DNA of 64,000 nucleotides from Halogranum gelatinilyticum (GTDB lineage: Archaea > Halobacteriota > Halobacteria > Halobacteriales > Haloferacaceae), in the NCBI RefSeq assembly GCF_900103715.1, contig NZ_FNHL01000001.1:911295-975294 (forward strand). Reading direction: 5' to 3'. Below are positions 1 to 64,000 of this stretch, one piece after another. A model generated the notes under the pieces. The model saw only the letters and a program-made list of their open reading frames with translations, had not been told where the DNA came from and did no database searches. Positions within the stretch are counted from its first letter, which is position 1; the number at the start of each line of letters is the position of its first letter. Position numbers and translations under genes: made by a program.

Positions 1-2299
1 CTCCGGTCTCGTTCAGGAGTATTTCGAGGGAACGGAGATCCGGACGGAGGGGATCGGTCTCCCCGAGATCGAAGACGACCTCCTGACGCGGCATATGGTC
101 GGATTCGGGAGCGAGGAGGACCCGACGCTCGAACGGCAGGGCGAGTTCGAGAACCGTTCGGATGGGATTCGCCACCAGTGGAACCCGAAGACGGTCGGGA
201 CGCTCCAGCAGGCAGTGCGGTCGGGTAGCTACGAGAAGTACCAGGAGTTCGCCGACCTCATCAACGACCAGACCGAGGAGCTGCAGTCGCTCCGCGGCCT
301 GCTCGAACTCCAGAGCGACCGCGACCCCGTCGACATCGACGAGGTCGAACCCGTCTCCGACATCGTCGAGCGCTTCTCGACGGCTGCGATGAGTCTCGGG
401 AGCCTCTCGCCCGAGGCCCACGAGAACAACTCCATCGCGATGAACCGCATCGGTGGCAAGTCCAACTCCGGTGAGGGTGGCGAGCCGCCGGAACGCTTCG
501 GCACGGAGAAGGAGTGTACCGTCAAGCAGGTCGCTTCCGGCCGCTTCGGCGTCACGTCGCACTATCTCTCGTCGGCCGAGGAGATTCAGATCAAGATGGC
601 GCAGGGGTCGAAGCCCGGTGAGGGTGGCCATCTGCCCGGCAAGAAGGTCAACGAGATGATCGCGCACGTCCGCTACTCGACGCCGGGTGTAGGGCTCATC
701 TCGCCGCCGCCGCTGCACGACATCTACTCCATCGAGGACCTGAAGCAGCTCATCCACGACCTGAAGACCGCGAGCCCGGACGCCGACATCAACGTCAAGC
801 TCGTCTCGGAGGCCGGCATCGGCACCATCGCCGCCGGTGTCGCCAAGGCCAACGCCGACGTGGTCCACATCTCGGGCTACGACGGCGGCACGGGTGCCTC
901 GCCGAAGACGTCCATCAAGAACGCGGGTCTCCCGTGGGAGCTCGGCCTCGCCGAGGCGAACCAGATGCTCCGCGCGACGAACCTCCGCGACCGCATCCGC
1001 GTGACCGCGGACGGCGGGATGAAGACGGGCCGCGACATCGCCGTCGCCGCCCTGCTCGGTGCCGAGGAGTACGTCTTCGGGACGGCCTCGCTCGTCACCT
1101 CGGGCTGCGTGATGGCCCGGCAGTGCCACGAGAACACCTGTCCGGTCGGCGTGGCGACGCAGGACGAGAACCTGCGCAACCGCTTCCCCGGCCAGCCGGA
1201 CCACGTCATCAACTACATGACGTTCATGGCCCAGGAGCTCCGCGAGATCATGGCCGAACTCGGCTACACCTCGGTCGAGGAGATGATCGGCCGCCCCGAG
1301 CATCTCAGCCAGCGTGAGACGGACCACCCGAAGGCGAAGCATCTCGACCTCTCGGACGTCATCGCCCAGCCCGCGGGTGACTCGCGCACCAAGACGAGCG
1401 AACAGGGCCACAGCGACCTGGAGACGCAGCTGGACCACGACCTCATTGAGGCGGCCGAAGACGCCCTCGACCACGGCGAGCCGGTCCACATCCAGGAATC
1501 GATTTCGAACGTCGACCGCGCGGTCGGCGCGATGCTCTCGAACCGCATCTCGAAGCAGTACGGCGGTGAGGGACTCGCGGACGACACCATCAGCGTCGAC
1601 TTCGACGGTATCGCAGGCCAGTCGTTCGGCGCGTTCCTCGCACGCGGCGTGACGATGAACCTCACCGGTGCCTCGAACGACTACGTCGGCAAGGGGCTCT
1701 CGGGTGGCAAGGTCATCGTCCAGACGCCGCCGACGGCCAACTACGCCGCCGACGAGAACATCCTCATCGGCAACGTCGCACTCTACGGCGCGACGCAGGG
1801 CGAGGCCTACATCAACGGCGTCGCTGGCGAACGCTTCGCCGTCCGCAACTCGGGCGTCAAGGCGGTCGTCGAAGGCGTCGGCGACCACGGCTGTGAGTAC
1901 ATGACCGGCGGCGTCGTCGCCGTCCTCGGCGACACGGGCAAGAACTTCGCCGCGGGGATGTCCGGCGGCGTGGCCTACGTCTACGACCCGGATGGCGACT
2001 TCCACGAGCGCGCCAACACCGGGATGGTAACGCTCCACGATGAGCTGTCCGAAAAGGACGAGGCGATGCTGCACCGGCTCGTACAGAACCACGCCGAGTA
2101 CACCGACAGCGACCGTGCGACCGCGCTGCTCGACGACTGGACGGGCGAGGTCGGCAACTTCGTGAAGATCATGCCCGATGCCTACGCGCGAGTCCTCGAA
2201 GAGGAGGACCGCGAGGACGTCCGCGACGTGCTCCCCGAGGCCGCCAGTGCCGTCGACGGCGCGCGGGTGAAGGGTGAAGCCGTGTCGAGCGACGACTAG
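1..2299 (+). CDS. gltB: glutamate synthase, large-subunit type (5' end outside window)
   Basis: The reading frame is already open at base 2, so the N-terminal glutaminase part lies outside the window. What is visible is the FMN-binding synthase domain followed by the C-terminal GXGXG beta-helix domain. Synthase signatures include GGKSNSGEGGEPPERF, SGYDGGTGASPKTS and a three-cysteine 3Fe-4S cluster region (CVMARQCHENTCPVG, Cys codons at 1106, 1124 and 1139). The last third contains the glycine-rich repeats typical of GltB (GGVVAVLGDTGKNF near 1910). The enzyme makes glutamate from 2-oxoglutarate and glutamine-derived ammonia, with ferredoxin or NAD(P)H as likely donor; the donor cannot be decided here. 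No small-subunit gene follows. The stop is TAG at 2297-2299. Identification is secure; only the amount of missing N-terminus is unknown. Confidence 0.95.
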   Translation, partial: SGLVQEYFEGTEIRTEGIGLPEIEDDLLTRHMVGFGSEEDPTLERQGEFENRSDGIRHQWNPKTVGTLQQAVRSGSYEKYQEFADLINDQTEELQSLRGLLELQSDRDPVDIDEVEPVSDIVERFSTAAMSLGSLSPEAHENNSIAMNRIGGKSNSGEGGEPPERFGTEKECTVKQVASGRFGVTSHYLSSAEEIQIKMAQGSKPGEGGHLPGKKVNEMIAHVRYSTPGVGLISPPPLHDIYSIEDLKQLIHDLKTASPDADINVKLVSEAGIGTIAAGVAKANADVVHISGYDGGTGASPKTSIKNAGLPWELGLAEANQMLRATNLRDRIRVTADGGMKTGRDIAVAALLGAEEYVFGTASLVTSGCVMARQCHENTCPVGVATQDENLRNRFPGQPDHVINYMTFMAQELREIMAELGYTSVEEMIGRPEHLSQRETDHPKAKHLDLSDVIAQPAGDSRTKTSEQGHSDLETQLDHDLIEAAEDALDHGEPVHIQESISNVDRAVGAMLSNRISKQYGGEGLADDTISVDFDGIAGQSFGAFLARGVTMNLTGASNDYVGKGLSGGKVIVQTPPTANYAADENILIGNVALYGATQGEAYINGVAGERFAVRNSGVKAVVEGVGDHGCEYMTGGVVAVLGDTGKNFAAGMSGGVAYVYDPDGDFHERANTGMVTLHDELSEKDEAMLHRLVQNHAEYTDSDRATALLDDWTGEVGNFVKIMPDAYARVLEEEDREDVRDVLPEAASAVDGARVKGEAVSSDD

Positions 2300-2475
2300 T
2301 CCGCGACACCTGCCAAGCGCACGTCTCGGCGTGCGCGACGCCACAGTCGCGGACGTGTGACGACTAACTCACGGCACCCGACGAGCACGCGTCTCGTCGC
2401 GTGCGACCGACTCTTTTCGCGTCGTCCGGCTGAACGACCGAAATCGTTACCCTGCGACCACCCCCACACAGGGCC

Positions 2476-3780
2476 ATGTCTGACTGGATCGGCGACAGCT
2501 TCACCAGCGACGTCGGCTGGGACCATCTCGAAACCCTCGTCGACATCGGCAACCGGATGGCTGGCTCGCCCGGCGAGCGCGAGGCCTTAGAGGAGACACG
2601 CGACGCGCTGTCGGCTGTCGGCGCGCGCAACGCCCGTATCGACCCGTTCGACATCCAAGGCTGGGAGCGCGGCAACAGCGCGCTCTACGCGGGCGAGACG
2701 ACACAGGACTGCATCGCGCTCCCACGTAGCCCTGCCGAGACCGTCGAAGCCGACCTCGTCGACGTGGGCCACGGCCTGCCCGAGGAGTTCGAGGAAACCG
2801 ACGTCGCGGGGAAGGTCGTCGTCGTCTCGTCGAGTGTTCCAAGTCACTACCCGCGCGGTGTCCACCGTCGCGAGAAGTACTACTACGCCGTCGAACACGG
2901 AGCCGTGGGCTTCGTCTTCGCCAACAACGCCGCGGGTGGCCTGCCCATCACCGGCAGCGTCGGCACCGCCGAGGCTCCTATCGGCGACATCCCCGCCGTC
3001 GGCGTGAGCAAGGAGGTCGGCGACCGCCTGAAGCGTCGCTTCGAGGGCGAACCGGTCGCCATCGAGGTCAGCTGCGAGACGCCGCAGGCGACGAGCGGCA
3101 ACGTCCACGCCGAACTCGGTCCGGACACGGACGAGGAGATTCTCGTGACGGGCCACGCCGACGCCCACGACATCTGTGAGGGTGCGACCGACAACGGGAC
3201 CGGGACGGCCACCGTGATCGAACTGGCCCGCGCGCTCGCCGACCGCGAGGACGAACTGTCGACGAAGGTGCGGTTCGTCTGCTTCGGCTCGGAGGAGGTC
3301 GGTCTCGTCGGCTCGGAGCACGAGTCCGAGCGCGTCGACCGCGACGCCGTCAAGGCCGTCGTTAACGTCGACTGCACGGTCCGCGGGCGGACGCTCAAGT
3401 TCGACACCCACGGCTTCGACGCGCTGGAGACCGCCGCCGAGACCGTCGCCGACCGCCTCGGTCAGCCGGTGACGACGAACCCGAAGCTCGTGCCGCACAG
3501 CGACCACTGGCCGTTCGTGCAGTGGGGCGTGCCGGGCTACATGGTCTCCGCGGAGAAGGAGGGTCGTGGCCGCGGCTGGGCGCACACGCCCGCCGACACG
3601 CTCGACAAACTGGAGAAGCGAACCTTCCGCGAGCAAGCCATCGTCCTGACGGAGCTGGTCGTCGAACTCGCCGGTGAGGACGTGGAGACGACCCACAAGT
3701 CCGCCGAGGAGATGGCCGCGACGCTCGAAGACGAGGACCTCGCTGAGGGGATGCGCGTCACCGGCGATTGGCCGTACTGA
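2476..3780 (+). CDS. M28 family zinc aminopeptidase-like protein with PA domain
   Basis: 434 aa, without signal peptide or membrane segment, so probably cytoplasmic. The N-terminal third precedes a protease-associated (PA) domain around residues 90-200; the C-terminal half is the M28 peptidase fold. Candidate di-zinc ligands and catalytic acids can be read in order: His and Asp in TGHADAHDICEGATDNGTG, the Glu pair in CFGSEEVGLVGSEH, Asp in VNVDCTVRG and His in LVPHSDHWPF. This is the Leu/Gln aminopeptidase type of M28; the substrate is unknown. A TATA-like atcgttacc lies about 27 nt upstream of the ATG, supporting a leaderless transcript and this start. Monocistronic: 176 bp from gltB and about 70 bp before the next locus. 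Confidence 0.88.
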   Translation: MSDWIGDSFTSDVGWDHLETLVDIGNRMAGSPGEREALEETRDALSAVGARNARIDPFDIQGWERGNSALYAGETTQDCIALPRSPAETVEADLVDVGHGLPEEFEETDVAGKVVVVSSSVPSHYPRGVHRREKYYYAVEHGAVGFVFANNAAGGLPITGSVGTAEAPIGDIPAVGVSKEVGDRLKRRFEGEPVAIEVSCETPQATSGNVHAELGPDTDEEILVTGHADAHDICEGATDNGTGTATVIELARALADREDELSTKVRFVCFGSEEVGLVGSEHESERVDRDAVKAVVNVDCTVRGRTLKFDTHGFDALETAAETVADRLGQPVTTNPKLVPHSDHWPFVQWGVPGYMVSAEKEGRGRGWAHTPADTLDKLEKRTFREQAIVLTELVVELAGEDVETTHKSAEEMAATLEDEDLAEGMRVTGDWPY

Positions 3781-3821
3781 ACAGGGCGCACCGAACCCGC
3801 TGTGACCGCCGAATCACGCAG

Positions 3822-3831
3822 TCTTTTACCC
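3822..3831 (+). promoter_or_regulatory. TATA-like promoter element upstream of the NAD-kinase-like gene
   Basis: The sequence gtcttttacc is centred about 25 nt before an ATG at 3850, not before the GTG (3879) that starts the long reading frame. This places the expected transcript start at or next to the short leader ORF. Confidence 0.5.
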
Positions 3832-3849
3832 CCGCGTGAGCTACCTCCG

Positions 3850-3882
3850 ATGATGACCGACGCAGGGGAGGAGTCACCGTGA
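3850..3882 (+). other. short leader ORF overlapping the next gene (MMTDAGEESP)
   Basis: A 10-codon ORF starts ATG-ATG at 3850 and stops with TGA at 3880-3882. The stop overlaps the GTG start of the NAD-kinase-like gene in a GTGA arrangement. The TATA-like element lies about 25 nt upstream of this ATG, so a leaderless mRNA would begin here. Translation of the downstream gene could be coupled to termination of this peptide. It may instead be chance; no function is inferred for the peptide. Confidence 0.35.
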
Positions 3883-4589
3883 AGCTCGCCGTCCGCGGCG
3901 ACGACGAACTTGCGCAGGCAGCCGCGGCCGCGGGGGCGACTCTGACCGACGCGGAGACGGCGGACCTCGTCGTCACCGTCGGCGAGGCGGAGTTCGTCGC
4001 CGTCGCCCGCGACGCGCCCGAGACGCCCGTCCTCCCTGTCGGGGCGGACCTCGGTCCCTTCTCGCTGTCACCCGCTCGCGACGACCTCGAAGACGCGCTC
4101 GACAGCCTCGCCGCGGCCGAGGGGTCGGCCGTGGCGCATCCGGTTCTCTCGGCGACCGTCGACGGCGATGAGGTCGCCCGCGGCGTCCTCGATGCGATGC
4201 TCGTCACGAGCGAGCCGGCGCGCATCTCGGAGTACGAAGTGGACTTCGGCGACGAGCGCGTCACCGACTTCCGGTCGGACGGCGTCGTCGTCGCCACCCC
4301 GCTCGGGACGCACGGCTACGCCCACGCCGCTGGTGCACCGGTGCTCCAGTCGGGGACCGGGCTCGCGGTCGTCCCGGTCTCGCCGTTCTCGACGCGGTCG
4401 AGCACGTGGGTCGCCGACGACGACGTGACGCTCACTGTCGCCCGCGACGACGGTCCCGTCTCGCTCGTCGTCGACGGCGCGGAACTCCAGTTCGTCGAAC
4501 CGCACCAGTCGGTCCGACTCCGCGTCGTCGACACCGTCGACCTGTGGCGACTGCCCGAGATGCGGCTGGACCGATTGGAAAAACTCTAA
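3879..4589 (+). CDS. NAD kinase-like protein lacking the GGDG motif
   Basis: 236 aa. The C-terminal half matches the NAD kinase fold: SDGVVVATPLGTHGYAHAAG aligns with the conserved DG(v/l)-ST-P-TGS-AY-AGGP block, followed by the beta-rich domain (VSPFSTRSS, VDGAELQF). The N-terminal half is short, and where active enzymes carry GGDGT it reads VVTVGEAEF. The Gly-Gly-Asp core needed for ATP and NAD binding is therefore missing, and catalytic activity is doubtful. It starts with GTG, overlapping the stop of a short leader ORF. Haloarchaea commonly carry a second NAD kinase-like gene, so this could be a divergent paralogue that binds NAD(P) or acts as a regulator; that is inference. Confidence 0.7.
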   Translation: MKLAVRGDDELAQAAAAAGATLTDAETADLVVTVGEAEFVAVARDAPETPVLPVGADLGPFSLSPARDDLEDALDSLAAAEGSAVAHPVLSATVDGDEVARGVLDAMLVTSEPARISEYEVDFGDERVTDFRSDGVVVATPLGTHGYAHAAGAPVLQSGTGLAVVPVSPFSTRSSTWVADDDVTLTVARDDGPVSLVVDGAELQFVEPHQSVRLRVVDTVDLWRLPEMRLDRLEKL

Positions 4590-4613
4590 AGACTCCTCGT
4601 CCGAAGGACAACT

Positions 4614-5057
4614 ATGCAACCGCTACAGTTCCTCGTCCCTGTCGACGCGCTCGCGGCGTTCGAGGGTCTGCTCAAGTACGTCATTCTGGGGCTGGTGCTC
4701 GTCAACATGGTTACGCGCATCGTCGCACACCAGAAGCAGAAGCAGCAAGCGGCGTCGGGCGACCACGAAGACGTCACGCGTTGGCTGCCACACTCGGTGA
4801 CGACGCTGCTGCTCGTCCTCGCGTCGTTCGCGTTCCTCATCGTCGAACCGCACGGCGGGATGGTCATGTCCGTGCTCGTCCTCGGGGTGTTCGTCGCGGA
4901 CCTCTTCGAGTTCGAGTCCCGCAAGGTCGAGGTCCGAAACGACATGAAGTTCGAACGGCCGAAAGCGGCGATCACGGCGTCGCTGGTCGTTCTCCTGTAC
5001 GCTGCGTACCAGAGCCTCTTCTTCCTGGTCGCAGACTACTGGGAACTCATCGTCTGA
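4614..5057 (+). CDS. haloarchaeal membrane protein of unknown function (DUF7313-like)
   Basis: 147 aa with four likely membrane segments: near residues 10-35 (LLKYVILGLVLVNMV), 62-80 (SVTTLLLVLASFAFLIV), 84-100 and 122-145. A charged stretch between segments 1 and 2 carries KQKQQ. I recall this as the haloarchaeal DUF7313 family; the number is from memory. A TATA-like actctaaag, inside the 3' end of the upstream gene, is about 27 nt before the ATG and supports the start. It lies just before the cytochrome bc-type gene group but on the opposite strand, so a respiratory link is only suggested. Confidence 0.7.
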   Translation: MQPLQFLVPVDALAAFEGLLKYVILGLVLVNMVTRIVAHQKQKQQAASGDHEDVTRWLPHSVTTLLLVLASFAFLIVEPHGGMVMSVLVLGVFVADLFEFESRKVEVRNDMKFERPKAAITASLVVLLYAAYQSLFFLVADYWELIV

Positions 5058-5485
5058 GCTGACACCTTTTTTCGGTCTGCTCTCGGCCCCCGAGCGGTTG
5101 CTCTCCGAGGGTCCGGTCCGATACCGACGGACAGCGGCTTTCAAATGTTACCACGCCGCACGAGCGTAGCACTCGGGCCGTCACGCGCCGAACCGCTCCG
5201 CACGGGTTCGAGGCTGACTCGTTTCCATCCTGCTCCGAACAGCAGCAGCACGCCGAGACGACTGCGGACGACAGACCGGATGCTAGCGCGAGACTCACTG
5301 CCTGCGACGGCGACGTGCGCGACGTCACAGGACTGACCACTCCCGACGACTGGCCGATACCGACGATGTCGGATGACGGGAGCTGAGTGAGCGGCCGACG
5401 AGTGTGCCACGTCGGTGGCGACGGGACTGCACGGCCGCTGCCACACCGTAACACCGGATTGGGGGTTCCGTACGTACCATAGGAT
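5058..5485. other. 428-bp gap with no supported gene
   Basis: A run of six T at 5067-5072, followed by the hairpin-capable ctcggcccccgag, probably ends transcription of the preceding gene. The rest shows no convincing coding frame on either strand, no tRNA-like fold and no clear promoter for the HMA gene that follows. Confidence 0.5.
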
Positions 5486-5695
5486 ATGAGCCACCGGGAG
5501 CGACTCACAGTCACTGCCATCGACTGTACCGGCTGCAAGGAGACGATCCTGCGCGCGCTACAGCGGGTCGACGGCGTCCAGCGAGCCACGGTGGACCATC
5601 TCAGCGGAACGGTCGAGGTCCTCGTCGACGGCGACGTCTCGGTCGGTGACCTCCGCGCGACGATGGAGCGGTTGGGCTACGACGCGAACCCGTAG
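5486..5695 (+). CDS. heavy-metal-associated (HMA) domain protein
   Basis: 69 aa, a single ferredoxin-like HMA domain. The metal-binding CxxC is visible as DCTGCKETI near residues 13-21, and the fold continues through VDGVQRATVDHLSGTVEVLVDGD to the C-terminal GYDA. Proteins of this size act as soluble Cu(I) chaperones (CopZ/Atx1 type) or as loose domains of P-type ATPases. No copper ATPase or repressor is adjacent, so the partner is unknown. The usual Met before the first metal-site residues is absent (AIDCTGC rather than GMxCxxC), which may change metal preference. Confidence 0.85.
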   Translation: MSHRERLTVTAIDCTGCKETILRALQRVDGVQRATVDHLSGTVEVLVDGDVSVGDLRATMERLGYDANP

Positions 5696-5731
5696 CTCGG
5701 ACAGGGAGAGAAAGGCAGAAGACGGTCGGTT

Positions 5732-6007
5732 TCAGTTGTTCGAGCGGCGGTTCTCGATCGCCTTGCGGGCCTCGCGGCCGGCCGGGATGAGTATCCAGAA
5801 GGTGAGCGCGCCGAGGAGCGCGAACCACAGCAGGACGTCGATCATCCCGATAGCGACCGCGTCGAACAGGTTCGCCGCCTCCGGCGGTGCTGCGATGAGC
5901 TGTCGCGTGCTCTCGAAGGATTCCGTCTGGTACCACGATGCCAGTACCATCCACGCGAGACCGGCGCCCGTGAAGATACCGAGCCCCTTGATGAACTCGT
6001 CAGCCAT
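5732..6007 (-). CDS. small membrane protein of the cytochrome bc-type cluster (DUF7314-like)
   Basis: 91 aa starting MADEFIKGLG, with two membrane segments (about residues 9-24, GIFTGAGLAWMVLASW, and 48-72, AIGMIDVLLWFALLGALTFWIL) and a basic C-terminus. An upstream in-frame start exists, but this ATG overlaps the end of the preceding gene by 8 bp, the usual spacing in the cluster. It is the last gene of the minus-strand group that begins with halocyanin. DUF7314 is from memory. Likely an accessory subunit or assembly factor of the bc-type complex, inferred from position only. Confidence 0.7.
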   Translation of the reverse strand: MADEFIKGLGIFTGAGLAWMVLASWYQTESFESTRQLIAAPPEAANLFDAVAIGMIDVLLWFALLGALTFWILIPAGREARKAIENRRSNN

Positions 6008-6416
6008 TATCTGAGTCTTCGTCGGAGTCCTCTTGAGACTTTCCCATTCCTTGGGCACGGAACCGCGTGCCGATGATGTAGACGCCCGCACCGAAGCCGA
6101 TGACTGCGAGTCCGGCGAGCGCGAGCACCGCCGTCAACACGTCGGCGGCGACAGTCAGGCCGAGCGCGCCGAGCAGGCTCGTGATGGCCCGTCTGAGGAA
6201 GCTCACGGACAACGTTGCGGCGTCGAGTAGGACGAAGCCGACGACGACGGAGACGACGGCGATGAGCGTCGAGAAGACGGTCACCGTCTTGTACAGCCGC
6301 ATCGGGACGACGATGTCGCGGCTGCCGCGGCCCGACGAGCGTCCGTCGCGGTCGGCGTCGCGGTCGCTTGAGGCGTCACTCTCGGTTGGACGCGCTGCAG
6401 TATCTGAATCAGACAT
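6000..6416 (-). CDS. membrane protein of the cytochrome bc-type cluster (DUF7315-like)
   Basis: 138 aa. The N-terminal 35 residues are disordered and acidic/Ser-rich, followed by an amphipathic stretch (VVPMRLYKTVTVFSTLIAV) and three membrane segments (about 45-68, 80-98 and 100-118). The C-terminal tail is short and acidic. It sits between the cytochrome b C-terminal-domain protein and the DUF7314-like gene, overlapping the latter by 8 bp, so it is co-transcribed with the respiratory genes. No cofactor-binding histidine pair is evident. Function unknown; the family number is from memory. Confidence 0.7.
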   Translation of the reverse strand: MSDSDTAARPTESDASSDRDADRDGRSSGRGSRDIVVPMRLYKTVTVFSTLIAVVSVVVGFVLLDAATLSVSFLRRAITSLLGALGLTVAADVLTAVLALAGLAVIGFGAGVYIIGTRFRAQGMGKSQEDSDEDSDNG

Positions 6417-6434
6417 GAGAGAGGAGAGATGTCG

Positions 6435-7205
6435 TTACTTCGGCGGACGGAGCCGGTAGTAGCGACGGTTGAGGTCGTACATGTAGCCCTCGCGCATCGT
6501 CTTCAGCACCGCGTAGGTGACGATACCGACGACGCCGGGCAACAGGAACGTCAGGTCGAACAGCAGGTCGGTGTTCATCGGCATCAGGTTCTTGATCGCG
6601 AGCAGGCTGAGCGTCAGTGCGAAGGTGACGCCGAACGCCCCGATGGCAGCCCAGAAGGGCTGTTCGACGGGACGCCGCGCGCTCCCCTTGTTGAGGAACG
6701 GCACGATGGCGATGGCACCGACGACGACACCGTTCGCGAGCACACCGTACGTCCGGTCGGCCATGATCTTCGAGCCGCCGAGGATGGCCAGCTCGGGGTT
6801 CAGCGGGTTCAGCTTCAGCAGGCCGAACGACCAGTAGAGATACCAGTCGGGCAGGATGATGGCCGGCGTACTACTGGGATTCGCCGGTGCGCCGATGTGC
6901 GGCGGCATCGTCGCCGAGAGGAAGAAGATCATCCCGACGAAGAACGCCGCAATAGAGAGGTTCCGGACCGTCTCGTGGGGCCAGGTCGGGAAGCCGAGCA
7001 CGTCGCGCTCGACGTAGTCGGACTCCATCCGCAGGTCCTGGTCTTCACGACGGGAGCGCTCGAAGTACTCGTAGGTGAGCCGTGAGAGCCCCGTCTTGCG
7101 TTCTTTGCGTTCGCTCCAGGTCGGCGTCTCGTCGTCCGGTGCGACGATGCCGGTCCCGTCGGTGCGAACCTCGGTTTCCTCGTCGTTGGGTTCGTTCTCG
7201 CTCAT
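6435..7205 (-). CDS. petD: cytochrome bc complex, cytochrome b C-terminal-domain subunit (subunit IV-like)
   Basis: 256 aa. A hydrophilic N-terminus of about 78 residues precedes four membrane segments. The quinol-oxidation (Qo) site loop reads ILPDWYLYW, with PDWY at residues 119-122 replacing the more common PEWY. The protein corresponds to the C-terminal half of cytochrome b (subunit IV of b6f) and contains no heme-ligand histidine pair. It lies 4 bp after the N-terminal cytochrome b gene, which supplies the hemes, and the two should assemble together. PDWY is known from some menaquinone-using complexes; haloarchaea use menaquinone, so it fits a low-potential Qo site. Confidence 0.9.
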   Translation of the reverse strand: MSENEPNDEETEVRTDGTGIVAPDDETPTWSERKERKTGLSRLTYEYFERSRREDQDLRMESDYVERDVLGFPTWPHETVRNLSIAAFFVGMIFFLSATMPPHIGAPANPSSTPAIILPDWYLYWSFGLLKLNPLNPELAILGGSKIMADRTYGVLANGVVVGAIAIVPFLNKGSARRPVEQPFWAAIGAFGVTFALTLSLLAIKNLMPMNTDLLFDLTFLLPGVVGIVTYAVLKTMREGYMYDLNRRYYRLRPPK

Positions 7206-7209
7206 GGTC

Positions 7210-8010
7210 TTAGTGGGGTTCCGCGATGCCCTGCACCCAGACGATACCGATGTGGATCGCGATGAGCGTCGTCACCACGAAGGGGAGCAGGAACACGTGT
7301 AAGATGTACATCCGTTGCAACGTTGCCTGGCTTAGGGTGAAGCCACCGAAGAGCAGCTGGGCGACCCACTCGCCAGCGAGCGGGATCGAGAGCGACATCT
7401 CGACGCCGATCTGGCCGGCCCAGAACGCCAGCTGGTCCCACGGCAGCAGGTAGCCGGTGTATCCGAACACCATCGTCAGGCTGATCAGGATGATGCCGAG
7501 GATCCAGTTCAGTTCACGCGGCTCCTTGTACGAGCCGGTGAAGTAGACCCGCAGCATGTGCAGGAACACGGCCGCGACCATCACCTGTGCCGCCCAGCGG
7601 TGGACGGAACGGAGCATGAACCCGAACTGGAGGTCCTGCATGATGAACGCGATGCTGTTGTAGGCGACGGTCGCCTCCTCGGGGTTCCCCTGTGCTGGGG
7701 AGTAGTAGAACCCGAGCAACGCGCCGCTCACGGCGGCCACAATATACGACAGGGTCGAGAACAACCCGAGCGTATACAGCGGATACCAGTACCAGAACTT
7801 GTTGTCGAGGTTGTACTGTTCGGTGTGGCTCTTCGGCATCTGGAGGTTGACCCGGTAGTAGAGGGTCTCCAGCAGCTCCAGATAGTCGACGATGCGGAGT
7901 CGCTTGTCGAGCCAGATGAGGGTGGTCAGGAACGTCGTCTCGACGGGCGACAGATCCTTCGTCTTCATCCAGCCCTTGTGATCGTAGTCGTCTTTCTTCT
8001 CTAAACTCAT
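7210..8010 (-). CDS. petB: cytochrome bc complex, cytochrome b N-terminal (b6-type) subunit
   Basis: 266 aa with a hydrophilic N-terminus of about 80 residues and four membrane helices. Heme-ligand histidine candidates appear in the second helix (SVHRWAAQVMVAAVFLHMLR, about residues 135-155) and the fourth (ILHVFLLPFVVTTLIAIHIG), the two-heme pattern of cytochrome b. A conserved Qo-side stretch reads GYTGYLLPWDQLAFW. The gene lies between a small membrane protein (DUF7318-like) and the C-terminal cytochrome b subunit, 4 bp apart on both sides, so one transcript is expected. Function: quinol oxidation and electron bifurcation in the cell membrane. Confidence 0.93.
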   Translation of the reverse strand: MSLEKKDDYDHKGWMKTKDLSPVETTFLTTLIWLDKRLRIVDYLELLETLYYRVNLQMPKSHTEQYNLDNKFWYWYPLYTLGLFSTLSYIVAAVSGALLGFYYSPAQGNPEEATVAYNSIAFIMQDLQFGFMLRSVHRWAAQVMVAAVFLHMLRVYFTGSYKEPRELNWILGIILISLTMVFGYTGYLLPWDQLAFWAGQIGVEMSLSIPLAGEWVAQLLFGGFTLSQATLQRMYILHVFLLPFVVTTLIAIHIGIVWVQGIAEPH

Positions 8011-8013
8011 TGG

Positions 8014-8403
8014 TTACCTCTTGTAGTAGGGGTAGACGGCGCGCTTGACCGTGTCCCAGGCGTCCGCGCTACCGATCTGGTTGCCGTCGACGTCCTCCTC
8101 GCGGACGTAGAGGTCTTCCCACTTGCGACGACGCTTCTTGACGATCATCACGTCGGGGAGGAACTCCTTGCGGTACAGTGCGAGGATGAACGCGAGGTCG
8201 ACGAAGACCACCGCGAGGATACCACCGAGGAACATGTTCCCGGTGTCGCTCAACGCCCATCCCGAGATGAGACCGTACGTGAACAGGAACACGAACAGGA
8301 CCTCGATGACCGTCAGGAGGACGATGGCGATGGCCGCTGCGGTGCTCTCGCGTGCCGGTTCGTACCGGTGGATGTCACCGTAGGTACTGCCGGTGGAGCT
8401 CAT
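8014..8403 (-). CDS. two-helix membrane protein of the bc-type cluster (DUF7318-like)
   Basis: 129 aa, two membrane segments (about residues 21-45 and 55-75) followed by a 50-residue cytoplasmic tail rich in basic and acidic residues (KKRRRKWEDLYVREEDVDG). The start ATG overlaps the halocyanin stop in an ATGA arrangement (8400-8403), so translation is probably coupled. It lies directly before cytochrome b. No redox motif is visible. Probably a structural subunit of the complex; inference from conserved position. Family number recalled from memory. Confidence 0.75.
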   Translation of the reverse strand: MSSTGSTYGDIHRYEPARESTAAAIAIVLLTVIEVLFVFLFTYGLISGWALSDTGNMFLGGILAVVFVDLAFILALYRKEFLPDVMIVKKRRRKWEDLYVREEDVDGNQIGSADAWDTVKRAVYPYYKR

Positions 8404-8972
8404 TGGCTCCCTCCAGTGTTACCGGTGTTCGGCGACTCGCCGTACTTCAGGATGTAGAAGGTGTACACGATGGTGACGATGATGCCGAGGATCGTCCCGG
8501 CACCGACCCAGTGGGCCTGGATCGGGACACCGAGTTCGTGTAGTTCCTTCTCGCCGCCGCCACCCGCGCTGCCGGGGTTCTCCGTCACCGTGATCGAGCC
8601 GACCATGCCGGCCGACTCGTGCGGCTGACAGTAGTACTCGTACGTGCCGAGCGTGTCGAACGTGTGTGAGTACTCGTAGCCCGTGTCGAACACTTCCGAC
8701 TCGGGACCCGTCCCTTCCCACGTCGCGCCCTCCGGAGTCGAGGAGGGGATGACGTTGTGGGTGTCCGACTCCCAGACGAAGTTGACCGTCGTCCCGGGAG
8801 CGATCTCCAGCTCCGCCGGTTCGAACACGAGCGAGTTGCCCGGCCCAACCGCGACGGTCTGGGTACCGCCGCCACCGCCACCTTCGCCTTCCTGTGCGGA
8901 GGCGGACTGGGCTGTCGCGGCTGCGACCGCGGCAGAACCACCTGCCGCTCTCAGAAATTCCCGCCTATTCAT
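8400..8972 (-). CDS. membrane-anchored halocyanin (plastocyanin-type copper protein)
   Basis: 190 aa. The N-terminus is a Tat signal (MNRREFLRAAGG) with an Ala-rich h-region, followed by a Gly-rich linker and one cupredoxin domain (about residues 36-132). Type 1 copper ligands are visible: His72 (DTHNV), Cys115 and His118 (YYCQPHES) and Met123. After a second Gly-rich linker, a C-terminal membrane helix (about 152-175) anchors it with the copper domain outside. It is the first gene of the bc-type operon, where many organisms place the Rieske protein. A TATA-like cttaaac on the plus strand (about 8999) sits 27 nt upstream. Role: electron acceptor or carrier of the bc complex toward the oxidase. 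Confidence 0.92.
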   Translation of the reverse strand: MNRREFLRAAGGSAAVAAATAQSASAQEGEGGGGGGTQTVAVGPGNSLVFEPAELEIAPGTTVNFVWESDTHNVIPSSTPEGATWEGTGPESEVFDTGYEYSHTFDTLGTYEYYCQPHESAGMVGSITVTENPGSAGGGGEKELHELGVPIQAHWVGAGTILGIIVTIVYTFYILKYGESPNTGNTGGSQ

Positions 8973-9035
8973 ACACGTTGCCCTCAGGATGGAGCGTGCT
9001 TAAACCCACCGACTGTGGCCCGACGGAGACCCTGT

Positions 9036-9923
9036 TCAGGACCCTTCTACGCCCTGTTCTCGGTCATCTCGCGTCGTCGCCGACCCCTCCTCGACCAGCT
9101 TCAAAAAGTCGGGTTTCTCCCCCTCCTCCAGACTGACCGCGCGGAGCCGGTTGCGGTACTCCTCGGCGCGGAATCGGTCCGACAGTCGCGCGTTGGCGAC
9201 CGTCACGAACAGGAACAGTCCGATGAGGACGAACACACCCGCGATGATGGGGGCGACGATGGTCGTGATGAGCTGAATCGGCGGGACCCACGCGAGAAAC
9301 AGACCGAGTCCAGCGATGATCTGTCCGACTGCGACGAGCTGGAGCATGTTGTTGCCGAGTTGGCCCGTCCCCTCCGGGACGTCGTCCGGGCTGGGCAACG
9401 AGACGTTCTCGGGCGGTTCTTCGACCTCGTAGTCCTCCATCGAACAGAGTGCCACGGTCGGCTTGACGTCGCGGAGGACGGTCCCACGGCCGTCGACGCT
9501 GCCGTCGGGATAGACCACGGCGAAGCCCTCGTCGGAGTAGGCGACGAGCCGCGGTTCGCCGTCGTCTTCCAGCCGCTCGACGACTGCGAAGACGTCACGT
9601 CGGGCGATCTGGTTCTTGAGGTCCTTCTCGACCCGCTCTAAGAGTTCTACCCCGGTGACCCACGAGTCGGCGTCGAAGACAGCCTCCCACTCGTCGAGGC
9701 TCATCTCCGCCATGTCGGCCGGGCCGAAGTTGTCGAAGTCGTACTTCTCTTCGACCTGCTGGCGGAGGGCCTCCAAGTCGGCGTCGCTGGTCTCCGCGGT
9801 GGCCGACTGCTCCGGCCGGTCGGAGTGCTCCGAAGCGTCCTCGCTCGCACCGTCTGTCGGCCGGGCTGGCCCATCCGGGCCGTCTTCGTCCGTACCGGTC
9901 GACGAGGATGACGGGTCTGCCAT
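9036..9923 (-). CDS. two-helix membrane protein with acidic N-terminus, bc-type cluster (DUF7319-like)
   Basis: 295 aa. Residues 1-45 are disordered and acidic; about 45-190 form a soluble domain (LEALRQQVEEKYDFDNFGPADM, then MSLDEWEAVFDADSWVTG). Two membrane segments follow (about 195-212, LQLVAVGQIIAGLGLFLAWV, and 218-245) with a charged C-terminus. It is upstream of halocyanin in the same direction, 63 bp away, so it may be transcribed separately. The halocyanin gene has its own TATA-like box. No cofactor motif is recognised; Cys at SMEDY context is single. Association with respiration is by position. Family number from memory. Confidence 0.7.
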   Translation of the reverse strand: MADPSSSSTGTDEDGPDGPARPTDGASEDASEHSDRPEQSATAETSDADLEALRQQVEEKYDFDNFGPADMAEMSLDEWEAVFDADSWVTGVELLERVEKDLKNQIARRDVFAVVERLEDDGEPRLVAYSDEGFAVVYPDGSVDGRGTVLRDVKPTVALCSMEDYEVEEPPENVSLPSPDDVPEGTGQLGNNMLQLVAVGQIIAGLGLFLAWVPPIQLITTIVAPIIAGVFVLIGLFLFVTVANARLSDRFRAEEYRNRLRAVSLEEGEKPDFLKLVEEGSATTRDDREQGVEGS

Positions 9924-10020
9924 TGGCTTCGACTAGTCGCGCGAGGAGTAAACGCTTTGCGACCTCGCGGTGTCGGCCGGAGTCGGGTCATTTACCCCGT
10001 CGCTCTCCCTAGTGCGACCG

Positions 10021-10500
10021 ATGGTAAGCGACACGACGTTCGCGACGACGGCGGCGGTGCTCGTGACCGCGAGCTTCCCCTTCTATCTCTACGGGGCGTG
10101 GATCATGATCGACGCCGAGACCGTCACCTGGGACGTCCTCACCTACCACCTGAAGTTCATCGTCGTCGGCCTGACGCTCAACACCGTCCCCGTCGTGACG
10201 TGGATGGCTCCGCGGCTGCTCGAACAGTTCGGCGGTCTCTTTGCACTTCACGCCGTCCTCGGGCTGCAAGCCTACGCCATGCTCATCTTCGCACTCACGG
10301 GTATCGTCCGCATCTTCCAGGCCAAACACAACGCCAACCTCTATCGCGACCCCGACCAGGACGTCGACCTCGACGACCTCCACGAGAACATGGGTGCCTG
10401 GCGCGGCCGACTCCGTATCGGCGTTTTCGGCTACGTGCTGTTCTGGATCGGTGCGTACGTCCTCGGCGTCTACCAGTATCTCACCGGCTACGTGGTCTGA
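10021..10500 (+). CDS. four-helix membrane protein (DUF7321-like)
   Basis: 159 aa with four membrane segments (about residues 5-27, 38-58, 70-95 and 125-155). Histidines occur near helix 2 (TYHLKFIVV), in helix 3 (FALHAVLGLQ) and after it (KHNANLYRD), so b-type heme binding is conceivable but unproven. An in-frame upstream GTG exists at 9970, but a TATA-like catttaccc about 27 nt before the ATG at 10021 supports the shorter form. Transcribed away from the bc-type cluster with 97 bp between them. I recall the family as DUF7321. Function unknown. Confidence 0.7.
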   Translation: MVSDTTFATTAAVLVTASFPFYLYGAWIMIDAETVTWDVLTYHLKFIVVGLTLNTVPVVTWMAPRLLEQFGGLFALHAVLGLQAYAMLIFALTGIVRIFQAKHNANLYRDPDQDVDLDDLHENMGAWRGRLRIGVFGYVLFWIGAYVLGVYQYLTGYVV

Positions 10501-10603
10501 GGCAACGCTCACCGGTCGCAACCTGACACCGAAAAAGAAGGCGTGCGATAGCGTGGGAGTGGAACGACAGTGACGCGAACGTCACGCGGCAGTCCGACCG
10601 AGA

Positions 10604-10831
10604 CTACTGGTACGGCTCCTCGTCGCGGTGGCGGTCGGGGTTCTCCTGTTCGGCGGCCTCGTGTTCGCGTTCCTCGGAACGCTCTTCGATTTCGGTCTCT
10701 TTGCGCTCGGCCTCGGCGTCTTCGAGCGCGTCCTCGCGCTCTTCTTCGACTCGTTCGCCCTCGACGTCGTCACCCTGCACGTCGAGGTCGGTATCCTCCT
10801 CGATGTCGATGCCGTGTTCGTCGTCGGGCAT
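10604..10831 (-). CDS. small, highly charged acidic protein of unknown function
   Basis: 75 aa starting MPDDEHGIDIEEDTDLDVQG and composed almost wholly of Glu, Asp, Arg and Lys, with heptad-like spacing in the middle (EEEREDALEDAEAERKETE), suggesting a long charged helix or coiled coil. The composition and codon use fit haloarchaeal coding sequence. A longer frame extends upstream into the endonuclease III gene, but this ATG is the sensible start. It follows nth on the same strand after about 47 bp and could be co-transcribed. No family is recognised; a non-coding reading cannot be excluded. Confidence 0.5.
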   Translation of the reverse strand: MPDDEHGIDIEEDTDLDVQGDDVEGERVEEEREDALEDAEAERKETEIEERSEEREHEAAEQENPDRHRDEEPYQ

Positions 10832-10878
10832 ACTCGTCGGTTGAACTGACAGCCAAAAAGAAGTGGTGGCCGACCGGG

Positions 10879-11565
10879 TCAGTCCCACGCCTCGTCGCTG
10901 GCGAGGTCGACCTCGTTGTCGACCTTCGACGACGGACAGCGGTCTTCGAGCACGCAGTCCGAGCAGTCGGGGTTGATGGCCGTACAGGTCGCGCGGCCGT
11001 GGCTGATGAACAGATGGGTGAACTCCTGCCAGTCGTCTTCGGGAACGACCGTCATCAGGTCCTGTTCGATCTTCTCGGGATACTCCTCCTCGGTGATGCC
11101 GAGTCGCCGCGAGATGCGCTGGACGTGCGTGTCGACGACGATGCCCTCGACGACGTCGTGGGCGTGTTGGAGGACGACGTTCGCCGTCTTCCGGCCGACG
11201 CCGGTGAGGTCCGTCAACGCCTCCATCGTGTCCGGCACCTCGCCGTCGTGCTCGTCGATGATGGTCTGGCACGCCGACTGGATCCACTTCGACTTGTTGT
11301 TGTAGTAGGTGATCGAGGATATGTCCTCGGCAAGTTCCTCCCGTGGCACGTTCACGAAGTCCTCCGCGGAGTGGTACTTCTCAAAGAGATCGGCGGTGAC
11401 TTTGTTCACACGCTCGTCGGTGCACTGTGCCGAGAGCATGACCGCGACGAGCAGTTCGAGGCGGCTCGAGAAGTTCAGCGAGATGGTCGTGTCCGGGTAG
11501 GCGTCGTAGAGGCGGTCGAGCACCTCGACGACCTGTTCCTCACGGCTGTCGAGCGGCGTTCCCAT
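10879..11565 (-). CDS. nth: endonuclease III (DNA glycosylase/AP lyase)
   Basis: 228 aa. The helix-hairpin-helix LTGVGRKTANVVL carries the catalytic Lys, followed by the catalytic Asp in VDTHVQR. The C-terminal iron-sulfur loop has the exact C-x6-C-x2-C-x5-C spacing (CTAINPDCSDCVLEDRC). It removes oxidised pyrimidines in base excision repair. The frame is open further upstream with low-complexity sequence, but MGTPLDSREEQVVEVL is where family similarity begins. Divergent from the GH81 gene across a 185-bp AT-rich intergenic region. Confidence 0.95.
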   Translation of the reverse strand: MGTPLDSREEQVVEVLDRLYDAYPDTTISLNFSSRLELLVAVMLSAQCTDERVNKVTADLFEKYHSAEDFVNVPREELAEDISSITYYNNKSKWIQSACQTIIDEHDGEVPDTMEALTDLTGVGRKTANVVLQHAHDVVEGIVVDTHVQRISRRLGITEEEYPEKIEQDLMTVVPEDDWQEFTHLFISHGRATCTAINPDCSDCVLEDRCPSSKVDNEVDLASDEAWD

Positions 11566-11750
11566 AGGGAGGAGATAGGACGACGGTGTGTTGAGTGGTT
11601 CGGAGTCGGCAGCGAGAAGTATCACGTAGCTGTTCAGTAGTCGCCTACAAGAAATCCGTCTTTTAATTCGATAAAGATTTATGCAGAACAAATGCTTGCT
11701 GTCCAGTGACAGGCAGTGACAGGCTGCCACGGACACACACAGCGACCGCT
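11566..11750. promoter_or_regulatory. AT-rich divergent intergenic region between nth and the GH81 gene
   Basis: Bases 11650-11690 are unusually AT-rich, with a TATA-like gatttatgc near 11680 that would start a GH81 transcript near 11707, giving a short leader of about 44 nt. A direct repeat of cagtgacaggc follows at about 11703 and 11714. These could be regulatory sites for the glucanase gene; untested. Confidence 0.4.
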
Positions 11751-14195
11751 ATGAACGACGACACACCTACAGCGACAGACAGAAGCCGGCTCACACGACG
11801 AACGTACCTCCAAGGGCTGGTTGCCAGCGGCGTCCTCGCAGCCGGTGGCAGTCTCACGGCCAGCGCGGCCGAGAGTGCAGACATCGAACAGCTCGGTGCG
11901 GGCAGCATCGCGCACGTCAAACCCGAGTCGGCGGGCGCGCCGCCGCGGACGGTCTACGCGACCGAAGACCTCGACGCACCGTATCCCTCCAACGATTGGT
12001 GGACGACGCTCCTCTGGCGGGAGCTATCGGAGAACCTCTGGGTCCACCCGCTGGCGGCCCGCGTGACCGAGTCCGGTCTCGCCGTGACCTACCCTGACGA
12101 GTGGGAGGTCCGCGACGCGCCGTTCTCGTCGGGACCGCGGCAGGACGACTTCGCGACGATGGGTCCCAACGGCCCCATCGACGCCGACCTCACCCTGGGC
12201 CATCCGGCCGTCGGCGACGGCACCGAAGCACGGGTCGCCGACTACGGCGACTGGTCCGCGACCTACCGCCGCACCGACGGCGACGCCAGCATCGACGTGA
12301 CCCTGACGCAGGGGTCGCCGTTCGTCTACTGCGAGACGGAGAACGGCGGCGTGGAGGTCGCCTTCGGCGATGACGTCGACAACGACGTCTCGGTCTGGCA
12401 CGAGCGCGAGCACGTCCTCGGCGTGACGGTGAACGGCCACCACTACGGCCTGTTTGCGCCGCCGGGGGCCTCGTGGGATGGCGTCGACGACGGCGTCGCA
12501 ACCTCCGACCTGAAGGGCGAAGGCTACGCCTCCGTGGCTCTCTTGCCGGAGGCGTCGCCGAAGATCCTCAACGCCTACCGTCGCCGCGCCTACGCCTTCG
12601 TGACGGATACGACCGTCTCGTGGGAGTACGACGCTGACCGCTCGGCCGTCGTCACCGAGTACAGCTACGAACTGGACGCGAAACACGGCGGATCGAAGGA
12701 GACGCTCACGGCACTCTACCCGCACCAAGCGCGTTGGGTGCAGGAGGACCTCACCGACTGGTCCTATGTCTCCCCGCGCGGGGAGATGCCCGTCCGGGCC
12801 GGGTCGTCGTTCACGACAGAGCATCCCTACCGGGGGCTGCTCCCCTTCCTGCCGGACGTCGCCGACGTGCCGAACCTCGCAGACCACGTCGACAGCGTCG
12901 AGGAGTCGTCGCCGCTCATCCGCGACTGGCAGGGCGAGGGAACCTACTGGACCGGCAAGAACTTCGAACGGCTGCTTCAGCTCGCTCCCATCGCCGAGCA
13001 GGTCGGCGACGATGCAGCTGCCGACACGTTCCACGAGGCGATGCGCGACGAACTGGAGACGTGGTTCTCTGCCGGCAGTGACGGCGAGGTCGACCAGACG
13101 GACCTCTTCTGGTACGACGACGTCTGGGGGACGTTAAACGGAACGCCGATGGGCTTCGGTGCCGACGCCGACCTCAACGACCACCACTTCCACTACGGCT
13201 ACTGGGTGAAGGCCGCCGCGGAACTCGCTCGCGTCGACCCCGAATGGGCCGCAGAGGACCAGTACGGCGGCGTCGTGAACCAACTCGTCCGCGACTACGC
13301 CAACCCCGACCGCGACGACGACCGCTACCCGTTCCTCCGGAACTTCAGCCCCTACGCGGGCCACTCGTGGGCGTCGGGCAGCGGTGAACTTCCCGCTGGC
13401 TGCAACCAGGAGTCCTCCTCGGAGGCCATCAACGCCTACGCCGCGCTCGTCCTCTGGGGCGAAGCGACCGGCAACGAGGAACTCCGCGACGTCGGGATCT
13501 ACCTCTACACGCACGAGATACACGCGGCACTGGAGTACTGGTTCGACGTCGCCGACGAGAACATTCCTGACCAATGGGGCTACGACTACGCCGCCATCGT
13601 CTGGGGGTCGGGCTACAAGTACGCGACGTGGTTCAACCAGGACGCCGAGGCGATTCACGCCATCAACTATCTCCCGGTCGGTGGCCACTCGCTCTATCTC
13701 GGCTGGAACCGCGAGGCCGCCGACGCGAACTGGCAGGAGTTCCTCGAAAACGACGGCGGTGACGGCCAGTTCGACCTCGGTTGGTACACCGACGTCCTCT
13801 GGGAGTTCCGGGCACTCTCTGACCCCGACGAGGCACTGTCCTGGTACGAAAACGGCTACAGCACTGGCGACTTCGGTGAGTCGCGCGCCCACACGGCCCA
13901 CTGGCTCTACACGCTCGACGTCGTCGGGACGCCCGACGCGACGGTCTCGGCGGACACCGCACTCTACGCGGTCTTCCGCGACGGCGACACGCGGACCTAC
14001 GTCGCCCACAACGCCGGCAACGAGCCGGAGACCGTCACGTTCTCCGACGGGACGGAGCTGACGGTTCCCGCGGGCGAGACGGCGACGACGGCCCGAACGG
14101 TCGAGTCGCCGACGCTGTCGGGGGCGTTCCCGAGCGTCGACGAAAGAGCATCTGAACAGCAGGCATCGAACGGCAGAGGGAACGGGAAGAAGTAG
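11751..14195 (+). CDS. GH81 family endo-beta-1,3-glucanase, Tat-exported
   Basis: 814 aa from the ATG at 11751; an in-frame GTG at 11706 would add 15 residues. Tat signal: SRLTRRTYLQGLVASGVLAAGG with signal cleavage near AESAD. The mature part starts with the GH81 beta-sandwich domain (PYPSNDWWTTLLWRELS is typical). The (alpha/alpha)6 catalytic domain contains the family signature NQESSSEAINAY (about residue 553) with the catalytic Glu, and SPYAGHSWASG. The last 90 residues include a small beta-rich module. Substrate: laminarin- or curdlan-like beta-1,3-glucan outside the cell. No anchor or sorting motif at the C-terminus, so it is probably released. Its closest neighbours are unrelated housekeeping genes, so this may be an acquired trait. 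Confidence 0.9.
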   Translation: MNDDTPTATDRSRLTRRTYLQGLVASGVLAAGGSLTASAAESADIEQLGAGSIAHVKPESAGAPPRTVYATEDLDAPYPSNDWWTTLLWRELSENLWVHPLAARVTESGLAVTYPDEWEVRDAPFSSGPRQDDFATMGPNGPIDADLTLGHPAVGDGTEARVADYGDWSATYRRTDGDASIDVTLTQGSPFVYCETENGGVEVAFGDDVDNDVSVWHEREHVLGVTVNGHHYGLFAPPGASWDGVDDGVATSDLKGEGYASVALLPEASPKILNAYRRRAYAFVTDTTVSWEYDADRSAVVTEYSYELDAKHGGSKETLTALYPHQARWVQEDLTDWSYVSPRGEMPVRAGSSFTTEHPYRGLLPFLPDVADVPNLADHVDSVEESSPLIRDWQGEGTYWTGKNFERLLQLAPIAEQVGDDAAADTFHEAMRDELETWFSAGSDGEVDQTDLFWYDDVWGTLNGTPMGFGADADLNDHHFHYGYWVKAAAELARVDPEWAAEDQYGGVVNQLVRDYANPDRDDDRYPFLRNFSPYAGHSWASGSGELPAGCNQESSSEAINAYAALVLWGEATGNEELRDVGIYLYTHEIHAALEYWFDVADENIPDQWGYDYAAIVWGSGYKYATWFNQDAEAIHAINYLPVGGHSLYLGWNREAADANWQEFLENDGGDGQFDLGWYTDVLWEFRALSDPDEALSWYENGYSTGDFGESRAHTAHWLYTLDVVGTPDATVSADTALYAVFRDGDTRTYVAHNAGNEPETVTFSDGTELTVPAGETATTARTVESPTLSGAFPSVDERASEQQASNGRGNGKK

Positions 14196-14236
14196 CGGTG
14201 TGAACAGTTAAGCGTCGGCCGTCACATCTCTCGGCC

Positions 14237-14371
14237 ATGAACCTTCGAGAGACCCTCGGCCACGAGTCGTGGCGTACCGTCGCCGGTCTCGGTGCTGGCT
14301 ACGGCCTGATGCTCTTCGTCCTCTTCGTCGCACTGTTCGTCCTCCCGTTCCTCGTCTTTCTCGCCTTCTGA
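14237..14371 (+). CDS. 44-residue single-helix membrane microprotein
   Basis: MNLRETLGHESWRTVAGL, then a hydrophobic helix (about residues 18-44) ending VFLAF and TGA. Codon use is haloarchaeal. The ATG follows GH81 by 41 bp, and the gene converges on PAN. Too short for most gene callers. I have an impression of similar small membrane proteins in other haloarchaea, but no function is known. Confidence 0.55.
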   Translation: MNLRETLGHESWRTVAGLGAGYGLMLFVLFVALFVLPFLVFLAF

Positions 14372-14445
14372 ACGTCGGGTCCGAGTGCGGAGAGACAGCG
14401 CGGCCGCTCACGGATCGTGAAAACGGAAAGGAACCGAACTGCCGA

Positions 14446-15663
14446 TCAGGCGAAGGCGCGGGAGGTGTCGGGGTCCTCGTCGCTCTCGGCCTGGATCTTC
14501 TCCCAGGCGTCGACGAAGTCCTGCATATAGATCTCCGTCCGCTCGTCGCGGATGGCGAACATCCCGGCTTCCGTACAGATCGCCTTGATCTCCGCACCGG
14601 AGGCGTTGTCGGCCAGTTCGGCGAGTTCCGCGAAGTCGACGTCGTCGTCGACGTTCATGTTGCGGGTGTGGATCTGGAAGATGATCTCACGACCCTCCTC
14701 GTTGGGCTTCGGTACCTCGATGAGGCGGTCGAAGCGACCAGGGCGGAGGATGGCGGGGTCGAGCATGTCGAAGCGGTTCGTCGCCGCGATGATGCGGATG
14801 TCGCCGCGTTCGTCGAAGCCGTCCATCTCGGCCAGCAGCTGCATCATCGTCCGCTGGACCTCGGCGTCGCCGGAGGTCTTCGAGTCCGTCCGCTTCGAGG
14901 CGATGGCGTCGATCTCGTCGATGAAGAGCACGGCAGGCTCGTTCTCGCGGGCGACCTCGAAGAGGTCCCGGACGAGCTTCGCGCCCTCACCGATGAACTT
15001 GTGCACGAGTTCCGAGCCAGCCATCTTGATGAAGGTGGCGTCGGTCTGGTTCGCGACGGCCTTCGCGAGCATCGTCTTCCCGGTGCCCGGCGGGCCGTAG
15101 AGGAGCACGCCGGACGGCGGGTCGATGCCGACCTCGGCGAACATCTCCGGACGGTCGAGCGGCATCTCGACCGTCTCGCGGATCTCCTGCATCTGCTCTT
15201 CGAGACCGCCGATGTCCTCGTAGGTGACGTCCGGGCTGTGGTCGACCTGCATGACCCGCGCCCGCACGTCCGTCTCGTTGTCGAGGCGCTTGACGATAGA
15301 GAGAGAGTTGTTGACCGCGACTCGGCAGTCGGGTTCCAGCTCCTCGCGCATCTCGTCTGTGACCTCGGTGAGGGCTTCCTGGTTGTTACCGTGCTGCTTG
15401 ATAATGACGCCCTCGTCGGTGATCTCCTGAACCGTCGCCACGAAGAGCGGCGACTGCTTCAGCTTCTTGTTCTCGTGAGTGAGACGCTCGAGCTTCTGCT
15501 GGTACTTGTTGTTCTCTGCGTTCGCGTCGAGGAGCTTGTCTCGCATCTCCTCGTTTTGGGATTCCAAGACCTCCAGGCGCTCCTGGAGCGTCTCGACTTT
15601 CTCCTGCTGCGACGCCGACTCTTCGTCGAATGGCATATCGACGTCGTCCACAGTATCGCTCAT
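14446..15663 (-). CDS. pan: proteasome-activating nucleotidase (PAN, AAA+ ATPase)
   Basis: About 405 aa. An N-terminal coiled coil (residues about 15-60, EKVETLQERLEVLESQ) and OB domain precede the AAA+ module: Walker A GPPGTGKT (about residue 190), Walker B VLFIDEIDAIAS (about 242), then the second region of homology with arginine fingers (AATNRFDMLDPAILRPGRFD). It unfolds substrates for the 20S proteasome. Start: two tandem ATG codons at 15666 and 15663; a reverse-strand TATA-like ctcttattc (15685-15694) is 27 nt upstream, so the transcript should be leaderless and longer N-terminal extensions are excluded. The C-terminus ends SRAFA; the canonical hydrophobic-Tyr-X motif is replaced by Ala-Phe-Ala. 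Confidence 0.93.
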   Translation of the reverse strand: MSDTVDDVDMPFDEESASQQEKVETLQERLEVLESQNEEMRDKLLDANAENNKYQQKLERLTHENKKLKQSPLFVATVQEITDEGVIIKQHGNNQEALTEVTDEMREELEPDCRVAVNNSLSIVKRLDNETDVRARVMQVDHSPDVTYEDIGGLEEQMQEIRETVEMPLDRPEMFAEVGIDPPSGVLLYGPPGTGKTMLAKAVANQTDATFIKMAGSELVHKFIGEGAKLVRDLFEVARENEPAVLFIDEIDAIASKRTDSKTSGDAEVQRTMMQLLAEMDGFDERGDIRIIAATNRFDMLDPAILRPGRFDRLIEVPKPNEEGREIIFQIHTRNMNVDDDVDFAELAELADNASGAEIKAICTEAGMFAIRDERTEIYMQDFVDAWEKIQAESDEDPDTSRAFA

Positions 15664-15763
15664 CATCCGGAATAAGGCACTCCCGAATAAGAGGCTTCGG
15701 GTCGGGGCCCACCTCGCCGCGCCTCGGCCGGATAAATGATTGACGTGCATATTCCCACATAGA

Positions 15764-15792
15764 AATTATTATCACCCTGTATGCTCCAGGGT
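15764..15792 (+). promoter_or_regulatory. promoter with inverted repeat upstream of the small wHTH gene
   Basis: TATA-like aaattattatc lies at about 15763-15773. Immediately downstream is a perfect inverted repeat ACCCTG-n7-CAGGGT (15774-15779 and 15787-15792), which reaches the expected transcription start at about 15793. A repressor bound here would block initiation. The adjacent wHTH protein is the obvious candidate, which would make it autoregulated; PAN is transcribed divergently 110 bp away. Confidence 0.5.
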
Positions 15793-15800
15793 AACTCAAG

Positions 15801-16061
15801 ATGAGCAGTTCAGAGGCAGTCACCGTCGACAGCACGTCGGACCGCTGGGCACCCGTCCGTGAGCTTCCACCCAGCGCGAAGCTCGTGGCGAAAGTCCTCG
15901 ACTACAACGACACACTCACGCAGAGCCAACTCGCCGAGGAGACGCTGCTCCCGCCGCGGACAGTCCGCTACGCGCTGACCAGACTCGAAGACGAGGGCGT
16001 CGTCGACTCGCGCTTCTCCTTCTCTGACGCCCGCAAGCGGCTCTACACCCTCTCGCTCTGA
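15801..16061 (+). CDS. small winged-helix transcriptional regulator (MarR/TrmB-like)
   Basis: 86 aa. After 20 disordered residues a single wHTH domain follows: PPSAKLVAKVLDYNDTLTQS, then helix-turn-helix SQLAEETLLPPRTVRYALTRL and wing SRFSFSDARKRLYTLSL. There is no ligand-binding domain, so it probably binds DNA as a dimer without a separate sensor. The start at 15801 lies just after the expected transcription start. A 42-bp gap separates it from the next gene in the same direction, which begins the Mre11-Rad50 group, so read-through is possible. Targets are unknown; the inverted repeat in its own promoter is a candidate. Confidence 0.8.
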   Translation: MSSSEAVTVDSTSDRWAPVRELPPSAKLVAKVLDYNDTLTQSQLAEETLLPPRTVRYALTRLEDEGVVDSRFSFSDARKRLYTLSL

Positions 16062-16103
16062 GCGGGCGAAGCCTTTTGTCCGAGAGCGGGACCATCCCGA
16101 ACC

Positions 16104-16490
16104 ATGGCCGACCCGACGACCGTCAAGCGCGCGCTCCACGGACTGGCCTACGGCAAATACGCCGACACCGGGGAAGCGGCCGGAGCCATCGACCACCGCC
16201 GTGTCATCGCCGCGGCGACGGCGTCGCTGACGGCCGTTGCCGACGCTGCGAGCTTCTGTGAGCACCACGGCGTGGACGACCTCCGGACCGCAGTCCGGGT
16301 CGCGGCGGCCCACGGCGACGACGACCTCGCCTCGCGCGGGCGAGAGGCCGCGAACGAACTGGCTGCCTACCGGCGAGCGGCCGCGGGCGTCGACACGGCA
16401 GCCACGCCTCCTGCGGACGATGCCCACGACCACTTCCACCACGCTCGCGGAACGACTTTACCGGGGGCTGGCCAAAGGGGTGACAGATGA
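16104..16490 (+). CDS. conserved protein of unknown function, first gene of the mre11-rad50 operon
   Basis: 128 aa, mostly alpha-helical by composition (KRALHGLAYGKYADTGEAAG; AAATASLTAVADAASFCEHH) with an Ala- and His-rich tail (DDAHDHFHHARG). Its stop overlaps the mre11 start by 4 bp (ATGA, 16487-16490), so translation is coupled to the nuclease. No catalytic motif is recognised. A role as accessory factor of the Mre11-Rad50 complex is suggested only by coupling. Confidence 0.65.
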   Translation: MADPTTVKRALHGLAYGKYADTGEAAGAIDHRRVIAAATASLTAVADAASFCEHHGVDDLRTAVRVAAAHGDDDLASRGREAANELAAYRRAAAGVDTAATPPADDAHDHFHHARGTTLPGAGQRGDR

Positions 16491-17902
16491 CACGGGTGAT
16501 ACACACCGGCGACACCCACATCGGGTATCGACAGTACCACTCGCCGGAGCGCCGCCAGGACTTCCTCGCTGCCTTCGAGCAGGTGGTCGACGACGCCGTC
16601 GCGGACGACGTCGACGCCGTCGTCCACGCGGGCGACCTCTTTCACGACCGCCGCCCCGACCTACAGGACTTGCTCGGCACGCTCTCGGCCCTCCGAACGC
16701 TCTCTGACGCAGCGATTCCCTTCCTCGCTGTCGTCGGCAACCACGAGTCGACGCGCGGCGGCCAGTGGCTCGACCTCTTCGAGAACCTCGGGCTGGCCGT
16801 CCGCCTCGGTGCGGACCCCTACGTGCTCGGCGACACGGCCTTCTACGGGCTGGACCACGTCCCCGAGTCCCGACGTGACGACCTCGACTATCAGTTCACG
16901 CCCCACGACGTCGACCACGCGGCCCTCGTGAGCCACGGTCTCTTTACCCCGTTCGCGCACGCGAACTGGGAGACCGAGACCGTCCTCGCCGAATCGAACG
17001 TCGCCTTTGACGCCGTCCTCCTCGGCGACAACCACAAAGCCGACGAGGCACAGGTCGACGGCACGTGGGTCACCTACTGTGGGTCGACCGAGCGCGCGAG
17101 CGCGAGCGAGGAACCCGGCCGCGGCTACAACGTCGTCACCTTCGACGACGGCGTCGACATCCGCCGCCGCGCGCTCGACACGCGACCGTTCGTCTTCGTC
17201 GACGTCGACCTCGCCGAGGGTGAAGGCGCGGAGCGCGTCCGTGAGCAGGTCCGCCAGCACGACCTCGACGAGGCGGTGGTCATCGTCAGCATCACCGGCG
17301 ACGGCGACCCGGTGACCCCGGCCAGTATCGAGGAATTCGCCACGGAACGCGGCGCCCTCATCGCCCGCGTCAAGGACCGCCGCGAGATCGACGCGGCCGA
17401 GGTGGACCTCTCGGTCAGCTTCGCCGACCCCGACGACGCCGTCCGCGAGCGGCTCTCCGAGATGGGGCTCTCGCAGGCCGGTCTCGACATCGACGAGACG
17501 GTCCGCGCGAGCAAGACGCCCGACAGCAAGGTCCGCGAGGAGGTGAAAGCCCGCGTCGACGCGCTCGTCGGTGACGACGGAGCCTTCGAGCGCGCGCCGG
17601 GTGCCACGGACAGCGGCGGCAACGACGGCGATGACAGCGACGGGAGCGATGACAGCGACGACAGCAGTGAGACCACGGACCTCGACGACGTTCCGGACGA
17701 CGTCGACGCAGTCCAGGAGACCACCGATCTCGACGACGTGCCCGAAGAAGTCGAATCGGTAGACGAGGCCGACGATGTCGACGGGGACGCTGACGCCGAC
17801 GACGCCGCTGACGCCGACGACGCCGCTGACGCCGACGAGACCAGCACCGACGACTCGGACCCCGTGAGCAACGGCCAGGTCTCCATGGAGGACTTCCAAT
17901 GA
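16487..17902 (+). CDS. mre11: DNA double-strand break repair nuclease Mre11
   Basis: 471 aa. Phosphoesterase motifs in order: HTGDTHIGY (Asp-x-His), [19 protein letters not shown] and VSHGLF, then LLGDNHKAD at the position of the usual GHxH. The nuclease core ends near residue 230, with a capping domain to about 370. The last 100 residues are an acidic, disordered tail with tandem DNA repeats and a terminal VSMEDFQ. The stop overlaps the rad50 start by 4 bp (ATGA). Mre11 forms the Mn-dependent nuclease of the MR complex, resecting and tethering broken DNA; in haloarchaea it is also known to limit homologous recombination. Confidence 0.95.
17789..17838 (+). repeat. 18-bp tandem repeat in the Mre11 acidic tail
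   Basis: The unit gctgacgccgacgacgcc is present 2.8 times in tandem and encodes ADADDA. The same tail also repeats TTDLDDVP-(D/E)(D/E)V at protein level. Such low-complexity tracts are prone to length change. Confidence 0.8.
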
Positions 17903-20592
17903 GGTTCGAGCGCGTCCGCCTGCAGAACTTCAAGCCCTACGCCGACGCCGACCTCCAGTTGAACGACGGCGTGACCGTCATCCACGGGCTGAACGGCAGC
18001 GGCAAGTCCTCGCTCCTCGAAGCCTGCTTCTTCGCGCTCTACGGCGCGAAGGCACTGGACGAGACGCTCGACGACGTCATCACCAACGGCGAGGAAGAGG
18101 CCGAGATCGAACTCTGGTTCGTCCACGACGGCGGCTCGTACCACATCGAGCGTCGCCTGCGCTCGTCGGGTGAGCGGACGACGACCGCGAAGTGCGTGCT
18201 CGAAGGCCCGGACGTGACGGTCGACGGCGCGCGCGACGTGCGGCGGTTCGTCACCGACCTCCTGCGGATGGATGCCGAGGCGTTCGTCAACTGTGCCTAC
18301 GTCCGACAGGGCGAGGTGAACAAGCTCATCAACGCGACGCCGAGCCAGCGACAGGACATGATCGACGACCTGCTCCAACTCGGCAAGCTGGAGGACTACC
18401 GCGAGCGGGCGGGACAGGCCCGGCTCGGTGTGGAGGACATCCTCGCCACCAAGCGCGGCGCGCTCGACGAACTCGATGCCCAGATCGAGGAGCGAGAGTC
18501 CCAGAACCTCCACGAGAAGCTCAATCAGTTGGAGAGCCAGCTCAACGACCTCGATTCGAGGGTCGAGAACTACGAGGCCCAAAAGCGGAAGGCCGAGGAG
18601 AGCCGCGACGAGGCACAGGCCGTCCTCGACAGCCACGAGGAGAAGCGCGAACGACTCGACGCGCTCGACGAGGAGATTGCGGAGTTAGAGAACAAGATCG
18701 GCGAGACCGAACAGGAGCGAGAGGAGCTCCGCGACCGGCTCCGCGAAACCCGCGAGACGAAAGACGAACTGGAGGAGACGGTCTCGACGCTGCTCGCGGA
18801 GACGACGCTTGACGCCGCCACCGACGAGGCCATCGACGCTCGCCGCGCCGAACTCGACGAGCGCGAATCCACGCTCTCGGAGTCGGTGAACGAGGCGAAG
18901 ATGGAGGCACAGCAGTTGGAGACCCAGTCGACGAACCTCGGGAACAACGCCGACGAGTTGCAGTCGCGCGCCGAGGAGAAACGCGAGCGGGCCAGCCGTC
19001 TCGAAAGCGAGGTCGAGACTGCGACCGAGGAACTCGAAACTCGCCGCGAGACGCTCGAAGAGATGGCCGAGGAGATCGCCGACCTCGAAGCGCGGTTCGA
19101 GGAGAGCGACGTCGACGTCGCGTTCGGCGACGCGTCCGAGACACTCGCCGAGTTGCGCGAGGAGCGGTCGTCGCTTCGGGACGATATGGAAGACGTCCGG
19201 ACCGAGCTGTCGACCGTCCGCAATCGCGTCGAGGAGGCCGAGCGGTTGCTCGACGAAGGCAAATGCCCCGAGTGCGGCCAGCCCGTCGAGGACTCGCCGC
19301 ACGTCGACACGCTCGACGAGGACCGCGCGCGTGTCGAGTCGCTGGAAGCCGACCTCGCGGAGCTGCAGGCCGAGCGCGAGGAACGTGACGCCGCCATCGA
19401 GGAAGCCGAATCGCTGGTCGAGGCCGAGTCGGAGGTCGAGTCCCTGCGGTCGCGACGCGAGAGTATCGGACAACTCGTCGACCAGAAGGCAGACTCGGTC
19501 GCCGAGAAACGCGAGGAGGCCGAAACGCTCCGCGAGGAGGCCGACGAGCTGTCGACGCGGGCGGAGAACGCCCGTGAAATCGCCGAAGAGAAAGCCGCCG
19601 AGGCCGCCGAGACGAGAGAGACCGTCGAGACCCACGAGGAGAAACTGGAGACGGTCGAGGCACGGCAGGAGCGGCTCGACCGCCTGACCGACCTCCGAGA
19701 GCGTATCGAGGAGACGGAGTCGACGGCCGAGCGACTGCGCGAGAAGCGCGCCAGCCTCGACGACCTCAACGACGAGCGGCGGGGCCATCTCGCGGACAAG
19801 CGTGAGCAACGCGACGACCTCCGCGCCGAGGTCGACGAGGAACAGGTCGAGTCCGCACGCACACGGAAGCAGAAGGCCGTGGACTACCTCGAACAGGTCG
19901 AAGACGAACTCGAACGGCTCGCCGAGAAGCGTGACGACCTCCAGAGCAAGCGTGGCGGCGTCCAGAACGCCATCGAGGGGTTAGAACGGCTCCGTGAGCA
20001 ACGCGAGGCCGCCGCCGAGCGTGTCGCCGCGCTCGAATCGCTCCACGACGAGACCGAGGAGCTGGAGGGGCTGTACGGCGACCTGCGGGCGGACCTCCGC
20101 CAGCGCAACGTCGAGACGCTCGAACGGATGCTCAATGAGACCTTCGACCTCGTCTACGGCAACGATGCCTACTCCACCATCCGACTCGACGGCGAGTACG
20201 AACTCACTGTCTTCCAGAAAGACGGGCAGGCACTCGACCCCGAGCAGCTCTCGGGTGGCGAGCGCGCACTGTTCAATCTGAGCCTCCGGTGTGCCATCTA
20301 CCGGCTGCTCGCCGAGGGCATCGACGGGACCGCGCCGCTCCCGCCGCTCATCCTCGACGAGCCGACCGTCTTCCTCGACTCGGGACACGTCTCGCGGCTC
20401 GTCGACCTCGTCGAGGAGATGCGGAGCCTCGGGGTGCGACAGATCATCATCGTCAGCCACGACGACGAACTCGTCGGCGCGGCGGACGAACTCGTCACGG
20501 TCGAGAAGAACAGCACCACGAACCGCTCGTCGGTCCGCCGTGAGGACGCAGCGTCGTTGGCGGCGGCGGAGACGCTGGCGAACGACGATTAG
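17899..20592 (+). CDS. rad50: DNA double-strand break repair ATPase Rad50
   Basis: 897 aa SMC-like ATPase. Walker [14 protein letters not shown] is at about residues 31-43; two long antiparallel coiled-coil arms occupy residues about 170-770. The zinc hook [12 protein letters not shown] is centred at about residue 457. The C-terminal half-site has the ABC signature [12 protein letters not shown], Walker [18 protein letters not shown] and the D- and H-loop ([10 protein letters not shown]). It works with Mre11, to which it is translationally coupled. Coil composition is extreme in Glu and Arg, as expected for a haloarchaeal coiled coil. Confidence 0.96.
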
Positions 20593-20600
20593 AGGAGAAC

Positions 20601-21023
20601 TCAGTCGCGCAGTTCGCCGACGCCCTCTTTTGCGAGGTCGGTCGCGCCGTAGCCGCGTTCGCCGTAGACTCGCACTTCTTCGACCAGCCCAGCCGCCCGG
20701 AACTCGGTGAGCAGGCCGTGGAGGTCCGACTCACAGAGGTCGTAGGAGCCGAGCAGGTCGACGACCGGGACCGGCCCGCGGTCGACGAGGTCGATGAGCA
20801 AGCCGAGCGCGCGGTCGTTCGGGACGGCGGTCATGACGCGTCGGACCGACGCCGGAATCCCTCCGGCGACCGTCTCCAGCGGCGACTCCCCGTCGACGAC
20901 CGCCAGCTCGGCGTTGTCGAGGTAGCGTTCCTCTCCCGTGTCGGGGTCGCGGACGCGACTGCTGTCGCTCGACTGTTTGACGAGGAGGTAGCGTTTGCCG
21001 GTGTCGTCGCGGACCGTTCGCAT
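20601..21023 (-). CDS. conserved haloarchaeal protein (DUF7346-like)
   Basis: 140 aa starting MRTVRDDTGKRYLLVKQSSD. The N-terminal 50 residues look like a small beta domain (TGEERYLDNAELAVVDGES), and the C-terminal 80 like a winged helix (LLIDLVDRGPVPVVDLLGSYDLCESDLHGLL). It converges on rad50 with only 8 bp between stops. An upstream in-frame ATG would add a low-complexity Gln/Thr segment that overlaps coding sequence of the next gene in another frame, so the shorter start is chosen. Function unknown; possibly DNA-binding. DUF number is from memory. Confidence 0.65.
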   Translation of the reverse strand: MRTVRDDTGKRYLLVKQSSDSSRVRDPDTGEERYLDNAELAVVDGESPLETVAGGIPASVRRVMTAVPNDRALGLLIDLVDRGPVPVVDLLGSYDLCESDLHGLLTEFRAAGLVEEVRVYGERGYGATDLAKEGVGELRD

Positions 21024-21048
21024 AGTCGGGCGGAGGGCGAGGAGTCGG

Positions 21049-21552
21049 TTAGGGGTTGCGTTCGGGGCTGTCGTCGTCTGCGTCGGTATCTGTCTCAGAA
21101 TCTGCTTCTGCGTTGGCGTCTGCATCCGCGTTGGCGTCTGCATCGGCGTCGGTGTCTACATCTACGTCTGCGTCGGCGTCGTCTGTGTCGTCTGCGTCCG
21201 CACTCCCCGAGCGATCCGCAACCGACTGATAGAGCTGGTACGTCCGACCGAGCAGCAGGACGCCACCGGCGACGAGACCGAGTCCGAGCGTCCACCGGCC
21301 GCGGAAGAAGACGAGAAGCGGCCCGAGACTCAGCATGAAGACGGCGACGTTGACGAAGAGGACGCTGGCCCAGAACGCCCGTGAGAGTTCGGGGTCCGCC
21401 GAACCGCCGCTCGGCTCGGGAGTCGAGACCTCCGGGATACGGACGCGCTTTTCGAGGTCGCGTTCCGGATCCCCCCAGCGCGCTTCGGGATCTCCCCAGC
21501 GTGCCTCGGGGTCGGGTTCGTCCGGTTCGTCGGGCCACGGGTCGGGAGCCAC
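21049..21552 (-). CDS. membrane protein with acidic low-complexity tail (DUF7322-like)
   Basis: 167 aa, GTG start. The N-terminus is Pro/Asp/Trp-rich with an internal duplication EARWGDP-EARWGDP; two membrane helices occupy about residues 58-78 and 85-105. The last 50 residues are an Asp/Ala/Asn tract (DADADANADADANAEAD) encoded by near-perfect hexanucleotide repeats. A reverse-strand TATA-like ttcttttcc (21577-21585) is about 27 nt upstream of the GTG, which supports a leaderless GTG start. It is followed by the DUF7346-like gene after 25 bp. No function is known; the family number is from memory. Confidence 0.65.
   Translation of the reverse strand: MAPDPWPDEPDEPDPEARWGDPEARWGDPERDLEKRVRIPEVSTPEPSGGSADPELSRAFWASVLFVNVAVFMLSLGPLLVFFRGRWTLGLGLVAGGVLLLGRTYQLYQSVADRSGSADADDTDDADADVDVDTDADADANADADANAEADSETDTDADDDSPERNP
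21471..21512. repeat. 18-bp direct repeat inside the DUF7322-like gene
   Basis: Two imperfect tandem copies of about 18 bp (tccccagcgcgcttcggg and tccccagcgtgcctcggg) encode the duplicated EARWGDP peptide. Confidence 0.7.
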
Positions 21553-21599
21553 ACCTCACCGGACGACACAAGCGCGGAAAAGAATTCGGCTTCGCCGGT

Positions 21600-21785
21600 C
21601 TAGACGGACTCTTCGAGGCGAACTGTCGCCGACGCCTGGACCCATGCAAGCGGATTCTCCGAGTCGTAGAACACCACCCCTTCGTCGGTGTCGTACGACT
21701 CGATTGTCCCGACCCCGTCAGCCTGTGCTTCAGGAGCCGAAGCTCCTGGACTGTCCCACTGCTCGTCGTTGGCGTGGTCGGACAT
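21600..21785 (-). CDS. small acidic protein of unknown function (DUF7331-like)
   Basis: 61 aa starting MSDHANDEQWDSPGASAPEA and ending AWVQASATVRLEESV. The second half (GTIESYDTDEGVVFYDSENP) looks like a compact beta structure. Acidic and soluble. A reverse-strand TATA-like element (cctttactatg, about 21807-21817) is about 27 nt upstream and a 12-bp palindrome lies between it and the start. It is transcribed divergently from polB. Function unknown; family number from memory. Confidence 0.6.
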   Translation of the reverse strand: MSDHANDEQWDSPGASAPEAQADGVGTIESYDTDEGVVFYDSENPLAWVQASATVRLEESV

Positions 21786-21799
21786 TTGTGAATCGTGGT

Positions 21800-21811
21800 A
21801 TGTCATGACAT
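21800..21811. promoter_or_regulatory. 12-bp perfect palindrome in the DUF7331-like promoter
   Basis: ATGTCATGACAT lies between the TATA-like element and the start codon of the divergent small gene. It could be an operator, but a 12-bp palindrome is expected several times in 64 kb by chance. Confidence 0.25.
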
Positions 21812-21962
21812 AGTAAAGGTCTTGTGGATACGGTAACACCGTGTTCGTCGTCGAAACCGGCCGACGAGAGCAGGGCGTTTCGAGAGCCGTTCCGGGTCTC
21901 CGCGGTGGCCGTCGAGTGGACGTGGCGGTCGGTTGTGGGGGTGAGAGAGCGGACACCGCGGG

Positions 21963-21972
21963 GGTTTTTACA
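21963..21972 (+). promoter_or_regulatory. polB promoter element
   Basis: The TATA-like ggtttttaca is about 27 nt before the polB ATG at 21996, indicating a leaderless transcript and confirming the start. Confidence 0.55.
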
Positions 21973-21995
21973 CACGGACGCAAAGGGTCGGCAAC

Positions 21996-24900
21996 ATGAG
22001 ACAGAGCGGATTTGGAGACTTCACAGGGGGTGACGACGACCGACCGGAGGCGGAGGCAGCTGCCATCGCGGGCAACGCCGGTCAGTCGGTCGACGACGTC
22101 GTCGACGCCGCCGACCTGAAGTTCCCCGACGCTGACGGCAGTGTCGACCTCGCGGTCACGCAGGTGGACTACACCATCGAGGGGTCGGGTGCCAACGAGT
22201 ATCCCGTCATCCACGTCTTCGGCCGGACGCCCGACAACGAGGCCGAACACGTTCGCGTCCTCGGCTTTCGACCCTACTTCTACGCACCGACGGACTCGCT
22301 GACCGACGACAAACTCGACCGCGATACGATTACGGGGACCGAAGACGGCTTCGAGAGTATCCGCGGCGACGAGCTGACGCGCATCTACGGCCGGACGCCC
22401 CGCGACGTCGGCCAGATGCGTGACGAGTTCGACCACTACGAGGCCGACATCCTCTTTCCGAACCGATTTCTCATCGACAAGGACATCGGCAGCGGCATCC
22501 GCCTCCCCGAACGCCGCCTCGACGACGGTACCCTCCAGGTTCCCCATCCCGAGGTCGAGGCCGTCGAGGTCGACGCCGATTTGCGGGTGAACACTTTCGA
22601 CATCGAGGTCGACGACCGAAACGGCTTCCCCGAGGACGGCGAGGAGGAGATCATCTGTCTCACCAGCCACGACTCCTACCGCGACGAGTACATCGCGTGG
22701 CACTACGTCGCCCCCGACGGCGAAGGCGAGCGTCCCGACTCGCTGCCCGACTACGACGCCTTCCGCGAGGACACGGGCATCGCCGTCCGGACGTTCGACA
22801 CCGAGGATGCGATGCTCGATGCGTTCATCGCCTACATCGAGGAAACCGACCCGGACGTCTTCACCGGCTGGAACTTCGAGGACTTCGACGCGCCCTACTT
22901 CCTCGACCGACTGGAACTGCTGAACCCAACGAGCGACTTCGACCTCTCCATCGGCCGCCTCTCTCGCGTCGGCGAGGTCTGGCGGAGCGGCTGGGGTGGT
23001 CCAGACATCAAAGGGCGCGTCGTCTTCGACCTGCTGTACGCCTACAAGAGCCGGCAGTTCACCGAACTCGACTCCTACCGGCTCGACGCCGTCGGCGAGA
23101 CCGAACTCGGCGCGGGCAAGGAACGCTACTCCGGCGACATCGGCGACCTCTGGGAGCAGGACCCTGCGAAACTACTGGAGTACAACGTTCGCGACGTGGA
23201 ACTCTGTGTCGAGATCGACCGCAAGCAGGACATCGTCTCCTTCTACGACGAAGTGAGCACCTTCGTCGGCTGTAAACTGGAGGACGCACCGACGGCCGGC
23301 GACGCGGTCGACGTCTACGTCCTCCACAAGGTCCACGGCAAGTGGGCACTGCCCTCGAAGGGCAAACAGGAGTCCGAGGACTACGAGGGCGGGGCCGTCT
23401 TCGACCCCATCACCGGCGTCAAGGAGAACGTCACCGTGCTCGACCTGAAGTCGCTGTATCCGATGTGTATGGTGACGGTCAACGCGTCGCCCGAGACGAA
23501 GGTCGACCCCGAGACGTACGACGGGGAGACCTTCCGTGCGCCCAACGGGACGCATTTCAGACAGAAACCGGACGGCATGATTCGGGAGATGGTCGACGAG
23601 CTCCTCGGCGAGCGTGAGGAGAAGAAGGCCCTGCGGAACGAGCACGAACCCGGCAGCGAGGCCTACGAGCGGTTCGACCAGCAGCAGGCGGCAGTGAAGG
23701 TCATCATGAACTCGCTGTACGGCGTGCTGGGCTGGGACCGCTTCCGTCTCTACGACAAGGAGATGGGCGCGGCAGTCACCGCGACCGGTCGCGAGGTCAT
23801 CAACTTCACCGAGCAGGCGGCCAACGAGATCGGCTACGACGTGGCCTACGGTGACAGTGTCACCGGCGACCGTCCAGTCGTCGTTCGTGACCCGAGCGGG
23901 ACGGTTCGGATCCTCCCAATCGAAGAACTGTTCGCCCGCGGTGAGACCGACTCCGAGGTACTCATCGCCGCTGACGGTGACGTCGTCGCGAGTGCCACCC
24001 CCGGAAAGACTCGTCGGACACTGGAGGGGTGGCAAGCCCTCTCTGTGAACGAGGCGGGTACCCCCGAATGGCGAGAGATTACACAGGCTATCCGTCACGA
24101 GACCGATAAGCCGATCGTGAACCTCCAGCATAAGTTCGGCGAGTCGACGACGACCTACGACCATTCGTACGTGGTCCCTGACGGGGATGGACTTGCAAAC
24201 GTCTCACCGGACGACGTGTCGGAACCGTATCGCGTTTCAGGACTGCCCGGAGTGGAGACCGTAGAGCGGATCGACGTCTACGACGTCCTCAGTGGGTACG
24301 AACGCGAGTACGAGGACGGCCGAAGCGTCGGGCGCGAGAACGCGGTGACGAAAGAAAAGCGTGTGCACGCAGACGACGATTACGTCTGGTTCGGCCACGA
24401 ACACCACGGAGACGGAGATTCGACTGTCAAAGTCAAGCGCTTCATAGACATCGACAGCGAGGCTGGCGACGCGCTTATTCGACTCTTAGGCGCGTACGTC
24501 CCGGAAGGGAGCGCGTCCACGGTCGAGACGACCACGTCGAAGTTCGGAGCCAGTATCGCCGAATCCGACCGCGAGTGGTTGGAACAGCTCCAGGCGGATT
24601 ATCACCGACTGTTCGTGAACACGACCGCTGGAATCACCGCGAGTGATTCACGGAGCGAGCGAACCGTCGAATACGAAACGGAGGAGGGGGCGTCCGCTGT
24701 GACGTACGAGGACACGACGCTGAAACTCCAGATGATGAACGAACTCGCAGCGATATTCTTCCGCGAGTTCGCTGGACAGACTTCACGCGGAAAACGAATC
24801 CCCTCGTTCGTCTTCCACCTCCCCGAGGAAAAACAGGATCTGTTCGTGACGTTGCTCGTCGAGGGTGATGGGTCTCGGAAGTTCCCCCGATACACAGACG

Positions 24901-25991
24901 AGTACGCGGACCGGAATTTCGACTTCGAGACGACGAGTCGAGAACTCGTCGGGGGGCTGTCGATGTTGCTCACCCAGCGAGGACAGAAGCATTCGCTCAA
25001 GTACCGCGACAGCAAGAACTCCTACACGATTCGGACGTGTGAGTCCTACCGCGCTGGTCGTGACCCCGTCCTGACGGAAATCGACTACGACGGTTACGTG
25101 TACGACCTGAGCGTCGACAGTAACGAGAACTTTGTCGACGCCGTCGGGGGGGTCCTGCTTCACAACACCGACTCGGTCATGCTCTCGCTCGGGCCGGACG
25201 TCTCGAAGGAGGAGGCTATCGAGCAGTCCTTCGAGATCGAGGAGCACATCAACGCCGCCTACGACGACTTCGCGCGTGACAGTCTGGGTGCCGACGAGCA
25301 CCGCTTCCAGATCGAGTTCGAGAAGCTCTACCGCCGGTTCTTCCAGGCGGGCAAGAAGAAACGCTACGCGGGCCACATCGTCTGGAAGGAGGGCAAGGAC
25401 GTCGACGACATCGACATCACGGGCTTCGAGTACAAACGCTCGGACATCGCGCCCATCACGAAGGAGGTCCAGAAGCAGGTCCTCGAGATGATCGTCCACG
25501 GGGAGGACGTCGAGGACGTGAAGGACTACGTCCACGACGTCATCACGGACTTCCTCGAAGGCAACATGGAACTGGACCGCATCGGTATCCCCGGCGGCAT
25601 CGGCAAACGGCTCGACAGCTACGACACCGACACGGCGCAGGTCCGTGGCGCGAAGTACGCCAACACCATGCTCGGAACGAACTTCCAGCGTGGTTCGAAG
25701 CCGAAGCGGCTGTATCTGAAGAAGGTCCATCCGGCGTTCTTCCGGCGGATGGAAGCCGAGGAGGGCTTCGACCCGCAGCACGACCTCCTGTATGCGGAGT
25801 TCAAGCGCGACCCGGACGTCATCTGCTTCGAGTACGCCGACCAGATCCCCGAGGAGTTCGAAGTCGACTGGGAGACGATGTTGGAGAAGACGTTACAGGG
25901 ACCCATCGAGCGGGTCATCGAGGCACTCGGCGTCTCGTGGGACGAGGTCAAGTCGGGCCAGGAGCAGACCGGTCTCGGGAGCTTCATGTAA
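21996..25991 (+). CDS. polB: family B DNA polymerase PolB1, interrupted by an intein
   Basis: 1331 aa precursor; 894 aa after removal of a 437-aa intein. 3'-5' exonuclease motifs: Exo I TFDIEVDDRNG and Exo II GWNFEDFDAPYF. Polymerase motifs: A LDLKSLYPMCM, B KVIMNSLYGVLG, and C split as AYGD/TDSVMLSLG. The C-terminal thumb includes FEYKRSDIAP and ends LGSFM. This is a main replicative or repair polymerase of haloarchaea. The frame stays open across the intein, so splicing should restore YGDTDS, without which the enzyme cannot bind catalytic metals. It is transcribed alone from its own leaderless promoter. Confidence 0.96.
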   Translation: MRQSGFGDFTGGDDDRPEAEAAAIAGNAGQSVDDVVDAADLKFPDADGSVDLAVTQVDYTIEGSGANEYPVIHVFGRTPDNEAEHVRVLGFRPYFYAPTDSLTDDKLDRDTITGTEDGFESIRGDELTRIYGRTPRDVGQMRDEFDHYEADILFPNRFLIDKDIGSGIRLPERRLDDGTLQVPHPEVEAVEVDADLRVNTFDIEVDDRNGFPEDGEEEIICLTSHDSYRDEYIAWHYVAPDGEGERPDSLPDYDAFREDTGIAVRTFDTEDAMLDAFIAYIEETDPDVFTGWNFEDFDAPYFLDRLELLNPTSDFDLSIGRLSRVGEVWRSGWGGPDIKGRVVFDLLYAYKSRQFTELDSYRLDAVGETELGAGKERYSGDIGDLWEQDPAKLLEYNVRDVELCVEIDRKQDIVSFYDEVSTFVGCKLEDAPTAGDAVDVYVLHKVHGKWALPSKGKQESEDYEGGAVFDPITGVKENVTVLDLKSLYPMCMVTVNASPETKVDPETYDGETFRAPNGTHFRQKPDGMIREMVDELLGEREEKKALRNEHEPGSEAYERFDQQQAAVKVIMNSLYGVLGWDRFRLYDKEMGAAVTATGREVINFTEQAANEIGYDVAYGDSVTGDRPVVVRDPSGTVRILPIEELFARGETDSEVLIAADGDVVASATPGKTRRTLEGWQALSVNEAGTPEWREITQAIRHETDKPIVNLQHKFGESTTTYDHSYVVPDGDGLANVSPDDVSEPYRVSGLPGVETVERIDVYDVLSGYEREYEDGRSVGRENAVTKEKRVHADDDYVWFGHEHHGDGDSTVKVKRFIDIDSEAGDALIRLLGAYVPEGSASTVETTTSKFGASIAESDREWLEQLQADYHRLFVNTTAGITASDSRSERTVEYETEEGASAVTYEDTTLKLQMMNELAAIFFREFAGQTSRGKRIPSFVFHLPEEKQDLFVTLLVEGDGSRKFPRYTDEYADRNFDFETTSRELVGGLSMLLTQRGQKHSLKYRDSKNSYTIRTCESYRAGRDPVLTEIDYDGYVYDLSVDSNENFVDAVGGVLLHNTDSVMLSLGPDVSKEEAIEQSFEIEEHINAAYDDFARDSLGADEHRFQIEFEKLYRRFFQAGKKKRYAGHIVWKEGKDVDDIDITGFEYKRSDIAPITKEVQKQVLEMIVHGEDVEDVKDYVHDVITDFLEGNMELDRIGIPGGIGKRLDSYDTDTAQVRGAKYANTMLGTNFQRGSKPKRLYLKKVHPAFFRRMEAEEGFDPQHDLLYAEFKRDPDVICFEYADQIPEEFEVDWETMLEKTLQGPIERVIEALGVSWDEVKSGQEQTGLGSFM
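23856..25166 (+). mobile_element. intein with DOD (LAGLIDADG) homing endonuclease in polB motif C
   Basis: Residues 621-1057 of the precursor, 437 aa. It begins with Ser1 (SVTGDRPVVVRDPSGTVR, block A) directly after AYGD. Block B is TTTYDHSYVV with the conserved T-x-x-H. The DOD endonuclease blocks read RLLGAYVPEGSAS (block C) and TLLVEGDGSRKF (block E). Splicing blocks F and G are YVYDLSVDSNENFVDAV and GGVLLHN, followed by Thr+1 of TDS. Insertion is in the highly conserved YGDTDS codons, the site usually named pol-c. Both endonuclease motifs keep an acidic residue, so homing activity is possible. Codon choice is more varied and the base composition lower in G+C than the flanking extein. Confidence 0.93.
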
Positions 25992-26093
25992 CGGTCGGCA
26001 ACCGTCATCTTCGGTCAGTTCTCTCCGTATTTTCGCCCGGCGACGGGGCCAACCGCCCGACTCGTCGGGGTGCCAGCGTTTTTCATATTCAGA

Positions 26094-26143
26094 AAATAAA
26101 ATTCTCGACGGCAAAACTCGCAGGGGGTGAATGCGTAAGCATT
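26094..26143 (+). promoter_or_regulatory. suf operon promoter and leader inverted repeat
   Basis: A TATA-like aaaataaaat (about 26094-26103) would start a transcript near 26128 with a leader of about 60 nt. At that position lies an inverted repeat AATGC-gtaa-GCATT (26130-26143). Iron-sulfur assembly operons are commonly repressed by metal or Fe-S regulators, so this is a reasonable operator candidate; no haloarchaeal consensus is matched. Confidence 0.4.
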
Positions 26144-26189
26144 ATGGATGCGACACCCTTCGGTTCGACCACGAGGCAACGAACCAACA

Positions 26190-27101
26190 ATGGCAACACT
26201 CGAAATCAAAAACCTCCACGCAGAGGTCGCAGAGGAGGACGGCGAACAGATTCTCCGGGGCGTCGATCTGACGGTCAGTTCCGGCGAGATTCACGCACTG
26301 ATGGGTCCGAACGGGTCCGGCAAGTCTACCACGTCGAAGGTCATCGCCGGTCACCCGGCGTACCGCGTCACCGAGGGTGAGGTACTGCTTCACCTCGAAC
26401 AGGGCGACTTCGGCGACGACTTCGACATCCCCGAGGACAAGGCGTCGTGGAACCTTCTCGACCTCGAACCCAACGAGCGGGCCGCACTGGGTATCTTCCT
26501 TGCGTTCCAGTACCCCGCCGAGATCGAGGGTGTCACGATGACGAACTTCCTCCGTACGGCACTCAACGCCAAGCTCGAAGAGCGCGAGGAGCTCTTCGAG
26601 GACGACGACGGCGAGGACGCGGAAGAAGAGGAGTCCGGCTACGACACCTCCCCGATGGAGGGCAACGTCGACGACGGCGAGGTCGGCGTCGCAGAGTTCC
26701 AGCAGATCATGCAGGAGAAGATGGAACTGCTCGACATGGACTCCAAGTTCGCGACCCGCTATCTCAACGCCGGCTTCTCCGGCGGCGAGAAGAAGCAGAA
26801 CGAGGTCCTCCAGGCCGCCATCCTCGAGCCCTCGATTGCCGTGCTCGACGAGATCGACTCCGGGCTGGACATCGACCGTCTGCAGGACGTCTCCAACGGC
26901 ATCAACGCCCTCCGCGACGAGCAGGGCACCGGTATCCTCCAGATTACGCACTACCAGCGGATCCTCGACTACGTCGAACCCGACCACGTCCACATCATGC
27001 TCGACGGCAAGGTCGTCAAGAGCGGTGACGCCAGCCTCGCCGAAGAGCTTGAGGACAAGGGGTACGACTGGGTCCGCGAGGAAGTCTACGAGGCTGCATA
27101 A
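26190..27101 (+). CDS. sufC: Fe-S cluster assembly ATPase SufC
   Basis: 303 aa ABC-type ATPase without membrane domain. Walker A GPNGSGKSTTSK (about residues 39-50), Q-loop FLAFQYPAEIEG, signature GFSGGEKKQNEVLQ (SufC-specific GGEKKRNE-like), Walker B IAVLDEIDSGLDID and H-loop THYQR. A 40-residue acidic insertion (EEREELFEDDDGEDAEEEE) sits between the Q-loop and signature, longer than in bacterial SufC of about 250 aa. It drives the SufBCD scaffold in the cytoplasm. First gene of sufCBD, 25 bp before sufB. The ATG at 26190 is chosen because similarity starts at MATLEIKNLHAEV; an in-frame upstream start lies in non-conserved sequence. Confidence 0.96.
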   Translation: MATLEIKNLHAEVAEEDGEQILRGVDLTVSSGEIHALMGPNGSGKSTTSKVIAGHPAYRVTEGEVLLHLEQGDFGDDFDIPEDKASWNLLDLEPNERAALGIFLAFQYPAEIEGVTMTNFLRTALNAKLEEREELFEDDDGEDAEEEESGYDTSPMEGNVDDGEVGVAEFQQIMQEKMELLDMDSKFATRYLNAGFSGGEKKQNEVLQAAILEPSIAVLDEIDSGLDIDRLQDVSNGINALRDEQGTGILQITHYQRILDYVEPDHVHIMLDGKVVKSGDASLAEELEDKGYDWVREEVYEAA

Positions 27102-27126
27102 GCCCGTCTAACACAACATACACATC

Positions 27127-28557
27127 ATGAGCTCAGATCAAGACCACCTCAAAGAGACAGACACGGAAGCTCGCTTCGAGTTCAAGAAGGAGCAGAAGTC
27201 GTCGTTCCAGGCCGAGAAGGGCCTGACCGAGGAGACGATTCGCGTCATCTCCGAGGACAAAGACGAACCCGAGTGGATGCTCCAGCGTCGACTGCGCGCG
27301 CTGAAGCAGTTCCAGAAGATGCCGATGCCGACCGACTGGCCCGGCCAGCCGGACCTCTCGGAAGTCGACGTCGACGAGATCGTCCCGTACATCCGTCCCG
27401 ACGTCGAGACCCGCGGCGGTGTCGACGACTGGACCGACCTGCCGGACGACATCAAGGACACCTTCGACAAGCTGGGTATCCCGGAAGCCGAGAAGAACGC
27501 CCTCTCGGGCGTCGGTGCCCAGTACGAGTCGGAAGTCGTCTACCAGAACATGCAGGAGCAGTGGGAGGAGAAGGGCGTCATCTTCTGCAACATGGACAAG
27601 GCCGTCCAGGAGCACGAAGAGATCGTCAAGGAGTACTTCATGACGAAGTGCGTCCCCCCGAGCGACAACAAGTTCGCGGCACTCCACGGTGCCATCTGGT
27701 CCGGCGGCTCGTTCGTCTACGTCCCCGAGGACGTGACGGTCGAGATGCCCGTCCAGGCGTACTTCCGCATGAACTCCGAGGGCATGGGCCAGTTCGAGCA
27801 CACCCTCATCGTCGCCGAGAAGGGCAGCGAAGTCCACTACATCGAAGGCTGCAGTGCGCCGAAGTACTCGGCGTTCAACCTGCACTCCGGCGGTGTCGAG
27901 GTCTTCGTCGGTGAGGACGCCCACGTCCAGTACTCGACCGTCCAGAACTGGTCGAAGAACACCTACAACCTCAACACCAAGCGCGCCATCGTCGAGAAGA
28001 ACGGCCGCATGGAGTGGATCTCCGGCAGCATGGGTTCGAAAGCGACCATGCTCTACCCGGCCTCTATCCTGAAGGGTCGCGGTGCCTCGGACAACCACAT
28101 CACCATCGCCTTCGCGGGCGAGGGGCAGAACATCGACACCGGCGCGAAGGTCTACCACAACGCCCCGGAGACGAAGTCGACCATCGAGTCCAAGTCCATC
28201 TCGAAGGACGGCGGCCGCACCAACTACCGTGGGCTCGTCCACATCGCCAACGGCGCGAAGAACTCCTCGACCTCCGTCGAGTGTGACGCGCTGATGTTCG
28301 ACAACGAGTCCACCTCGGACACGATGCCGTACATGGAGATCAACGAGTCCACCGTCGACGTCGCCCACGAGGCAACAGTGGGTAAAATCGGCGACGAGGA
28401 CGTCTTCTACCTCCAGAGCCGTGGCCTCGACGACGACGACGCCAAGCAGATGATCGTCTCGGGCTTCATCGAGCCGATCACGGAGGAACTGCCCATCGAG
28501 TACGCGGTCGAACTCAACCGCCTCGTCGAACTCGAGATGGAGGGGAGCCTCGGGTAG
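27127..28557 (+). CDS. sufB: Fe-S cluster assembly scaffold SufB
   Basis: 476 aa, the usual length for SufB. The N-terminal helical region (EETIRVISEDKDEPEWMLQR) is followed by the long beta-helix core. Family landmarks are GAIWSGGSFVYVP, VHYIEGCSAP, the Arg/Gly-rich FAGEGQNIDTG, and Cys386 in VECDALMFDNEST, the position equivalent to the Cys needed for cluster assembly in E. coli SufB by visual alignment. The C-terminus carries the HEATVGKIGDEDVFYLQSRG block. The next gene, sufD, begins on the base after the stop, so the two are translated together and form the SufB-SufD heterodimer. Confidence 0.96.
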   Translation: MSSDQDHLKETDTEARFEFKKEQKSSFQAEKGLTEETIRVISEDKDEPEWMLQRRLRALKQFQKMPMPTDWPGQPDLSEVDVDEIVPYIRPDVETRGGVDDWTDLPDDIKDTFDKLGIPEAEKNALSGVGAQYESEVVYQNMQEQWEEKGVIFCNMDKAVQEHEEIVKEYFMTKCVPPSDNKFAALHGAIWSGGSFVYVPEDVTVEMPVQAYFRMNSEGMGQFEHTLIVAEKGSEVHYIEGCSAPKYSAFNLHSGGVEVFVGEDAHVQYSTVQNWSKNTYNLNTKRAIVEKNGRMEWISGSMGSKATMLYPASILKGRGASDNHITIAFAGEGQNIDTGAKVYHNAPETKSTIESKSISKDGGRTNYRGLVHIANGAKNSSTSVECDALMFDNESTSDTMPYMEINESTVDVAHEATVGKIGDEDVFYLQSRGLDDDDAKQMIVSGFIEPITEELPIEYAVELNRLVELEMEGSLG

Positions 28558-29769
28558 ATGTCGAGTAAGGCACTTCCTGCGGACCTCTCCGAAGAGACGG
28601 TTCGCGCGATCTCCGACGAACGAGACGAGCCGGAGTGGCTCCTCGAGGCACGCCTCGACGCGCTCTCCGCGCTCGAGACGCTCGACCTTCCGGACGTCAT
28701 CCAGACGCCCGGCCGTCGCTGGACGAACCTCGAGGCGCTCGACTTCGAGGAGCTCGTCGACCCGCTGAACGCGGCCGACACCACGGAGCGTGTCACCGCC
28801 GAGGGTATCAAGGTGCTCTCCTTCACGGAGGCACTCGACAGCCACGAGGACGTCGTCCGCGACGCCTTCGGCTCGGTCGTCGACCCGCAGTCGAACTACC
28901 TGACGGCACTCTCTGCCGCGCTGTTCACCACCGGCACGCTCATCTACGTCCCCGAGGACGTCGACGCCGAGGACGTGAAGATCCGCGCCGAGATGAACTC
29001 CCGGTCGCTGTTCAGCCACACGCTCGTCGTCACCGAGAAGTCCTCGTCGGTCACCATCCTCGAAGCCATCGAGAGTGGTGACGAGGTCGACGGTGCGCGG
29101 TACTTCTCGAACCTCGTCGAGATCGTCGCCGGTGAGAACTCCTACGTCCAGTACGGTTCGTTGCAGAACCTGGACGAGGAGACCTACACCTACACGCTCA
29201 AGCGTGGCGACGCCGGCACGTACTCGACGATCAACTGGATCGAGGGCAACCTCGGTTCGCGGCTGACCCGCAGCGACATCGAGACGGAACTCAACGGCGA
29301 CTCCTCGGAGACGAAGATCGTCGGTGCGTTCTTCGGTCACGACGACCAGCATCTCGACGTCAACGCACGTGTCTGGCACAAGGCCGAGCACACGACAGCC
29401 GACCTCGTGACCCGTGGCGTCCTCGACGACGAGGCACGCTCGGTCTACGAGGGTGTCCAGGACGTCGGCCGCGACGCCTGGGACACGAGCTCGTTCCAGC
29501 GTGAGAACACGCTGATGCTCTCTGATGACTCCGAGGCCGACGCCTCCCCGAAGCTCATCATCAACAACCACGACACCGAAGCGTCGCACGCGGCGACGGT
29601 CGGTCAGGTGGACAAAGAAGAGCTGTTCTACATGCTCTCGCGCTCCATCCCGGAGGAGCAGGCGCGCAATATGCTCGTGGAGGGCTTCTTCGTGCCCGTC
29701 CTCGAGGAGATCTCGGTCGACGAGTTCCGCGAGGACCTCCAAGAACTCATCGCCGCGCGTCTCCGGTAA
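28558..29769 (+). CDS. sufD: Fe-S cluster assembly protein SufD
   Basis: 403 aa. Paralogue of SufB: the N-terminus repeats the DEPEWLLEARL motif, followed by a beta-helix core (LIYVPEDVDAEDVKIRAEMN). The C-terminal signature is NNHDTEASHAATVGQVDKEE, containing the conserved SHxAT histidine that cooperates with the SufB cysteine, and ends with SRSIPEEQARNMLVEGFF. In many bacteria a Cys precedes the SH; here it is Ala-Ser. No gap after sufB. A pyrimidine-rich stretch follows the stop (29784-29800) and may end the operon. Confidence 0.95.
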   Translation: MSSKALPADLSEETVRAISDERDEPEWLLEARLDALSALETLDLPDVIQTPGRRWTNLEALDFEELVDPLNAADTTERVTAEGIKVLSFTEALDSHEDVVRDAFGSVVDPQSNYLTALSAALFTTGTLIYVPEDVDAEDVKIRAEMNSRSLFSHTLVVTEKSSSVTILEAIESGDEVDGARYFSNLVEIVAGENSYVQYGSLQNLDEETYTYTLKRGDAGTYSTINWIEGNLGSRLTRSDIETELNGDSSETKIVGAFFGHDDQHLDVNARVWHKAEHTTADLVTRGVLDDEARSVYEGVQDVGRDAWDTSSFQRENTLMLSDDSEADASPKLIINNHDTEASHAATVGQVDKEELFYMLSRSIPEEQARNMLVEGFFVPVLEEISVDEFREDLQELIAARLR

Positions 29770-30021
29770 GCGCGACTCTCGAACCTTTCTCCCTCTTTCC
29801 GCCGTCGTGAGCGGCGGTGCTGTCTGCTGTGCGGAAGCCGCCATGCTGTTGCACCGCGAGCGACCGCAGGGAGCGAGCGGGCCGACGACCGAGCAGAGGG
29901 CGACGAAGTCGCCTGAAGCGAGGAGGAGTGCTTTTGGTCCAGCTTTTGCCGAGGGTCGCCACAAGCGACCCGCAGAGCAAAAGGTGGAGGTGTTAAGTCA
30001 ATCCCCCACTCACTTCGTGCC
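29770..30021. other. 252-bp gap with a long composite hairpin
   Basis: After the T/C-rich end of the suf operon the sequence shows gagcgagcggg-type repeats. At 29943-29983 there is a nested hairpin: CTTTTGC pairs with GCAAAAG, and inside it GGGTCGC pairs with GCGACCC around a CACAA loop. I have the impression of seeing sequence of this type (gaggagtgctttt, cagcttttgc, gcaaaaggtgg) repeatedly between haloarchaeal genes, so it may be a dispersed element. No coding sequence is supported. Confidence 0.45.
29992..30000 (+). promoter_or_regulatory. TATA-like promoter element upstream of the ferritin-like locus
   Basis: gttaagtca lies about 27 nt before the ATG at 30022. It therefore predicts that the transcript begins at the short leader ORF rather than at the longer reading frame. 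Confidence 0.5.
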
Positions 30022-30063
30022 ATGACCGTCGAACAGTGTGCCGAACAGGGGTGTCTCGCGTGA
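30022..30063 (+). other. short leader ORF overlapping the ferritin-like gene (MTVEQCAEQGCLA)
   Basis: Thirteen codons plus TGA. The stop (30061-30063) overlaps a GTG (30060) that is in frame with the ferritin-like gene, giving GTGA. The expected leaderless transcript start coincides with its ATG. The peptide has two cysteines. The first six residues resemble those of another leader ORF at 36935 (MTKEQC). Confidence 0.4.
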
Positions 30064-30557
30064 GCGTGGGCAACCAGGTCACCTCCGACCACCAGCTCGC
30101 TCGCCTGCTCCAGATCGGTATCGTCCTGGAGGAGGTCGTCGAGGCGCGGGCGTACCACCACTACCAGTCGCTCGAAGAGGAGGACCGCGAACTGGACGAG
30201 GAGTTAGAGCAGTTGCTCGAACACGCCGCCGAGGAGTCCGCCGAGCACCGCAAGCGGCTCGAGGCCGTCATCGACGACCTCGACGCCGAGAGCATCCCGT
30301 TCAAGGACATCGAGAAGCTCGTCGAGGCGAAGTACGGCAAGACGAAGCCCGAGGACTTCGACGGCGTGCTCTACGACCAGCTGTGCAACGAGGAGACGGC
30401 GTACAAGTTCTACGACGACCTCATCGCCGGTGTCGAGACCAGTGATGCCACGTTCTCCGTCGACCGCGAGGAGCTGCTCGACGTGCTCCGGGGAATCCGT
30501 GAAGAGGAGGCGAAGGGTGTCGAAGAAGTGACCAAGATTATGGAGACTCGGGAATGA
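30060..30557 (+). CDS. ferritin-like / rubrerythrin-type domain protein
   Basis: About 165 aa from the GTG at 30060 (other GTG candidates at 30036, 30051 and 30066). All-helical: LLQIGIVLEEVVEARAYHHYQ and EHAAEESAEHRKRLEAVID carry the E-x6-Y and ExxH-type residues expected for a di-iron four-helix bundle. The second half (DQLCNEETAYKFYDDLIAGVE) supplies a second ExxY-type helix. Likely cytoplasmic, binding iron or detoxifying peroxide. The stop overlaps the start of a DtxR-family regulator by 4 bp (ATGA), so the protein and a metal regulator are made together, which supports an iron role. Start assignment is uncertain. Confidence 0.75.
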   Translation: MSVGNQVTSDHQLARLLQIGIVLEEVVEARAYHHYQSLEEEDRELDEELEQLLEHAAEESAEHRKRLEAVIDDLDAESIPFKDIEKLVEAKYGKTKPEDFDGVLYDQLCNEETAYKFYDDLIAGVETSDATFSVDREELLDVLRGIREEEAKGVEEVTKIMETRE

Positions 30558-30988
30558 ATACGGCAGACCAGTACGTCAAAGCGATCTATCTCATCCAGCG
30601 GATGGAGGACGGACCGGCATCGACAGGCGCGCTCGCGGATATGCTCGACGTGAGTCCCGCCAGTGCCAACGAGATGATCGGGAAGCTCGAAGACCGCGGT
30701 CTCGCCGAGCACGAGAAGTACAAAGGCGTCCAACTGACCGACGAGGGGATCGTCCGCGCCCGCGACGCGCTCCAGACGTACTGTATCATCGAGCGGTTCC
30801 TCGCCAACGTCCTCGACGTCGAGGAGTTCCGTGCCGAAGCGCGCGAACTGGAGAGCGTCATCGACGACACCGTCGCTGACCGCCTCGACACCATCATCGA
30901 CCGTAACACCGAGTGTCCGGACTGTTTCGACGCCGAGACCGACGCCTGTCGGTATCTCGAACTGGAGAACGAGAACCCCGCCGACTGA
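30554..30988 (+). CDS. DtxR/MntR-family metal-dependent transcriptional regulator
   Basis: 144 aa. N-terminal wHTH: QYVKAIYLIQRMEDGPASTG, recognition region DMLDVSPASANEMIGKLEDRGL and wing KYKGVQLTDEG. The dimerisation and metal-binding domain follows (ALQTYCIIERFLANVLDVEE; ELESVIDDTVADRLDTII), ending with CPDCFDAETDACRYLE, a three-Cys tail. The family senses Fe(II) or Mn(II) and represses uptake genes. There is no SH3-like third domain, so it is the short MntR/SirR type. Translationally coupled to the ferritin-like gene upstream and 3.5 kb downstream of the suf promoter. Confidence 0.88.
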   Translation: MNTADQYVKAIYLIQRMEDGPASTGALADMLDVSPASANEMIGKLEDRGLAEHEKYKGVQLTDEGIVRARDALQTYCIIERFLANVLDVEEFRAEARELESVIDDTVADRLDTIIDRNTECPDCFDAETDACRYLELENENPAD

Positions 30989-31030
30989 GCGGTCCATAGC
31001 GTTATTACCGTGGCCCGAGTCGCCCCGCCC

Positions 31031-31195
31031 ATGGGTGGGACCATAGAGCGACTCGGCCGTCTCAAACGACTGGTAGGCTTGAGTGACGAAGAGACATCGG
31101 CGTACCGCTGTCACGGCTGTGGCGTCGGATTCGACGTCCAGTACCATGTCTGTCCGGACTGTGGGAGCTACCGCGTCGACGCCGTCGGGGACTGA
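31031..31195 (+). CDS. 54-residue zinc-ribbon microprotein
   Basis: MGGTIERLGRLKRLVGLSDE, then a single zinc ribbon with two CxxC knuckles: YRCHGCGVGFDVQYHVCPDCGSYR. A short helical N-terminus may mediate binding to a partner. The start at 31031 follows the preceding gene by 42 bp, with a TATA-like cgttattaccg about 27 nt upstream (about 31000-31009), so it can be transcribed independently. Small zinc-finger proteins are common in haloarchaea; the target of this one is unknown. Confidence 0.75.
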   Translation: MGGTIERLGRLKRLVGLSDEETSAYRCHGCGVGFDVQYHVCPDCGSYRVDAVGD

Positions 31196-31212
31196 AGTCG
31201 ACGAAAACCCGA

Positions 31213-31221
31213 AGCTTTTCG
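31213..31221 (+). promoter_or_regulatory. tRNA-Gln promoter element
   Basis: TATA-like agcttttcg ends about 29 nt before the first base of the tRNA. Confidence 0.5.
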
Positions 31222-31249
31222 AGGGTGACGGTCCGAGTCACAGGTGCCG

Positions 31250-31322
31250 AGTCCCGTGGTGTAGCGGCCAATCATCTGGGCCTTTGGAGCCTAGGACACC
31301 GGTTCGAATCCGGTCGGGACTA
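31250..31322 (+). tRNA. tRNA-Gln (anticodon TTG)
   Basis: Folds into a standard cloverleaf. The acceptor stem AGTCCCG pairs with CGGGACT; the D-stem is GTG/CAT; the anticodon stem TGGGC/GCCTA encloses the loop CTTTGGA with anticodon TTG reading CAA; the T-stem ACCGG/CCGGT has loop TTCGAAT. Discriminator base A; CCA is not encoded. No intron. 73 nt. It lies immediately before the low-GC cassette at 31.6-33.8 kb, a typical position for integrated DNA. Confidence 0.93.
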
Positions 31323-31641
31323 TTTCTCCGAACGACAATAGCTATTAGTCGAGACTACTGTGGGCGCGTCTCCGAGGTCGTCTGCGACTATAGACTGCTG
31401 ACCCACCGGACCTCGAGGAGTCGTACGAGGAGGGCATCCGTCGGGATTGTCGTATCACTCACTGCAGGCGATTGATCTGCCGAACTGCGTCGCGACAGCC
31501 TGGTCCCGCCATCGGACAGAGACGGCGGGAAAACGTATAGCGTAATTGAGTGGTTCCGTTCCCGAGGGTGCCGCTCTCTGCTGTAAGTAGTGTTGACACA
31601 GTGCTAACACTTATTGGCGTCTAATCGAACTGAAACACAGT
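31323..31641. other. 319-bp gap after tRNA-Gln
   Basis: No supported gene. Base composition falls toward the right. I searched for a second copy of the tRNA 3' end (an attachment-site duplicate) between here and 34.3 kb and saw none. The last 50 bases hold the promoter and inverted repeat of the cassette. Confidence 0.5.
31589..31617 (+). promoter_or_regulatory. cassette promoter with inverted repeat
   Basis: The inverted repeat AGTGTT-n11-AACACT (31589-31594 and 31606-31611) abuts and partly overlaps the TATA-like cacttattg (31609-31617), which is about 27 nt before the ATG at 31642. A protein on this site would mask the promoter, so repression is the natural reading. Confidence 0.45.
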
Positions 31642-32754
31642 ATGTCGAACAGGTATCGTGTTCTCTTTGTCTTGACTATACTTTGCCTCGGCTCTCTGGG
31701 CGTCGTTGGCGGTTCGGCAAGTCCATGGATGCTACCGAATGAAGAATGCAAACCTGGTGAAAACATGGAGACGAAGGCGAAGAACGGCGACATTTGGGTG
31801 TCTGTCTCCGAATTCGGTGGGAGAGACGGGCTGTTGGAACACTACGAAGACCCAGACGTGCAGAATCTACTGAGGGACTTCCCTAATGGGGAAATCTGGG
31901 TAGATACTGAAAACGTACTGTGGGTCGTCAGTGATGGAGAACAGCACAGCACCCAGGTTCAGCCTGGAGACCAACTCGATGGTATCTTCTGTGACGTGTA
32001 CGACGGTACTGTCGACAAGCTGAATGCACCTCCACACGTGGACCCGGAAGGTGCGATACCGCTACCCGTCGACGGTTGCAGACCTGGTGGAAATGTCGAT
32101 GCGGTTTCTAGGAACGGTCGCATCGTGGTACCCGGTTCCGAGTTTGGTGGGAGAGACGAGTTGCTGGACCACTACGAAGATTCAGCTGTTCAAGAGCTAC
32201 TGAGAGCGTACCCCAATGGTGATGTGTCGGTAGATAACAGCAACGTGCTTCGAGTTGTTAGTGATGGGGAAGAATACCGTACCCAAGTCAACCCCGGGGA
32301 CCAGGTTGATGGTATCTTCTGTGACGTGTACGACGGTACCGTCGACAAGCAAAATGCACCGAGTACGCCAACCCCGACTGCAACGCCCACGCCGACACCG
32401 ACTGCAACGCCCACGCCGACGCCGACGCCAACACCCACGCCGACGCCGACGCCGACGCCAACACCGGAGCAGTCCGAATCGGTTACTACCAGAGCACCGG
32501 CTCAGACGGCGGAAGCAACATCTTCGCCAGCCTCTACCGCTGAACAGACCAACTCCTCTGCGGAGTCGCAGATCGAAGGTGGCCAAACGAGAGATGGAGT
32601 CGTTCCGGCCCGCAACTCCGAATCGTTCAGAGGCTTCGTCGGAAGCGTACTGTCCGGGATTCTCTCAACGGAGGCTCTCGTCGTCGTCGGAATGTCTGTC
32701 ATCGTCGTGATGATTGTCTTGACGTGGCCGGAGAACGGTGATGAACGTCTCTGA
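31642..32754 (+). CDS. exported, C-terminally anchored protein with two copies of an unrecognised domain
   Basis: 370 aa. Sec signal peptide at residues 1-26 (VLFVLTILCLGSLGVVGGSA). Two tandem domains follow with an exact period of 110 residues; each has Cys at its start and near its end (Cys36/Cys117 and Cys146/Cys227), probably one disulfide per copy. Shared core: EFGGRD-LL-HYED, NGE-like VD-NVL-VVSDGE and PGDQ-DGIFCDVYDGTVDK. A Thr-Pro linker (about 241-275) and a Ser/Thr-rich stretch lead to a membrane helix at about 343-362. Hence an extracellular double-domain head on a stalk. I recognise no family. It starts an operon with two membrane proteins and has lower GC than its surroundings, suggesting acquisition. 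Confidence 0.75.
   Translation: MSNRYRVLFVLTILCLGSLGVVGGSASPWMLPNEECKPGENMETKAKNGDIWVSVSEFGGRDGLLEHYEDPDVQNLLRDFPNGEIWVDTENVLWVVSDGEQHSTQVQPGDQLDGIFCDVYDGTVDKLNAPPHVDPEGAIPLPVDGCRPGGNVDAVSRNGRIVVPGSEFGGRDELLDHYEDSAVQELLRAYPNGDVSVDNSNVLRVVSDGEEYRTQVNPGDQVDGIFCDVYDGTVDKQNAPSTPTPTATPTPTPTATPTPTPTPTPTPTPTPTPTPEQSESVTTRAPAQTAEATSSPASTAEQTNSSAESQIEGGQTRDGVVPARNSESFRGFVGSVLSGILSTEALVVVGMSVIVVMIVLTWPENGDERL
31978..32350 (+). repeat. 330-bp spaced direct repeat inside the exported protein gene
   Basis: Bases 31978-32009 and 32308-32339 are identical over 32 bp; one mismatch and ten more identical bases follow. The rest of the two 330-bp units is diverged at DNA level but alignable at protein level, so this patch may be kept alike by gene conversion or strong selection. 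Confidence 0.8.
32362..32465 (+). repeat. Thr-Pro codon tandem repeats (linker)
   Basis: Short-period tandem units built from ccgacgccaacacccacg encode an alternating Thr-Pro stalk. Prone to slippage; not a CRISPR. Confidence 0.8.
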
Positions 32755-33007
32755 GGCAGTCGAGATACTGTGGCCCGCACTGTTTTCGCTTGCCGCATTT
32801 CTGCTATATCTACTCGTCGTTTCGCGCGGTGGGTACACCAGAGCCAAAGGCTTCGTGGGTGCGGGTGCCGTAATCGGGTTCTTACTGCTGGGGCACTTTC
32901 AGCCATCGGTACTGGTCCCGCTCAGAGTGTCGCTTACGCTGGTCGGGTTCGCCGCTCCAGTCGCGATGAGCATCATTGGTATCCGATATATCGTCGATAA
33001 GGCATGA
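32741..33007 (+). CDS. small three-helix membrane protein of the tRNA-adjacent cassette
   Basis: 88 aa starting MNVSEAVEIL (a GTG one codon upstream is possible). Three membrane segments: about 9-28 (LWPALFSLAAFLLYLLVV), 38-53 (GFVGAGAVIGFLLLG) and 61-83. Its start lies 14 bp inside the exported-protein gene and its end overlaps the next gene by 4 bp (ATGA), so all three proteins are made from one mRNA with coupled translation. No family recognised. Confidence 0.7.
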   Translation: MNVSEAVEILWPALFSLAAFLLYLLVVSRGGYTRAKGFVGAGAVIGFLLLGHFQPSVLVPLRVSLTLVGFAAPVAMSIIGIRYIVDKA

Positions 33008-33837
33008 TCGGACACGGACCACTCCAGCTCGCCACTTTTCTGGAAGTCCTTCCGGCGTGGTTGCCGGTCGTGACGATCTCCCTCGGAATCTGCTTACTCC
33101 TTACGGGGATGAGTAACCAGTATCTCTCGTCGTATATCGGCCATTGGCCAGCGTACAACGGGTTAGTCGGGGTCGTGTTGACCGGGTCAATCACTGGAAG
33201 CGTTGCTGGTGCGACCTACCTGACTATCGTTCGATCGGACCTGCTCCTTCTGTTCGTGTTCTTCACGTTTGTCAGCGGCCAACTGATACAGGGTGCCGTC
33301 GCTGCTCGTGTTATCGAGAAGATCGTGACTGTGCTGTCGGAGATATCGAAGGCGGTGTCAGGAGAGGCCGGAGGCCCTGGACAGCATGGGTCGGCCACCG
33401 TCCGTCACTATCTCACTCTCGGTGTCGAGTATCTGGTCGGGAAGATGAAAGACCGGCTCCTCATCTTCTTGGTTACCGGTGTCATCTCGGCATACACGAC
33501 ACTCACCATCGTTGCCGTCTTCGTCGTTGGCGATGGGCACGTGCTCGAGGCAATCGAACGGTTCTGGACCGGTTTCCTCCTGCTCACCATCGCCGGGGTG
33601 GCATTCGACTTCCGCTATTTCGCACACAGAGTATCCTACACCGCTGCGCTCGGGTTGGTGATTGCGGCAAGCGGCGCGTTCCTCTACAGCCCTGTCGGAT
33701 TCTCGAATCTCACCGGGGCGTTAGCACCGTATCTGGAGAACCCGATACCCGACTGGATGCGGCTTCCGCTGGGTGCGTTCGGGTTCTTCGCTGGTGTCGT
33801 ACTTTGGTCGTTCTTCTACATGAAGTTGAATCGCTGA
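33004..33837 (+). CDS. polytopic membrane protein of the tRNA-adjacent cassette
   Basis: 277 aa with about seven membrane segments: near residues 8-36, 49-73, 78-98, 150-175, 188-208, 215-235 and 250-273. A cytoplasmic loop of about 45 residues between segments 3 and 4 contains a helix (VIEKIVTVLSEISKAVSG) and a Gly-rich bend. Few charged residues occur in the helices apart from FDFRYFAHR before segment 6. No transporter, kinase or protease motif is recognised. It is the last gene of the cassette, overlapping the 88-aa protein by 4 bp. It presumably forms a membrane complex with the other two; inference from overlap only. Confidence 0.7.
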   Translation: MIGHGPLQLATFLEVLPAWLPVVTISLGICLLLTGMSNQYLSSYIGHWPAYNGLVGVVLTGSITGSVAGATYLTIVRSDLLLLFVFFTFVSGQLIQGAVAARVIEKIVTVLSEISKAVSGEAGGPGQHGSATVRHYLTLGVEYLVGKMKDRLLIFLVTGVISAYTTLTIVAVFVVGDGHVLEAIERFWTGFLLLTIAGVAFDFRYFAHRVSYTAALGLVIAASGAFLYSPVGFSNLTGALAPYLENPIPDWMRLPLGAFGFFAGVVLWSFFYMKLNR

Positions 33838-34330
33838 GGGAGACGACCGACATCGACTTCTCGCACTGCGGTTCTTCGAGGGAACTGAACCGCCCCCACG
33901 CCAGTTTCTCTGCCACTGGACCACGCCACGACAACTGGCCGACGGACGCGACTCTCGAGTCGGACCCGAACTCGAGCGACGTGGAGTACGAAAAGACGCC
34001 GTGCCGACACGGGGAGGAGCGAACCGTCGTCGACACCGTGAGCGAACGGACGTCACGAGCGCGCTTGAGGAGTAACCCGCTTACCGTTCTATGAATTCCA
34101 CCGTCGTACTTGGGCCGCGACCACTTTCACCCGTCTCCCGCTCGGTTCGTCCGCTCGGGATGCCGAGAGGCCGTGTGGCGGAATCAGGGGGTAGATACCG
34201 TCGTCGTGGCTGTTCCGTCGAGATTCGGTCGGTGGGGACGACCGACGGTCGCTGTCACGAACTCCAGGTTCACTTCCACCGAGCACGTCTGGATTCGAGT
34301 TTTTACTATCCCCGCCGTCCGGGTCAACCG
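33838..34330. other. 493-bp gap with no supported gene
   Basis: Open frames here have atypical composition and no promoter. One feature stands out: a perfect 7-bp inverted repeat CTCGAGT-n9-ACTCGAG at 33954-33976, without a T-run, which could be a hairpin or a binding site. A TATA-like gagtttttact at about 34297-34307 belongs to the next gene. Confidence 0.45.
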
Positions 34331-34585
34331 ATGACGAAGGAAGTCGTCCGAATCCAGGACCGACGTGACCGCTGGCGGTTCGTCTGTCCACGTGGCCACC
34401 GAAGCTGGGAACCAACCAACCACCATTTCTGGTGTCAGCAGTGTGCGTCGACGTTCGACGTCGAGGCGACGTTCGACGAACTCCGAGACCAGAAGACGGG
34501 CAGGTCCGTCGGCCGTCGGCAGGTCCGACTCGTCACGCCGGTTGGGCCGTACGACGCCGATCTGGATGAAGAGGAGTCCAGGTGA
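34331..34585 (+). CDS. small zinc-finger-like protein
   Basis: 84 aa. MTKEVVRIQDRRDRWRFVCP begins a putative zinc site CPRGH-n10-WCQQC (Cys-x3-His and Cys-x2-Cys). The C-terminal half is charged (FDELRDQKTGRSVGRRQVRL). The frame continues upstream for 80 codons, but a TATA-like gagtttttact 27 nt before this ATG shows that the gene starts here. Possibly a nucleic-acid-binding protein; function unknown. Position next to the MC1 chromatin gene is noted without implying a link. Confidence 0.7.
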   Translation: MTKEVVRIQDRRDRWRFVCPRGHRSWEPTNHHFWCQQCASTFDVEATFDELRDQKTGRSVGRRQVRLVTPVGPYDADLDEEESR

Positions 34586-34743
34586 GTACCGTCACCGGAC
34601 TCAGTGACTTCACCGACAGTTCGCATCGCTTCGACACCGTGCGGTTCGATACCGTGCGGCGTGAACCCGGTCGCCACGTGAGCGAGTGCGCGGATAGCAG
34701 TCGCTCACCGTCGCTGTGGCGGGGCGCGAAAATCCGGGGCGTC

Positions 34744-35052
34744 TCACTCCAAGTGTTCGATACCTTGTTTGGAGACGTTCGCCCGCGTGACGACGTCCGG
34801 CATCCACTCCGGGCCGTCGTCCGGTTTCTCTTCCTGCCAGGCCCAGCCGTCGTAGATGTGGACCTTTTGGGTCGTCTTCTCCCGAAGTCGGAGTTCGGCC
34901 TTGCCGTCGATCTCCTCCTCGCTCGGAGCCGCGGGGAGCCGTCGTGCCGCCTTCAGTGCCGCTTGCCGGGGCGTGTTGCCGGTGTAGACGTGTTCTGTGT
35001 CGCCCGATTCGTCACGGAGGACGAAGTTTCGCTTGCCGTCTTGACGTACCAT
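34744..35052 (-). CDS. MC1-family nucleoid protein
   Basis: 102 aa, starting MVRQDGKRNFVLRDESGDTE and ending NVSKQGIEHLE, the full length of methanogen chromosomal protein 1. Landmarks are GNTPRQAALKAARRL, LRLREKTTQKVHIYDGWAW and VSKQGIEHL. MC1 is a monomeric protein that bends DNA sharply; in haloarchaea it may act as an architectural or regulatory chromatin protein. Unlike the methanogen version it has many acidic residues, as expected for salt-in cytoplasm. A longer in-frame extension upstream is not conserved-looking. Confidence 0.92.
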   Translation of the reverse strand: MVRQDGKRNFVLRDESGDTEHVYTGNTPRQAALKAARRLPAAPSEEEIDGKAELRLREKTTQKVHIYDGWAWQEEKPDDGPEWMPDVVTRANVSKQGIEHLE

Positions 35053-35163
35053 GGGTAGACCTCGCTTACCGTGACACGGGCATCCGATAAATAACCACCC
35101 CACGGAACGGGGGTCGACGGCTCCGCCGGAACTGCAAAGTCGCCGGTCGGCGACGAGAGAGTC

Positions 35164-35970
35164 ATGACCACCCTCCGTGACGTCGGCCGTCGGCTCTTCC
35201 GGGCTGGCCGCTTTCTCGTCTTCTCTGGCTACTACGCCGCGGTCGGCTACAACCATCGCTACGAGCTGTACGCACCGGCAAAACGCGTCGGCGACGCACG
35301 CTTTCGGAGCTACGAGCTCGTCAACAAACACGGCCGTGACGGTCTCCTCCGAGCACTACTTGCGAACTGCGACTCGGGAGAGACCGTCGTCGACGTCGGT
35401 GCGAACACCGGGGTCTACTCGCTGGCGGTCGCAGCAGCGCGGCCGACAGCGCGGGTCGTCGCCTTCGAGCCGAACCCGGCCGTCTGCGAGCAGTTGCGGA
35501 CGAACGTCCGGCTCAACGACTTCGAGGACCGCGTCGACGTTCGTGCCGAGGGGCTGGGGTCCGAGTCGGGCACCGCGACCTTCTACCGCTCGACCTACGA
35601 CGAACTCGGCTCGTTCGTCGCCGACAACGCCGCTGGCTGGGAGGCGCGCGTACGGGACACAGTCGAGGTCGACGTCCGTCGTCTCGACGATCTCGTCGCC
35701 GACGGCGAGGTCCCGCCACCGGACCATCTGAAGATCGACGTCGAGGGGTTCGGCTACGACGTCGTGACCGGCTCCCTGCAGACGATCCGGAACCACCGGC
35801 CCGTCGTCTACTTCGAACCCCACGCCGTCGCCGACCCCACACGCGACGCCGACGCCGTCGGCGACCGACTCCGGTCGGTCGGCTACCGGATTCACGAGCG
35901 AGAAAACGGCTGGGTCTGTCGGCCCGAGACGGCGACAGAGACGGACGCCGGGTCCAGTGGCCGGGAGTGA
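35164..35970 (+). CDS. FkbM-family SAM-dependent methyltransferase
   Basis: 268 aa. SAM-binding motif I TVVDVGANTGVYSLAVAAA (about residues 76-94), motif II VVAFEPNP and the FkbM C-terminal signature DDLVADGEVPPPDHLKIDVE followed by GFGYDVVTGS. FkbM enzymes O-methylate sugars or polyketides; in archaea they are often linked to surface glycans. No glycosyltransferase is adjacent, so the substrate is open. It ends 11 bp before the convergent alaX gene. Confidence 0.88.
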   Translation: MTTLRDVGRRLFRAGRFLVFSGYYAAVGYNHRYELYAPAKRVGDARFRSYELVNKHGRDGLLRALLANCDSGETVVDVGANTGVYSLAVAAARPTARVVAFEPNPAVCEQLRTNVRLNDFEDRVDVRAEGLGSESGTATFYRSTYDELGSFVADNAAGWEARVRDTVEVDVRRLDDLVADGEVPPPDHLKIDVEGFGYDVVTGSLQTIRNHRPVVYFEPHAVADPTRDADAVGDRLRSVGYRIHERENGWVCRPETATETDAGSSGRE

Positions 35971-35981
35971 CGTGGCGGCCG

Positions 35982-36728
35982 TCAGTGGAGTTCGAAGTGG
36001 ACTCGTTCGTGCTCGCTCCCCTGTGTCTTCCGGCCGGTCACGTCGACGGTGCTGATGTCGGCGGTGTCGGCGACGTGCGTCCCGGCACAGGCCGTCCGGT
36101 CGTAGGGGTCAGTCTCGTCGCCGATTTCGACGATTCTGATCTCCCGGATGGAGTCGGGCAGGAGGTGGATCCGCGTCCGCTCGGGGTCGAGCGTCGCCTC
36201 GGCCTCCTCGCGGTCGAGTTCGTACCACCGGACGGGGAGCGCGTCGTCGACGAGACCGTTCAAGCCCGCCTCGATGTCGGCGAGGTCGTCCTCGGTGAAC
36301 CGGTCGTAGGCGCAGTCGAGATGTGCGTGGTCGGCGTAGAGTTGGTTGCCCGTGGTCTCGGCGTCGTACTCGTCGAGGAGATACGCCGAGAGGAGATGCT
36401 GGGCCGTGTGGTAACGCATATGGGCGAAGCGGCGGTCCAAGTCGAGGTGGCCGGTGACGGTCGACCCTGCCGTCGGCGTCTCGCTTTCGGTCCCGCCATC
36501 GACACCGTCGCGAGCAACGGTGTGGTAGATCGTGTCCTTCTTCTGGACGTCGGTGACGGTCCACTCGGTGCCGTCGGCGGCGACGAGCGTGCCCGTGTCG
36601 TGGGGTTGGCCGCCGCCGGTCGGATAGAAGCAGGTCCGGTCGAGGACGACTCGGTCGTCGGCGACCCGCTCGACGGTCGCCTCGAAGGTCCTCGCCTCGG
36701 TGTCGGCCAGATACAGCGCGTCGGTCAT
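35982..36728 (-). CDS. alaX: alanyl-tRNA editing protein AlaX
   Basis: 248 aa free-standing editing domain of alanyl-tRNA synthetase. Zinc-binding residues: HTAQH at 107-111 and C214-x3-H218 in TACAGTH. The N-terminal beta-barrel contains the conserved FYPTGGGQPHDTG, which makes it the long AlaX-L/M type. It hydrolyses Ser- or Gly-tRNA(Ala) to protect translation. The start ATG at 36728 precedes MTDALYLADTEARTFEATV. Its own promoter is in the 240-bp gap shared with the HD gene. Confidence 0.94.
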   Translation of the reverse strand: MTDALYLADTEARTFEATVERVADDRVVLDRTCFYPTGGGQPHDTGTLVAADGTEWTVTDVQKKDTIYHTVARDGVDGGTESETPTAGSTVTGHLDLDRRFAHMRYHTAQHLLSAYLLDEYDAETTGNQLYADHAHLDCAYDRFTEDDLADIEAGLNGLVDDALPVRWYELDREEAEATLDPERTRIHLLPDSIREIRIVEIGDETDPYDRTACAGTHVADTADISTVDVTGRKTQGSEHERVHFELH

Positions 36729-36934
36729 GCCGGAGGTGAGTGCGCCGGTTCACTTACCCCTTCGCTTCGGGCGCGGTCGGAACGCAGATCGGACCGTCGC
36801 AGGCGTGTCCTGGCTCGGGGACGTTGCCGAAATCGTCCCGTTCAGACGGCTCAGTTGTGCAGACTGCGATTCGGTCAGAGAACAAAAACCTGTCGTAACG
36901 CCTAAGACCGAAACAACCCTCTTGTCCAGTAACT

Positions 36935-36979
36935 ATGACCAAGGAACAGTGCCGTGCGGGGTGGTCCCGTGGGCGTTGA
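36935..36979 (+). other. short leader ORF overlapping the HD-domain gene (MTKEQCRAGWSRGR)
   Basis: Fourteen codons plus TGA at 36977-36979. The downstream gene starts inside it, at GTG 36969 or GTG 36954. A TATA-like cctaagacc (36901-36909) is about 30 nt before this ATG, so a near-leaderless transcript would begin here. The first six residues, MTKEQC, resemble MTVEQC of the leader ORF at 30022. Confidence 0.35.
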
Positions 36980-37661
36980 GATCAAGGAGTCCTCCGTCTC
37001 CGACGACGAGTTCACGGAGATGAAGCAGTTCGTCTACGACTATCTGGCTGCGAGCGTCGAGAACGAGGACGACGGCGGACGGATGCGGTGGTATCCGTGG
37101 CACAGTGCCGAGTACCGCTACAACCACATCCTGAACGTCGTCGACCTCGCGGGCTACATCGCCAAACGCGAGGGCGCGGACATCGACGTCGTCCGCGTGG
37201 CGTCGCTGTTTCACGACATCGCCAAGCTCGACGCCGACCAGGAGGTCCACGCTGAAGAGGGTGCCCGCGTCGCCCGCGAGTATCTCTCCTCGCGCGGGGA
37301 CTACCCCGAGTCGTTCGTCGACCAGGTGTGTCAGTCCATCACCGACCACTCCTATCAGGGACCGCTCGAAGACGTCTCGCTCGAGGCGCGTTGTCTCATC
37401 GAAGCCGACATCCTCGACAAGGTGGGAGCCAACGGGACCGCGCTGATGCTCCTCCGGATGGGCTACGAGGCGCGGACCCACATGGACGCCGCCGAGATGG
37501 TCGAGCGCGTGCTCGAACGCGGGCAGGACCACTCGACGCGCATCGTCAGCGACACCGCCGAGAGCATCGCCCACCAGCGACTCAAGCGCGTCAAGTGGTT
37601 CCGCGAGTGGCTGGAGGAGGAGGTCGCCGAGATGAACCGGTTCGGGAGCGACATCGAGTAA
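36969..37661 (+). CDS. HD-domain phosphohydrolase
   Basis: About 230 aa. HD metal ligands: His in YRYNHILNVVDLAGYI, His-Asp in ASLFHDIAKLD, His in ITDHSYQG and Asp in LIEADILDKVG; an HDIG-like hydrolase of small nucleotide or phosphoester substrates. No other domain. The start is uncertain: GTG 36969 (MGVEIKESSVSDDEF) and GTG 36954 are both in frame, and the TATA-like element points to an ATG (36935) in a different frame that opens a short leader ORF. The protein ends SDIE, 30 bp from the convergent epimerase gene. Confidence 0.82.
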   Translation: MGVEIKESSVSDDEFTEMKQFVYDYLAASVENEDDGGRMRWYPWHSAEYRYNHILNVVDLAGYIAKREGADIDVVRVASLFHDIAKLDADQEVHAEEGARVAREYLSSRGDYPESFVDQVCQSITDHSYQGPLEDVSLEARCLIEADILDKVGANGTALMLLRMGYEARTHMDAAEMVERVLERGQDHSTRIVSDTAESIAHQRLKRVKWFREWLEEEVAEMNRFGSDIE

Positions 37662-37690
37662 CGCCGAGGTCGTCACCCTCTTCGGACGTA

Positions 37691-38683
37691 TTATGCCAGC
37701 GTGTCGAGCACGTCGAGCACCCGCTCTTCGGCGTCGCGTCCGGGGTCGTGCTCCGACCCGTCACGGTCGCTCTCGCGGTGTTCTGCGACGGTCTGGGCCA
37801 TCGCCTCGTCCAGCGGCGTCGACTCCCAACCGAGTCCCGCGAGTTTGTTCGTGTCGAGGACGTGCGGATAGTCCCGGTAGAGGATGAAGTCCTCGGGGGC
37901 GAGCCCGCCCGCAGCGAGTTCGCGCTCGCCAGCGTGGACGAGTTCGACCTCGGTATCCATCGCGTCGGCCATGAGGCGGAGCATCTCGTCGAGCGTCACG
38001 AGCCGACGGTCGCCGACGTTGTAGACCTCACCCGCCTCGCCCTCCTCGGCGACGACCCGCAACGCGCTCGCGACGTCTTCGACGTAGGCGCGGTGCCAGA
38101 CGTTCTGCCCGTCGCCGGGGACGAGGATTCTGTCGTGGCTGTCGACTCTGTCCAGCCAGTAGTCCATCCGCTCGGTGTAGTCGTGTGGCCCGTAGACGAT
38201 ACAGGGGCGGACGCTCATCGCGTTGACGCCGTTCTCGGCCGCCGCGAACACCTTGCGGTCGCCCTCGGCCTTCCGGTTGCCGTAGGTCTCACCCGTGTCG
38301 TCCTCGGCCTGCTCGGGCGTGCAGGGTCGCATCGGCGTCTCGCCCTCGCGTTTGGGAATCTCCTCGCGGCCGTATGCGTCGCCGCTGGAGATGTAGACGT
38401 AGGCGTCGACGTCCGAGAATACCTCGGTCGCGCGCTCGACCTCGGCGGGTTTGTAGGCGACGCAGTCGACGACGACGTCCGGTCGGGCCGCGAGGGAAGC
38501 GGTCTGGAGGTCGGTGTCGTCGGTGCGGTCACCCTGGATGTGCTCGACGCGGTCGTCGTCGGCGAAGGGGTTGTCGTGGGTACCGCGGTTGAAGATGGTG
38601 ACGTCGTAGTCGTGGGCGAGAAACTCCTCGACGGTGTGGCGGCCGATGAAGCGCGTGCCGCCGATGACGAGAGCGTGGCTCAT
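37691..38683 (-). CDS. NAD-dependent epimerase/dehydratase (extended SDR)
   Basis: 330 aa. Nucleotide-binding GGTRFIGRHTVEEF at the N-terminus; SDR-type Ser-Tyr-Lys region SSGDAYGREE with YGNRKAEGD supplying Y-x3-K, where the active-site Lys is in NRKAE. Substrate-side motif RPCIVYGPHDYTERM. The fold is that of sugar-nucleotide epimerases or the plant-type CSP41/isoflavone reductase-like group. The start at MSHALVIGG is chosen because the Rossmann glycine motif should begin within ten residues. Substrate unknown. Confidence 0.88.
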   Translation of the reverse strand: MSHALVIGGTRFIGRHTVEEFLAHDYDVTIFNRGTHDNPFADDDRVEHIQGDRTDDTDLQTASLAARPDVVVDCVAYKPAEVERATEVFSDVDAYVYISSGDAYGREEIPKREGETPMRPCTPEQAEDDTGETYGNRKAEGDRKVFAAAENGVNAMSVRPCIVYGPHDYTERMDYWLDRVDSHDRILVPGDGQNVWHRAYVEDVASALRVVAEEGEAGEVYNVGDRRLVTLDEMLRLMADAMDTEVELVHAGERELAAGGLAPEDFILYRDYPHVLDTNKLAGLGWESTPLDEAMAQTVAEHRESDRDGSEHDPGRDAEERVLDVLDTLA

Positions 38684-38800
38684 ACCGGAGGGACCACGCG
38701 CGGTCAAAAAAGTGTGACAGTGTCGGCCCGTGCCGCCGGTTGCTGTGTGGCCGACAGGTCCGGGTCGTCGGCCGCGACCGTCTCGGAGGCGGTATTGGCC

Positions 38801-39553
38801 TCAGAGATACGCCGAGTCCCACCGCGACGGGCGGCGTTTGTTCCCGCAGTCGTTGCAGAGCACCCGTCCCATCGAGTCCATCGTGACCTCGAATCCCTCG
38901 CAGTTGCCACAGAAGTAGCCGTAGCGGTCTCCGCGGTCCTCGTCGACGTAGGCGAGGTAGAACGGGGCCTGCGAGCCACGGTCGCTCTCGTCGAAGGCGA
39001 CGTAGACGGTCTCGCCGTCGACTTCGTGTGGGTCGAGCGGTGCGGCCACCTCGCCCTCGGTTCCGGGATACTTCGCGAAGACGCGCTCGTCGTAGGCCTC
39101 GTCGCCGAGGTCGATGCTCCGGCCGTCGACTTCCTCGTAGCCGTGGTGCTCGTAGAAGTCCGCCCCGGCCTCGTTGAGCGCGAGGACCTTCCCCGTCAGT
39201 CGGGTCGCGCCGTGGTCGACGAGCGTCTCCTCCGTCGTCGTCAACAGCCGGGCACCGACGCCACTGCCACGGTGGTCGGGGTGGACGTGGAGCCAACTGA
39301 TCTCGCCGGTGACGCCGCCCTTGCCGGTGAGATAACACTGGGAGAACGCGACGACCTCGCCGTCGTCTTCGGCGACGAGGTAGACCGCGTCGTCGGCATC
39401 GAGTTCATCGGCGAGCTCGTCGCCGTACCACTCGTCGACGGAGTCGTCGATGACTCTCTCGTCGAGACCGTGCCCGTAGGACGCTACGAGTGACTCGTGT
39501 GCAACCTCTCGGATGCTGTCAGTGTCGGCCGCCGTCGCCTCACGGATTTCCAT
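38801..39553 (-). CDS. GNAT N-acetyltransferase fused to a C-terminal zinc ribbon
   Basis: 250 aa. GNAT domain at about residues 1-160: ISWLHVHPDHRGSGVGARLL is the acetyl-CoA-binding motif A, and NEAGADFYEHHGYEEV is motif B. A mixed domain follows, and the last 50 residues form a zinc ribbon (YFCGNCEGF and RVLCNDCGNKRR). A further ATG 24 bases upstream overlaps a reverse-strand TTTTTAT (39576-39583) placed 27 nt before the ATG at 39553, so the shorter start is preferred. Target of acetylation unknown; the ribbon suggests a protein or nucleic-acid partner. Confidence 0.85.
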   Translation of the reverse strand: MEIREATAADTDSIREVAHESLVASYGHGLDERVIDDSVDEWYGDELADELDADDAVYLVAEDDGEVVAFSQCYLTGKGGVTGEISWLHVHPDHRGSGVGARLLTTTEETLVDHGATRLTGKVLALNEAGADFYEHHGYEEVDGRSIDLGDEAYDERVFAKYPGTEGEVAAPLDPHEVDGETVYVAFDESDRGSQAPFYLAYVDEDRGDRYGYFCGNCEGFEVTMDSMGRVLCNDCGNKRRPSRWDSAYL

Positions 39554-39643
39554 ACACTGTGTGTGACTCGATGACATAAAAAGCCAACCGCCGTTCGGCG
39601 TCCCGCAGACTGACAGCTGCGGTCTGCCGTCGGTCGTTCTCGC

Positions 39644-40045
39644 TCAGGCGTCCTTCGCCACGCCCGTCACCATCACGGGCCGACCGGCGTTGAGAATCAC
39701 CGTCTGGGTGACGCTACCGAACAATGCCTTTCCGGCGGGCGACCGCTTGCGGCCACCGACGACGATGAGGTCCGCGTCGATGTCGGCGGCGAGCTCCATG
39801 ATTGCGTCGGCCGGGTCGCCGCTGGACTCCTCGACGGCATACTCGATGCCGGCCTCGTCGAACAGGTCGCCCGCCTCGCGGACCGACGCGATCTGCGTCG
39901 CCGACGCACCGCTCGGGTTGTCGGTGAAACTGTGGATGATCGTCACGTGTTTTTCGGACCCCTCGCCGGGGAGGTCGGCGATCTCCTGTGCGCACTGCCG
40001 GGCGTGGGCTTCGTCCTCATCGACACCGAGTACCACGTGATACAT
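39644..40045 (-). CDS. universal stress protein (UspA family)
   Basis: 133 aa from ATG 40045 (GTG two codons upstream also possible). Single Usp domain: MYHVVLGVDEDEAHARQCA at the N-terminus and the ATP-binding signature VVGGRKRSPAGKALFGSVTQ, matching G-x2-G-x9-G-(S/T). Soluble and probably dimeric. Reverse-strand TATA-like element at about 40068-40074 sits 27 nt upstream. Adjacent to the cytochrome oxidase region but with its own promoter. Confidence 0.92.
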   Translation of the reverse strand: MYHVVLGVDEDEAHARQCAQEIADLPGEGSEKHVTIIHSFTDNPSGASATQIASVREAGDLFDEAGIEYAVEESSGDPADAIMELAADIDADLIVVGGRKRSPAGKALFGSVTQTVILNAGRPVMVTGVAKDA

Positions 40046-40070
40046 ACCCACAATTTCCCGGCCTGACCGC

Positions 40071-40346
40071 TTAGTCTTTTGGGGAGACGGCGTCGGGGTC
40101 GTCGACGTACTGCGAGACGTAGACGACGACGAGCAACGGGATTCCGAGGACAGTCGCGATGGTCAGCGCGCCGTAGGCGGCGAAGCCGAGTTGGGTCGCG
40201 GGGAACTCGACGAGAAAGAGATACGCCGGCGGTTCCAGGTTGTCGACGAACGTCGCCGTCAGAAAGCCGGCGGTGCCAGCGACGGCGACGAGTCCGGCGT
40301 ACAGGACGAGCACGAACCGCTGACCACTGAAGCCTCGTTTGGGCAC
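40071..40346 (-). CDS. two-helix membrane protein near coxA
   Basis: 91 aa with membrane segments at about residues 10-30 (FVLVLYAGLVAVAGTAGFLTA) and 52-77 (LGFAAYGALTIATVLGIPLLVVVYV) and a short acidic C-terminus. Similar small membrane proteins accompany haloarchaeal terminal oxidase genes, so an oxidase-related role is plausible. No cofactor motif. It ends 26 bp before the usp start. Confidence 0.65.
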   Translation of the reverse strand: MPKRGFSGQRFVLVLYAGLVAVAGTAGFLTATFVDNLEPPAYLFLVEFPATQLGFAAYGALTIATVLGIPLLVVVYVSQYVDDPDAVSPKD

Positions 40347-40441
40347 GTCTAGAGCACGGCGGCGGTCGTGATTATCGCTTTCGGAGTCGCCTCATCCGGC
40401 GTATCGACGGGTCTTTGTCGGCTCGGTCCCGACTGTCGACT

Positions 40442-40525
40442 ATGTCCGACAAGGACCTCCTCGGCATCGTGCTCACCGGCGTCGCGTTCTTGATGTTCGC
40501 GACGGGTCTCATCCTCGCGTTCTGA
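40442..40525 (+). CDS. 27-residue single-helix membrane microprotein near coxA
   Basis: MSDKDLLGIVLTGVAFLMFA and a further seven hydrophobic residues ending LAF, then TGA. A charged N-terminus and one helix is the layout of one-helix oxidase subunits such as CbaD, but similarity at this length is not evidence. It lies between convergent/divergent genes in a gap that is otherwise empty. Confidence 0.45.
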   Translation: MSDKDLLGIVLTGVAFLMFATGLILAF

Positions 40526-40674
40526 ACGTCGCGTTCTGAGCACGGGCGAACCACCGCCCGACATACCGAGACTTTCTCGCCGAGCGGCGCGGCCGCCTGG
40601 ACCACGAACGCTGTAGCTACCGGGCTAGCAGACACGGCGAAAACAACGCTCGAAAAACCGCAGTCAGTCGGTCG

Positions 40675-42453
40675 CTATTCGTCGGATTCGACGTCGGCTT
40701 CCTGACCGCCGTCAGTTGCGAGTTCTTCTTCCTCGCCACCGTCGGCGATCTTCGTCTGCAGTTTGCGGTCGAACCAGTCCCACTCGGACGTGTAGAGACC
40801 GTCTTCCTTGAGGTTCCACGGGTCGCCGTCTTCGACCTTCGGGCCTTCGAGCCACGAGATGACGAAGTTGTACAGCCAGATGAACCCGCCGAGCATCAGG
40901 ATGAACGCGCCGAGCGTGGCGATCTGGTGGAGCGTGGCGAACTGCGGCAGGAAGGTCGCGTAGCGACGCGGCATCCCGCCGTAGCCGAGCAGGATCATCG
41001 CGAAGAACGTGATGTTCGTCCCGACCATCCAGAGCCAGAAGTGCCACTTGCCGAGTTTCCGCTGGTACATCCGCCCGGTGAAGAGGGGGAACCAGTAGTA
41101 GAGCCCGGCGAAGCCGGCGAACGCGATGGCCCCCATGACGATGTAGTGGAAGTGACCCACGACGTAGTAGGTGTCGTGGAGCACGAGGTCGACGGGGATG
41201 GAGGCGAGGAAGACGCCCGTGACACCGCCGATGATGAAGTTACTGACGAAGCCGATACAGAAGAGCATCGGCGTTGTCAGCCGGATCCGACCGTTCCACA
41301 TGGTCGTAATCCAGTTGAAGGTCTTCACCGCAGAGGGGATCGCGATCGCCATCGACACCGCCATGAAGGAGGCGCGGAGGCGTGGGTCGATACCCGTCGC
41401 GAACATGTGGTGCGCCCAGACACCGAACGAGAGCACACCGATCGCGAGCGTGGAGTAGACGACGAACTTGAACCCGAACAGCCGCCGGCCGGAGAAGCGC
41501 GGCAGCACGTAGCTGACGATACCCATCGGGGGCAACACCAGGATGTAGACTTCGGGGTGGCCGAAGAACCAGAAGAGATGTTGCCAGAGGATGGTGCCGC
41601 CGGGTCCGGCGTAGAACGCGGTGCCGAAGTTACGGTCGGCGAGCAGCATGATCATCGCACTGCCCAGAAGCGGGAAGGCGAAGAGGATGAGTCCCGACTG
41701 GGTCAGGATGGTCCACGAGAAGATGTCGAGGTTGGCCCAGGTGACTTCCTCGGCGCGCTCGGTGAAGATGGTCGCGATGAAGTTGATCGACCCCATCGTC
41801 GCCGAGACACCCGAGAGATGCAGCCCGAGCAGCATCAAGTCGACGCCAGCGTTGGCCTGGTTACCGGAGCCGACACCCGCCGAGAGCGGCGTGTACATCG
41901 TCCACGCGGTCTGTGCGGGGATGATGTCGTTGGTCGGAATGAGGAAGCCAGCCCAGATGAGGAGGGCGGCCGGGGGAAGCAGCCAGAAGGCGATGGCGTT
42001 GATGCGTGGGAACGCCATGTCGTCCGCGCCGATGATGAGCGGGACGAGATAGTTCGCGAACGCCGCGATGATGGGCGTCCCGAAGAGGAACAGCATCGTG
42101 ATACCGTGACTCGTCAGAAGCGAGTTGTAGAACGTGTTCGAGATGAGCGTCATGCCGGGGTCGGCGAGTTCCGCCCGCATCAGCATGACCATCGCACCGC
42201 CGACGAGGAAGGCGATGACGGCGTAGAGACCGTACAGCATCCCGATGTCCTTGTGGTCGACGGTCGTCAACCAGCGGATCAAGCCGCCGGGTTTCTCGTG
42301 TGCGTGACCGCTCTCCTGTCCGTATCCGCCCCCACCGCCGCCCGCCAGCGGCGTGTAAGAGCGCCAGTTCTCCACCCGGGTGAGCCAGGCGGCGACGGCG
42401 ACGAGGAAGACCCCCATCAACACCGTCAGTGCTAACTGTCCAGTGATCTCCAT
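40675..42453 (-). CDS. coxA: cytochrome c oxidase-type terminal oxidase subunit I
   Basis: 592 aa with about 12-13 membrane helices. CuB ligands: His-x3-Tyr in FWFFGHPEVYILVLPP (about residue 297) and HHMFATG (about 347). High-spin and low-spin heme ligands: VGHFHYIV (about 433) and the first-helix His in LLTSHGITMLF. D-channel residues are visible in FANYLVPLIIGADDMAFPRIN, and the Glu of GHPEV is present, so it resembles A1-type oxidases. An extra N-terminal helix and a Gly/His loop (GGGGGYGQESGHAHE) precede the core. Subunit II is not adjacent. Upstream on the same strand are two small membrane proteins. Confidence 0.96.
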   Translation of the reverse strand: MEITGQLALTVLMGVFLVAVAAWLTRVENWRSYTPLAGGGGGGYGQESGHAHEKPGGLIRWLTTVDHKDIGMLYGLYAVIAFLVGGAMVMLMRAELADPGMTLISNTFYNSLLTSHGITMLFLFGTPIIAAFANYLVPLIIGADDMAFPRINAIAFWLLPPAALLIWAGFLIPTNDIIPAQTAWTMYTPLSAGVGSGNQANAGVDLMLLGLHLSGVSATMGSINFIATIFTERAEEVTWANLDIFSWTILTQSGLILFAFPLLGSAMIMLLADRNFGTAFYAGPGGTILWQHLFWFFGHPEVYILVLPPMGIVSYVLPRFSGRRLFGFKFVVYSTLAIGVLSFGVWAHHMFATGIDPRLRASFMAVSMAIAIPSAVKTFNWITTMWNGRIRLTTPMLFCIGFVSNFIIGGVTGVFLASIPVDLVLHDTYYVVGHFHYIVMGAIAFAGFAGLYYWFPLFTGRMYQRKLGKWHFWLWMVGTNITFFAMILLGYGGMPRRYATFLPQFATLHQIATLGAFILMLGGFIWLYNFVISWLEGPKVEDGDPWNLKEDGLYTSEWDWFDRKLQTKIADGGEEEELATDGGQEADVESDE

Positions 42454-42515
42454 GGAGGAGGGTGAGGAGTGGAAGGTAAAGAAAGATTCGGGTGACAGCC
42501 GCGGGCGGTCGGTCC

Positions 42516-42920
42516 TCAGTTGCTGCTTTCGGCGGTGAGATCGTCGTCGTCAGTCTCGGACGTCTCGTCCGATTCGGCCGATTCGTCGTCGGCCTCCTCG
42601 AGTGCGTCGGCACCGTCGGAGTGAGCTCGCTCCTCGTACTCTTCGAGCGTCTCCGCACCGGGCACCGTCGCCGCCCCGGCGAGATAGACTTCCGAACGCT
42701 TCTCGTCCCCCGCGATGGCCTTCCCGGAGAGATACGTCAGGATGGCGAGGCCGACGAACGGGAACAGCATCAGCCCGTACATGATCGGCGTTCCGAGCGT
42801 GTCGTAGCCGAAGGGGTCGTAGACGGCGAACAGCGCGATGAACCCGGCGATAATCCCGAGCGGGACGATGTTAACCGTCAAGTCCAGGAGTGTGTCCTTG
42901 TCGAAGATTTTGGCGGCCAT
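42516..42920 (-). CDS. membrane protein upstream of coxA (DUF6684-like)
   Basis: 134 aa from MAAKIFDKDTLLDLTVNIVP, with two membrane helices (about 13-33 and 45-67) and a long, disordered acidic tail (SAESDETSETDDDD). It is 62 bp before coxA in the same direction. The recalled family name is DUF6684, found beside haloarchaeal coxA genes. Probably an oxidase accessory subunit; inference from location. Confidence 0.7.
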   Translation of the reverse strand: MAAKIFDKDTLLDLTVNIVPLGIIAGFIALFAVYDPFGYDTLGTPIMYGLMLFPFVGLAILTYLSGKAIAGDEKRSEVYLAGAATVPGAETLEEYEERAHSDGADALEEADDESAESDETSETDDDDLTAESSN

Positions 42921-43065
42921 ACCGACGTGTTGCAGACGCCCAAGCAAATAGGTTGTTGGTTCGCGTTGCTGTGTGACGTGGCTGTGCTGGAGTCGTAGAA
43001 TAAAGCGAGGCAGGCGATGGGAGGTGGAGTCGTCGGTGACGATGCAGCCGCCAGTCGACGGCGGC

Positions 43066-43449
43066 TCAGAACGGACTCGGGTCGCGGAGGACCGTCCGGC
43101 CGACGAGGCTCCCGACGAGGAGGATGACGGCGGCCGCGATGACGGCGTAGCCGCGAGCGAGGAGCTGGATGCCTTCGGCCGTCACGAGGGTGTCGGCGTA
43201 GAGGAAGAGTCCTCCGAGTCCGAACAAGAGGACCGAACAGACGACGAGCGCGCGCCACGGTGTCTTGGCGTAGCCAGCTTCCTTGGCCATCCCAGCGGCA
43301 CTCCCACAGAAGAGGATCAGCCCGCCGACCGACAGCGGTGCGAGGTCGAACAGGATACCGACCTCGGCGATCGGGATGCCGAGGGCGATAAACAGCGGCC
43401 ACGGGCTCGCCATCCGGTATTGGTCGCTCAATCCGGGGTCTTCGTCCAT
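43066..43449 (-). CDS. four-helix membrane protein near coxA (DUF7541-like)
   Basis: 127 aa starting MDEDPGLSDQYRMASPWPLF with four membrane segments (about 15-33, 38-55, 66-84 and 96-117). Neutral and basic residues only at loop ends. It is in the same direction as the coxA group, about 145 bp upstream. Family name recalled from memory as DUF7541. Function unknown. Confidence 0.65.
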   Translation of the reverse strand: MDEDPGLSDQYRMASPWPLFIALGIPIAEVGILFDLAPLSVGGLILFCGSAAGMAKEAGYAKTPWRALVVCSVLLFGLGGLFLYADTLVTAEGIQLLARGYAVIAAAVILLVGSLVGRTVLRDPSPF

Positions 43450-43494
43450 ACCGGTCGTAACGGCTGGAGCCTACAAAGCACTTCGGAAGCGGCC

Positions 43495-43695
43495 TCAGGG
43501 GAGGAAGACACCGTGTCGGGCGAGGTAGTCGTTGACCGCCTTGATTTCGACGGGGCTGCCGATGATCCGGCAGTGCGTGTTCGCCGTGAACACCGTGACG
43601 ACGAACTCCGATTCGAGTTCGTCACGCATCCCGTCGAGCGCGTCACAAGGGACTACGATCTCCGTGCTTTCACGGAGACGGGAGGGGTCCGGCAT
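43495..43695 (-). CDS. small conserved protein (VNG_1110C-like)
   Basis: 66 aa starting MPDPSRLRESTEIVVPCDAL. The second half (FTANTHCRIIGSPVEIKAVN) forms a compact alpha/beta pattern ending RHGVFLP. It matches my memory of the haloarchaeal VNG_1110C family, which has no assigned function. A reverse-strand TATA-like ttttaac near 43723 supports the start. Adjacent, divergent gene is the DRG-type GTPase. Confidence 0.7.
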   Translation of the reverse strand: MPDPSRLRESTEIVVPCDALDGMRDELESEFVVTVFTANTHCRIIGSPVEIKAVNDYLARHGVFLP

Positions 43696-43876
43696 ACGGT
43701 ACTCGTCAGCACTCTGTGATGACTTTTAACCGTGTCGAAGTCGCACGATATACATTCTTCCCGCGGACGCACGCGAAGGCGAGGGCGCACGTGGCGCGCC
43801 GTGCCCGCGTGCTCGTCACGCGCACGCAAACACAGAAGGAAAGGGTTTTTCGAGGGACGAAGCGGAATTACGGGTA

Positions 43877-44986
43877 ATGGGTCTTGAGGAGGAAATCGAA
43901 GAGCTCCAAGAGGAAATCGCCAGTACGCCCTACAACAAGTCGACTGAGGGGCACATCGGCCGGCTGAAGGCGAAACTCGCGGAGAAAAAGGAGAAACTGG
44001 AGAACCAGTCCTCCGCCGGTGGGGGGGTCGGGTACGCCGTCGAGAAGACGGGCGACGCGACCATCGCTCTCGTCGGCTTTCCGAGCGTCGGCAAGTCGAC
44101 GCTCATCAACGCCCTCACCAACGCCGACAGTGAGGTCGGTGAGTACGAGTTCACCACGCTCGACGTCAACCCCGGTATGCTGCAGTACCGCGGGGCCAAC
44201 ATCCAAGTCCTCGACGTCCCCGGTCTCATCGAGGGTGCTGCGGGTGGCCGTGGTGGCGGGAAGGAGGTCCTCTCCGTCGTCCGGACCGCCGACCTGGTGG
44301 TCTTCGTCCTCTCCGTCTTCGAGATCGAGAAGTACGAGCGGCTGAGCGAGGAACTCTACTACAACAAGATTCGCCTCGACAAGGAGCCGCCGAGCATCTT
44401 CATCAACAAGAAGGGCCGCGGCGGAATCCGCGTCACGAAGACCGACGAGGTCCAACTGGACGAGGACACCATCAAGGGAATCCTGCGGGAACACGGCTAC
44501 GTCAACGCCGAGGTGACCGTCCGCGGCGACATCACCGTCGACGAACTCATCGACGGCATCATGGACAACCGCATCTATCTCCCCTCCATCGTCACCGCCA
44601 ACAAGGCGGACCTCATCGACGAGGACTATCTGCCGACCGTCCAGGATGACCTCCGCGACATCGGTCTCGACCCCGAAGAGGTCGTCTTCATCAGTGCCGA
44701 GAAGGAGAAGGGACTCGACGCGCTGAAGGACAAGATCTGGGACGCGCTGGGTCTCATCCGCATCTACATGGACAAGCCGGGCCGCGGCGTCGACTACGAG
44801 GAGCCGCTCGTGCTCATGGAGGGCGACACCGTCGGCACGGCCTGCAAAAAGCTCGGAAAGAACTTCGAGGAGCGGTTCCGGTTCGCCCGCGTCTCCGGGG
44901 AGAGCGCGAAACACGACGACCAACAGGTCGGCAAGGACCACGAACTGGCCGACGAGGACGTCCTCCGCATCGCCATCACCCGGTGA
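43877..44986 (+). CDS. DRG-family GTPase with TGS domain
   Basis: 369 aa. N-terminal helical region EEEIEELQEEIASTPYNKST is typical of DRG proteins. G1 GFPSVGKSTL, G3 DVPGLIEGAAGGRGGGKEVL, and G4 in TANKADL; G5 is near FISAEKEKG. The characteristic DRG insertion YVNAEVTVRGDITVDELID occurs between G3 and G4, and a C-terminal TGS domain follows (IRIYMDKPGRGVDYEEPLVL). DRG GTPases bind ribosomes or RNA. A TATA-like ggtttttcgag sits about 27 nt upstream. The next gene starts 6 bp downstream. Confidence 0.94.
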   Translation: MGLEEEIEELQEEIASTPYNKSTEGHIGRLKAKLAEKKEKLENQSSAGGGVGYAVEKTGDATIALVGFPSVGKSTLINALTNADSEVGEYEFTTLDVNPGMLQYRGANIQVLDVPGLIEGAAGGRGGGKEVLSVVRTADLVVFVLSVFEIEKYERLSEELYYNKIRLDKEPPSIFINKKGRGGIRVTKTDEVQLDEDTIKGILREHGYVNAEVTVRGDITVDELIDGIMDNRIYLPSIVTANKADLIDEDYLPTVQDDLRDIGLDPEEVVFISAEKEKGLDALKDKIWDALGLIRIYMDKPGRGVDYEEPLVLMEGDTVGTACKKLGKNFEERFRFARVSGESAKHDDQQVGKDHELADEDVLRIAITR

Positions 44987-44992
44987 ACGGAC

Positions 44993-45460
44993 GTGGCCGT
45001 TCCGTCTCACGTCACCGGCGACGAGGCTGTCGGTACGGGTCGCTACCGACGGCTCCTTCTGATTGTCGCGCTCGCTGCCGTCCCGTGGTCGGTCCAGGTC
45101 TTCTCGACGGGTGACGTCACCTTTCTGTTCGCGTGGGGGCTGTTCAACACCAACCCGCCGAACGTTACCACCATCTGGGACTTCCTCCTCCGGTTCACGG
45201 TGGGACTCCCCGACTACATCCTCGCGTGGCCCCTCGGCGTGGCGTGTTATCTCGTCGCCGTCGCGAGCGCGGCGGTCGGTGCGGTAACCGGTCGCGAGGA
45301 CGTCCGACTCACGGCCATCGCACTCGCGTTGGCCGGTGTCACCCAACTCCAGCTCGCACGCGGCTTCTCCCTCCAGCCGAACCGCGTCGCGTGGCCGCTC
45401 GGAACCGTCGTGCTGTGGGCTGTCGGCGGATATCTGCTGTACCGATACTACGCCGAGTAG
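44993..45460 (+). CDS. haloarchaeal membrane protein (TIGR04206-like)
   Basis: 155 aa, GTG start (MAVPSHVTGDEAVGTGRYRR). Four membrane segments: about 22-38, 45-85 (containing TGDVTFLFAWGLFN), 90-105 and 108-150 (two short helices). I recall TIGR04206 for haloarchaeal proteins with FLFAWGLFN-type sequence. It lies 6 bp after the DRG GTPase and is probably co-transcribed. Function unknown. Confidence 0.65.
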   Translation: MAVPSHVTGDEAVGTGRYRRLLLIVALAAVPWSVQVFSTGDVTFLFAWGLFNTNPPNVTTIWDFLLRFTVGLPDYILAWPLGVACYLVAVASAAVGAVTGREDVRLTAIALALAGVTQLQLARGFSLQPNRVAWPLGTVVLWAVGGYLLYRYYAE

Positions 45461-45505
45461 CCGTAGCCGACCGCCGCTCGGTTTGTCATCCTTGTCACCC
45501 TTCTT

Positions 45506-46957
45506 TCAGTCGTCTGCCGTCGCGCCCGGCCGGTAGTTCCGGCTAACCTCTTTCCACGTACCCGTCCGGAAGCGGTAGTAGTTGAGCGCGGCGGGGATGG
45601 TCGTCTCGGCGAGGAAGGCGACGTAGAGACCCGTGATTCCGATGGCGGGGACGCTCGCGCCGACGAAGGCGAGGGCGATGGAGGTCGTCATCCCGAGGAA
45701 CTGACTACCGAAGGCCCACCGCGTGTCGCCGCTGGCGTCGAGCGGCCCGGCCGCCCCGCCGGAGACGCCCTGGAAGACGACGGCGACGCAGGCGACGTAG
45801 ACAAGCGAGACGGCGATAGAGAAGACCTGTGTCGTCGGATCTTCGACGAACAGCGAGACGATGGGGCGAGCGAAGACGGCGACGACGACCGCCGAGACGA
45901 GGTAGGTTGCCACGGCGAACCGGATGACCTCGCGGCCGTAGGTCTCCGCGATGTCCTCGTCGCCGGTGCCGAGTGCTTGGCCGACGAGGCTGGAGGAGGC
46001 GAGGCCGAAGCCCCAGCCGGGCGTGTTCATGATGCCCCAGATGCGTCGGGCGATGACGAACGCGGCGAGGACGCCCTCCTGCATCCCGCCGAGGATGGCG
46101 AGCATCGGGAACTCCGCGACCGTCCAGACGAGGTTTCGGCCCATTACCGGCAGGCCGATCTGGACGAGGTCCCGGAGGTTGTCGGCGTCGACGTAGCTGC
46201 CGAACGGGTCGATCTGAACCGGGAACGCGCCGACACCGGGGAGTCCCCCGCGCACGAGCCCGAGCGCGAACGCGCCGGTGACGATGGCGTTCGAGAACAC
46301 GGTGCCGAGTGCCGCGCCGGTGACGCCCATGTCCAGCCCGAAGATGAGCACTGCGTTGAGACCGATGTTGATGACCGCCCCGCTCGCGCGTAGTACCATT
46401 GCGGTGTAGGCGTCGTCGGCACCGACGAGAACGCGGCTGCCGACAAGGTTGAGACCCGCAAAGGGCACTCCGAAGCCGACCACGGCGAGGTAGGTCGCAC
46501 CGTAGTCGACGACGGCGGCGTTGCCGTTGATGAGCGAGATGAGTTCCGTCGAGTACGTGTAGAAGACAGCGGTGACGGGGAGACCGACGAGGACGACGAG
46601 GAGGGCACTGGAGCGCACGGCGAGACCGATTCCCTCGCTCTCGTCCGCGCCGTAGCGTTGCGAGACGAGTGCGATGGTGCCGCCAGCGACGCCGCCACCG
46701 ATGGAGAAGGCGAGTCCCCAGAAGGGACCGGCGATACCGACGCCGGTGATGGCTGCCGTCCCCGCGGCGATCCCGACCATCGCCACGTCGACGGCGTTCT
46801 TCGACATCCGGGCGATACCGGTGACGATGCGGGGCCACGAGAGGTCGGCCGTCCGGACCGCTCGCTCGCGGTCGATCAGCCCGAGTCGGGCCAAGAGGAG
46901 ACCGATAGAGACGATGAGACGGCGGAAGGGGTTCGGAAGCGAGGACACCGTACACAT
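45506..46957 (-). CDS. MATE-family efflux transporter
   Basis: 483 aa with twelve membrane helices in two six-helix halves. Typical MATE sequence starts at LSWPRIVTGIARMSKNAVDV and continues through the first half (GPFWGLAFSIGGGVAGGTIA). The second half repeats the pattern (VWTVAEFPMLAILGGMQEGV; GFGLASSSLVGQALGTGDED). It exports drugs or metabolites in exchange for Na+ or H+. The start ATG at 46957 lies within ten residues of the first conserved region; GTG three codons later is also possible. No regulator adjacent. Confidence 0.93.
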   Translation of the reverse strand: MCTVSSLPNPFRRLIVSIGLLLARLGLIDRERAVRTADLSWPRIVTGIARMSKNAVDVAMVGIAAGTAAITGVGIAGPFWGLAFSIGGGVAGGTIALVSQRYGADESEGIGLAVRSSALLVVLVGLPVTAVFYTYSTELISLINGNAAVVDYGATYLAVVGFGVPFAGLNLVGSRVLVGADDAYTAMVLRASGAVINIGLNAVLIFGLDMGVTGAALGTVFSNAIVTGAFALGLVRGGLPGVGAFPVQIDPFGSYVDADNLRDLVQIGLPVMGRNLVWTVAEFPMLAILGGMQEGVLAAFVIARRIWGIMNTPGWGFGLASSSLVGQALGTGDEDIAETYGREVIRFAVATYLVSAVVVAVFARPIVSLFVEDPTTQVFSIAVSLVYVACVAVVFQGVSGGAAGPLDASGDTRWAFGSQFLGMTTSIALAFVGASVPAIGITGLYVAFLAETTIPAALNYYRFRTGTWKEVSRNYRPGATADD

Positions 46958-47073
46958 CCTTCCGGCGGAGCGTATAAACGAACTTCGTCACAGCTCGCGT
47001 GAGCGGTGTGCGAACGCGGTGCGGGGCTTCCGCGTTCGGCACGCTTTTCCACGTTCGTGGCGTTGTGCCGCGT

Positions 47074-47865
47074 ATGTCTGGCACGTTCGACCACGTCATG
47101 ATCCGCGTCGAGGATCTGGAGGAGTCGCTCGACTGGTATACCACACATCTGAACTACGAGGAGAAGGGTCGCTGGGAGGCCGACACCTTCACCAACGTCT
47201 ACATCGGGCCCGAGGAGCTGCACGACGAGGGTGCGATGCTCGAACTCACGTACAACCACGGCGACAACAGCTACGAGCTGGGCAACGCCTGGGGACACAT
47301 CGCCGTGCGCGTGCCCGAAGACGAGCTACAGTCCTCCTACGACCAGCTGATGGAGGAGGGCGTCGAGGACTACCGCGACCCCGAGTCCTGTGGCAACCGC
47401 TACGCCTTCGTCAAGGACCCCGACGGCCACGAGATCGAGATCGTCAAGCGCGACCAGGGCGCGAAGTGGAGCATCGACCACACGATGATCCGCGTTGAGG
47501 ATGTCGACGAGGCAATCGGCTTCTGGACCCGCAAGTTCGAGTACGAGCACACGGGCCGCTGGGAGTCCGACACCTTCGCGAACTACTTCATGAAGCCCGA
47601 AGGGGCGTCCGAGCACGCGATGGCCATCGAGCTGACGTACAACTACGACGGCCGCACGTACGACCTCGGCGACGCCTGGGGGCATCTGGCCGTCCGCGCC
47701 GACGACCTCCACGACTACTGGGAGACGCTGGAGACCCGCGAGACCGAGCAGTACCGCACGCCCGCCGACTGCGACGACCTCTACGCGTTCACCAAGGACC
47801 CCGAGGGCCACGAGATCGAGGTCCTCGAACGCGACTGGAGCGACGAGTCGCTGTTCCCGGCGTAG
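47074..47865 (+). CDS. double VOC/glyoxalase-fold protein
   Basis: 263 aa composed of two tandem VOC domains (about residues 1-128 and 131-260) sharing HVMIRVEDLEESLDWYT / HTMIRVEDVDEAIGFWT, GRWEADTF / GRWESDTF, and AWGHIAVRV / AWGHLAVRA. Metal-ligand candidates are His in each DHxMIR, Glu in LELTYN/IELTYN, and His in AWGH with Glu in GHEIE. The paired layout and residues are those of lactoylglutathione lyase-like enzymes; haloarchaea use gamma-glutamylcysteine, so that thiol adduct is a plausible substrate. A TATA-like acgcttttc lies about 27-30 nt upstream. Confidence 0.88.
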   Translation: MSGTFDHVMIRVEDLEESLDWYTTHLNYEEKGRWEADTFTNVYIGPEELHDEGAMLELTYNHGDNSYELGNAWGHIAVRVPEDELQSSYDQLMEEGVEDYRDPESCGNRYAFVKDPDGHEIEIVKRDQGAKWSIDHTMIRVEDVDEAIGFWTRKFEYEHTGRWESDTFANYFMKPEGASEHAMAIELTYNYDGRTYDLGDAWGHLAVRADDLHDYWETLETRETEQYRTPADCDDLYAFTKDPEGHEIEVLERDWSDESLFPA

Positions 47866-47913
47866 AGCAGCGCGCGACACACCTCATCGGCGTGAGTGCG
47901 GCAAAACGTCTCG

Positions 47914-47919
47914 TTTTTT
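47914..47919 (+). terminator. T-run terminator after the VOC gene
   Basis: Six consecutive T about 50 nt past the stop, typical of archaeal intrinsic termination. Confidence 0.45.
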
Positions 47920-47996
47920 CAGACTGTCGACGACGAAAGTCGGTCGTGGTCCACACTGACACACGCCCGACAATCTCCCCCGTTACTGCCAGAAAG

Positions 47997-48093
47997 TACT
48001 TAAGCGAGAAATCGGCGAGAGGGCTTCTACCCCCTGAAATCGGCCGTGTGAAACGTTGACGCGATACACTGTTGACCACAAAGCATTTATAAC
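47997..48093 (+). promoter_or_regulatory. tandem promoters of the S-layer glycoprotein gene
   Basis: Two TATA-like elements: tacttaagcg at about 47997-48005 and gcatttataacg at 48083-48094. The second is the stronger match to the haloarchaeal consensus and predicts transcription from about 48115, giving a leader of about 124 nt. Long leaders are unusual here but known for haloarchaeal S-layer genes. The nine-base repeat gaaatcggc occurs twice between the two elements. Confidence 0.55.
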
Positions 48094-48125
48094 GAGAGGC
48101 TTACGTTTGGACTGTACCCCTACCC

Positions 48126-48242
48126 ATGGTGGCAGTAGTGAGTATCCCAGCCCGAGTCCGCCGCGCCGAGGTGGCACGGTGGGCACCGAGGTCCAGGGTG
48201 GGAGAAAGATGCCGCCGCCGACAGACTACAACCAAACCATGA
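48126..48242 (+). other. 38-codon upstream ORF in the S-layer mRNA leader
   Basis: The first ATG after the predicted transcription start opens an ORF of 38 codons that ends with TGA at 48240-48242. This overlaps the S-layer ATG (48239) as ATGA. The peptide is very basic (ten Arg, one Lys, two Glu), unlike haloarchaeal proteins, so the sequence may serve as a translated leader rather than encode a working product. It may also be a chance ORF. Confidence 0.4.
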
Positions 48243-50851
48243 CATCTGATACTAATCAGAAGATCCGTGGCCTGCTGCTGGCTGCGCTGATGGTCACGTC
48301 CGTTTTCGCGGGCTCCATCGCGTTCGCCGGTACTGCAGCTGCGGCCAACAACCTCTCCGACGTGACGTTCAACGGGCAAACCCCGTCTGGACCGGTCAGC
48401 GTCGATGAGGGGGCGAGTGCATCGCACACGATTTCATTCCAGGTAGACAACGTTGCTGACGACGGCAACACGGACACCTTCCGCGTCGAGTTCCCTAACG
48501 CGTACCAGGGCTCGCTCACGCTGGAGGATGTCTCGGTCGAGAACAGTGACGATAGTTCCACTATCGAAGTCACTGGCACGAGCGTCGTCAACAGCGGCGA
48601 CACGCTCCAGTTCACTATCAGCCCTGACAGCAACGCTGATACCGTTGACGTCACGGCAACCGTCGACGTGACGGTCGAGCAGCCGAACGTCCAGTCCACG
48701 ACTGACTACGGCATCAACGCCGAAGTCGTCGACAGTGACGGCCCGACCGCGTCCGCTGAGGACGTCGTCGTGCTGAGAGTCCAGGACACGGACAGCAGTA
48801 ACGTCGACACCGACAGTGTCTCTGGCCCGTACTACGCTGGCCAGACGCTCCTGTTCACTGACGACAACATGGACACCGGCTCGATCACGTCCGGCGAGTC
48901 CATCACGGTCTACACCGAGGACGAAGACAACGCCGATGAGCCCGACCAGCTCGCGCTGGACCTCGAGGCTCAGACTGACGGCGAAGTTCTCATCGACACC
49001 GACGGACTCGAGTCCGACGACTACGTTGTCCTCGACAGCGACGACAACCTCGTCGCAAGCTTCTCGCTCGTCGAACAGCGGTTCGACGTCGAGTTCGACG
49101 ACAGCACCGTCACTGACGAAGGCTCCGACGCACAGACGGAGCTCGACGTCTCCTCGGCGAACCGTGCAGGGGACTTCACGGCTAACGTCTCCGCGGACGG
49201 TCTCGACGCAGGCGACCTGCAGAACATCTTCGCAGACTACGACACGTCGACGACCGACGACGACGACATCCTCACGGTCACCCTGAACAAGGACCAGACC
49301 GAGACTGTCGACTTCACCGACATCGACCGCGGTGACTACACGTTCAACTTCTCCGTGACCGACACGGACGCAGAAGCTAGCGACGACATCACTGTTGAGC
49401 GCCTGAACAAGAACTACCAGTTCGAAGACGGTAGTGTCTCTGTCGCTCGCGGTGGTATCGCTGAAGTCAACATCTCGATGGGCGACGCCTCGACCGGCGC
49501 TGTCTCCATCGGTAGTGAAGAAGACGGCTTCGTCTACAACGCGTCCATCGAGGACGACAACGACGACGGCTACGTCAACTTCACGATTAACACGTACGAC
49601 CAGACGATCTCCTCCGCTGACGACATCGTCGGCGACGGAGACGACTACGCGACGGGTACGATCATCCCGAGCACCGACAGCGAAGACGTTCCGCTTGCAG
49701 CAGCGAACTACGACCTCGCAGTCGGTCCCGAGGAATTCTACCGCCACGATACCGACGACAGCTCCGATGACGTCGGTACCCTGGCAGTGACCGACCGTAC
49801 GACGACGGGCGTCCAGACGTGGACGGCCTCCGAAGACGCTCGCAGCGACATCTCGAACGCTGACGACGTCGCCAGCGCTATCGAGAACGGTACCGTCACG
49901 CAGGACGGCACCATCGCACAGGGCGACCACATCATCGTCCAGATCCAGGCATCTGGCCTGGACGGGTACATCGAGGCTGTCTCGACTGAGACCGACTCGT
50001 CTGAGGTCTCCGACGCCTTCGAAGGTGCAGACGAGGGTGTCAACGGACACCTCAACCTGACGATCCGTCAGACCAACCCCGAGCCGAACCGTCCGAACAA
50101 GATGGTCAACAACCAGACCATCGACTACATCGTCGACGGTGACAACGGTCAGGTCTTCGCGGTCATCGACACGGCCGAGAACGACCAGATCATGCGCGAG
50201 AACGGTGACGCCAGCGAATGGGACGACAACGACGAATTCGACGTCTCCTTCGACGTTGTCAGTGCCTCCGAACTCGCAGAGGGTGACGAGGAAGTCACCT
50301 CGTCCTTCGAGATGGTGACGCGTGAAGCCACGCTCGACGCCAACGATGACGACATCGTCGAAGTCGAAGCAAGCGAGAACGCTTCGATCTCCGGCACGTC
50401 GACCATCGCAGCTGGCAGCGAGATCCAGCTTCGCGTCCAGTCCGTCTCGGGCTCCGACAACCCGTTCGTCGCAACCCAGACGGTCAACGTCTCGGCTGAC
50501 GGTACCTTCTCCGGTTCGTTCGACTTCTCGGACCGCGCAGTTGGTACGAACTTCACCGTGACGGCAACCGACACCTCGCGTAGCAGCTTCGACGAGGATG
50601 TCGAGTACGATGGTACGGTCGTTGAGCAGATCGACGACTCGACCACCACGGAAGAGCCGGACACGACGACGGAAGAGCCGACGACGGAAGAGCCGACGAC
50701 GGAAGAGCCGACGACGGAAGAGCCGTCCGAGACGACGACGACGACGGACGAGCCTGAGACGACGACCACCACGTCGCCCGGCTTCGGCATCGCCGTCGCC
50801 CTCGTCGCACTCGCAGGTGCTGCACTCCTCGCACTCCGCCGCGAGAACTAA
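48239..50851 (+). CDS. S-layer glycoprotein with PGF-CTERM anchor
   Basis: 870 aa. Signal peptide residues 1-34 (KIRGLLLAALMVTSVFAGSI then AFAGTAAA). The mature protein is extremely acidic, Asp/Ser/Thr-rich and built of repeated beta domains. At least twelve N-x-S/T sequons are visible (for example NLS, NVS, NFS, NIS, NAS, NFT, NGT, NLT, NQT), as expected for an N-glycosylated cell wall protein. The last 70 residues are a Thr/Glu/Pro stalk with four TTEEP repeats, then the sorting tail SPGFGIAVALVALAGAALLA ending RREN, recognised by archaeosortase A, encoded directly downstream. Role: the two-dimensional surface lattice. Confidence 0.95.
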   Translation: MTSDTNQKIRGLLLAALMVTSVFAGSIAFAGTAAAANNLSDVTFNGQTPSGPVSVDEGASASHTISFQVDNVADDGNTDTFRVEFPNAYQGSLTLEDVSVENSDDSSTIEVTGTSVVNSGDTLQFTISPDSNADTVDVTATVDVTVEQPNVQSTTDYGINAEVVDSDGPTASAEDVVVLRVQDTDSSNVDTDSVSGPYYAGQTLLFTDDNMDTGSITSGESITVYTEDEDNADEPDQLALDLEAQTDGEVLIDTDGLESDDYVVLDSDDNLVASFSLVEQRFDVEFDDSTVTDEGSDAQTELDVSSANRAGDFTANVSADGLDAGDLQNIFADYDTSTTDDDDILTVTLNKDQTETVDFTDIDRGDYTFNFSVTDTDAEASDDITVERLNKNYQFEDGSVSVARGGIAEVNISMGDASTGAVSIGSEEDGFVYNASIEDDNDDGYVNFTINTYDQTISSADDIVGDGDDYATGTIIPSTDSEDVPLAAANYDLAVGPEEFYRHDTDDSSDDVGTLAVTDRTTTGVQTWTASEDARSDISNADDVASAIENGTVTQDGTIAQGDHIIVQIQASGLDGYIEAVSTETDSSEVSDAFEGADEGVNGHLNLTIRQTNPEPNRPNKMVNNQTIDYIVDGDNGQVFAVIDTAENDQIMRENGDASEWDDNDEFDVSFDVVSASELAEGDEEVTSSFEMVTREATLDANDDDIVEVEASENASISGTSTIAAGSEIQLRVQSVSGSDNPFVATQTVNVSADGTFSGSFDFSDRAVGTNFTVTATDTSRSSFDEDVEYDGTVVEQIDDSTTTEEPDTTTEEPTTEEPTTEEPTTEEPSETTTTTDEPETTTTTSPGFGIAVALVALAGAALLALRREN
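50671..50725 (+). repeat. 15-bp tandem repeat encoding TTEEP in the S-layer stalk
   Basis: The unit ggaagagccgacgac is repeated 3.7 times without mismatch, encoding the O-glycosylatable Thr-rich stalk. Perfect identity suggests recent expansion. Confidence 0.85.
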
Positions 50852-50867
50852 CCAGCGCTAACTAACC

Positions 50868-50903
50868 ACCGGCTCACGCCGGCCCTTGCAGCAATTTTTC
50901 TTT
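50868..50903 (+). terminator. hairpin and T-run terminator of the S-layer gene
   Basis: CCGGC-tcac-GCCGG (50869-50882) followed 12 nt later by tttttcttt. A strong terminator fits a very highly expressed gene and separates it from archaeosortase A. Confidence 0.6.
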
Positions 50904-50969
50904 GGGACGCTACACCCGCCAGCGACAGCTCCATCGCTCGCTCGTGCGTCCGAACACCACCAACGACAA

Positions 50970-50979
50970 GGGATTTATT
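50970..50979 (+). promoter_or_regulatory. artA promoter element
   Basis: TATA-like gggatttatt is about 27 nt before the ATG at 51002, so artA has its own leaderless transcript. Confidence 0.55.
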
Positions 50980-51001
50980 CCGCCACGCCGTTGCAACGCG
51001 T

Positions 51002-51955
51002 ATGCCCGGTGTGTTTTCCGACACCCTCGCCTGGGTGGTCATCCTCCTGTTCGGTGCGGGCGTCGTGCTCGAACGGTACGACGAGCGTGCCGCACGGATC
51101 ACCACCACCGGTGCGTGGGTGTTGTTCGCCCTCTTCTGGCTCCAGCTCATCCCCCACTTCATCTTCGAGCACAAGAGCTACGTCGAGGGCATCCTCACCA
51201 TCGTCGCCGTCCCCGCCAGCATCTACGCCGGCTGGCTCCTGTATCAGGGCCGTTCGACGCTCATGATTCTCTCGCGTGCCGTCGCCGTGATGGGACTCGT
51301 CTATCTCCCGTTCGAGACGATTCCAGCGATTACGGTCGCGGGCCTGACCATCCCCGCACCACGACGCTTTCTCATCCAGACCGTCGCCGACCAGACGGGG
51401 TTCATGATGAGTCTGTTCGGCTACAACCCGGAGGTCGTCATGGGAACCGAGAGCGGCTACCCGAGTGCGTTCCTCTTTACGACGCCCGAGGGTCACCGGC
51501 TGCACTTCGAGATCGTGCTGGCCTGTACCGGTCTCGGGAGCATGGCCATCTTCGCGGGACTCATCGCTGCCGTCCGGGCACCGCTCTCGCGGAAGCTCCG
51601 CGCACTGGCCATCTCGATGCCCATCATCTACGTGCTCAACCTCGCGCGGACGACGTTCATCGGCGTCACCTTCGGCAACCAGTATCTGCAGTTCTTCGTC
51701 GACGAGGTGCTGTTCCTCTTCGGTTCCAGCGACCCCTACATGGTGTCGTGGTTCATCTCCGACCGCATCATTAGCCAGCTCCTGGCCGTGGTCGTCCTCG
51801 TCGGGCTGACCTACGCCGTCGTCCGCGAGCTACCCGAACTGCTCGTCGTCATCGAAGACGTCCTCTACATGGTGACCAAAGAGGAGTACGACCTACAGGA
51901 GGCACTCGACGTCCGTGTGCCGCGCGCCGACGGCGGCGAACAGGTCGACGAGTAG
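51002..51955 (+). CDS. artA: archaeosortase A
   Basis: 317 aa with about eight membrane helices. Catalytic residues are Cys175 in LACTGLGS, Arg216 in LNLARTTF and Arg255 in ISDRIISQ. Their spacing (41 and 39) equals that of the Cys/Arg/Arg residues reported for the Haloferax volcanii enzyme as I recall it. ArtA cuts PGF-CTERM tails of secreted proteins and links them to membrane lipid. Being next to the S-layer gene, its main substrate, is a sensible arrangement; a second substrate in this window is the BtuF-like protein at 60.0 kb. Confidence 0.95.
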   Translation: MPGVFSDTLAWVVILLFGAGVVLERYDERAARITTTGAWVLFALFWLQLIPHFIFEHKSYVEGILTIVAVPASIYAGWLLYQGRSTLMILSRAVAVMGLVYLPFETIPAITVAGLTIPAPRRFLIQTVADQTGFMMSLFGYNPEVVMGTESGYPSAFLFTTPEGHRLHFEIVLACTGLGSMAIFAGLIAAVRAPLSRKLRALAISMPIIYVLNLARTTFIGVTFGNQYLQFFVDEVLFLFGSSDPYMVSWFISDRIISQLLAVVVLVGLTYAVVRELPELLVVIEDVLYMVTKEEYDLQEALDVRVPRADGGEQVDE

Positions 51956-51999
51956 CGGAGAAGAACGAGACGACTCTTTTCGACGAGCAGTGACGGCAG

Positions 52000-52773
52000 T
52001 TACAACGGCTCCAGCAAATCCGACGGACAGCCACCGAGCTGCTCGAGTGCCTCGGCTTCGACGTGGTGGAGGTCTCCGGGAATCACGAGCATGTGGAGTG
52101 GGTCCCCGAAGTCACGTTCTGCGAGTGCGGAGAGTTTGTCGGCGGCGACGAGCGGGTCGGGACTTCCGGCGCGGGCGACGACGACGGCGACGGTGTCTTT
52201 CCAGCCGTCGGCGAACATCTCCGCCGCCGTCGAGGCACTCATGTACTCGTCGCGGTGGGCCTTGATGTCGAGATAGACCAGCGTGTGGAGGCCGCGTTCG
52301 AGGTTCGCTTCGATGCTGTCGATGACAGATTGGGGAACGTCGTCACCGCCGTGGGCGTAGGGGAAGGGGAGCGTGACGGCTTTTCCGAAGCGGTAGTTCT
52401 GCAGACCGGTCAGACCGGATGCCGCCGACTGTGCGGTCACCCCGTGGATGACGCGCGTCTCGATACCGCGGTCGATGGCTCGGAGCCGGAGGTCGACGTG
52501 CGTCGTCGAGATCATCGTATCGCCCGCGGTGAGGAAGGCGACGTCCTCCTCCTCGGCGGCGTCGAGGATGGCTTCGGGGTCCTGTTCGGTGCCCGCGCGG
52601 TCGCGGACTTCGATGTCGACGTCGTGGTGGGCGGCGAGGTCCTCGACCGTCGTCCCGATGAGTTTGCTGGTGTAGAACTCTGCGAAGGCGCGGTCGGCTG
52701 CGCGGAGTGCCTCCCGTCCCTCGACAGTGATGGAGCGTTCGTCGTAGAGACCGAGTCCGATGAAGGTGAGCAT
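52000..52773 (-). CDS. dph5: diphthine synthase
   Basis: 257 aa SAM-dependent methyltransferase of the tetrapyrrole-methylase fold. N-terminal MLTFIGLGLYDERSITVEG is the family signature; the SAM loop reads AFLTAGDTMISTTHVDLRL; further motifs are GVTAQSAASGLTGLQNYRFG and YLDIKAH. It methylates the modified histidine of elongation factor 2 on the way to diphthamide. Stand-alone gene 44 bp from artA's stop, convergent with it. Confidence 0.95.
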   Translation of the reverse strand: MLTFIGLGLYDERSITVEGREALRAADRAFAEFYTSKLIGTTVEDLAAHHDVDIEVRDRAGTEQDPEAILDAAEEEDVAFLTAGDTMISTTHVDLRLRAIDRGIETRVIHGVTAQSAASGLTGLQNYRFGKAVTLPFPYAHGGDDVPQSVIDSIEANLERGLHTLVYLDIKAHRDEYMSASTAAEMFADGWKDTVAVVVARAGSPDPLVAADKLSALAERDFGDPLHMLVIPGDLHHVEAEALEQLGGCPSDLLEPL

Positions 52774-52830
52774 ACGTGCTCTCGGCCGCGGGGATTCATA
52801 AGCGGCGCGTGTTCGGTGTCGTCGGAGACG

Positions 52831-53064
52831 TCACTCCTCGTCGGGCGAGTCGACGTGCCGCTCGCGGTGGAGCCTCCGGGCTTCTTCGGGTGTGACGGTC
52901 AGCCACTCGTCGTCGACATGGAGCTGGACCATCCCTTCGGGGACGTCGACGTCGACGTCCTCAGTGTGGGCGTCGACGAGATGTTCGACGTACTGCTCTC
53001 GTGCGGCCGCGGCTGCGGGGGCGAACGACCGCCACGCACAGCCCGGCCGGGAACACCGGTACAT
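52831..53064 (-). CDS. small C2H2-type zinc-finger protein
   Basis: 77 aa. MYRCSRPGCAWRSFAPAAAA contains Cys-x4-Cys and continues to the ligands EHLVDAH (His-x4-His), a C2H2-like zinc finger; the acidic C-terminal 40 residues (VDVPEGMVQLHVDDEWLTVT) look like a separate beta hairpin. Same size and layout as haloarchaeal microproteins of unknown function (DUF7565 in my memory). Confidence 0.7.
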   Translation of the reverse strand: MYRCSRPGCAWRSFAPAAAAAREQYVEHLVDAHTEDVDVDVPEGMVQLHVDDEWLTVTPEEARRLHRERHVDSPDEE

Positions 53065-53136
53065 AATCTCTGCCCTGCGGGAAGCGACTGCGGGCTAAAA
53101 CGGTTCTGAATGGGTCAAGCCGTCACCGACAGGGAT

Positions 53137-53265
53137 TCAGAGTGCGGTATCGCACTTCGGGCAGGCGTCGGGATACTTCCGGCCGTCGAAGGAGGGGAGA
53201 CCGAACTCCGGCTCGGCGAGTTCGGTCCGCCGGACGCTCTTGCCGCACTGCGAGCAGGTCTTCAT
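53137..53265 (-). CDS. 42-residue zinc-ribbon microprotein
   Basis: MKTCSQCGKSVRRTELAEPE, then CPKCDTAL at the end, forming two CxxC knuckles 30 residues apart. A longer frame reaches upstream but its sequence is not protein-like and crosses the promoter. Neighbouring the C2H2 protein on the same strand. Function unknown. Confidence 0.65.
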   Translation of the reverse strand: MKTCSQCGKSVRRTELAEPEFGLPSFDGRKYPDACPKCDTAL

Positions 53266-53380
53266 GGCGTGTGCAGTGGTAACGAGGCTATTTGAACCCC
53301 TCGGCCGGGGGCAACAGAGGTAACGGACAGGGGGTTCCGCGACCACACCGTTATTCTCTCCGCCGCGCTGGAGATAAGAC

Positions 53381-53875
53381 GTGATCACGCCTGTCGCGTC
53401 CGACGGGGACTACTCGACACTACGAGCACTCCTCTCGGACTACCACGAGTGGATGCACGAGCACGCTGGCGACGTCTACGGCCCGGACGCCGAGCTCCGT
53501 CACGACGTCGAGTCACTGGCCGACGACCCCGAGTCGTGGGCGTGGATCGCCTCCCACGACGGGGAGCCCGCGGGCTGTGTCCTCCTGTACGGAACCGCTG
53601 GCGACGTCGCCGAGTTCAAGCGGCTGTGGGTCGACCCGGCCGCCCGTGGTTCCGGTCTCGGCCGAGCACTCGTCGAGACGGTCGCCGAGAAGGCCCACAC
53701 GGAGGGCTACGAGACACTCGGTCTCACGACGCCACCGTGGGCGACGGCCGCACACGAACTCTACGAGTCACTGGGCTTCGAGCGGACACCGCCCTACCCC
53801 GAGACGCGGCTTCCGGAGCAGTTCCACGACGAAGCGTTGTTCATGCAGCTGAAGCTGTCGGCGACAGAGGAGTGA
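53381..53875 (+). CDS. GNAT-family N-acetyltransferase
   Basis: 164 aa, GTG start. Motif A: FKRLWVDPAARGSGLGRALV with the R-G-x-G-L-G acetyl-CoA loop; motif B: ATAAHELYESLGFERTPPYP. A TATA-like gttattctc about 28 nt before the GTG supports a leaderless start. Resembles GNATs acting on small molecules or protein N-termini; substrate unknown. Confidence 0.9.
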   Translation: MITPVASDGDYSTLRALLSDYHEWMHEHAGDVYGPDAELRHDVESLADDPESWAWIASHDGEPAGCVLLYGTAGDVAEFKRLWVDPAARGSGLGRALVETVAEKAHTEGYETLGLTTPPWATAAHELYESLGFERTPPYPETRLPEQFHDEALFMQLKLSATEE

Positions 53876-53948
53876 GAGCCGAGTGGGTAGATGAGAGAAG
53901 TAAGGCACACGGAAAGGCGTCGCTGGACGAGATGGGTTGCGCGAGAAG

Positions 53949-54021
53949 AGCCGGTGGAGGGATTTGAACCCTCGGCCTATTCCTTACGAAGGAATCGCTC
54001 TGCCAGCTGAGCTACACCGGC
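53949..54021 (-). tRNA. tRNA-Thr (anticodon CGT)
   Basis: On the reverse strand GCCGGTG pairs with CACCGGC, the D-arm is GCTC/GAGC, the anticodon stem ATTCC/GGAAT encloses TTCGTAA with anticodon CGT reading ACG, and the T-arm GAGGG/CCCTC encloses TTCAAAT. Discriminator T. No intron. 73 nt. Confidence 0.93.
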
Positions 54022-54132
54022 GCGTGCGGACACGTCGGCCGTTCCAACGCATCTCTTCCTACCGCGAATACCTCAATAAGGGTTCCGGAATACGGCCACT
54101 GTGACGCGGTGGGCCATGCCACGGCCGTCGCC

Positions 54133-55119
54133 TCACGCCCGTCGCGTCAGGCGAACGTCCAGACAGACGTTGTACTCGTGGGGGGCGTAGGAGCGGACGG
54201 TCTGCTCTCCTAAGACCTCGACCTCGTATTCGGGTTCGGCGGCGGCGCGAACCGCAGCCAGCCCGGGACCGAACGGGTCGTCCTCGTGTTGGATGTCGTA
54301 GAGGTGCAGGACACAGTCGTCGCCCGCGACGGCGACGGCGGTGTCGAGGAAGTCGTCGGCACTGTGTGGAAGGTTCATAATCACGCGGTCGGCCCAGTCG
54401 GTGTAGTCGGCGGCGACGTCGCGAACGTCGCCGTGGACCGCAGTCACGCGGTCCGCGACCTTGTTGCGGCGGGCGTTCTCGCGGAGATACTCGACGGCCG
54501 CCTCGTTGAGATCGACACCGACAACCTCGGCACCCCGTGCAGCACAGGGGATGGCGAAGGGACCGACACCGGCGAACATATCGAAGACGTGCTCGCCCTC
54601 GTGGACTTGTTCGACGACGCGGTGGCGTTCGGTTGCGAGCCGTGGCGAGAAGTAGACGGAGGCGATGTCCAGGAGGAACTCGAAGCCGTACTCTCGGTGG
54701 ACGGTCTCGGTGTCGTCGCCGACGAGGACGTCCCAGTCGCGGACGCGAAGTTCGCCCTTGATCTTCGAGGCGCGGTTGACGACCGTCTCGGCGCGGATGT
54801 CCGATTCGACGAGCGCGTCGGCGATGGCCTGGGCACGCTCGGGGTCGTCCTCGTCGACGATGACGATGTCACCGAGGCGTTCGTAGCTGGGTTCGAAGCC
54901 GAGGACGTCTTCGGGGAGCGTCCGGCCCTCGCGTGCTGGGGCGTCGTAGTCGACGACGTCGTAGTCGGTGGGGACGGCGGTCGCGTCGGCGACGGGGATG
55001 TAGAGGACGCCGTCGTCGACCACGATGTCGTGGCCGTGGTCAAGGAGGTCCGCGTCGGCGAGTGTCCGACGAGTCGCCTCGCCCTCCTCGCGCGGGACGC
55101 GGACACAGGGTACGTTCAT
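54133..55119 (-). CDS. trm5: tRNA (guanine37-N1)-methyltransferase Trm5
   Basis: 328 aa. An N-terminal D1-like and D2 domain (YERLGDIVIVDEDDPERAQA; REYGFEFLLDIASVYFSPR) precedes the Rossmann methyltransferase domain: motif I VFDMFAGVGPFAIPCA, motif II VDLNEAAVEYLRENA and the catalytic NLPHSA. The ending PHEYNVCLDVRL is typical. It makes m1G37 next to the anticodon, preventing frameshifting. Close to tRNA-Thr but on its own transcript. Confidence 0.95.
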   Translation of the reverse strand: MNVPCVRVPREEGEATRRTLADADLLDHGHDIVVDDGVLYIPVADATAVPTDYDVVDYDAPAREGRTLPEDVLGFEPSYERLGDIVIVDEDDPERAQAIADALVESDIRAETVVNRASKIKGELRVRDWDVLVGDDTETVHREYGFEFLLDIASVYFSPRLATERHRVVEQVHEGEHVFDMFAGVGPFAIPCAARGAEVVGVDLNEAAVEYLRENARRNKVADRVTAVHGDVRDVAADYTDWADRVIMNLPHSADDFLDTAVAVAGDDCVLHLYDIQHEDDPFGPGLAAVRAAAEPEYEVEVLGEQTVRSYAPHEYNVCLDVRLTRRA

Positions 55120-55166
55120 GTTCCGACCGACGCGGCCGCTGCGAGTAAGGCTGACGTTTTCTCAGT

Positions 55167-55712
55167 TCAGCGGTGGACGGCAACCGCGTGGACGACAGCG
55201 GTGGCGAAGAGCGCGAGCGCGAGGACCGTCGCGTAGACGAGCCCCGGGAGGAGGTCGAAGGGGTAGAGCCCCGCCCACGCGACGCCCGCGAGCAGGAGTC
55301 CGACGGCGGCGAACCCGAAGTAGTAGTTCGACCACGGCGTCGGCCGCGTCGGCTTGTCGAGGTAGACGGTGAGTGCCTCCGCGCGCGGCGTGAGCGTCAG
55401 ATTCTCCCACGCCCGTTCGGCCTCGATGAGACCGGCGTCTTGGAGCATCGGGAGATGCGTCTGGTGCAGCGAGGTGTAGACACGCTTGCGTTGCTTGTAG
55501 GTCACCGCTTCGGGGGTGACGTCGTTCTCCCACGCGGCGATGCGCTCTGCGAGGTCTCGGATGCCGACCGGCGTCTCGGTCATCTCGTCCGTACTGAGGA
55601 GGGCGAGCACGTCCCGCCGCCGCGCGTTCGAGAGCGCGGAAAACACCGTGTCTGCGGTGAGGTCTGCTGGCTGTGTTTCGGGCGGGAGGGTGGTCGCGAC
55701 GGATGTGCTCAT
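55167..55712 (-). CDS. ArsR-like wHTH protein with two C-terminal membrane helices (DUF7344-like)
   Basis: 181 aa. The N-terminal half is a wHTH domain (VFSALSNARRRDVLALLSTD; SLHQTHLPMLQDAGLIEAER) of the type used in many haloarchaeal one-component regulators. Residues 130-180 form two membrane helices (NYYFGFAAVGLLLAGVAWAG; LVYATVLALALFATAVVHAV). So it is a membrane-tethered DNA-binding protein that may respond to a membrane or surface signal. It is 137 bp from the CetZ-like gene on the same strand, transcribed after it. Confidence 0.8.
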   Translation of the reverse strand: MSTSVATTLPPETQPADLTADTVFSALSNARRRDVLALLSTDEMTETPVGIRDLAERIAAWENDVTPEAVTYKQRKRVYTSLHQTHLPMLQDAGLIEAERAWENLTLTPRAEALTVYLDKPTRPTPWSNYYFGFAAVGLLLAGVAWAGLYPFDLLPGLVYATVLALALFATAVVHAVAVHR

Positions 55713-55849
55713 ATCTCACACAGTCTTGGCAAGAGACAGTATGTATGGACCCGTTACTGAGCGTCAGCAACTGCCTAGCGTCCGCATAGACACGGCCTAC
55801 CGTTCGGTCTTCGTCGGCCGGTTCGGGGGGTCCGCGGCTCGGAGCCGAC

Positions 55850-57142
55850 TCAGAACAGCGGATCGACCGTCTCGGCCACGGCGTCGAGTGTCGGTGGGAC
55901 CGACGTGTCTGGACCTGGCAGCCGCAGATCCCCCGCACGCCGTGACTGTGCGGCGGCGGCTGTCCAGAGGTCGTCGAGCCGGGGGACGTGGCGCACGCCG
56001 GAGAGCAGCAACGTACACGTCAGCGTGTCGCCGCCCGTGTCGCGGACGTCGCCGCCGACGAGGCTCACACCCACCTCGTCGCGTAGCCACCGGTCGGCGT
56101 AGTCGACGCCGTGGCGTGGGCGCGTCTCGGGAGGGCCGTCGAGGACGAGCCACGCTGCCTCTGCGACGGGTGGCCGGGACGCGAGCGACGTGTCCTCGCC
56201 CGTTGCGACGCGTCGCACCGACCACCGGCCGACGTGCGACGGCGACACGCCGAAGGCTGCATCGCGGACGACCCGGACGACCGCCATCGTCTCCCGACCC
56301 GTGGGTCGCCTCCCGCGGAGCCGCGCGAAGAGCCGTCGCTCGGCCGGAAGCCGCGCCTCGGAGAGCACGGACAGCCGTCCCGCCGCGAGCACCGAGGAGA
56401 CCGTCGCCGCCACGTCGGGGCGGAAGACGGCGATCTCCTCGCTGTTCGAGTTGTTGGAGGCCGCGTCGGCTGGTTCCCGCTTGCCGGAAGCGTCGCTGAC
56501 GCCGTCGCGGCCATCGCCGTCGACGCCGCCGTGTTCCTGCCACGCCGATAGCGGCCGACTGTGGGGACCTCCGCCCCCGAACACTGCCGCGACCCGACGC
56601 GCGAGCGTCGAGACATCCGAGCCATGACAGCCGTCGCCCGTGTCGACGACGAGGCTGTCGACCTCGCGGACGAAGGTCACGAGCGAGCGAGCAGTGTCGT
56701 AGGCGGTCGATTCGTCGGCGTCGCGGGCGGGGAGGACGCCGAGTCCGTAGACCGGTCGCGAGAAGAGCCGGGTGAGAGCGCGGGCGACGACGGGCGCGCC
56801 ACCGCCGCCGGTTCCGCCACCGAGGGCGGCGACGACGAGGAAGGCGTCCGCGCGATGCGAGGGGAGACAGTCGACCCCGGCGAGAATAGCGTCGAGGTCT
56901 TCGGCAGCGATGCTCGCGGCGAGTTCGTTGTCACCGTCGACGCCCGCACGGGCGGGATACGCCGCGCCGACGACGACGCGGTGGCTGGCCGGGACGGAGC
57001 GGAGACCGGCGACGTCCGCGACTGCCGTATCCACCGCGATAGCACCAGCGACGAGGCCGCCACCGTGTGCCCGGTCGTGTGCGACCAGCGCGTCGACGAC
57101 AAGTCCGCCTACGCGTCCGACGCCGATGAGCGCGAGTTCCAA
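55850..57142 (-). CDS. divergent CetZ-like tubulin-superfamily protein
   Basis: 430 aa. GTP-binding half: MELALIGVGRVGGLVVDALV, tubulin signature FLVVAALGGGTGGGGAPVVA (about residues 102-121) and PVYGLGVLPARDADES as in CetZ. The C-terminal half matches CetZ in LVLDGPPETRPRHGVDYADR and LTCTLLLSGVRHVPRLDDL. Between them lies a disordered Gly/Asp/Ser/Asn insertion (DGVSDASGKREPADAASNNS), and the T7 (synergy) region that normally carries the GTP-hydrolysing Asp is not recognisable. CetZ proteins shape the cell rather than divide it. This one may polymerise without hydrolysis, or regulate other CetZs. Confidence 0.82.
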   Translation of the reverse strand: MELALIGVGRVGGLVVDALVAHDRAHGGGLVAGAIAVDTAVADVAGLRSVPASHRVVVGAAYPARAGVDGDNELAASIAAEDLDAILAGVDCLPSHRADAFLVVAALGGGTGGGGAPVVARALTRLFSRPVYGLGVLPARDADESTAYDTARSLVTFVREVDSLVVDTGDGCHGSDVSTLARRVAAVFGGGGPHSRPLSAWQEHGGVDGDGRDGVSDASGKREPADAASNNSNSEEIAVFRPDVAATVSSVLAAGRLSVLSEARLPAERRLFARLRGRRPTGRETMAVVRVVRDAAFGVSPSHVGRWSVRRVATGEDTSLASRPPVAEAAWLVLDGPPETRPRHGVDYADRWLRDEVGVSLVGGDVRDTGGDTLTCTLLLSGVRHVPRLDDLWTAAAAQSRRAGDLRLPGPDTSVPPTLDAVAETVDPLF

Positions 57143-57207
57143 GAGTTCTCTCGGGAGAGAAGCGAGCGACAGCGAAGAGTACTCGCCGCATACTCGGAAC
57201 GCGACTC

Positions 57208-57216
57208 GTTTATACG
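57208..57216 (+). promoter_or_regulatory. promoter element of the 95-aa membrane protein gene
   Basis: gtttatacg is about 27 nt before the ATG at 57239. It is also inside the divergent promoter region of the CetZ-like gene. Confidence 0.5.
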
Positions 57217-57238
57217 CGTGCTACCCCGAGTGGTCGCT

Positions 57239-57526
57239 ATGTCGCTCGACAGCGACCCCCGATTCCCCGATCCACAGCCCGGCCCGTCGGCGCGTCGGCT
57301 CGCGTTCAGACTCGGCTGTACGGCCCTGTTCTCGGCACTGTTGCTCGTGCAGTTCCGGGGGCTGGTCGCGACGGCGATTCCCCTTCTCTGGCCGCCTGCG
57401 GACCCGCTCTCGCGGTGGCTCGGCTTGGTGACCGTGCTGGTCGGCTCCTTCTTCGTCCTGCCGGGTGTGGTCGGCTCGCTCGTCGCCGACTTCGTCTACG
57501 ACCGCTATCTCGAAACCGACGGGTGA
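57239..57526 (+). CDS. small two-helix membrane protein divergent from the CetZ-like gene
   Basis: 95 aa: MSLDSDPRFPDPQPGPSARR, then membrane helices at about 22-50 and 60-85, ending in a cytoplasmic YDRYLETDG. The leaderless promoter fixes the start, although the frame is open far upstream. Position opposite the tubulin-like gene is interesting but no functional link is shown. Confidence 0.6.
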   Translation: MSLDSDPRFPDPQPGPSARRLAFRLGCTALFSALLLVQFRGLVATAIPLLWPPADPLSRWLGLVTVLVGSFFVLPGVVGSLVADFVYDRYLETDG

Positions 57527-57553
57527 GAGCATGTCGTCGAGGGCCGCGCCGCG

Positions 57554-58827
<1,274 letters not shown>

Positions 58828-58831
<4 letters not shown>

Positions 58832-59934
58832 AGCTGATGCACCTCCTGTCGCCGCAGGAGATAGAGGAAGAAGGGCGCGCCGATGGCGGCGGTGACGATG
58901 CCGACTGGCAGCTCCGCGGTGCCCGCACGGGCGATGGTGTCGGTGGCGACGAGGAACGAGGCCCCCGCCAACGCCGAGGTCGGGAGGAGAATCCGGTGGT
59001 CGGGACCGACGACGAGCCGGAGGATGTGCGGGACGATGAGACCGACGAAGCCGATGACGCCCGTCACGGAGACGGCGGCGGCCGTGACGACGCTGGCGAC
59101 GGCGAGGAGCAGTTTCTTCGTCCGGGCGACCTCGATACCGAGGCTGTGGGCGTCTTCTTCCCCCAAGAGGAGGACGTTGAGGTCGCGGGCGTGCGCGAGC
59201 AGGACGACGAAGAGCACGGGGACGAGGGCGGCGACGACGAGCACTTCGCTCCACGCGGTGCTGTCGAGATGGCCCATGAGCCAGTAGACGACCTGTCGGA
59301 GGCTCTCGCCGCTGTGCAGGAGCATGAACGAGGTCACGGCTCCCAAAAGCGTCTGCACCGCGACGCCCGCGAGCAGGAGCGTCGCGACGGGCGTCCGGCC
59401 GCCTTCGGTCGCGATGAGATAGACGCCGAAGGCCGTCACGAGCGCGCCGATGAAGGCCGCGCCCTGCAGTTGGAGACCGAACGGGAGCGCGAAGGGGACG
59501 ACGATGGAGAAGACCGCGCCCGCGGCCGCGCCGGAGGAGACGCCGATGATGGAGGGGTCGGCCATCGGGTTGCGGAAGAAGCCCTGCATCACCACGCCCG
59601 CCGAGGCGAGCGCGAAGCCGACGACGGCTCCGAGGACGATGCGGGGGAGGCGAATCTTCATGACGATGGTCGAGTGGGTGTCTTTCACCGCGAAGTCGAA
59701 GGGGTGGACGACGCTCACGTCGGGGGCGGGAACCGGAACCGAGAGACCGACGAGCGAGACGTCGGCGACGGAGAAGGCGACGCTCGTCGGCAGCGCGACG
59801 GCGTTGAGGACGGCCTTCGCGACCGTCTCTGCGGGGATAGAGACCGGGCCGATGCCCGCGCTCACGAGGACGACTGCAGCGAGCAGGCCGGTGAGGGCGA
59901 GCGACCAGACGCCGGTCTTCGTCGTCACGCGCAT
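58828..59934 (-). CDS. btuC: FecCD/BtuC-type permease
   Basis: 368 aa with about ten membrane helices. Family landmarks: [40 protein letters not shown], and [20 protein letters not shown], the coupling-helix region, plus [19 protein letters not shown] long periplasmic-side loop (about residues 45-75) follows helix 1. The start ATG at 59934 is fixed by a reverse-strand gtatttatc (59958-59966) about 27 nt upstream; an ATG at 59955 would sit next to the TATA box. Co-translated with btuD. Confidence 0.93.
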
Positions 59935-59956
59935 ACTACGAAAGCCTACTTGCATT

Positions 59957-59973
59957 AGATAAATACTTATTGG
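59957..59973. promoter_or_regulatory. shared divergent promoter of btuCD and btuF
   Basis: The AT-rich core gataaatacttattgg supplies a TATA-like element on each strand (gtatttatc for btuC, tacttattg for btuF) within 17 bp. Each is about 27 nt from a start codon, so only one can be occupied at a time unless both are repressed together. Direct repeats of attag flank it (59954-59958 and 59974-59978). Confidence 0.55.
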
Positions 59974-59994
59974 ATTAGTGAGTCCGACCCGACG

Positions 59995-61134
59995 ATGCGT
60001 ACCACACGAGCGATGTTGATCGCGCTTCTCGTGACGCTCTCCGTCGTCGGTGCTGGTCTCGGGCCAGCCACGGCGGCAGCGTCGGCGAGCGTCCAGGAGC
60101 AGACACAGTGTAGTTTCCCGTTCACCGCGACCGACGCGACCGGGACGGAGATAACGGTAGACGAACGCCCCGAACGCGTGACGACGCTCAACCCGAGTGC
60201 GGCCCAGACGATGTGGGAGATCGGCGGCCGCGAGCAGGTCGTCGGCCTCTCGCAGTTCGCGCTCTATCTCGACGGCGCGGAGTCGAGACAGAACGTCTCG
60301 GCGGCCGGGTTCGGCGTCAACAACGAGAAGGTCGTCGGCACCGACCCCGACCTCGTCCTCGCGCCGAACTCCATCTCCAACGAGACGGTGCTCGCGCTCC
60401 GTGACGCCGGGCTGACGGTCTTCCGCTTCGAGTCGGCCACCTCCATCGAGGCAATCGAGGCGAAGACGACGCTGACGGGGCAGCTCACCGGCAACTGTGC
60501 GGGTGCTGCGGAGGCGAACGCGTGGATGACCCAGAACGTCGACGCCGCCCAGACGGCCGTCGAGGGCGCGGAGCGTCCCCGCGTCATCTACCCCCTCGGC
60601 GGCGGCTTCGTCGCCGGTGACGAGACGTTCATCGACGCGATGATCACGGCCTCCGGCGGCAGCAACGTCGTCGCCGACTTCGGTCTCGCGGGCTATCCCG
60701 AACTGAGCGACGAGGAGGTCATCGAGTCGGGGCCCGAGGTCGTGCTCATCTCCACGCCGGGCGGTGCCGCCATCCTCGACTCGGAACCCTACGCCAGCAC
60801 GCCCGCTGCGGAGAACAACCGAACCGTCTACGTCGAGCGGAACTACCTCAATCAGCCCGCACCGCGGAGCGTGGTCTACGCGGTCGGCAACATGACGGCG
60901 GGCTTCCACCCCGACGCCTACGGTGGGGCACAGTTCGTGACGCGTGCGGAGGTCGCGGCGTCGATGGAGACGGACGAGCCGACCGAGACGACCCAGACGA
61001 CGACCACGCCGGCACCCGTCGACGACACGCCGGCAACAGCCGAACCGACGGACGCGACGAGTCCCGGGTTCGGTGTCGCGGCTGCCGTCCTCGCGCTCGT
61101 CGCGACGACGCTGCTCGCCACCCGCCGTCGCTGA
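59995..61134 (+). CDS. btuF: PGF-CTERM-anchored ABC substrate-binding protein (BtuF type)
   Basis: 379 aa. Signal peptide residues 1-25 ([20 protein letters not shown]). The binding-protein fold is of the cobalamin/siderophore class: [58 protein letters not shown] and [19 protein letters not shown]. After a Thr/Glu/Pro linker ([20 protein letters not shown]) the C-terminus is a sorting tail [20 protein letters not shown] with RRR, so ArtA should process it instead of lipid modification at an N-terminal Cys. Ligand cobalamin or iron chelate; cannot be decided by eye. Confidence 0.92.
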
Positions 61135-61427
61135 CGACTCGACTCTCTTTCTCGCACGCGACGCTTCGTACTCTCCCGTCGACGACTGCCCAGCGACTGG
61201 TACGGGCGGGACTGGAAGGGGCCGCGCTGTCGACGAACCCCGGTACCTCAAGCACCACAACGAGCGAAGCGAGTGAGGAGCGCAGAGTGTGCCGCGGGAG
61301 TCGACAGCGCGGGGGCTTCCGAGGTGTTCTCGGCGGTTCCCACGACACTCCCCCTGGAAGCAGACCAAGCACCACCCCAGAATAGCGGACCACAACCGTA
61401 TTACGGCCGGGTCACGCCAGTTCGGAT
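61135..61427. other. 293-bp gap between btuF and srp19
   Basis: A pyrimidine-rich stretch at 61142-61155 may end btuF transcription. A gagcgaagcgagtgagga segment at 61261-61278 is a short repetitive-looking motif. TATA-like cgtattacgg (61397-61406) about 27 nt before the srp19 start is its promoter. No gene seen. Confidence 0.5.
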
Positions 61428-61706
61428 ATGGTCGAGAACGTCATCTACCCCGCCTACATCGACGCGGAGTTGACGCGGTCGGAAGGGCGACGGGTCCCCC
61501 TCGATAACGCCGTCGAGGAGCCGACGGTCGAGGAGATCGCGAAGGCAGTCCAGCAGGTCGGCTACGACGCCATCGTCGAGCGCGACAAGACGTACTCCCG
61601 CGAGTACGAACAGCGCGGACGCGTCCTCGTACAGGGAGCGGACGATTCGAGCAAGAACGACCTCGTGGCCGCCGTGGCGGCCTACGTGGGCATCCTCCGG
61701 GACTGA
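61428..61706 (+). CDS. srp19: signal recognition particle 19 kDa protein
   Basis: 92 aa: [20 protein letters not shown], then [20 protein letters not shown] and [20 protein letters not shown]. These are SRP19 features (the Y-P-x-Y-x-D start and the R-R-x-P region that binds SRP RNA tetraloops). It assembles with 7S RNA so that SRP54 can bind. The stop and next start overlap (TGATG). Confidence 0.94.
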
Positions 61707-61933
61707 TGCAGCGCGTCGGCACCGTCTCGAAGACGGCACAGAACCTCGCCATCATCCACTGTGACGGCGAGGACCACCCCGACATCGGCACGAGCGTCGT
61801 CGACGAGTCGCTCTCGCGGGTCGGCCGCGTCGTCGACGTCTTCGGCCCGGTGAGCCAGCCCTACGTCGCCGTCGCGACCGACTCGGGCGTCCTCCTGACC
61901 GATTTGTTGGGACAGAAGCTCTACGCGCGATAG
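61706..61933 (+). CDS. gar1: H/ACA ribonucleoprotein protein GAR1
   Basis: 75 aa, a single reduced beta-barrel: [40 protein letters not shown] ending GQKLYAR. Archaeal Gar1 lacks the RGG tails of eukaryotes. Part of the box H/ACA pseudouridylation RNP. Its ATG shares the A of the srp19 stop, so the two are co-translated. Confidence 0.92.
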   Translation: MQRVGTVSKTAQNLAIIHCDGEDHPDIGTSVVDESLSRVGRVVDVFGPVSQPYVAVATDSGVLLTDLLGQKLYAR

Positions 61934-61976
61934 GGAGAAACGCAACCACCAAACGTTCCGCGGCCGAACGGCCCGT

Positions 61977-63023
61977 ATGAACTCCCGCACGTACTGGGGC
62001 GTCGGCCTCGCCGCCCTCATCTTCCTCCTCGTCCAGTTGGGCGCGCTGGCACTCGTGCCCTCGTTCGAGGCCGCCGGCTACCAGACCGTCGAGGACCCCT
62101 CGGACCCGACGAACAGCCTCTACTACATCGCCGCCATCCTCGTCATGACGGGGTTCATGCTCGCGGCGTTCAAGTACAATCTCGACCAGGTCATCCGCGG
62201 CATCATCATCCTCACGAGCGGCCTGCTCGCGTGGTACGTCTTCAACGTCCTCGTCTCGCCGGTCGTCGCCGTCGCGCTCGCCGTCGCCGTCTCGGTCGCG
62301 CTGCTCGTCTACCCCGAGTGGTACGTCATCGACACCGCGGGCGTGTTGATGGGGGCGGCCGCGGCCGCGCTGTTCGGCATCAGCTTCGGTCTCCTGCCCG
62401 CCGTCGTCCTCCTCACGCTGCTCGCGGTCTACGACGCCATCAGCGTCTACGGCACCGAACACATGCTCGACCTCGCCGAGGGCGTGATGGACCTCAACAT
62501 CCCCGTCGTGCTCGTCATCCCGCTCACGCTGTCGTACTCGCTGTTGGACGCACAGGCCGACGCGAAGGCCGAGGAATCTGCCAGCACTGCCACCGACGGT
62601 GGCGACACAGCCGACGCCAGCGACGCCAGTGACGACGCCGAAGTCAGTGCTGACGCCGCCGAAGTGGCCGACGACACCGAGTCCCGCGGCGAGGAGGTCT
62701 CGCCCGACGCCGACGAGCGCGACGTCTTCTTCATCGGTCTCGGCGACGCGGTCATGCCGACCGTGATGGTCGCAAGCGGTGCGTTCTTCCTCGACGCCGG
62801 CAACCTCGGGCTCTCCGTCCTCCCGGCACTCAACCTTCCTGCCCTCCTTGCGATGGTCGGGACGTTCCTCGGACTCGGCACGCTACTGTGGATGGTGATG
62901 AAGGGCCGTGCCCACGCGGGACTTCCGCTGCTCAACGGCGGTGCAATCGGCGGCTACCTGCTTGGTGCGGTGCTCTCGGGCGTCTCGCTCGTGCAGGCAC
63001 TTGGTCTCGGGCCGTATCTCTGA
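61977..63023 (+). CDS. presenilin-like (A22) intramembrane aspartyl protease
   Basis: 348 aa, about nine membrane helices. Catalytic Asp pair: Tyr-Asp in LLAVYDAISVYGTEHMLDL (helix 6) and Gly-x-Gly-Asp in FFIGLGDAVMPTVMVA (helix 7). The usual PAL motif is GLPLLNGGA here. An acidic linker of about 60 residues (SASTATDGGDTADASDASDD) separates the two catalytic helices, as in other haloarchaeal PSH proteins. Substrates in archaea are unknown. 43 bp after gar1. Confidence 0.92.
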   Translation: MNSRTYWGVGLAALIFLLVQLGALALVPSFEAAGYQTVEDPSDPTNSLYYIAAILVMTGFMLAAFKYNLDQVIRGIIILTSGLLAWYVFNVLVSPVVAVALAVAVSVALLVYPEWYVIDTAGVLMGAAAAALFGISFGLLPAVVLLTLLAVYDAISVYGTEHMLDLAEGVMDLNIPVVLVIPLTLSYSLLDAQADAKAEESASTATDGGDTADASDASDDAEVSADAAEVADDTESRGEEVSPDADERDVFFIGLGDAVMPTVMVASGAFFLDAGNLGLSVLPALNLPALLAMVGTFLGLGTLLWMVMKGRAHAGLPLLNGGAIGGYLLGAVLSGVSLVQALGLGPYL

Positions 63024-63038
63024 GGGAGAAACAGTCGC

Positions 63039-63509
63039 TTAGTCGTCCGCGCCTTCGCGCACCTTGACGGCCATGCCGCTGTCGAAGTCGAGAATCGCAT
63101 CCGCAGAGAGTTCTGCGCGACCGACGGCGAGCAGGTCGCCACGCTCGTGGACGACGGCCACTTCGTCGCCGGGGCGAATCTCCTCGTCGACGTCGCAGAC
63201 GAACTTCGCGAAGACGTTCTTGCCGTCGCGGACGAACGGTTCGCTCTCGTCGTCGACGACGACGCGGTTCGCCAGTCCGTCGCGGGCGGCGACGAGGCGG
63301 GCACCGCCCTCGATACCGAGCGTGAACCGGCCGTCGGTGCCGTAGGAGACGACGCGGTCGTCACCGGCGTGAATCTGGCGGGGGCGGCCGCTGGTCGACC
63401 GCGATACCCGCAACTGCTCGTCGGCAGGAAACAGTCCGTCGCCCGCGCCCGCGCCGAACTGGTAGTCGGCAACGGTCCGTAGGTCGGCGAGATCCTCGGC
63501 GTCACTCAT
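63039..63509 (-). CDS. PUA-domain protein
   Basis: 156 aa starting MSDAEDLADLRTVADYQFGA. The C-terminal 80 residues are a PUA domain (LVAARDGLANRVVVDDESEP; IRPGDEVAVVHERGDLLAVG; AELSADAILDFDSGMAVKVR). The N-terminal part resembles the archaeosine-transglycosylase-associated pre-PUA domain. RNA-binding, likely tRNA or rRNA modification context. A longer frame upstream is noncoding-looking. Convergent with the A22 protease. Confidence 0.88.
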   Translation of the reverse strand: MSDAEDLADLRTVADYQFGAGAGDGLFPADEQLRVSRSTSGRPRQIHAGDDRVVSYGTDGRFTLGIEGGARLVAARDGLANRVVVDDESEPFVRDGKNVFAKFVCDVDEEIRPGDEVAVVHERGDLLAVGRAELSADAILDFDSGMAVKVREGADD

Positions 63510-63561
63510 GGCGCGTCGTTGCCGACGCGCGGTGAAAGCGGCTTCGGATGCGCGTGGCGAA

Positions 63562-64000
63562 TCAGAGCAGGAACGTGTCCTCGCGCTCGGACATGTCGAT
63601 GAAGGCGTCTGCGGCCTCGACGAGTTCGTCGGCGGTGGAGTTCTTGAACGCCGCGACCTCGATACGAACCCCTTCGTGACGGAGATGCGAGCAGAGCCGG
63701 GCGAAGTCGCCGTCGCCCGAGCAGAGGACGACCGTGTCGACGTGGTTCGCGAGCGTGACGGCGTCCAGCGCGATGCCGAGGTCCCAGTCGGCCTTCTTCG
63801 ACCCGTCGCCGAAGGTCTTGATGTCCTTGATCTTCGCCTCGAAGCCGATGTCGACGAGCGCGTCGAAGAAGCGTTCCTCGTCGGGCGACTCCGCACGGAT
63901 GACGTAGGCGATGGCCCGCGTCAGTTCCCGGCCCTGCACCGACTTCTCCAAGAGCGAGGAGTAGTCGATGTTTCGTGAGTAGAGACTCTGGGCGGTGTGA
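63562..64000 (-). CDS. NYN-domain (LabA/DUF88-like) protein, 5' end outside window
   Basis: The frame stays open to the right edge (visible start of the fragment HTAQSLYSRNIDYSSLLEKS), so the N-terminus is missing. NYN/PIN-like nuclease features: Asp-rich DTVVLCSGDGDFARLCSHLR and the preceding KKADWDLGIALDAVTLANHV. The visible C-terminus ends MSEREDTFLL. Similar proteins (TIGR00288-like) are conserved in archaea and are predicted RNases; not tested. Confidence 0.85.
   Translation of the reverse strand, partial: HTAQSLYSRNIDYSSLLEKSVQGRELTRAIAYVIRAESPDEERFFDALVDIGFEAKIKDIKTFGDGSKKADWDLGIALDAVTLANHVDTVVLCSGDGDFARLCSHLRHEGVRIEVAAFKNSTADELVEAADAFIDMSEREDTFLL

Follow-up and report, generated by a model that had tools for sequence, protein, structure and literature searches.

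What function do three overlapping genes serve that sit beside a tRNA gene of the haloarchaeon Halogranum gelatinilyticum and whose products look like parts of a cell-surface system? In the 64,000-nucleotide stretch of DNA that we analyzed, referred to here as the window, all three are read from the forward strand: ORF1 (31642-32754) encodes a predicted exported and stalked protein of 370 residues; ORF2 (32741-33007), starting with an ATG at position 32741, encodes a predicted membrane protein of 88 residues with three transmembrane (TM) helices; and ORF3 (33004-33837) encodes a 277-residue protein predicted to cross the membrane seven times with its N-terminus outside and its C-terminus inside. 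ORF1 and ORF2 share 14 bp (32741-32754) and ORF2 and ORF3 share 4 bp (33004-33007; ATGA), in agreement with the coordinates, order and overlaps given in a preliminary description of this DNA, whose conclusion from the overlaps that the trio forms one translational unit is supported. A possible archaeal TATA-like element (CTTATT; 31610-31615, forward strand), inferred from reading the sequence, lies about 30 nt upstream of the ORF1 ATG. The trio has the lowest GC content of the window, 56.8% versus 64.8% for the whole, and equally low values occur in just 1% of GC windows, all of which overlap it; its previously reported drop below the flanking DNA is thereby borne out by measurement.

The ORF1 protein combines a signal peptide-like start (residues 7-25), a Thr-Pro-rich stalk at about residues 240-275 and a single C-terminal TM anchor (residues 345-363). 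Its head consists of two tandem domains of about 100 residues each (31723-32052 and 32056-32361, both on the forward strand), which are 66% identical to each other and contain one pair of Cys residues apiece; the positions of these residues predict a disulfide in either domain. The outward-facing, stalked and membrane-anchored tandem-domain protein that had been suggested before is thus recovered in our predictions of the N-terminal signal, the repeats and the C-terminal helix. When the two domains were compared with each other (repeat DNA 31731-32030 and 32061-32360), their differences proved to be mostly silent, and this low dN (0.22) relative to dS (1.18) argues for constraint at the protein level, and consequently for a selected gene and not a chance open reading frame. 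Pfam, NCBIfam and PADLOC hold no family for ORF1, yielding just low-complexity matches to its stalk, and about 440 haloarchaeal genome searches, as well as searches of viral contigs and plasmids, found no relative of the tandem domain. Weak matches to it (E 0.0015-0.1) were set aside as chance; those in-frame ones that were inspected lie in CBS-domain, acidic or out-of-context stretches. The AF2 model of domain 1 reached a pLDDT of 57 (67-80 in the core), and Foldseek found no fold match for it (best E 0.71).

The TM helices and topology of the trio proteins were predicted by hydropathy alone. This procedure yields three helices for ORF2 and about seven for ORF3, whose window copy is cut by raw hydropathy into eight segments, one of them weak; most of its near relatives show seven. 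In the relatives examined, the positive-inside pattern places the ORF3 N-terminus outside and the C-terminus, together with a basic TM3-TM4 loop, inside. These numbers agree with the three-helix and seven-helix proteins without known motif of the preliminary description. Nothing above noise was returned for ORF2 or ORF3 by Pfam, NCBIfam and PADLOC, no family was assigned by Pfam to five further ORF3 relatives or ten distant ones, and a sequence comparison with solved structures gave no match; the verdict of an unrecognized family therefore stands for all three products. A structure prediction for ORF3 from four sequences was unusable (pLDDT 47.8), and we found no description of the trio in the open-access literature.

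Does this gene arrangement recur? Relatives of ORF3 were first found in three genomes, G280, G020 (Haloarcula argentinensis) and G275 (Haloferax sulfurifontis), then with profiles in 12 and later in 19 of 392 haloarchaeal genomes, all genome samples being drawn from a larger group; among 393 genomes sampled across the phylum, there was no ORF3 match outside the haloarchaeal order. No ORF3 relative was found in viral contigs, and none of the window ORF3 or ORF1 on plasmids. Haloferax, one of the ORF3-bearing relatives, belongs to the same family as the window organism. All eight near-clade genomes inspected (the window, G280, G020, G372, G275, G311, G209 and Haloferax massiliensis) possess the three-gene order, with an exported, TM-anchored protein encoded directly upstream of the ORF2-ORF3 pair; the recurring gene order that the preliminary description had proposed to look for consequently exists. 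In the near-clade relatives, a large protein that is exported and has a TM helix at its C-terminus precedes an ORF2-like membrane protein of 86-112 residues, which in turn precedes ORF3, and the junctions, with gene starts in the relatives set by eye, are mostly 4-bp overlaps or gaps of a few bases. An ORF2 profile found a match adjoining ORF3 in eight of the eight ORF3-bearing genomes tested and nothing convincing in 20 ORF3-free genomes, where its one weak match lies inside a 508-residue frame and is probably due to chance. In the ORF3 tree, from which rows G236a and G308 were excluded, the window, G280, G020 and G372 form a clade with support of 100/100, and the ectodomain-linked rows all fall on one side of a branch with support of just 76/83. 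Frames that resemble transposase fragments lie just downstream of the trio in G372 (L036, 7908-8762).

The exported heads of these trios differ from each other. G280 carries a PQQ propeller with two PKD domains, G020 and G372 a PQQ-type propeller, Haloferax five PKD domains and G209 a combination of PQQ and PKD; the window head, an orphan tandem domain, is unlike any of these. Underneath, the anchor has been kept: the last 55 residues of the window ORF1 (32587-32751, forward strand) align with those of G280 at a score of 95 (shuffle mean 35.5) and with those of G372 at a score of 74 (shuffle mean 32.6), and neither value was reached by any of 500 shuffles that preserved the hydrophobic stretch. 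Comparisons with G020, G275 and G209 did not rise above shuffles, which restricts our claim of anchor homology to the window, G280 and G372; in both relatives, sequence comparison indicates that the anchor is clearly homologous to that of the window but the ectodomain is not. The notion of one fixed cassette accordingly holds for ORF2 and ORF3 and, in the closest relatives, for the ORF1 anchor, but not for the ectodomain, which is exchanged. In Haloferax, the PKD-head gene (the ORF1 equivalents at L019, 5658-7574, and L044, 4987-6903) has a dS of 0.15, and the adjoining ORF2 and ORF3 have values of only 0.02 and 0.01, as though recombination had brought in the head on its own. Positive selection on this head was considered and rejected, since its faster divergence is accompanied by a raised dS that points to recombination.

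A conserved C-terminal anchor beneath unrelated heads would also fit a sorting tag recognized by its own processing enzyme. ORF2 and ORF3 could then serve as a platform that exports, anchors, processes or glycosylates ORF1 without any sensing, and Thr-rich stalks do invite glycosylation. We regard this as unlikely. In ORF3, neither Cys nor His forms a column at 80%, whether six near or eleven broad relatives are compared, and no Ser is conserved across its relatives, which leaves no sortase- or protease-like center; the heads use different export signals, Sec-like in the window and G020, whereas those of G372 and G209 start with a Tat-like RR; and distant pairs of the two membrane proteins have no adjoining surface protein. 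Archaeosortases, polytopic membrane proteins paired with surface proteins that share a C-terminal TM tag such as PGF-CTERM, offer a parallel to such an arrangement in that ORF3 is polytopic and ORF1 shares its C-terminal TM region with its closest relatives. However, ORF3 lacks the conserved catalytic Cys-Arg-His residues, and a PGF-type motif is absent before the C-terminal TM helix of ORF1 and its equivalents.

Other known systems share traits with the trio as well. The bacterial 7TMR-DISM and 7TMR-HD proteins are modular seven-TM receptors with extracellular ligand domains, and ORF3 resembles them in its seven helices, its predicted outside N-terminus and a variable extracellular binding part within a modular design. 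In the trio, however, the head is encoded by a separate gene and is not fused to ORF3, whose N-terminal segment ahead of TM1 comprises only about 14 residues; a three-TM protein is present as a third subunit; and just five residues follow the last TM helix of ORF3, with no match to a cytoplasmic signaling or enzyme domain. Pfam, including its search with the five further relatives, revealed no sequence relation to either family. Sensory rhodopsin is a haloarchaeal seven-TM protein that works with a membrane partner, the transducer HtrII, and ORF3, with its seven predicted helices and its adjacent membrane partner, is similar in this respect. Yet the last TM helix of ORF3 (residues 254-272) contains no Lys, and no Lys is conserved there in six relatives, so that the retinal-binding residue is missing; neither a chemotaxis domain nor a Pfam rhodopsin match was found. 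The ORF1 equivalents of the relatives are haloarchaeal PQQ-propeller or PKD surface proteins with a C-terminal TM helix, a kind to which the tandem domain of the window ORF1 does not belong, and we know of no such surface proteins that travel with a fixed pair of three-TM and seven-TM proteins. The failed tests for rhodopsin, 7TMR and archaeosortase speak against membership in these families and not against a similar way of working; judged by its build, the trio resembles a surface receptor of modular design that has so far gone undescribed.

The same build, an extracellular binding protein with two polytopic subunits and no cytoplasmic signaling domain, might alternatively be that of a transport complex in which ORF2 and ORF3 make up a channel or carrier whose substrate is captured or gated by the ectodomain. 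This is distinctly improbable, as the unit contains no ATPase gene, matches no known transporter family and includes an ORF3 with few conserved charged residues; to our knowledge, PQQ, PKD and orphan heads are moreover not known as solute-binding folds.

The membrane pair has a wider distribution than the trio. Profile comparison linked the near-clade ORF3 to a second set of seven-TM proteins (99.6%, E 1.6e-23), each likewise preceded by a small membrane protein and none adjoined by a surface-protein gene. For ORF2, the same comparison of near and distant pairs reached a probability of 28.8%, and homology between these small proteins is only suggestive. Independent occurrence of the genes, which the preliminary description had named as evidence against its view, was therefore encountered only in this distant subfamily, where the pair lacks an ectodomain gene; the near-clade order is intact. 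The pairs found on plasmids, namely those of Haloarcula, were all of the distant kind. In G250, the pair has as neighbors a DnaJ-like protein and a Ser/Thr kinase that weakly matches FHA, and in G337 it adjoins Hsp70/GrpE-like and TerY_C proteins; on a Haloarcula halophila plasmid (L109, 4452-6798), a pair is divergently oriented to a TRIP13-type AAA ATPase (PADLOC E 5.5e-61). Such neighbors suit a role in signaling or conflict, as judged from gene context. Two distant ORF3 relatives (L043, 4848-9382; L099, 4230-6847) end in a zinc ribbon (CPQCQQ...CPHCGHEL in L043), and a zinc ribbon of similar type also terminates proteins encoded next to distant relatives, which suggests a putative cytoplasmic complex tagged by zinc ribbons around the distant pair.

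These neighborhoods raise the question whether the trio itself might be a conflict or exclusion system, the head recognizing a virus, a vesicle or a mating partner and the two membrane proteins blocking entry or permeabilizing the membrane. Conflict systems often contain Hsp70/TerY_C, kinase and TRIP13-type genes, and a patchy presence, a variable locus and exchangeable heads would fit. Nevertheless, we consider this reading quite unlikely: none of ORF1 to ORF3 has a PADLOC match, no defense gene directly adjoins the ectodomain trios, and the defense-gene neighbors of distant relatives amount to weak guilt by association. In a paper on kinase- and GTPase-centered conflict systems (PMC7159879), a term search gave no seven-TM or three-TM pair.

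How did the trio come to its present position? It is carried by a strain-variable stretch of 3.4 kb (31329-34726) between the gene for tRNA-Gln (31250-31322), which lies upstream of ORF1, and the MC1 gene. Two genomes of the same genus, G392 and G393, have about 53 bp and about 525 bp, respectively, in its place, and neither contains an ORF3 relative anywhere; variable presence, which the preliminary description had proposed to check between strains, is thus evident at this very site among genomes of one genus. Its suggestion of DNA integrated via the tRNA gene found no support, given that a search between 31200 and 34900 found neither a second copy of the tRNA 3' end nor any att repeat and that none of the first three relatives found lies near a tRNA gene. 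Horizontal gain is nevertheless likely, since the nearest ORF3 kin of the window (clade support 100/100) reside in another family. Downstream of the trio, the variable stretch also encodes an 84-residue protein (34331-34585, forward strand) with zinc-knuckle-like motifs (VCPRGH, WCQQC) and no Pfam match. The insert of G393 (L092, about 7651-8177) is a different one of 0.5 kb that resembles a gene remnant; by this comparison, the tRNA-Gln site seems to be a place of recurrent insertion, with DNA coming and going.

Our data lend themselves to a tentative model that is well conceivable: a patchy, horizontally spread three-subunit surface receptor, in which an exchangeable head is mounted on a conserved membrane platform. 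ORF1 would be exported and kept on the outer side of the membrane through its C-terminal helix, and the two disulfide domains that its Thr-Pro stalk carries would bind an external target, be it a ligand, a surface or another cell. The anchor helix might then dock onto the platform formed by ORF2 and ORF3 and relay the binding state inward. That the platform and, in the closest relatives, the anchor were kept while the head was exchanged argues for one transduction unit adapted to different targets, with orphan tandem domains, PQQ propellers, propellers with PKD domains or PKD arrays as its heads, and the cassette would spread horizontally and patchily among haloarchaea. The previously proposed surface sensor or receptor is in this sense supported as an architecture, and signaling would be its presumed role: gene order, overlaps, ORF2-ORF3 linkage, the kept anchor beneath unrelated heads and patchiness are direct observations, whereas the physical complex, ligand binding, signaling and any step in the cytoplasm are presumed. 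The main weakness of the receptor model is that no trio protein has a recognizable cytoplasmic signaling domain. It is further weakened by the lack of a conserved partner gene beside the ectodomain trios, by the narrow range of the anchor homology, and by the low confidence of the ORF3 structure prediction.

Rather doubtful, but of broader consequence, is the idea of an archaeal receptor class: the seven-TM and three-TM proteins would act as a universal transducer onto which separate, exchangeable heads dock via a conserved helix, spread as a haloarchaeal cassette, and the same pair would also equip intracellular conflict systems, built on kinases or chaperones, with their membrane component. 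Little is known about how haloarchaea perceive surfaces, partners and viruses from the outside, and a portable unit of small size whose platform is fixed and whose heads are swapped would be directly testable. A function would thereby come to two protein families without a match in the libraries searched, and the occurrence of the same membrane pair beside kinase, Hsp70 and TRIP13-type genes offers a lead into archaeal conflict signaling.
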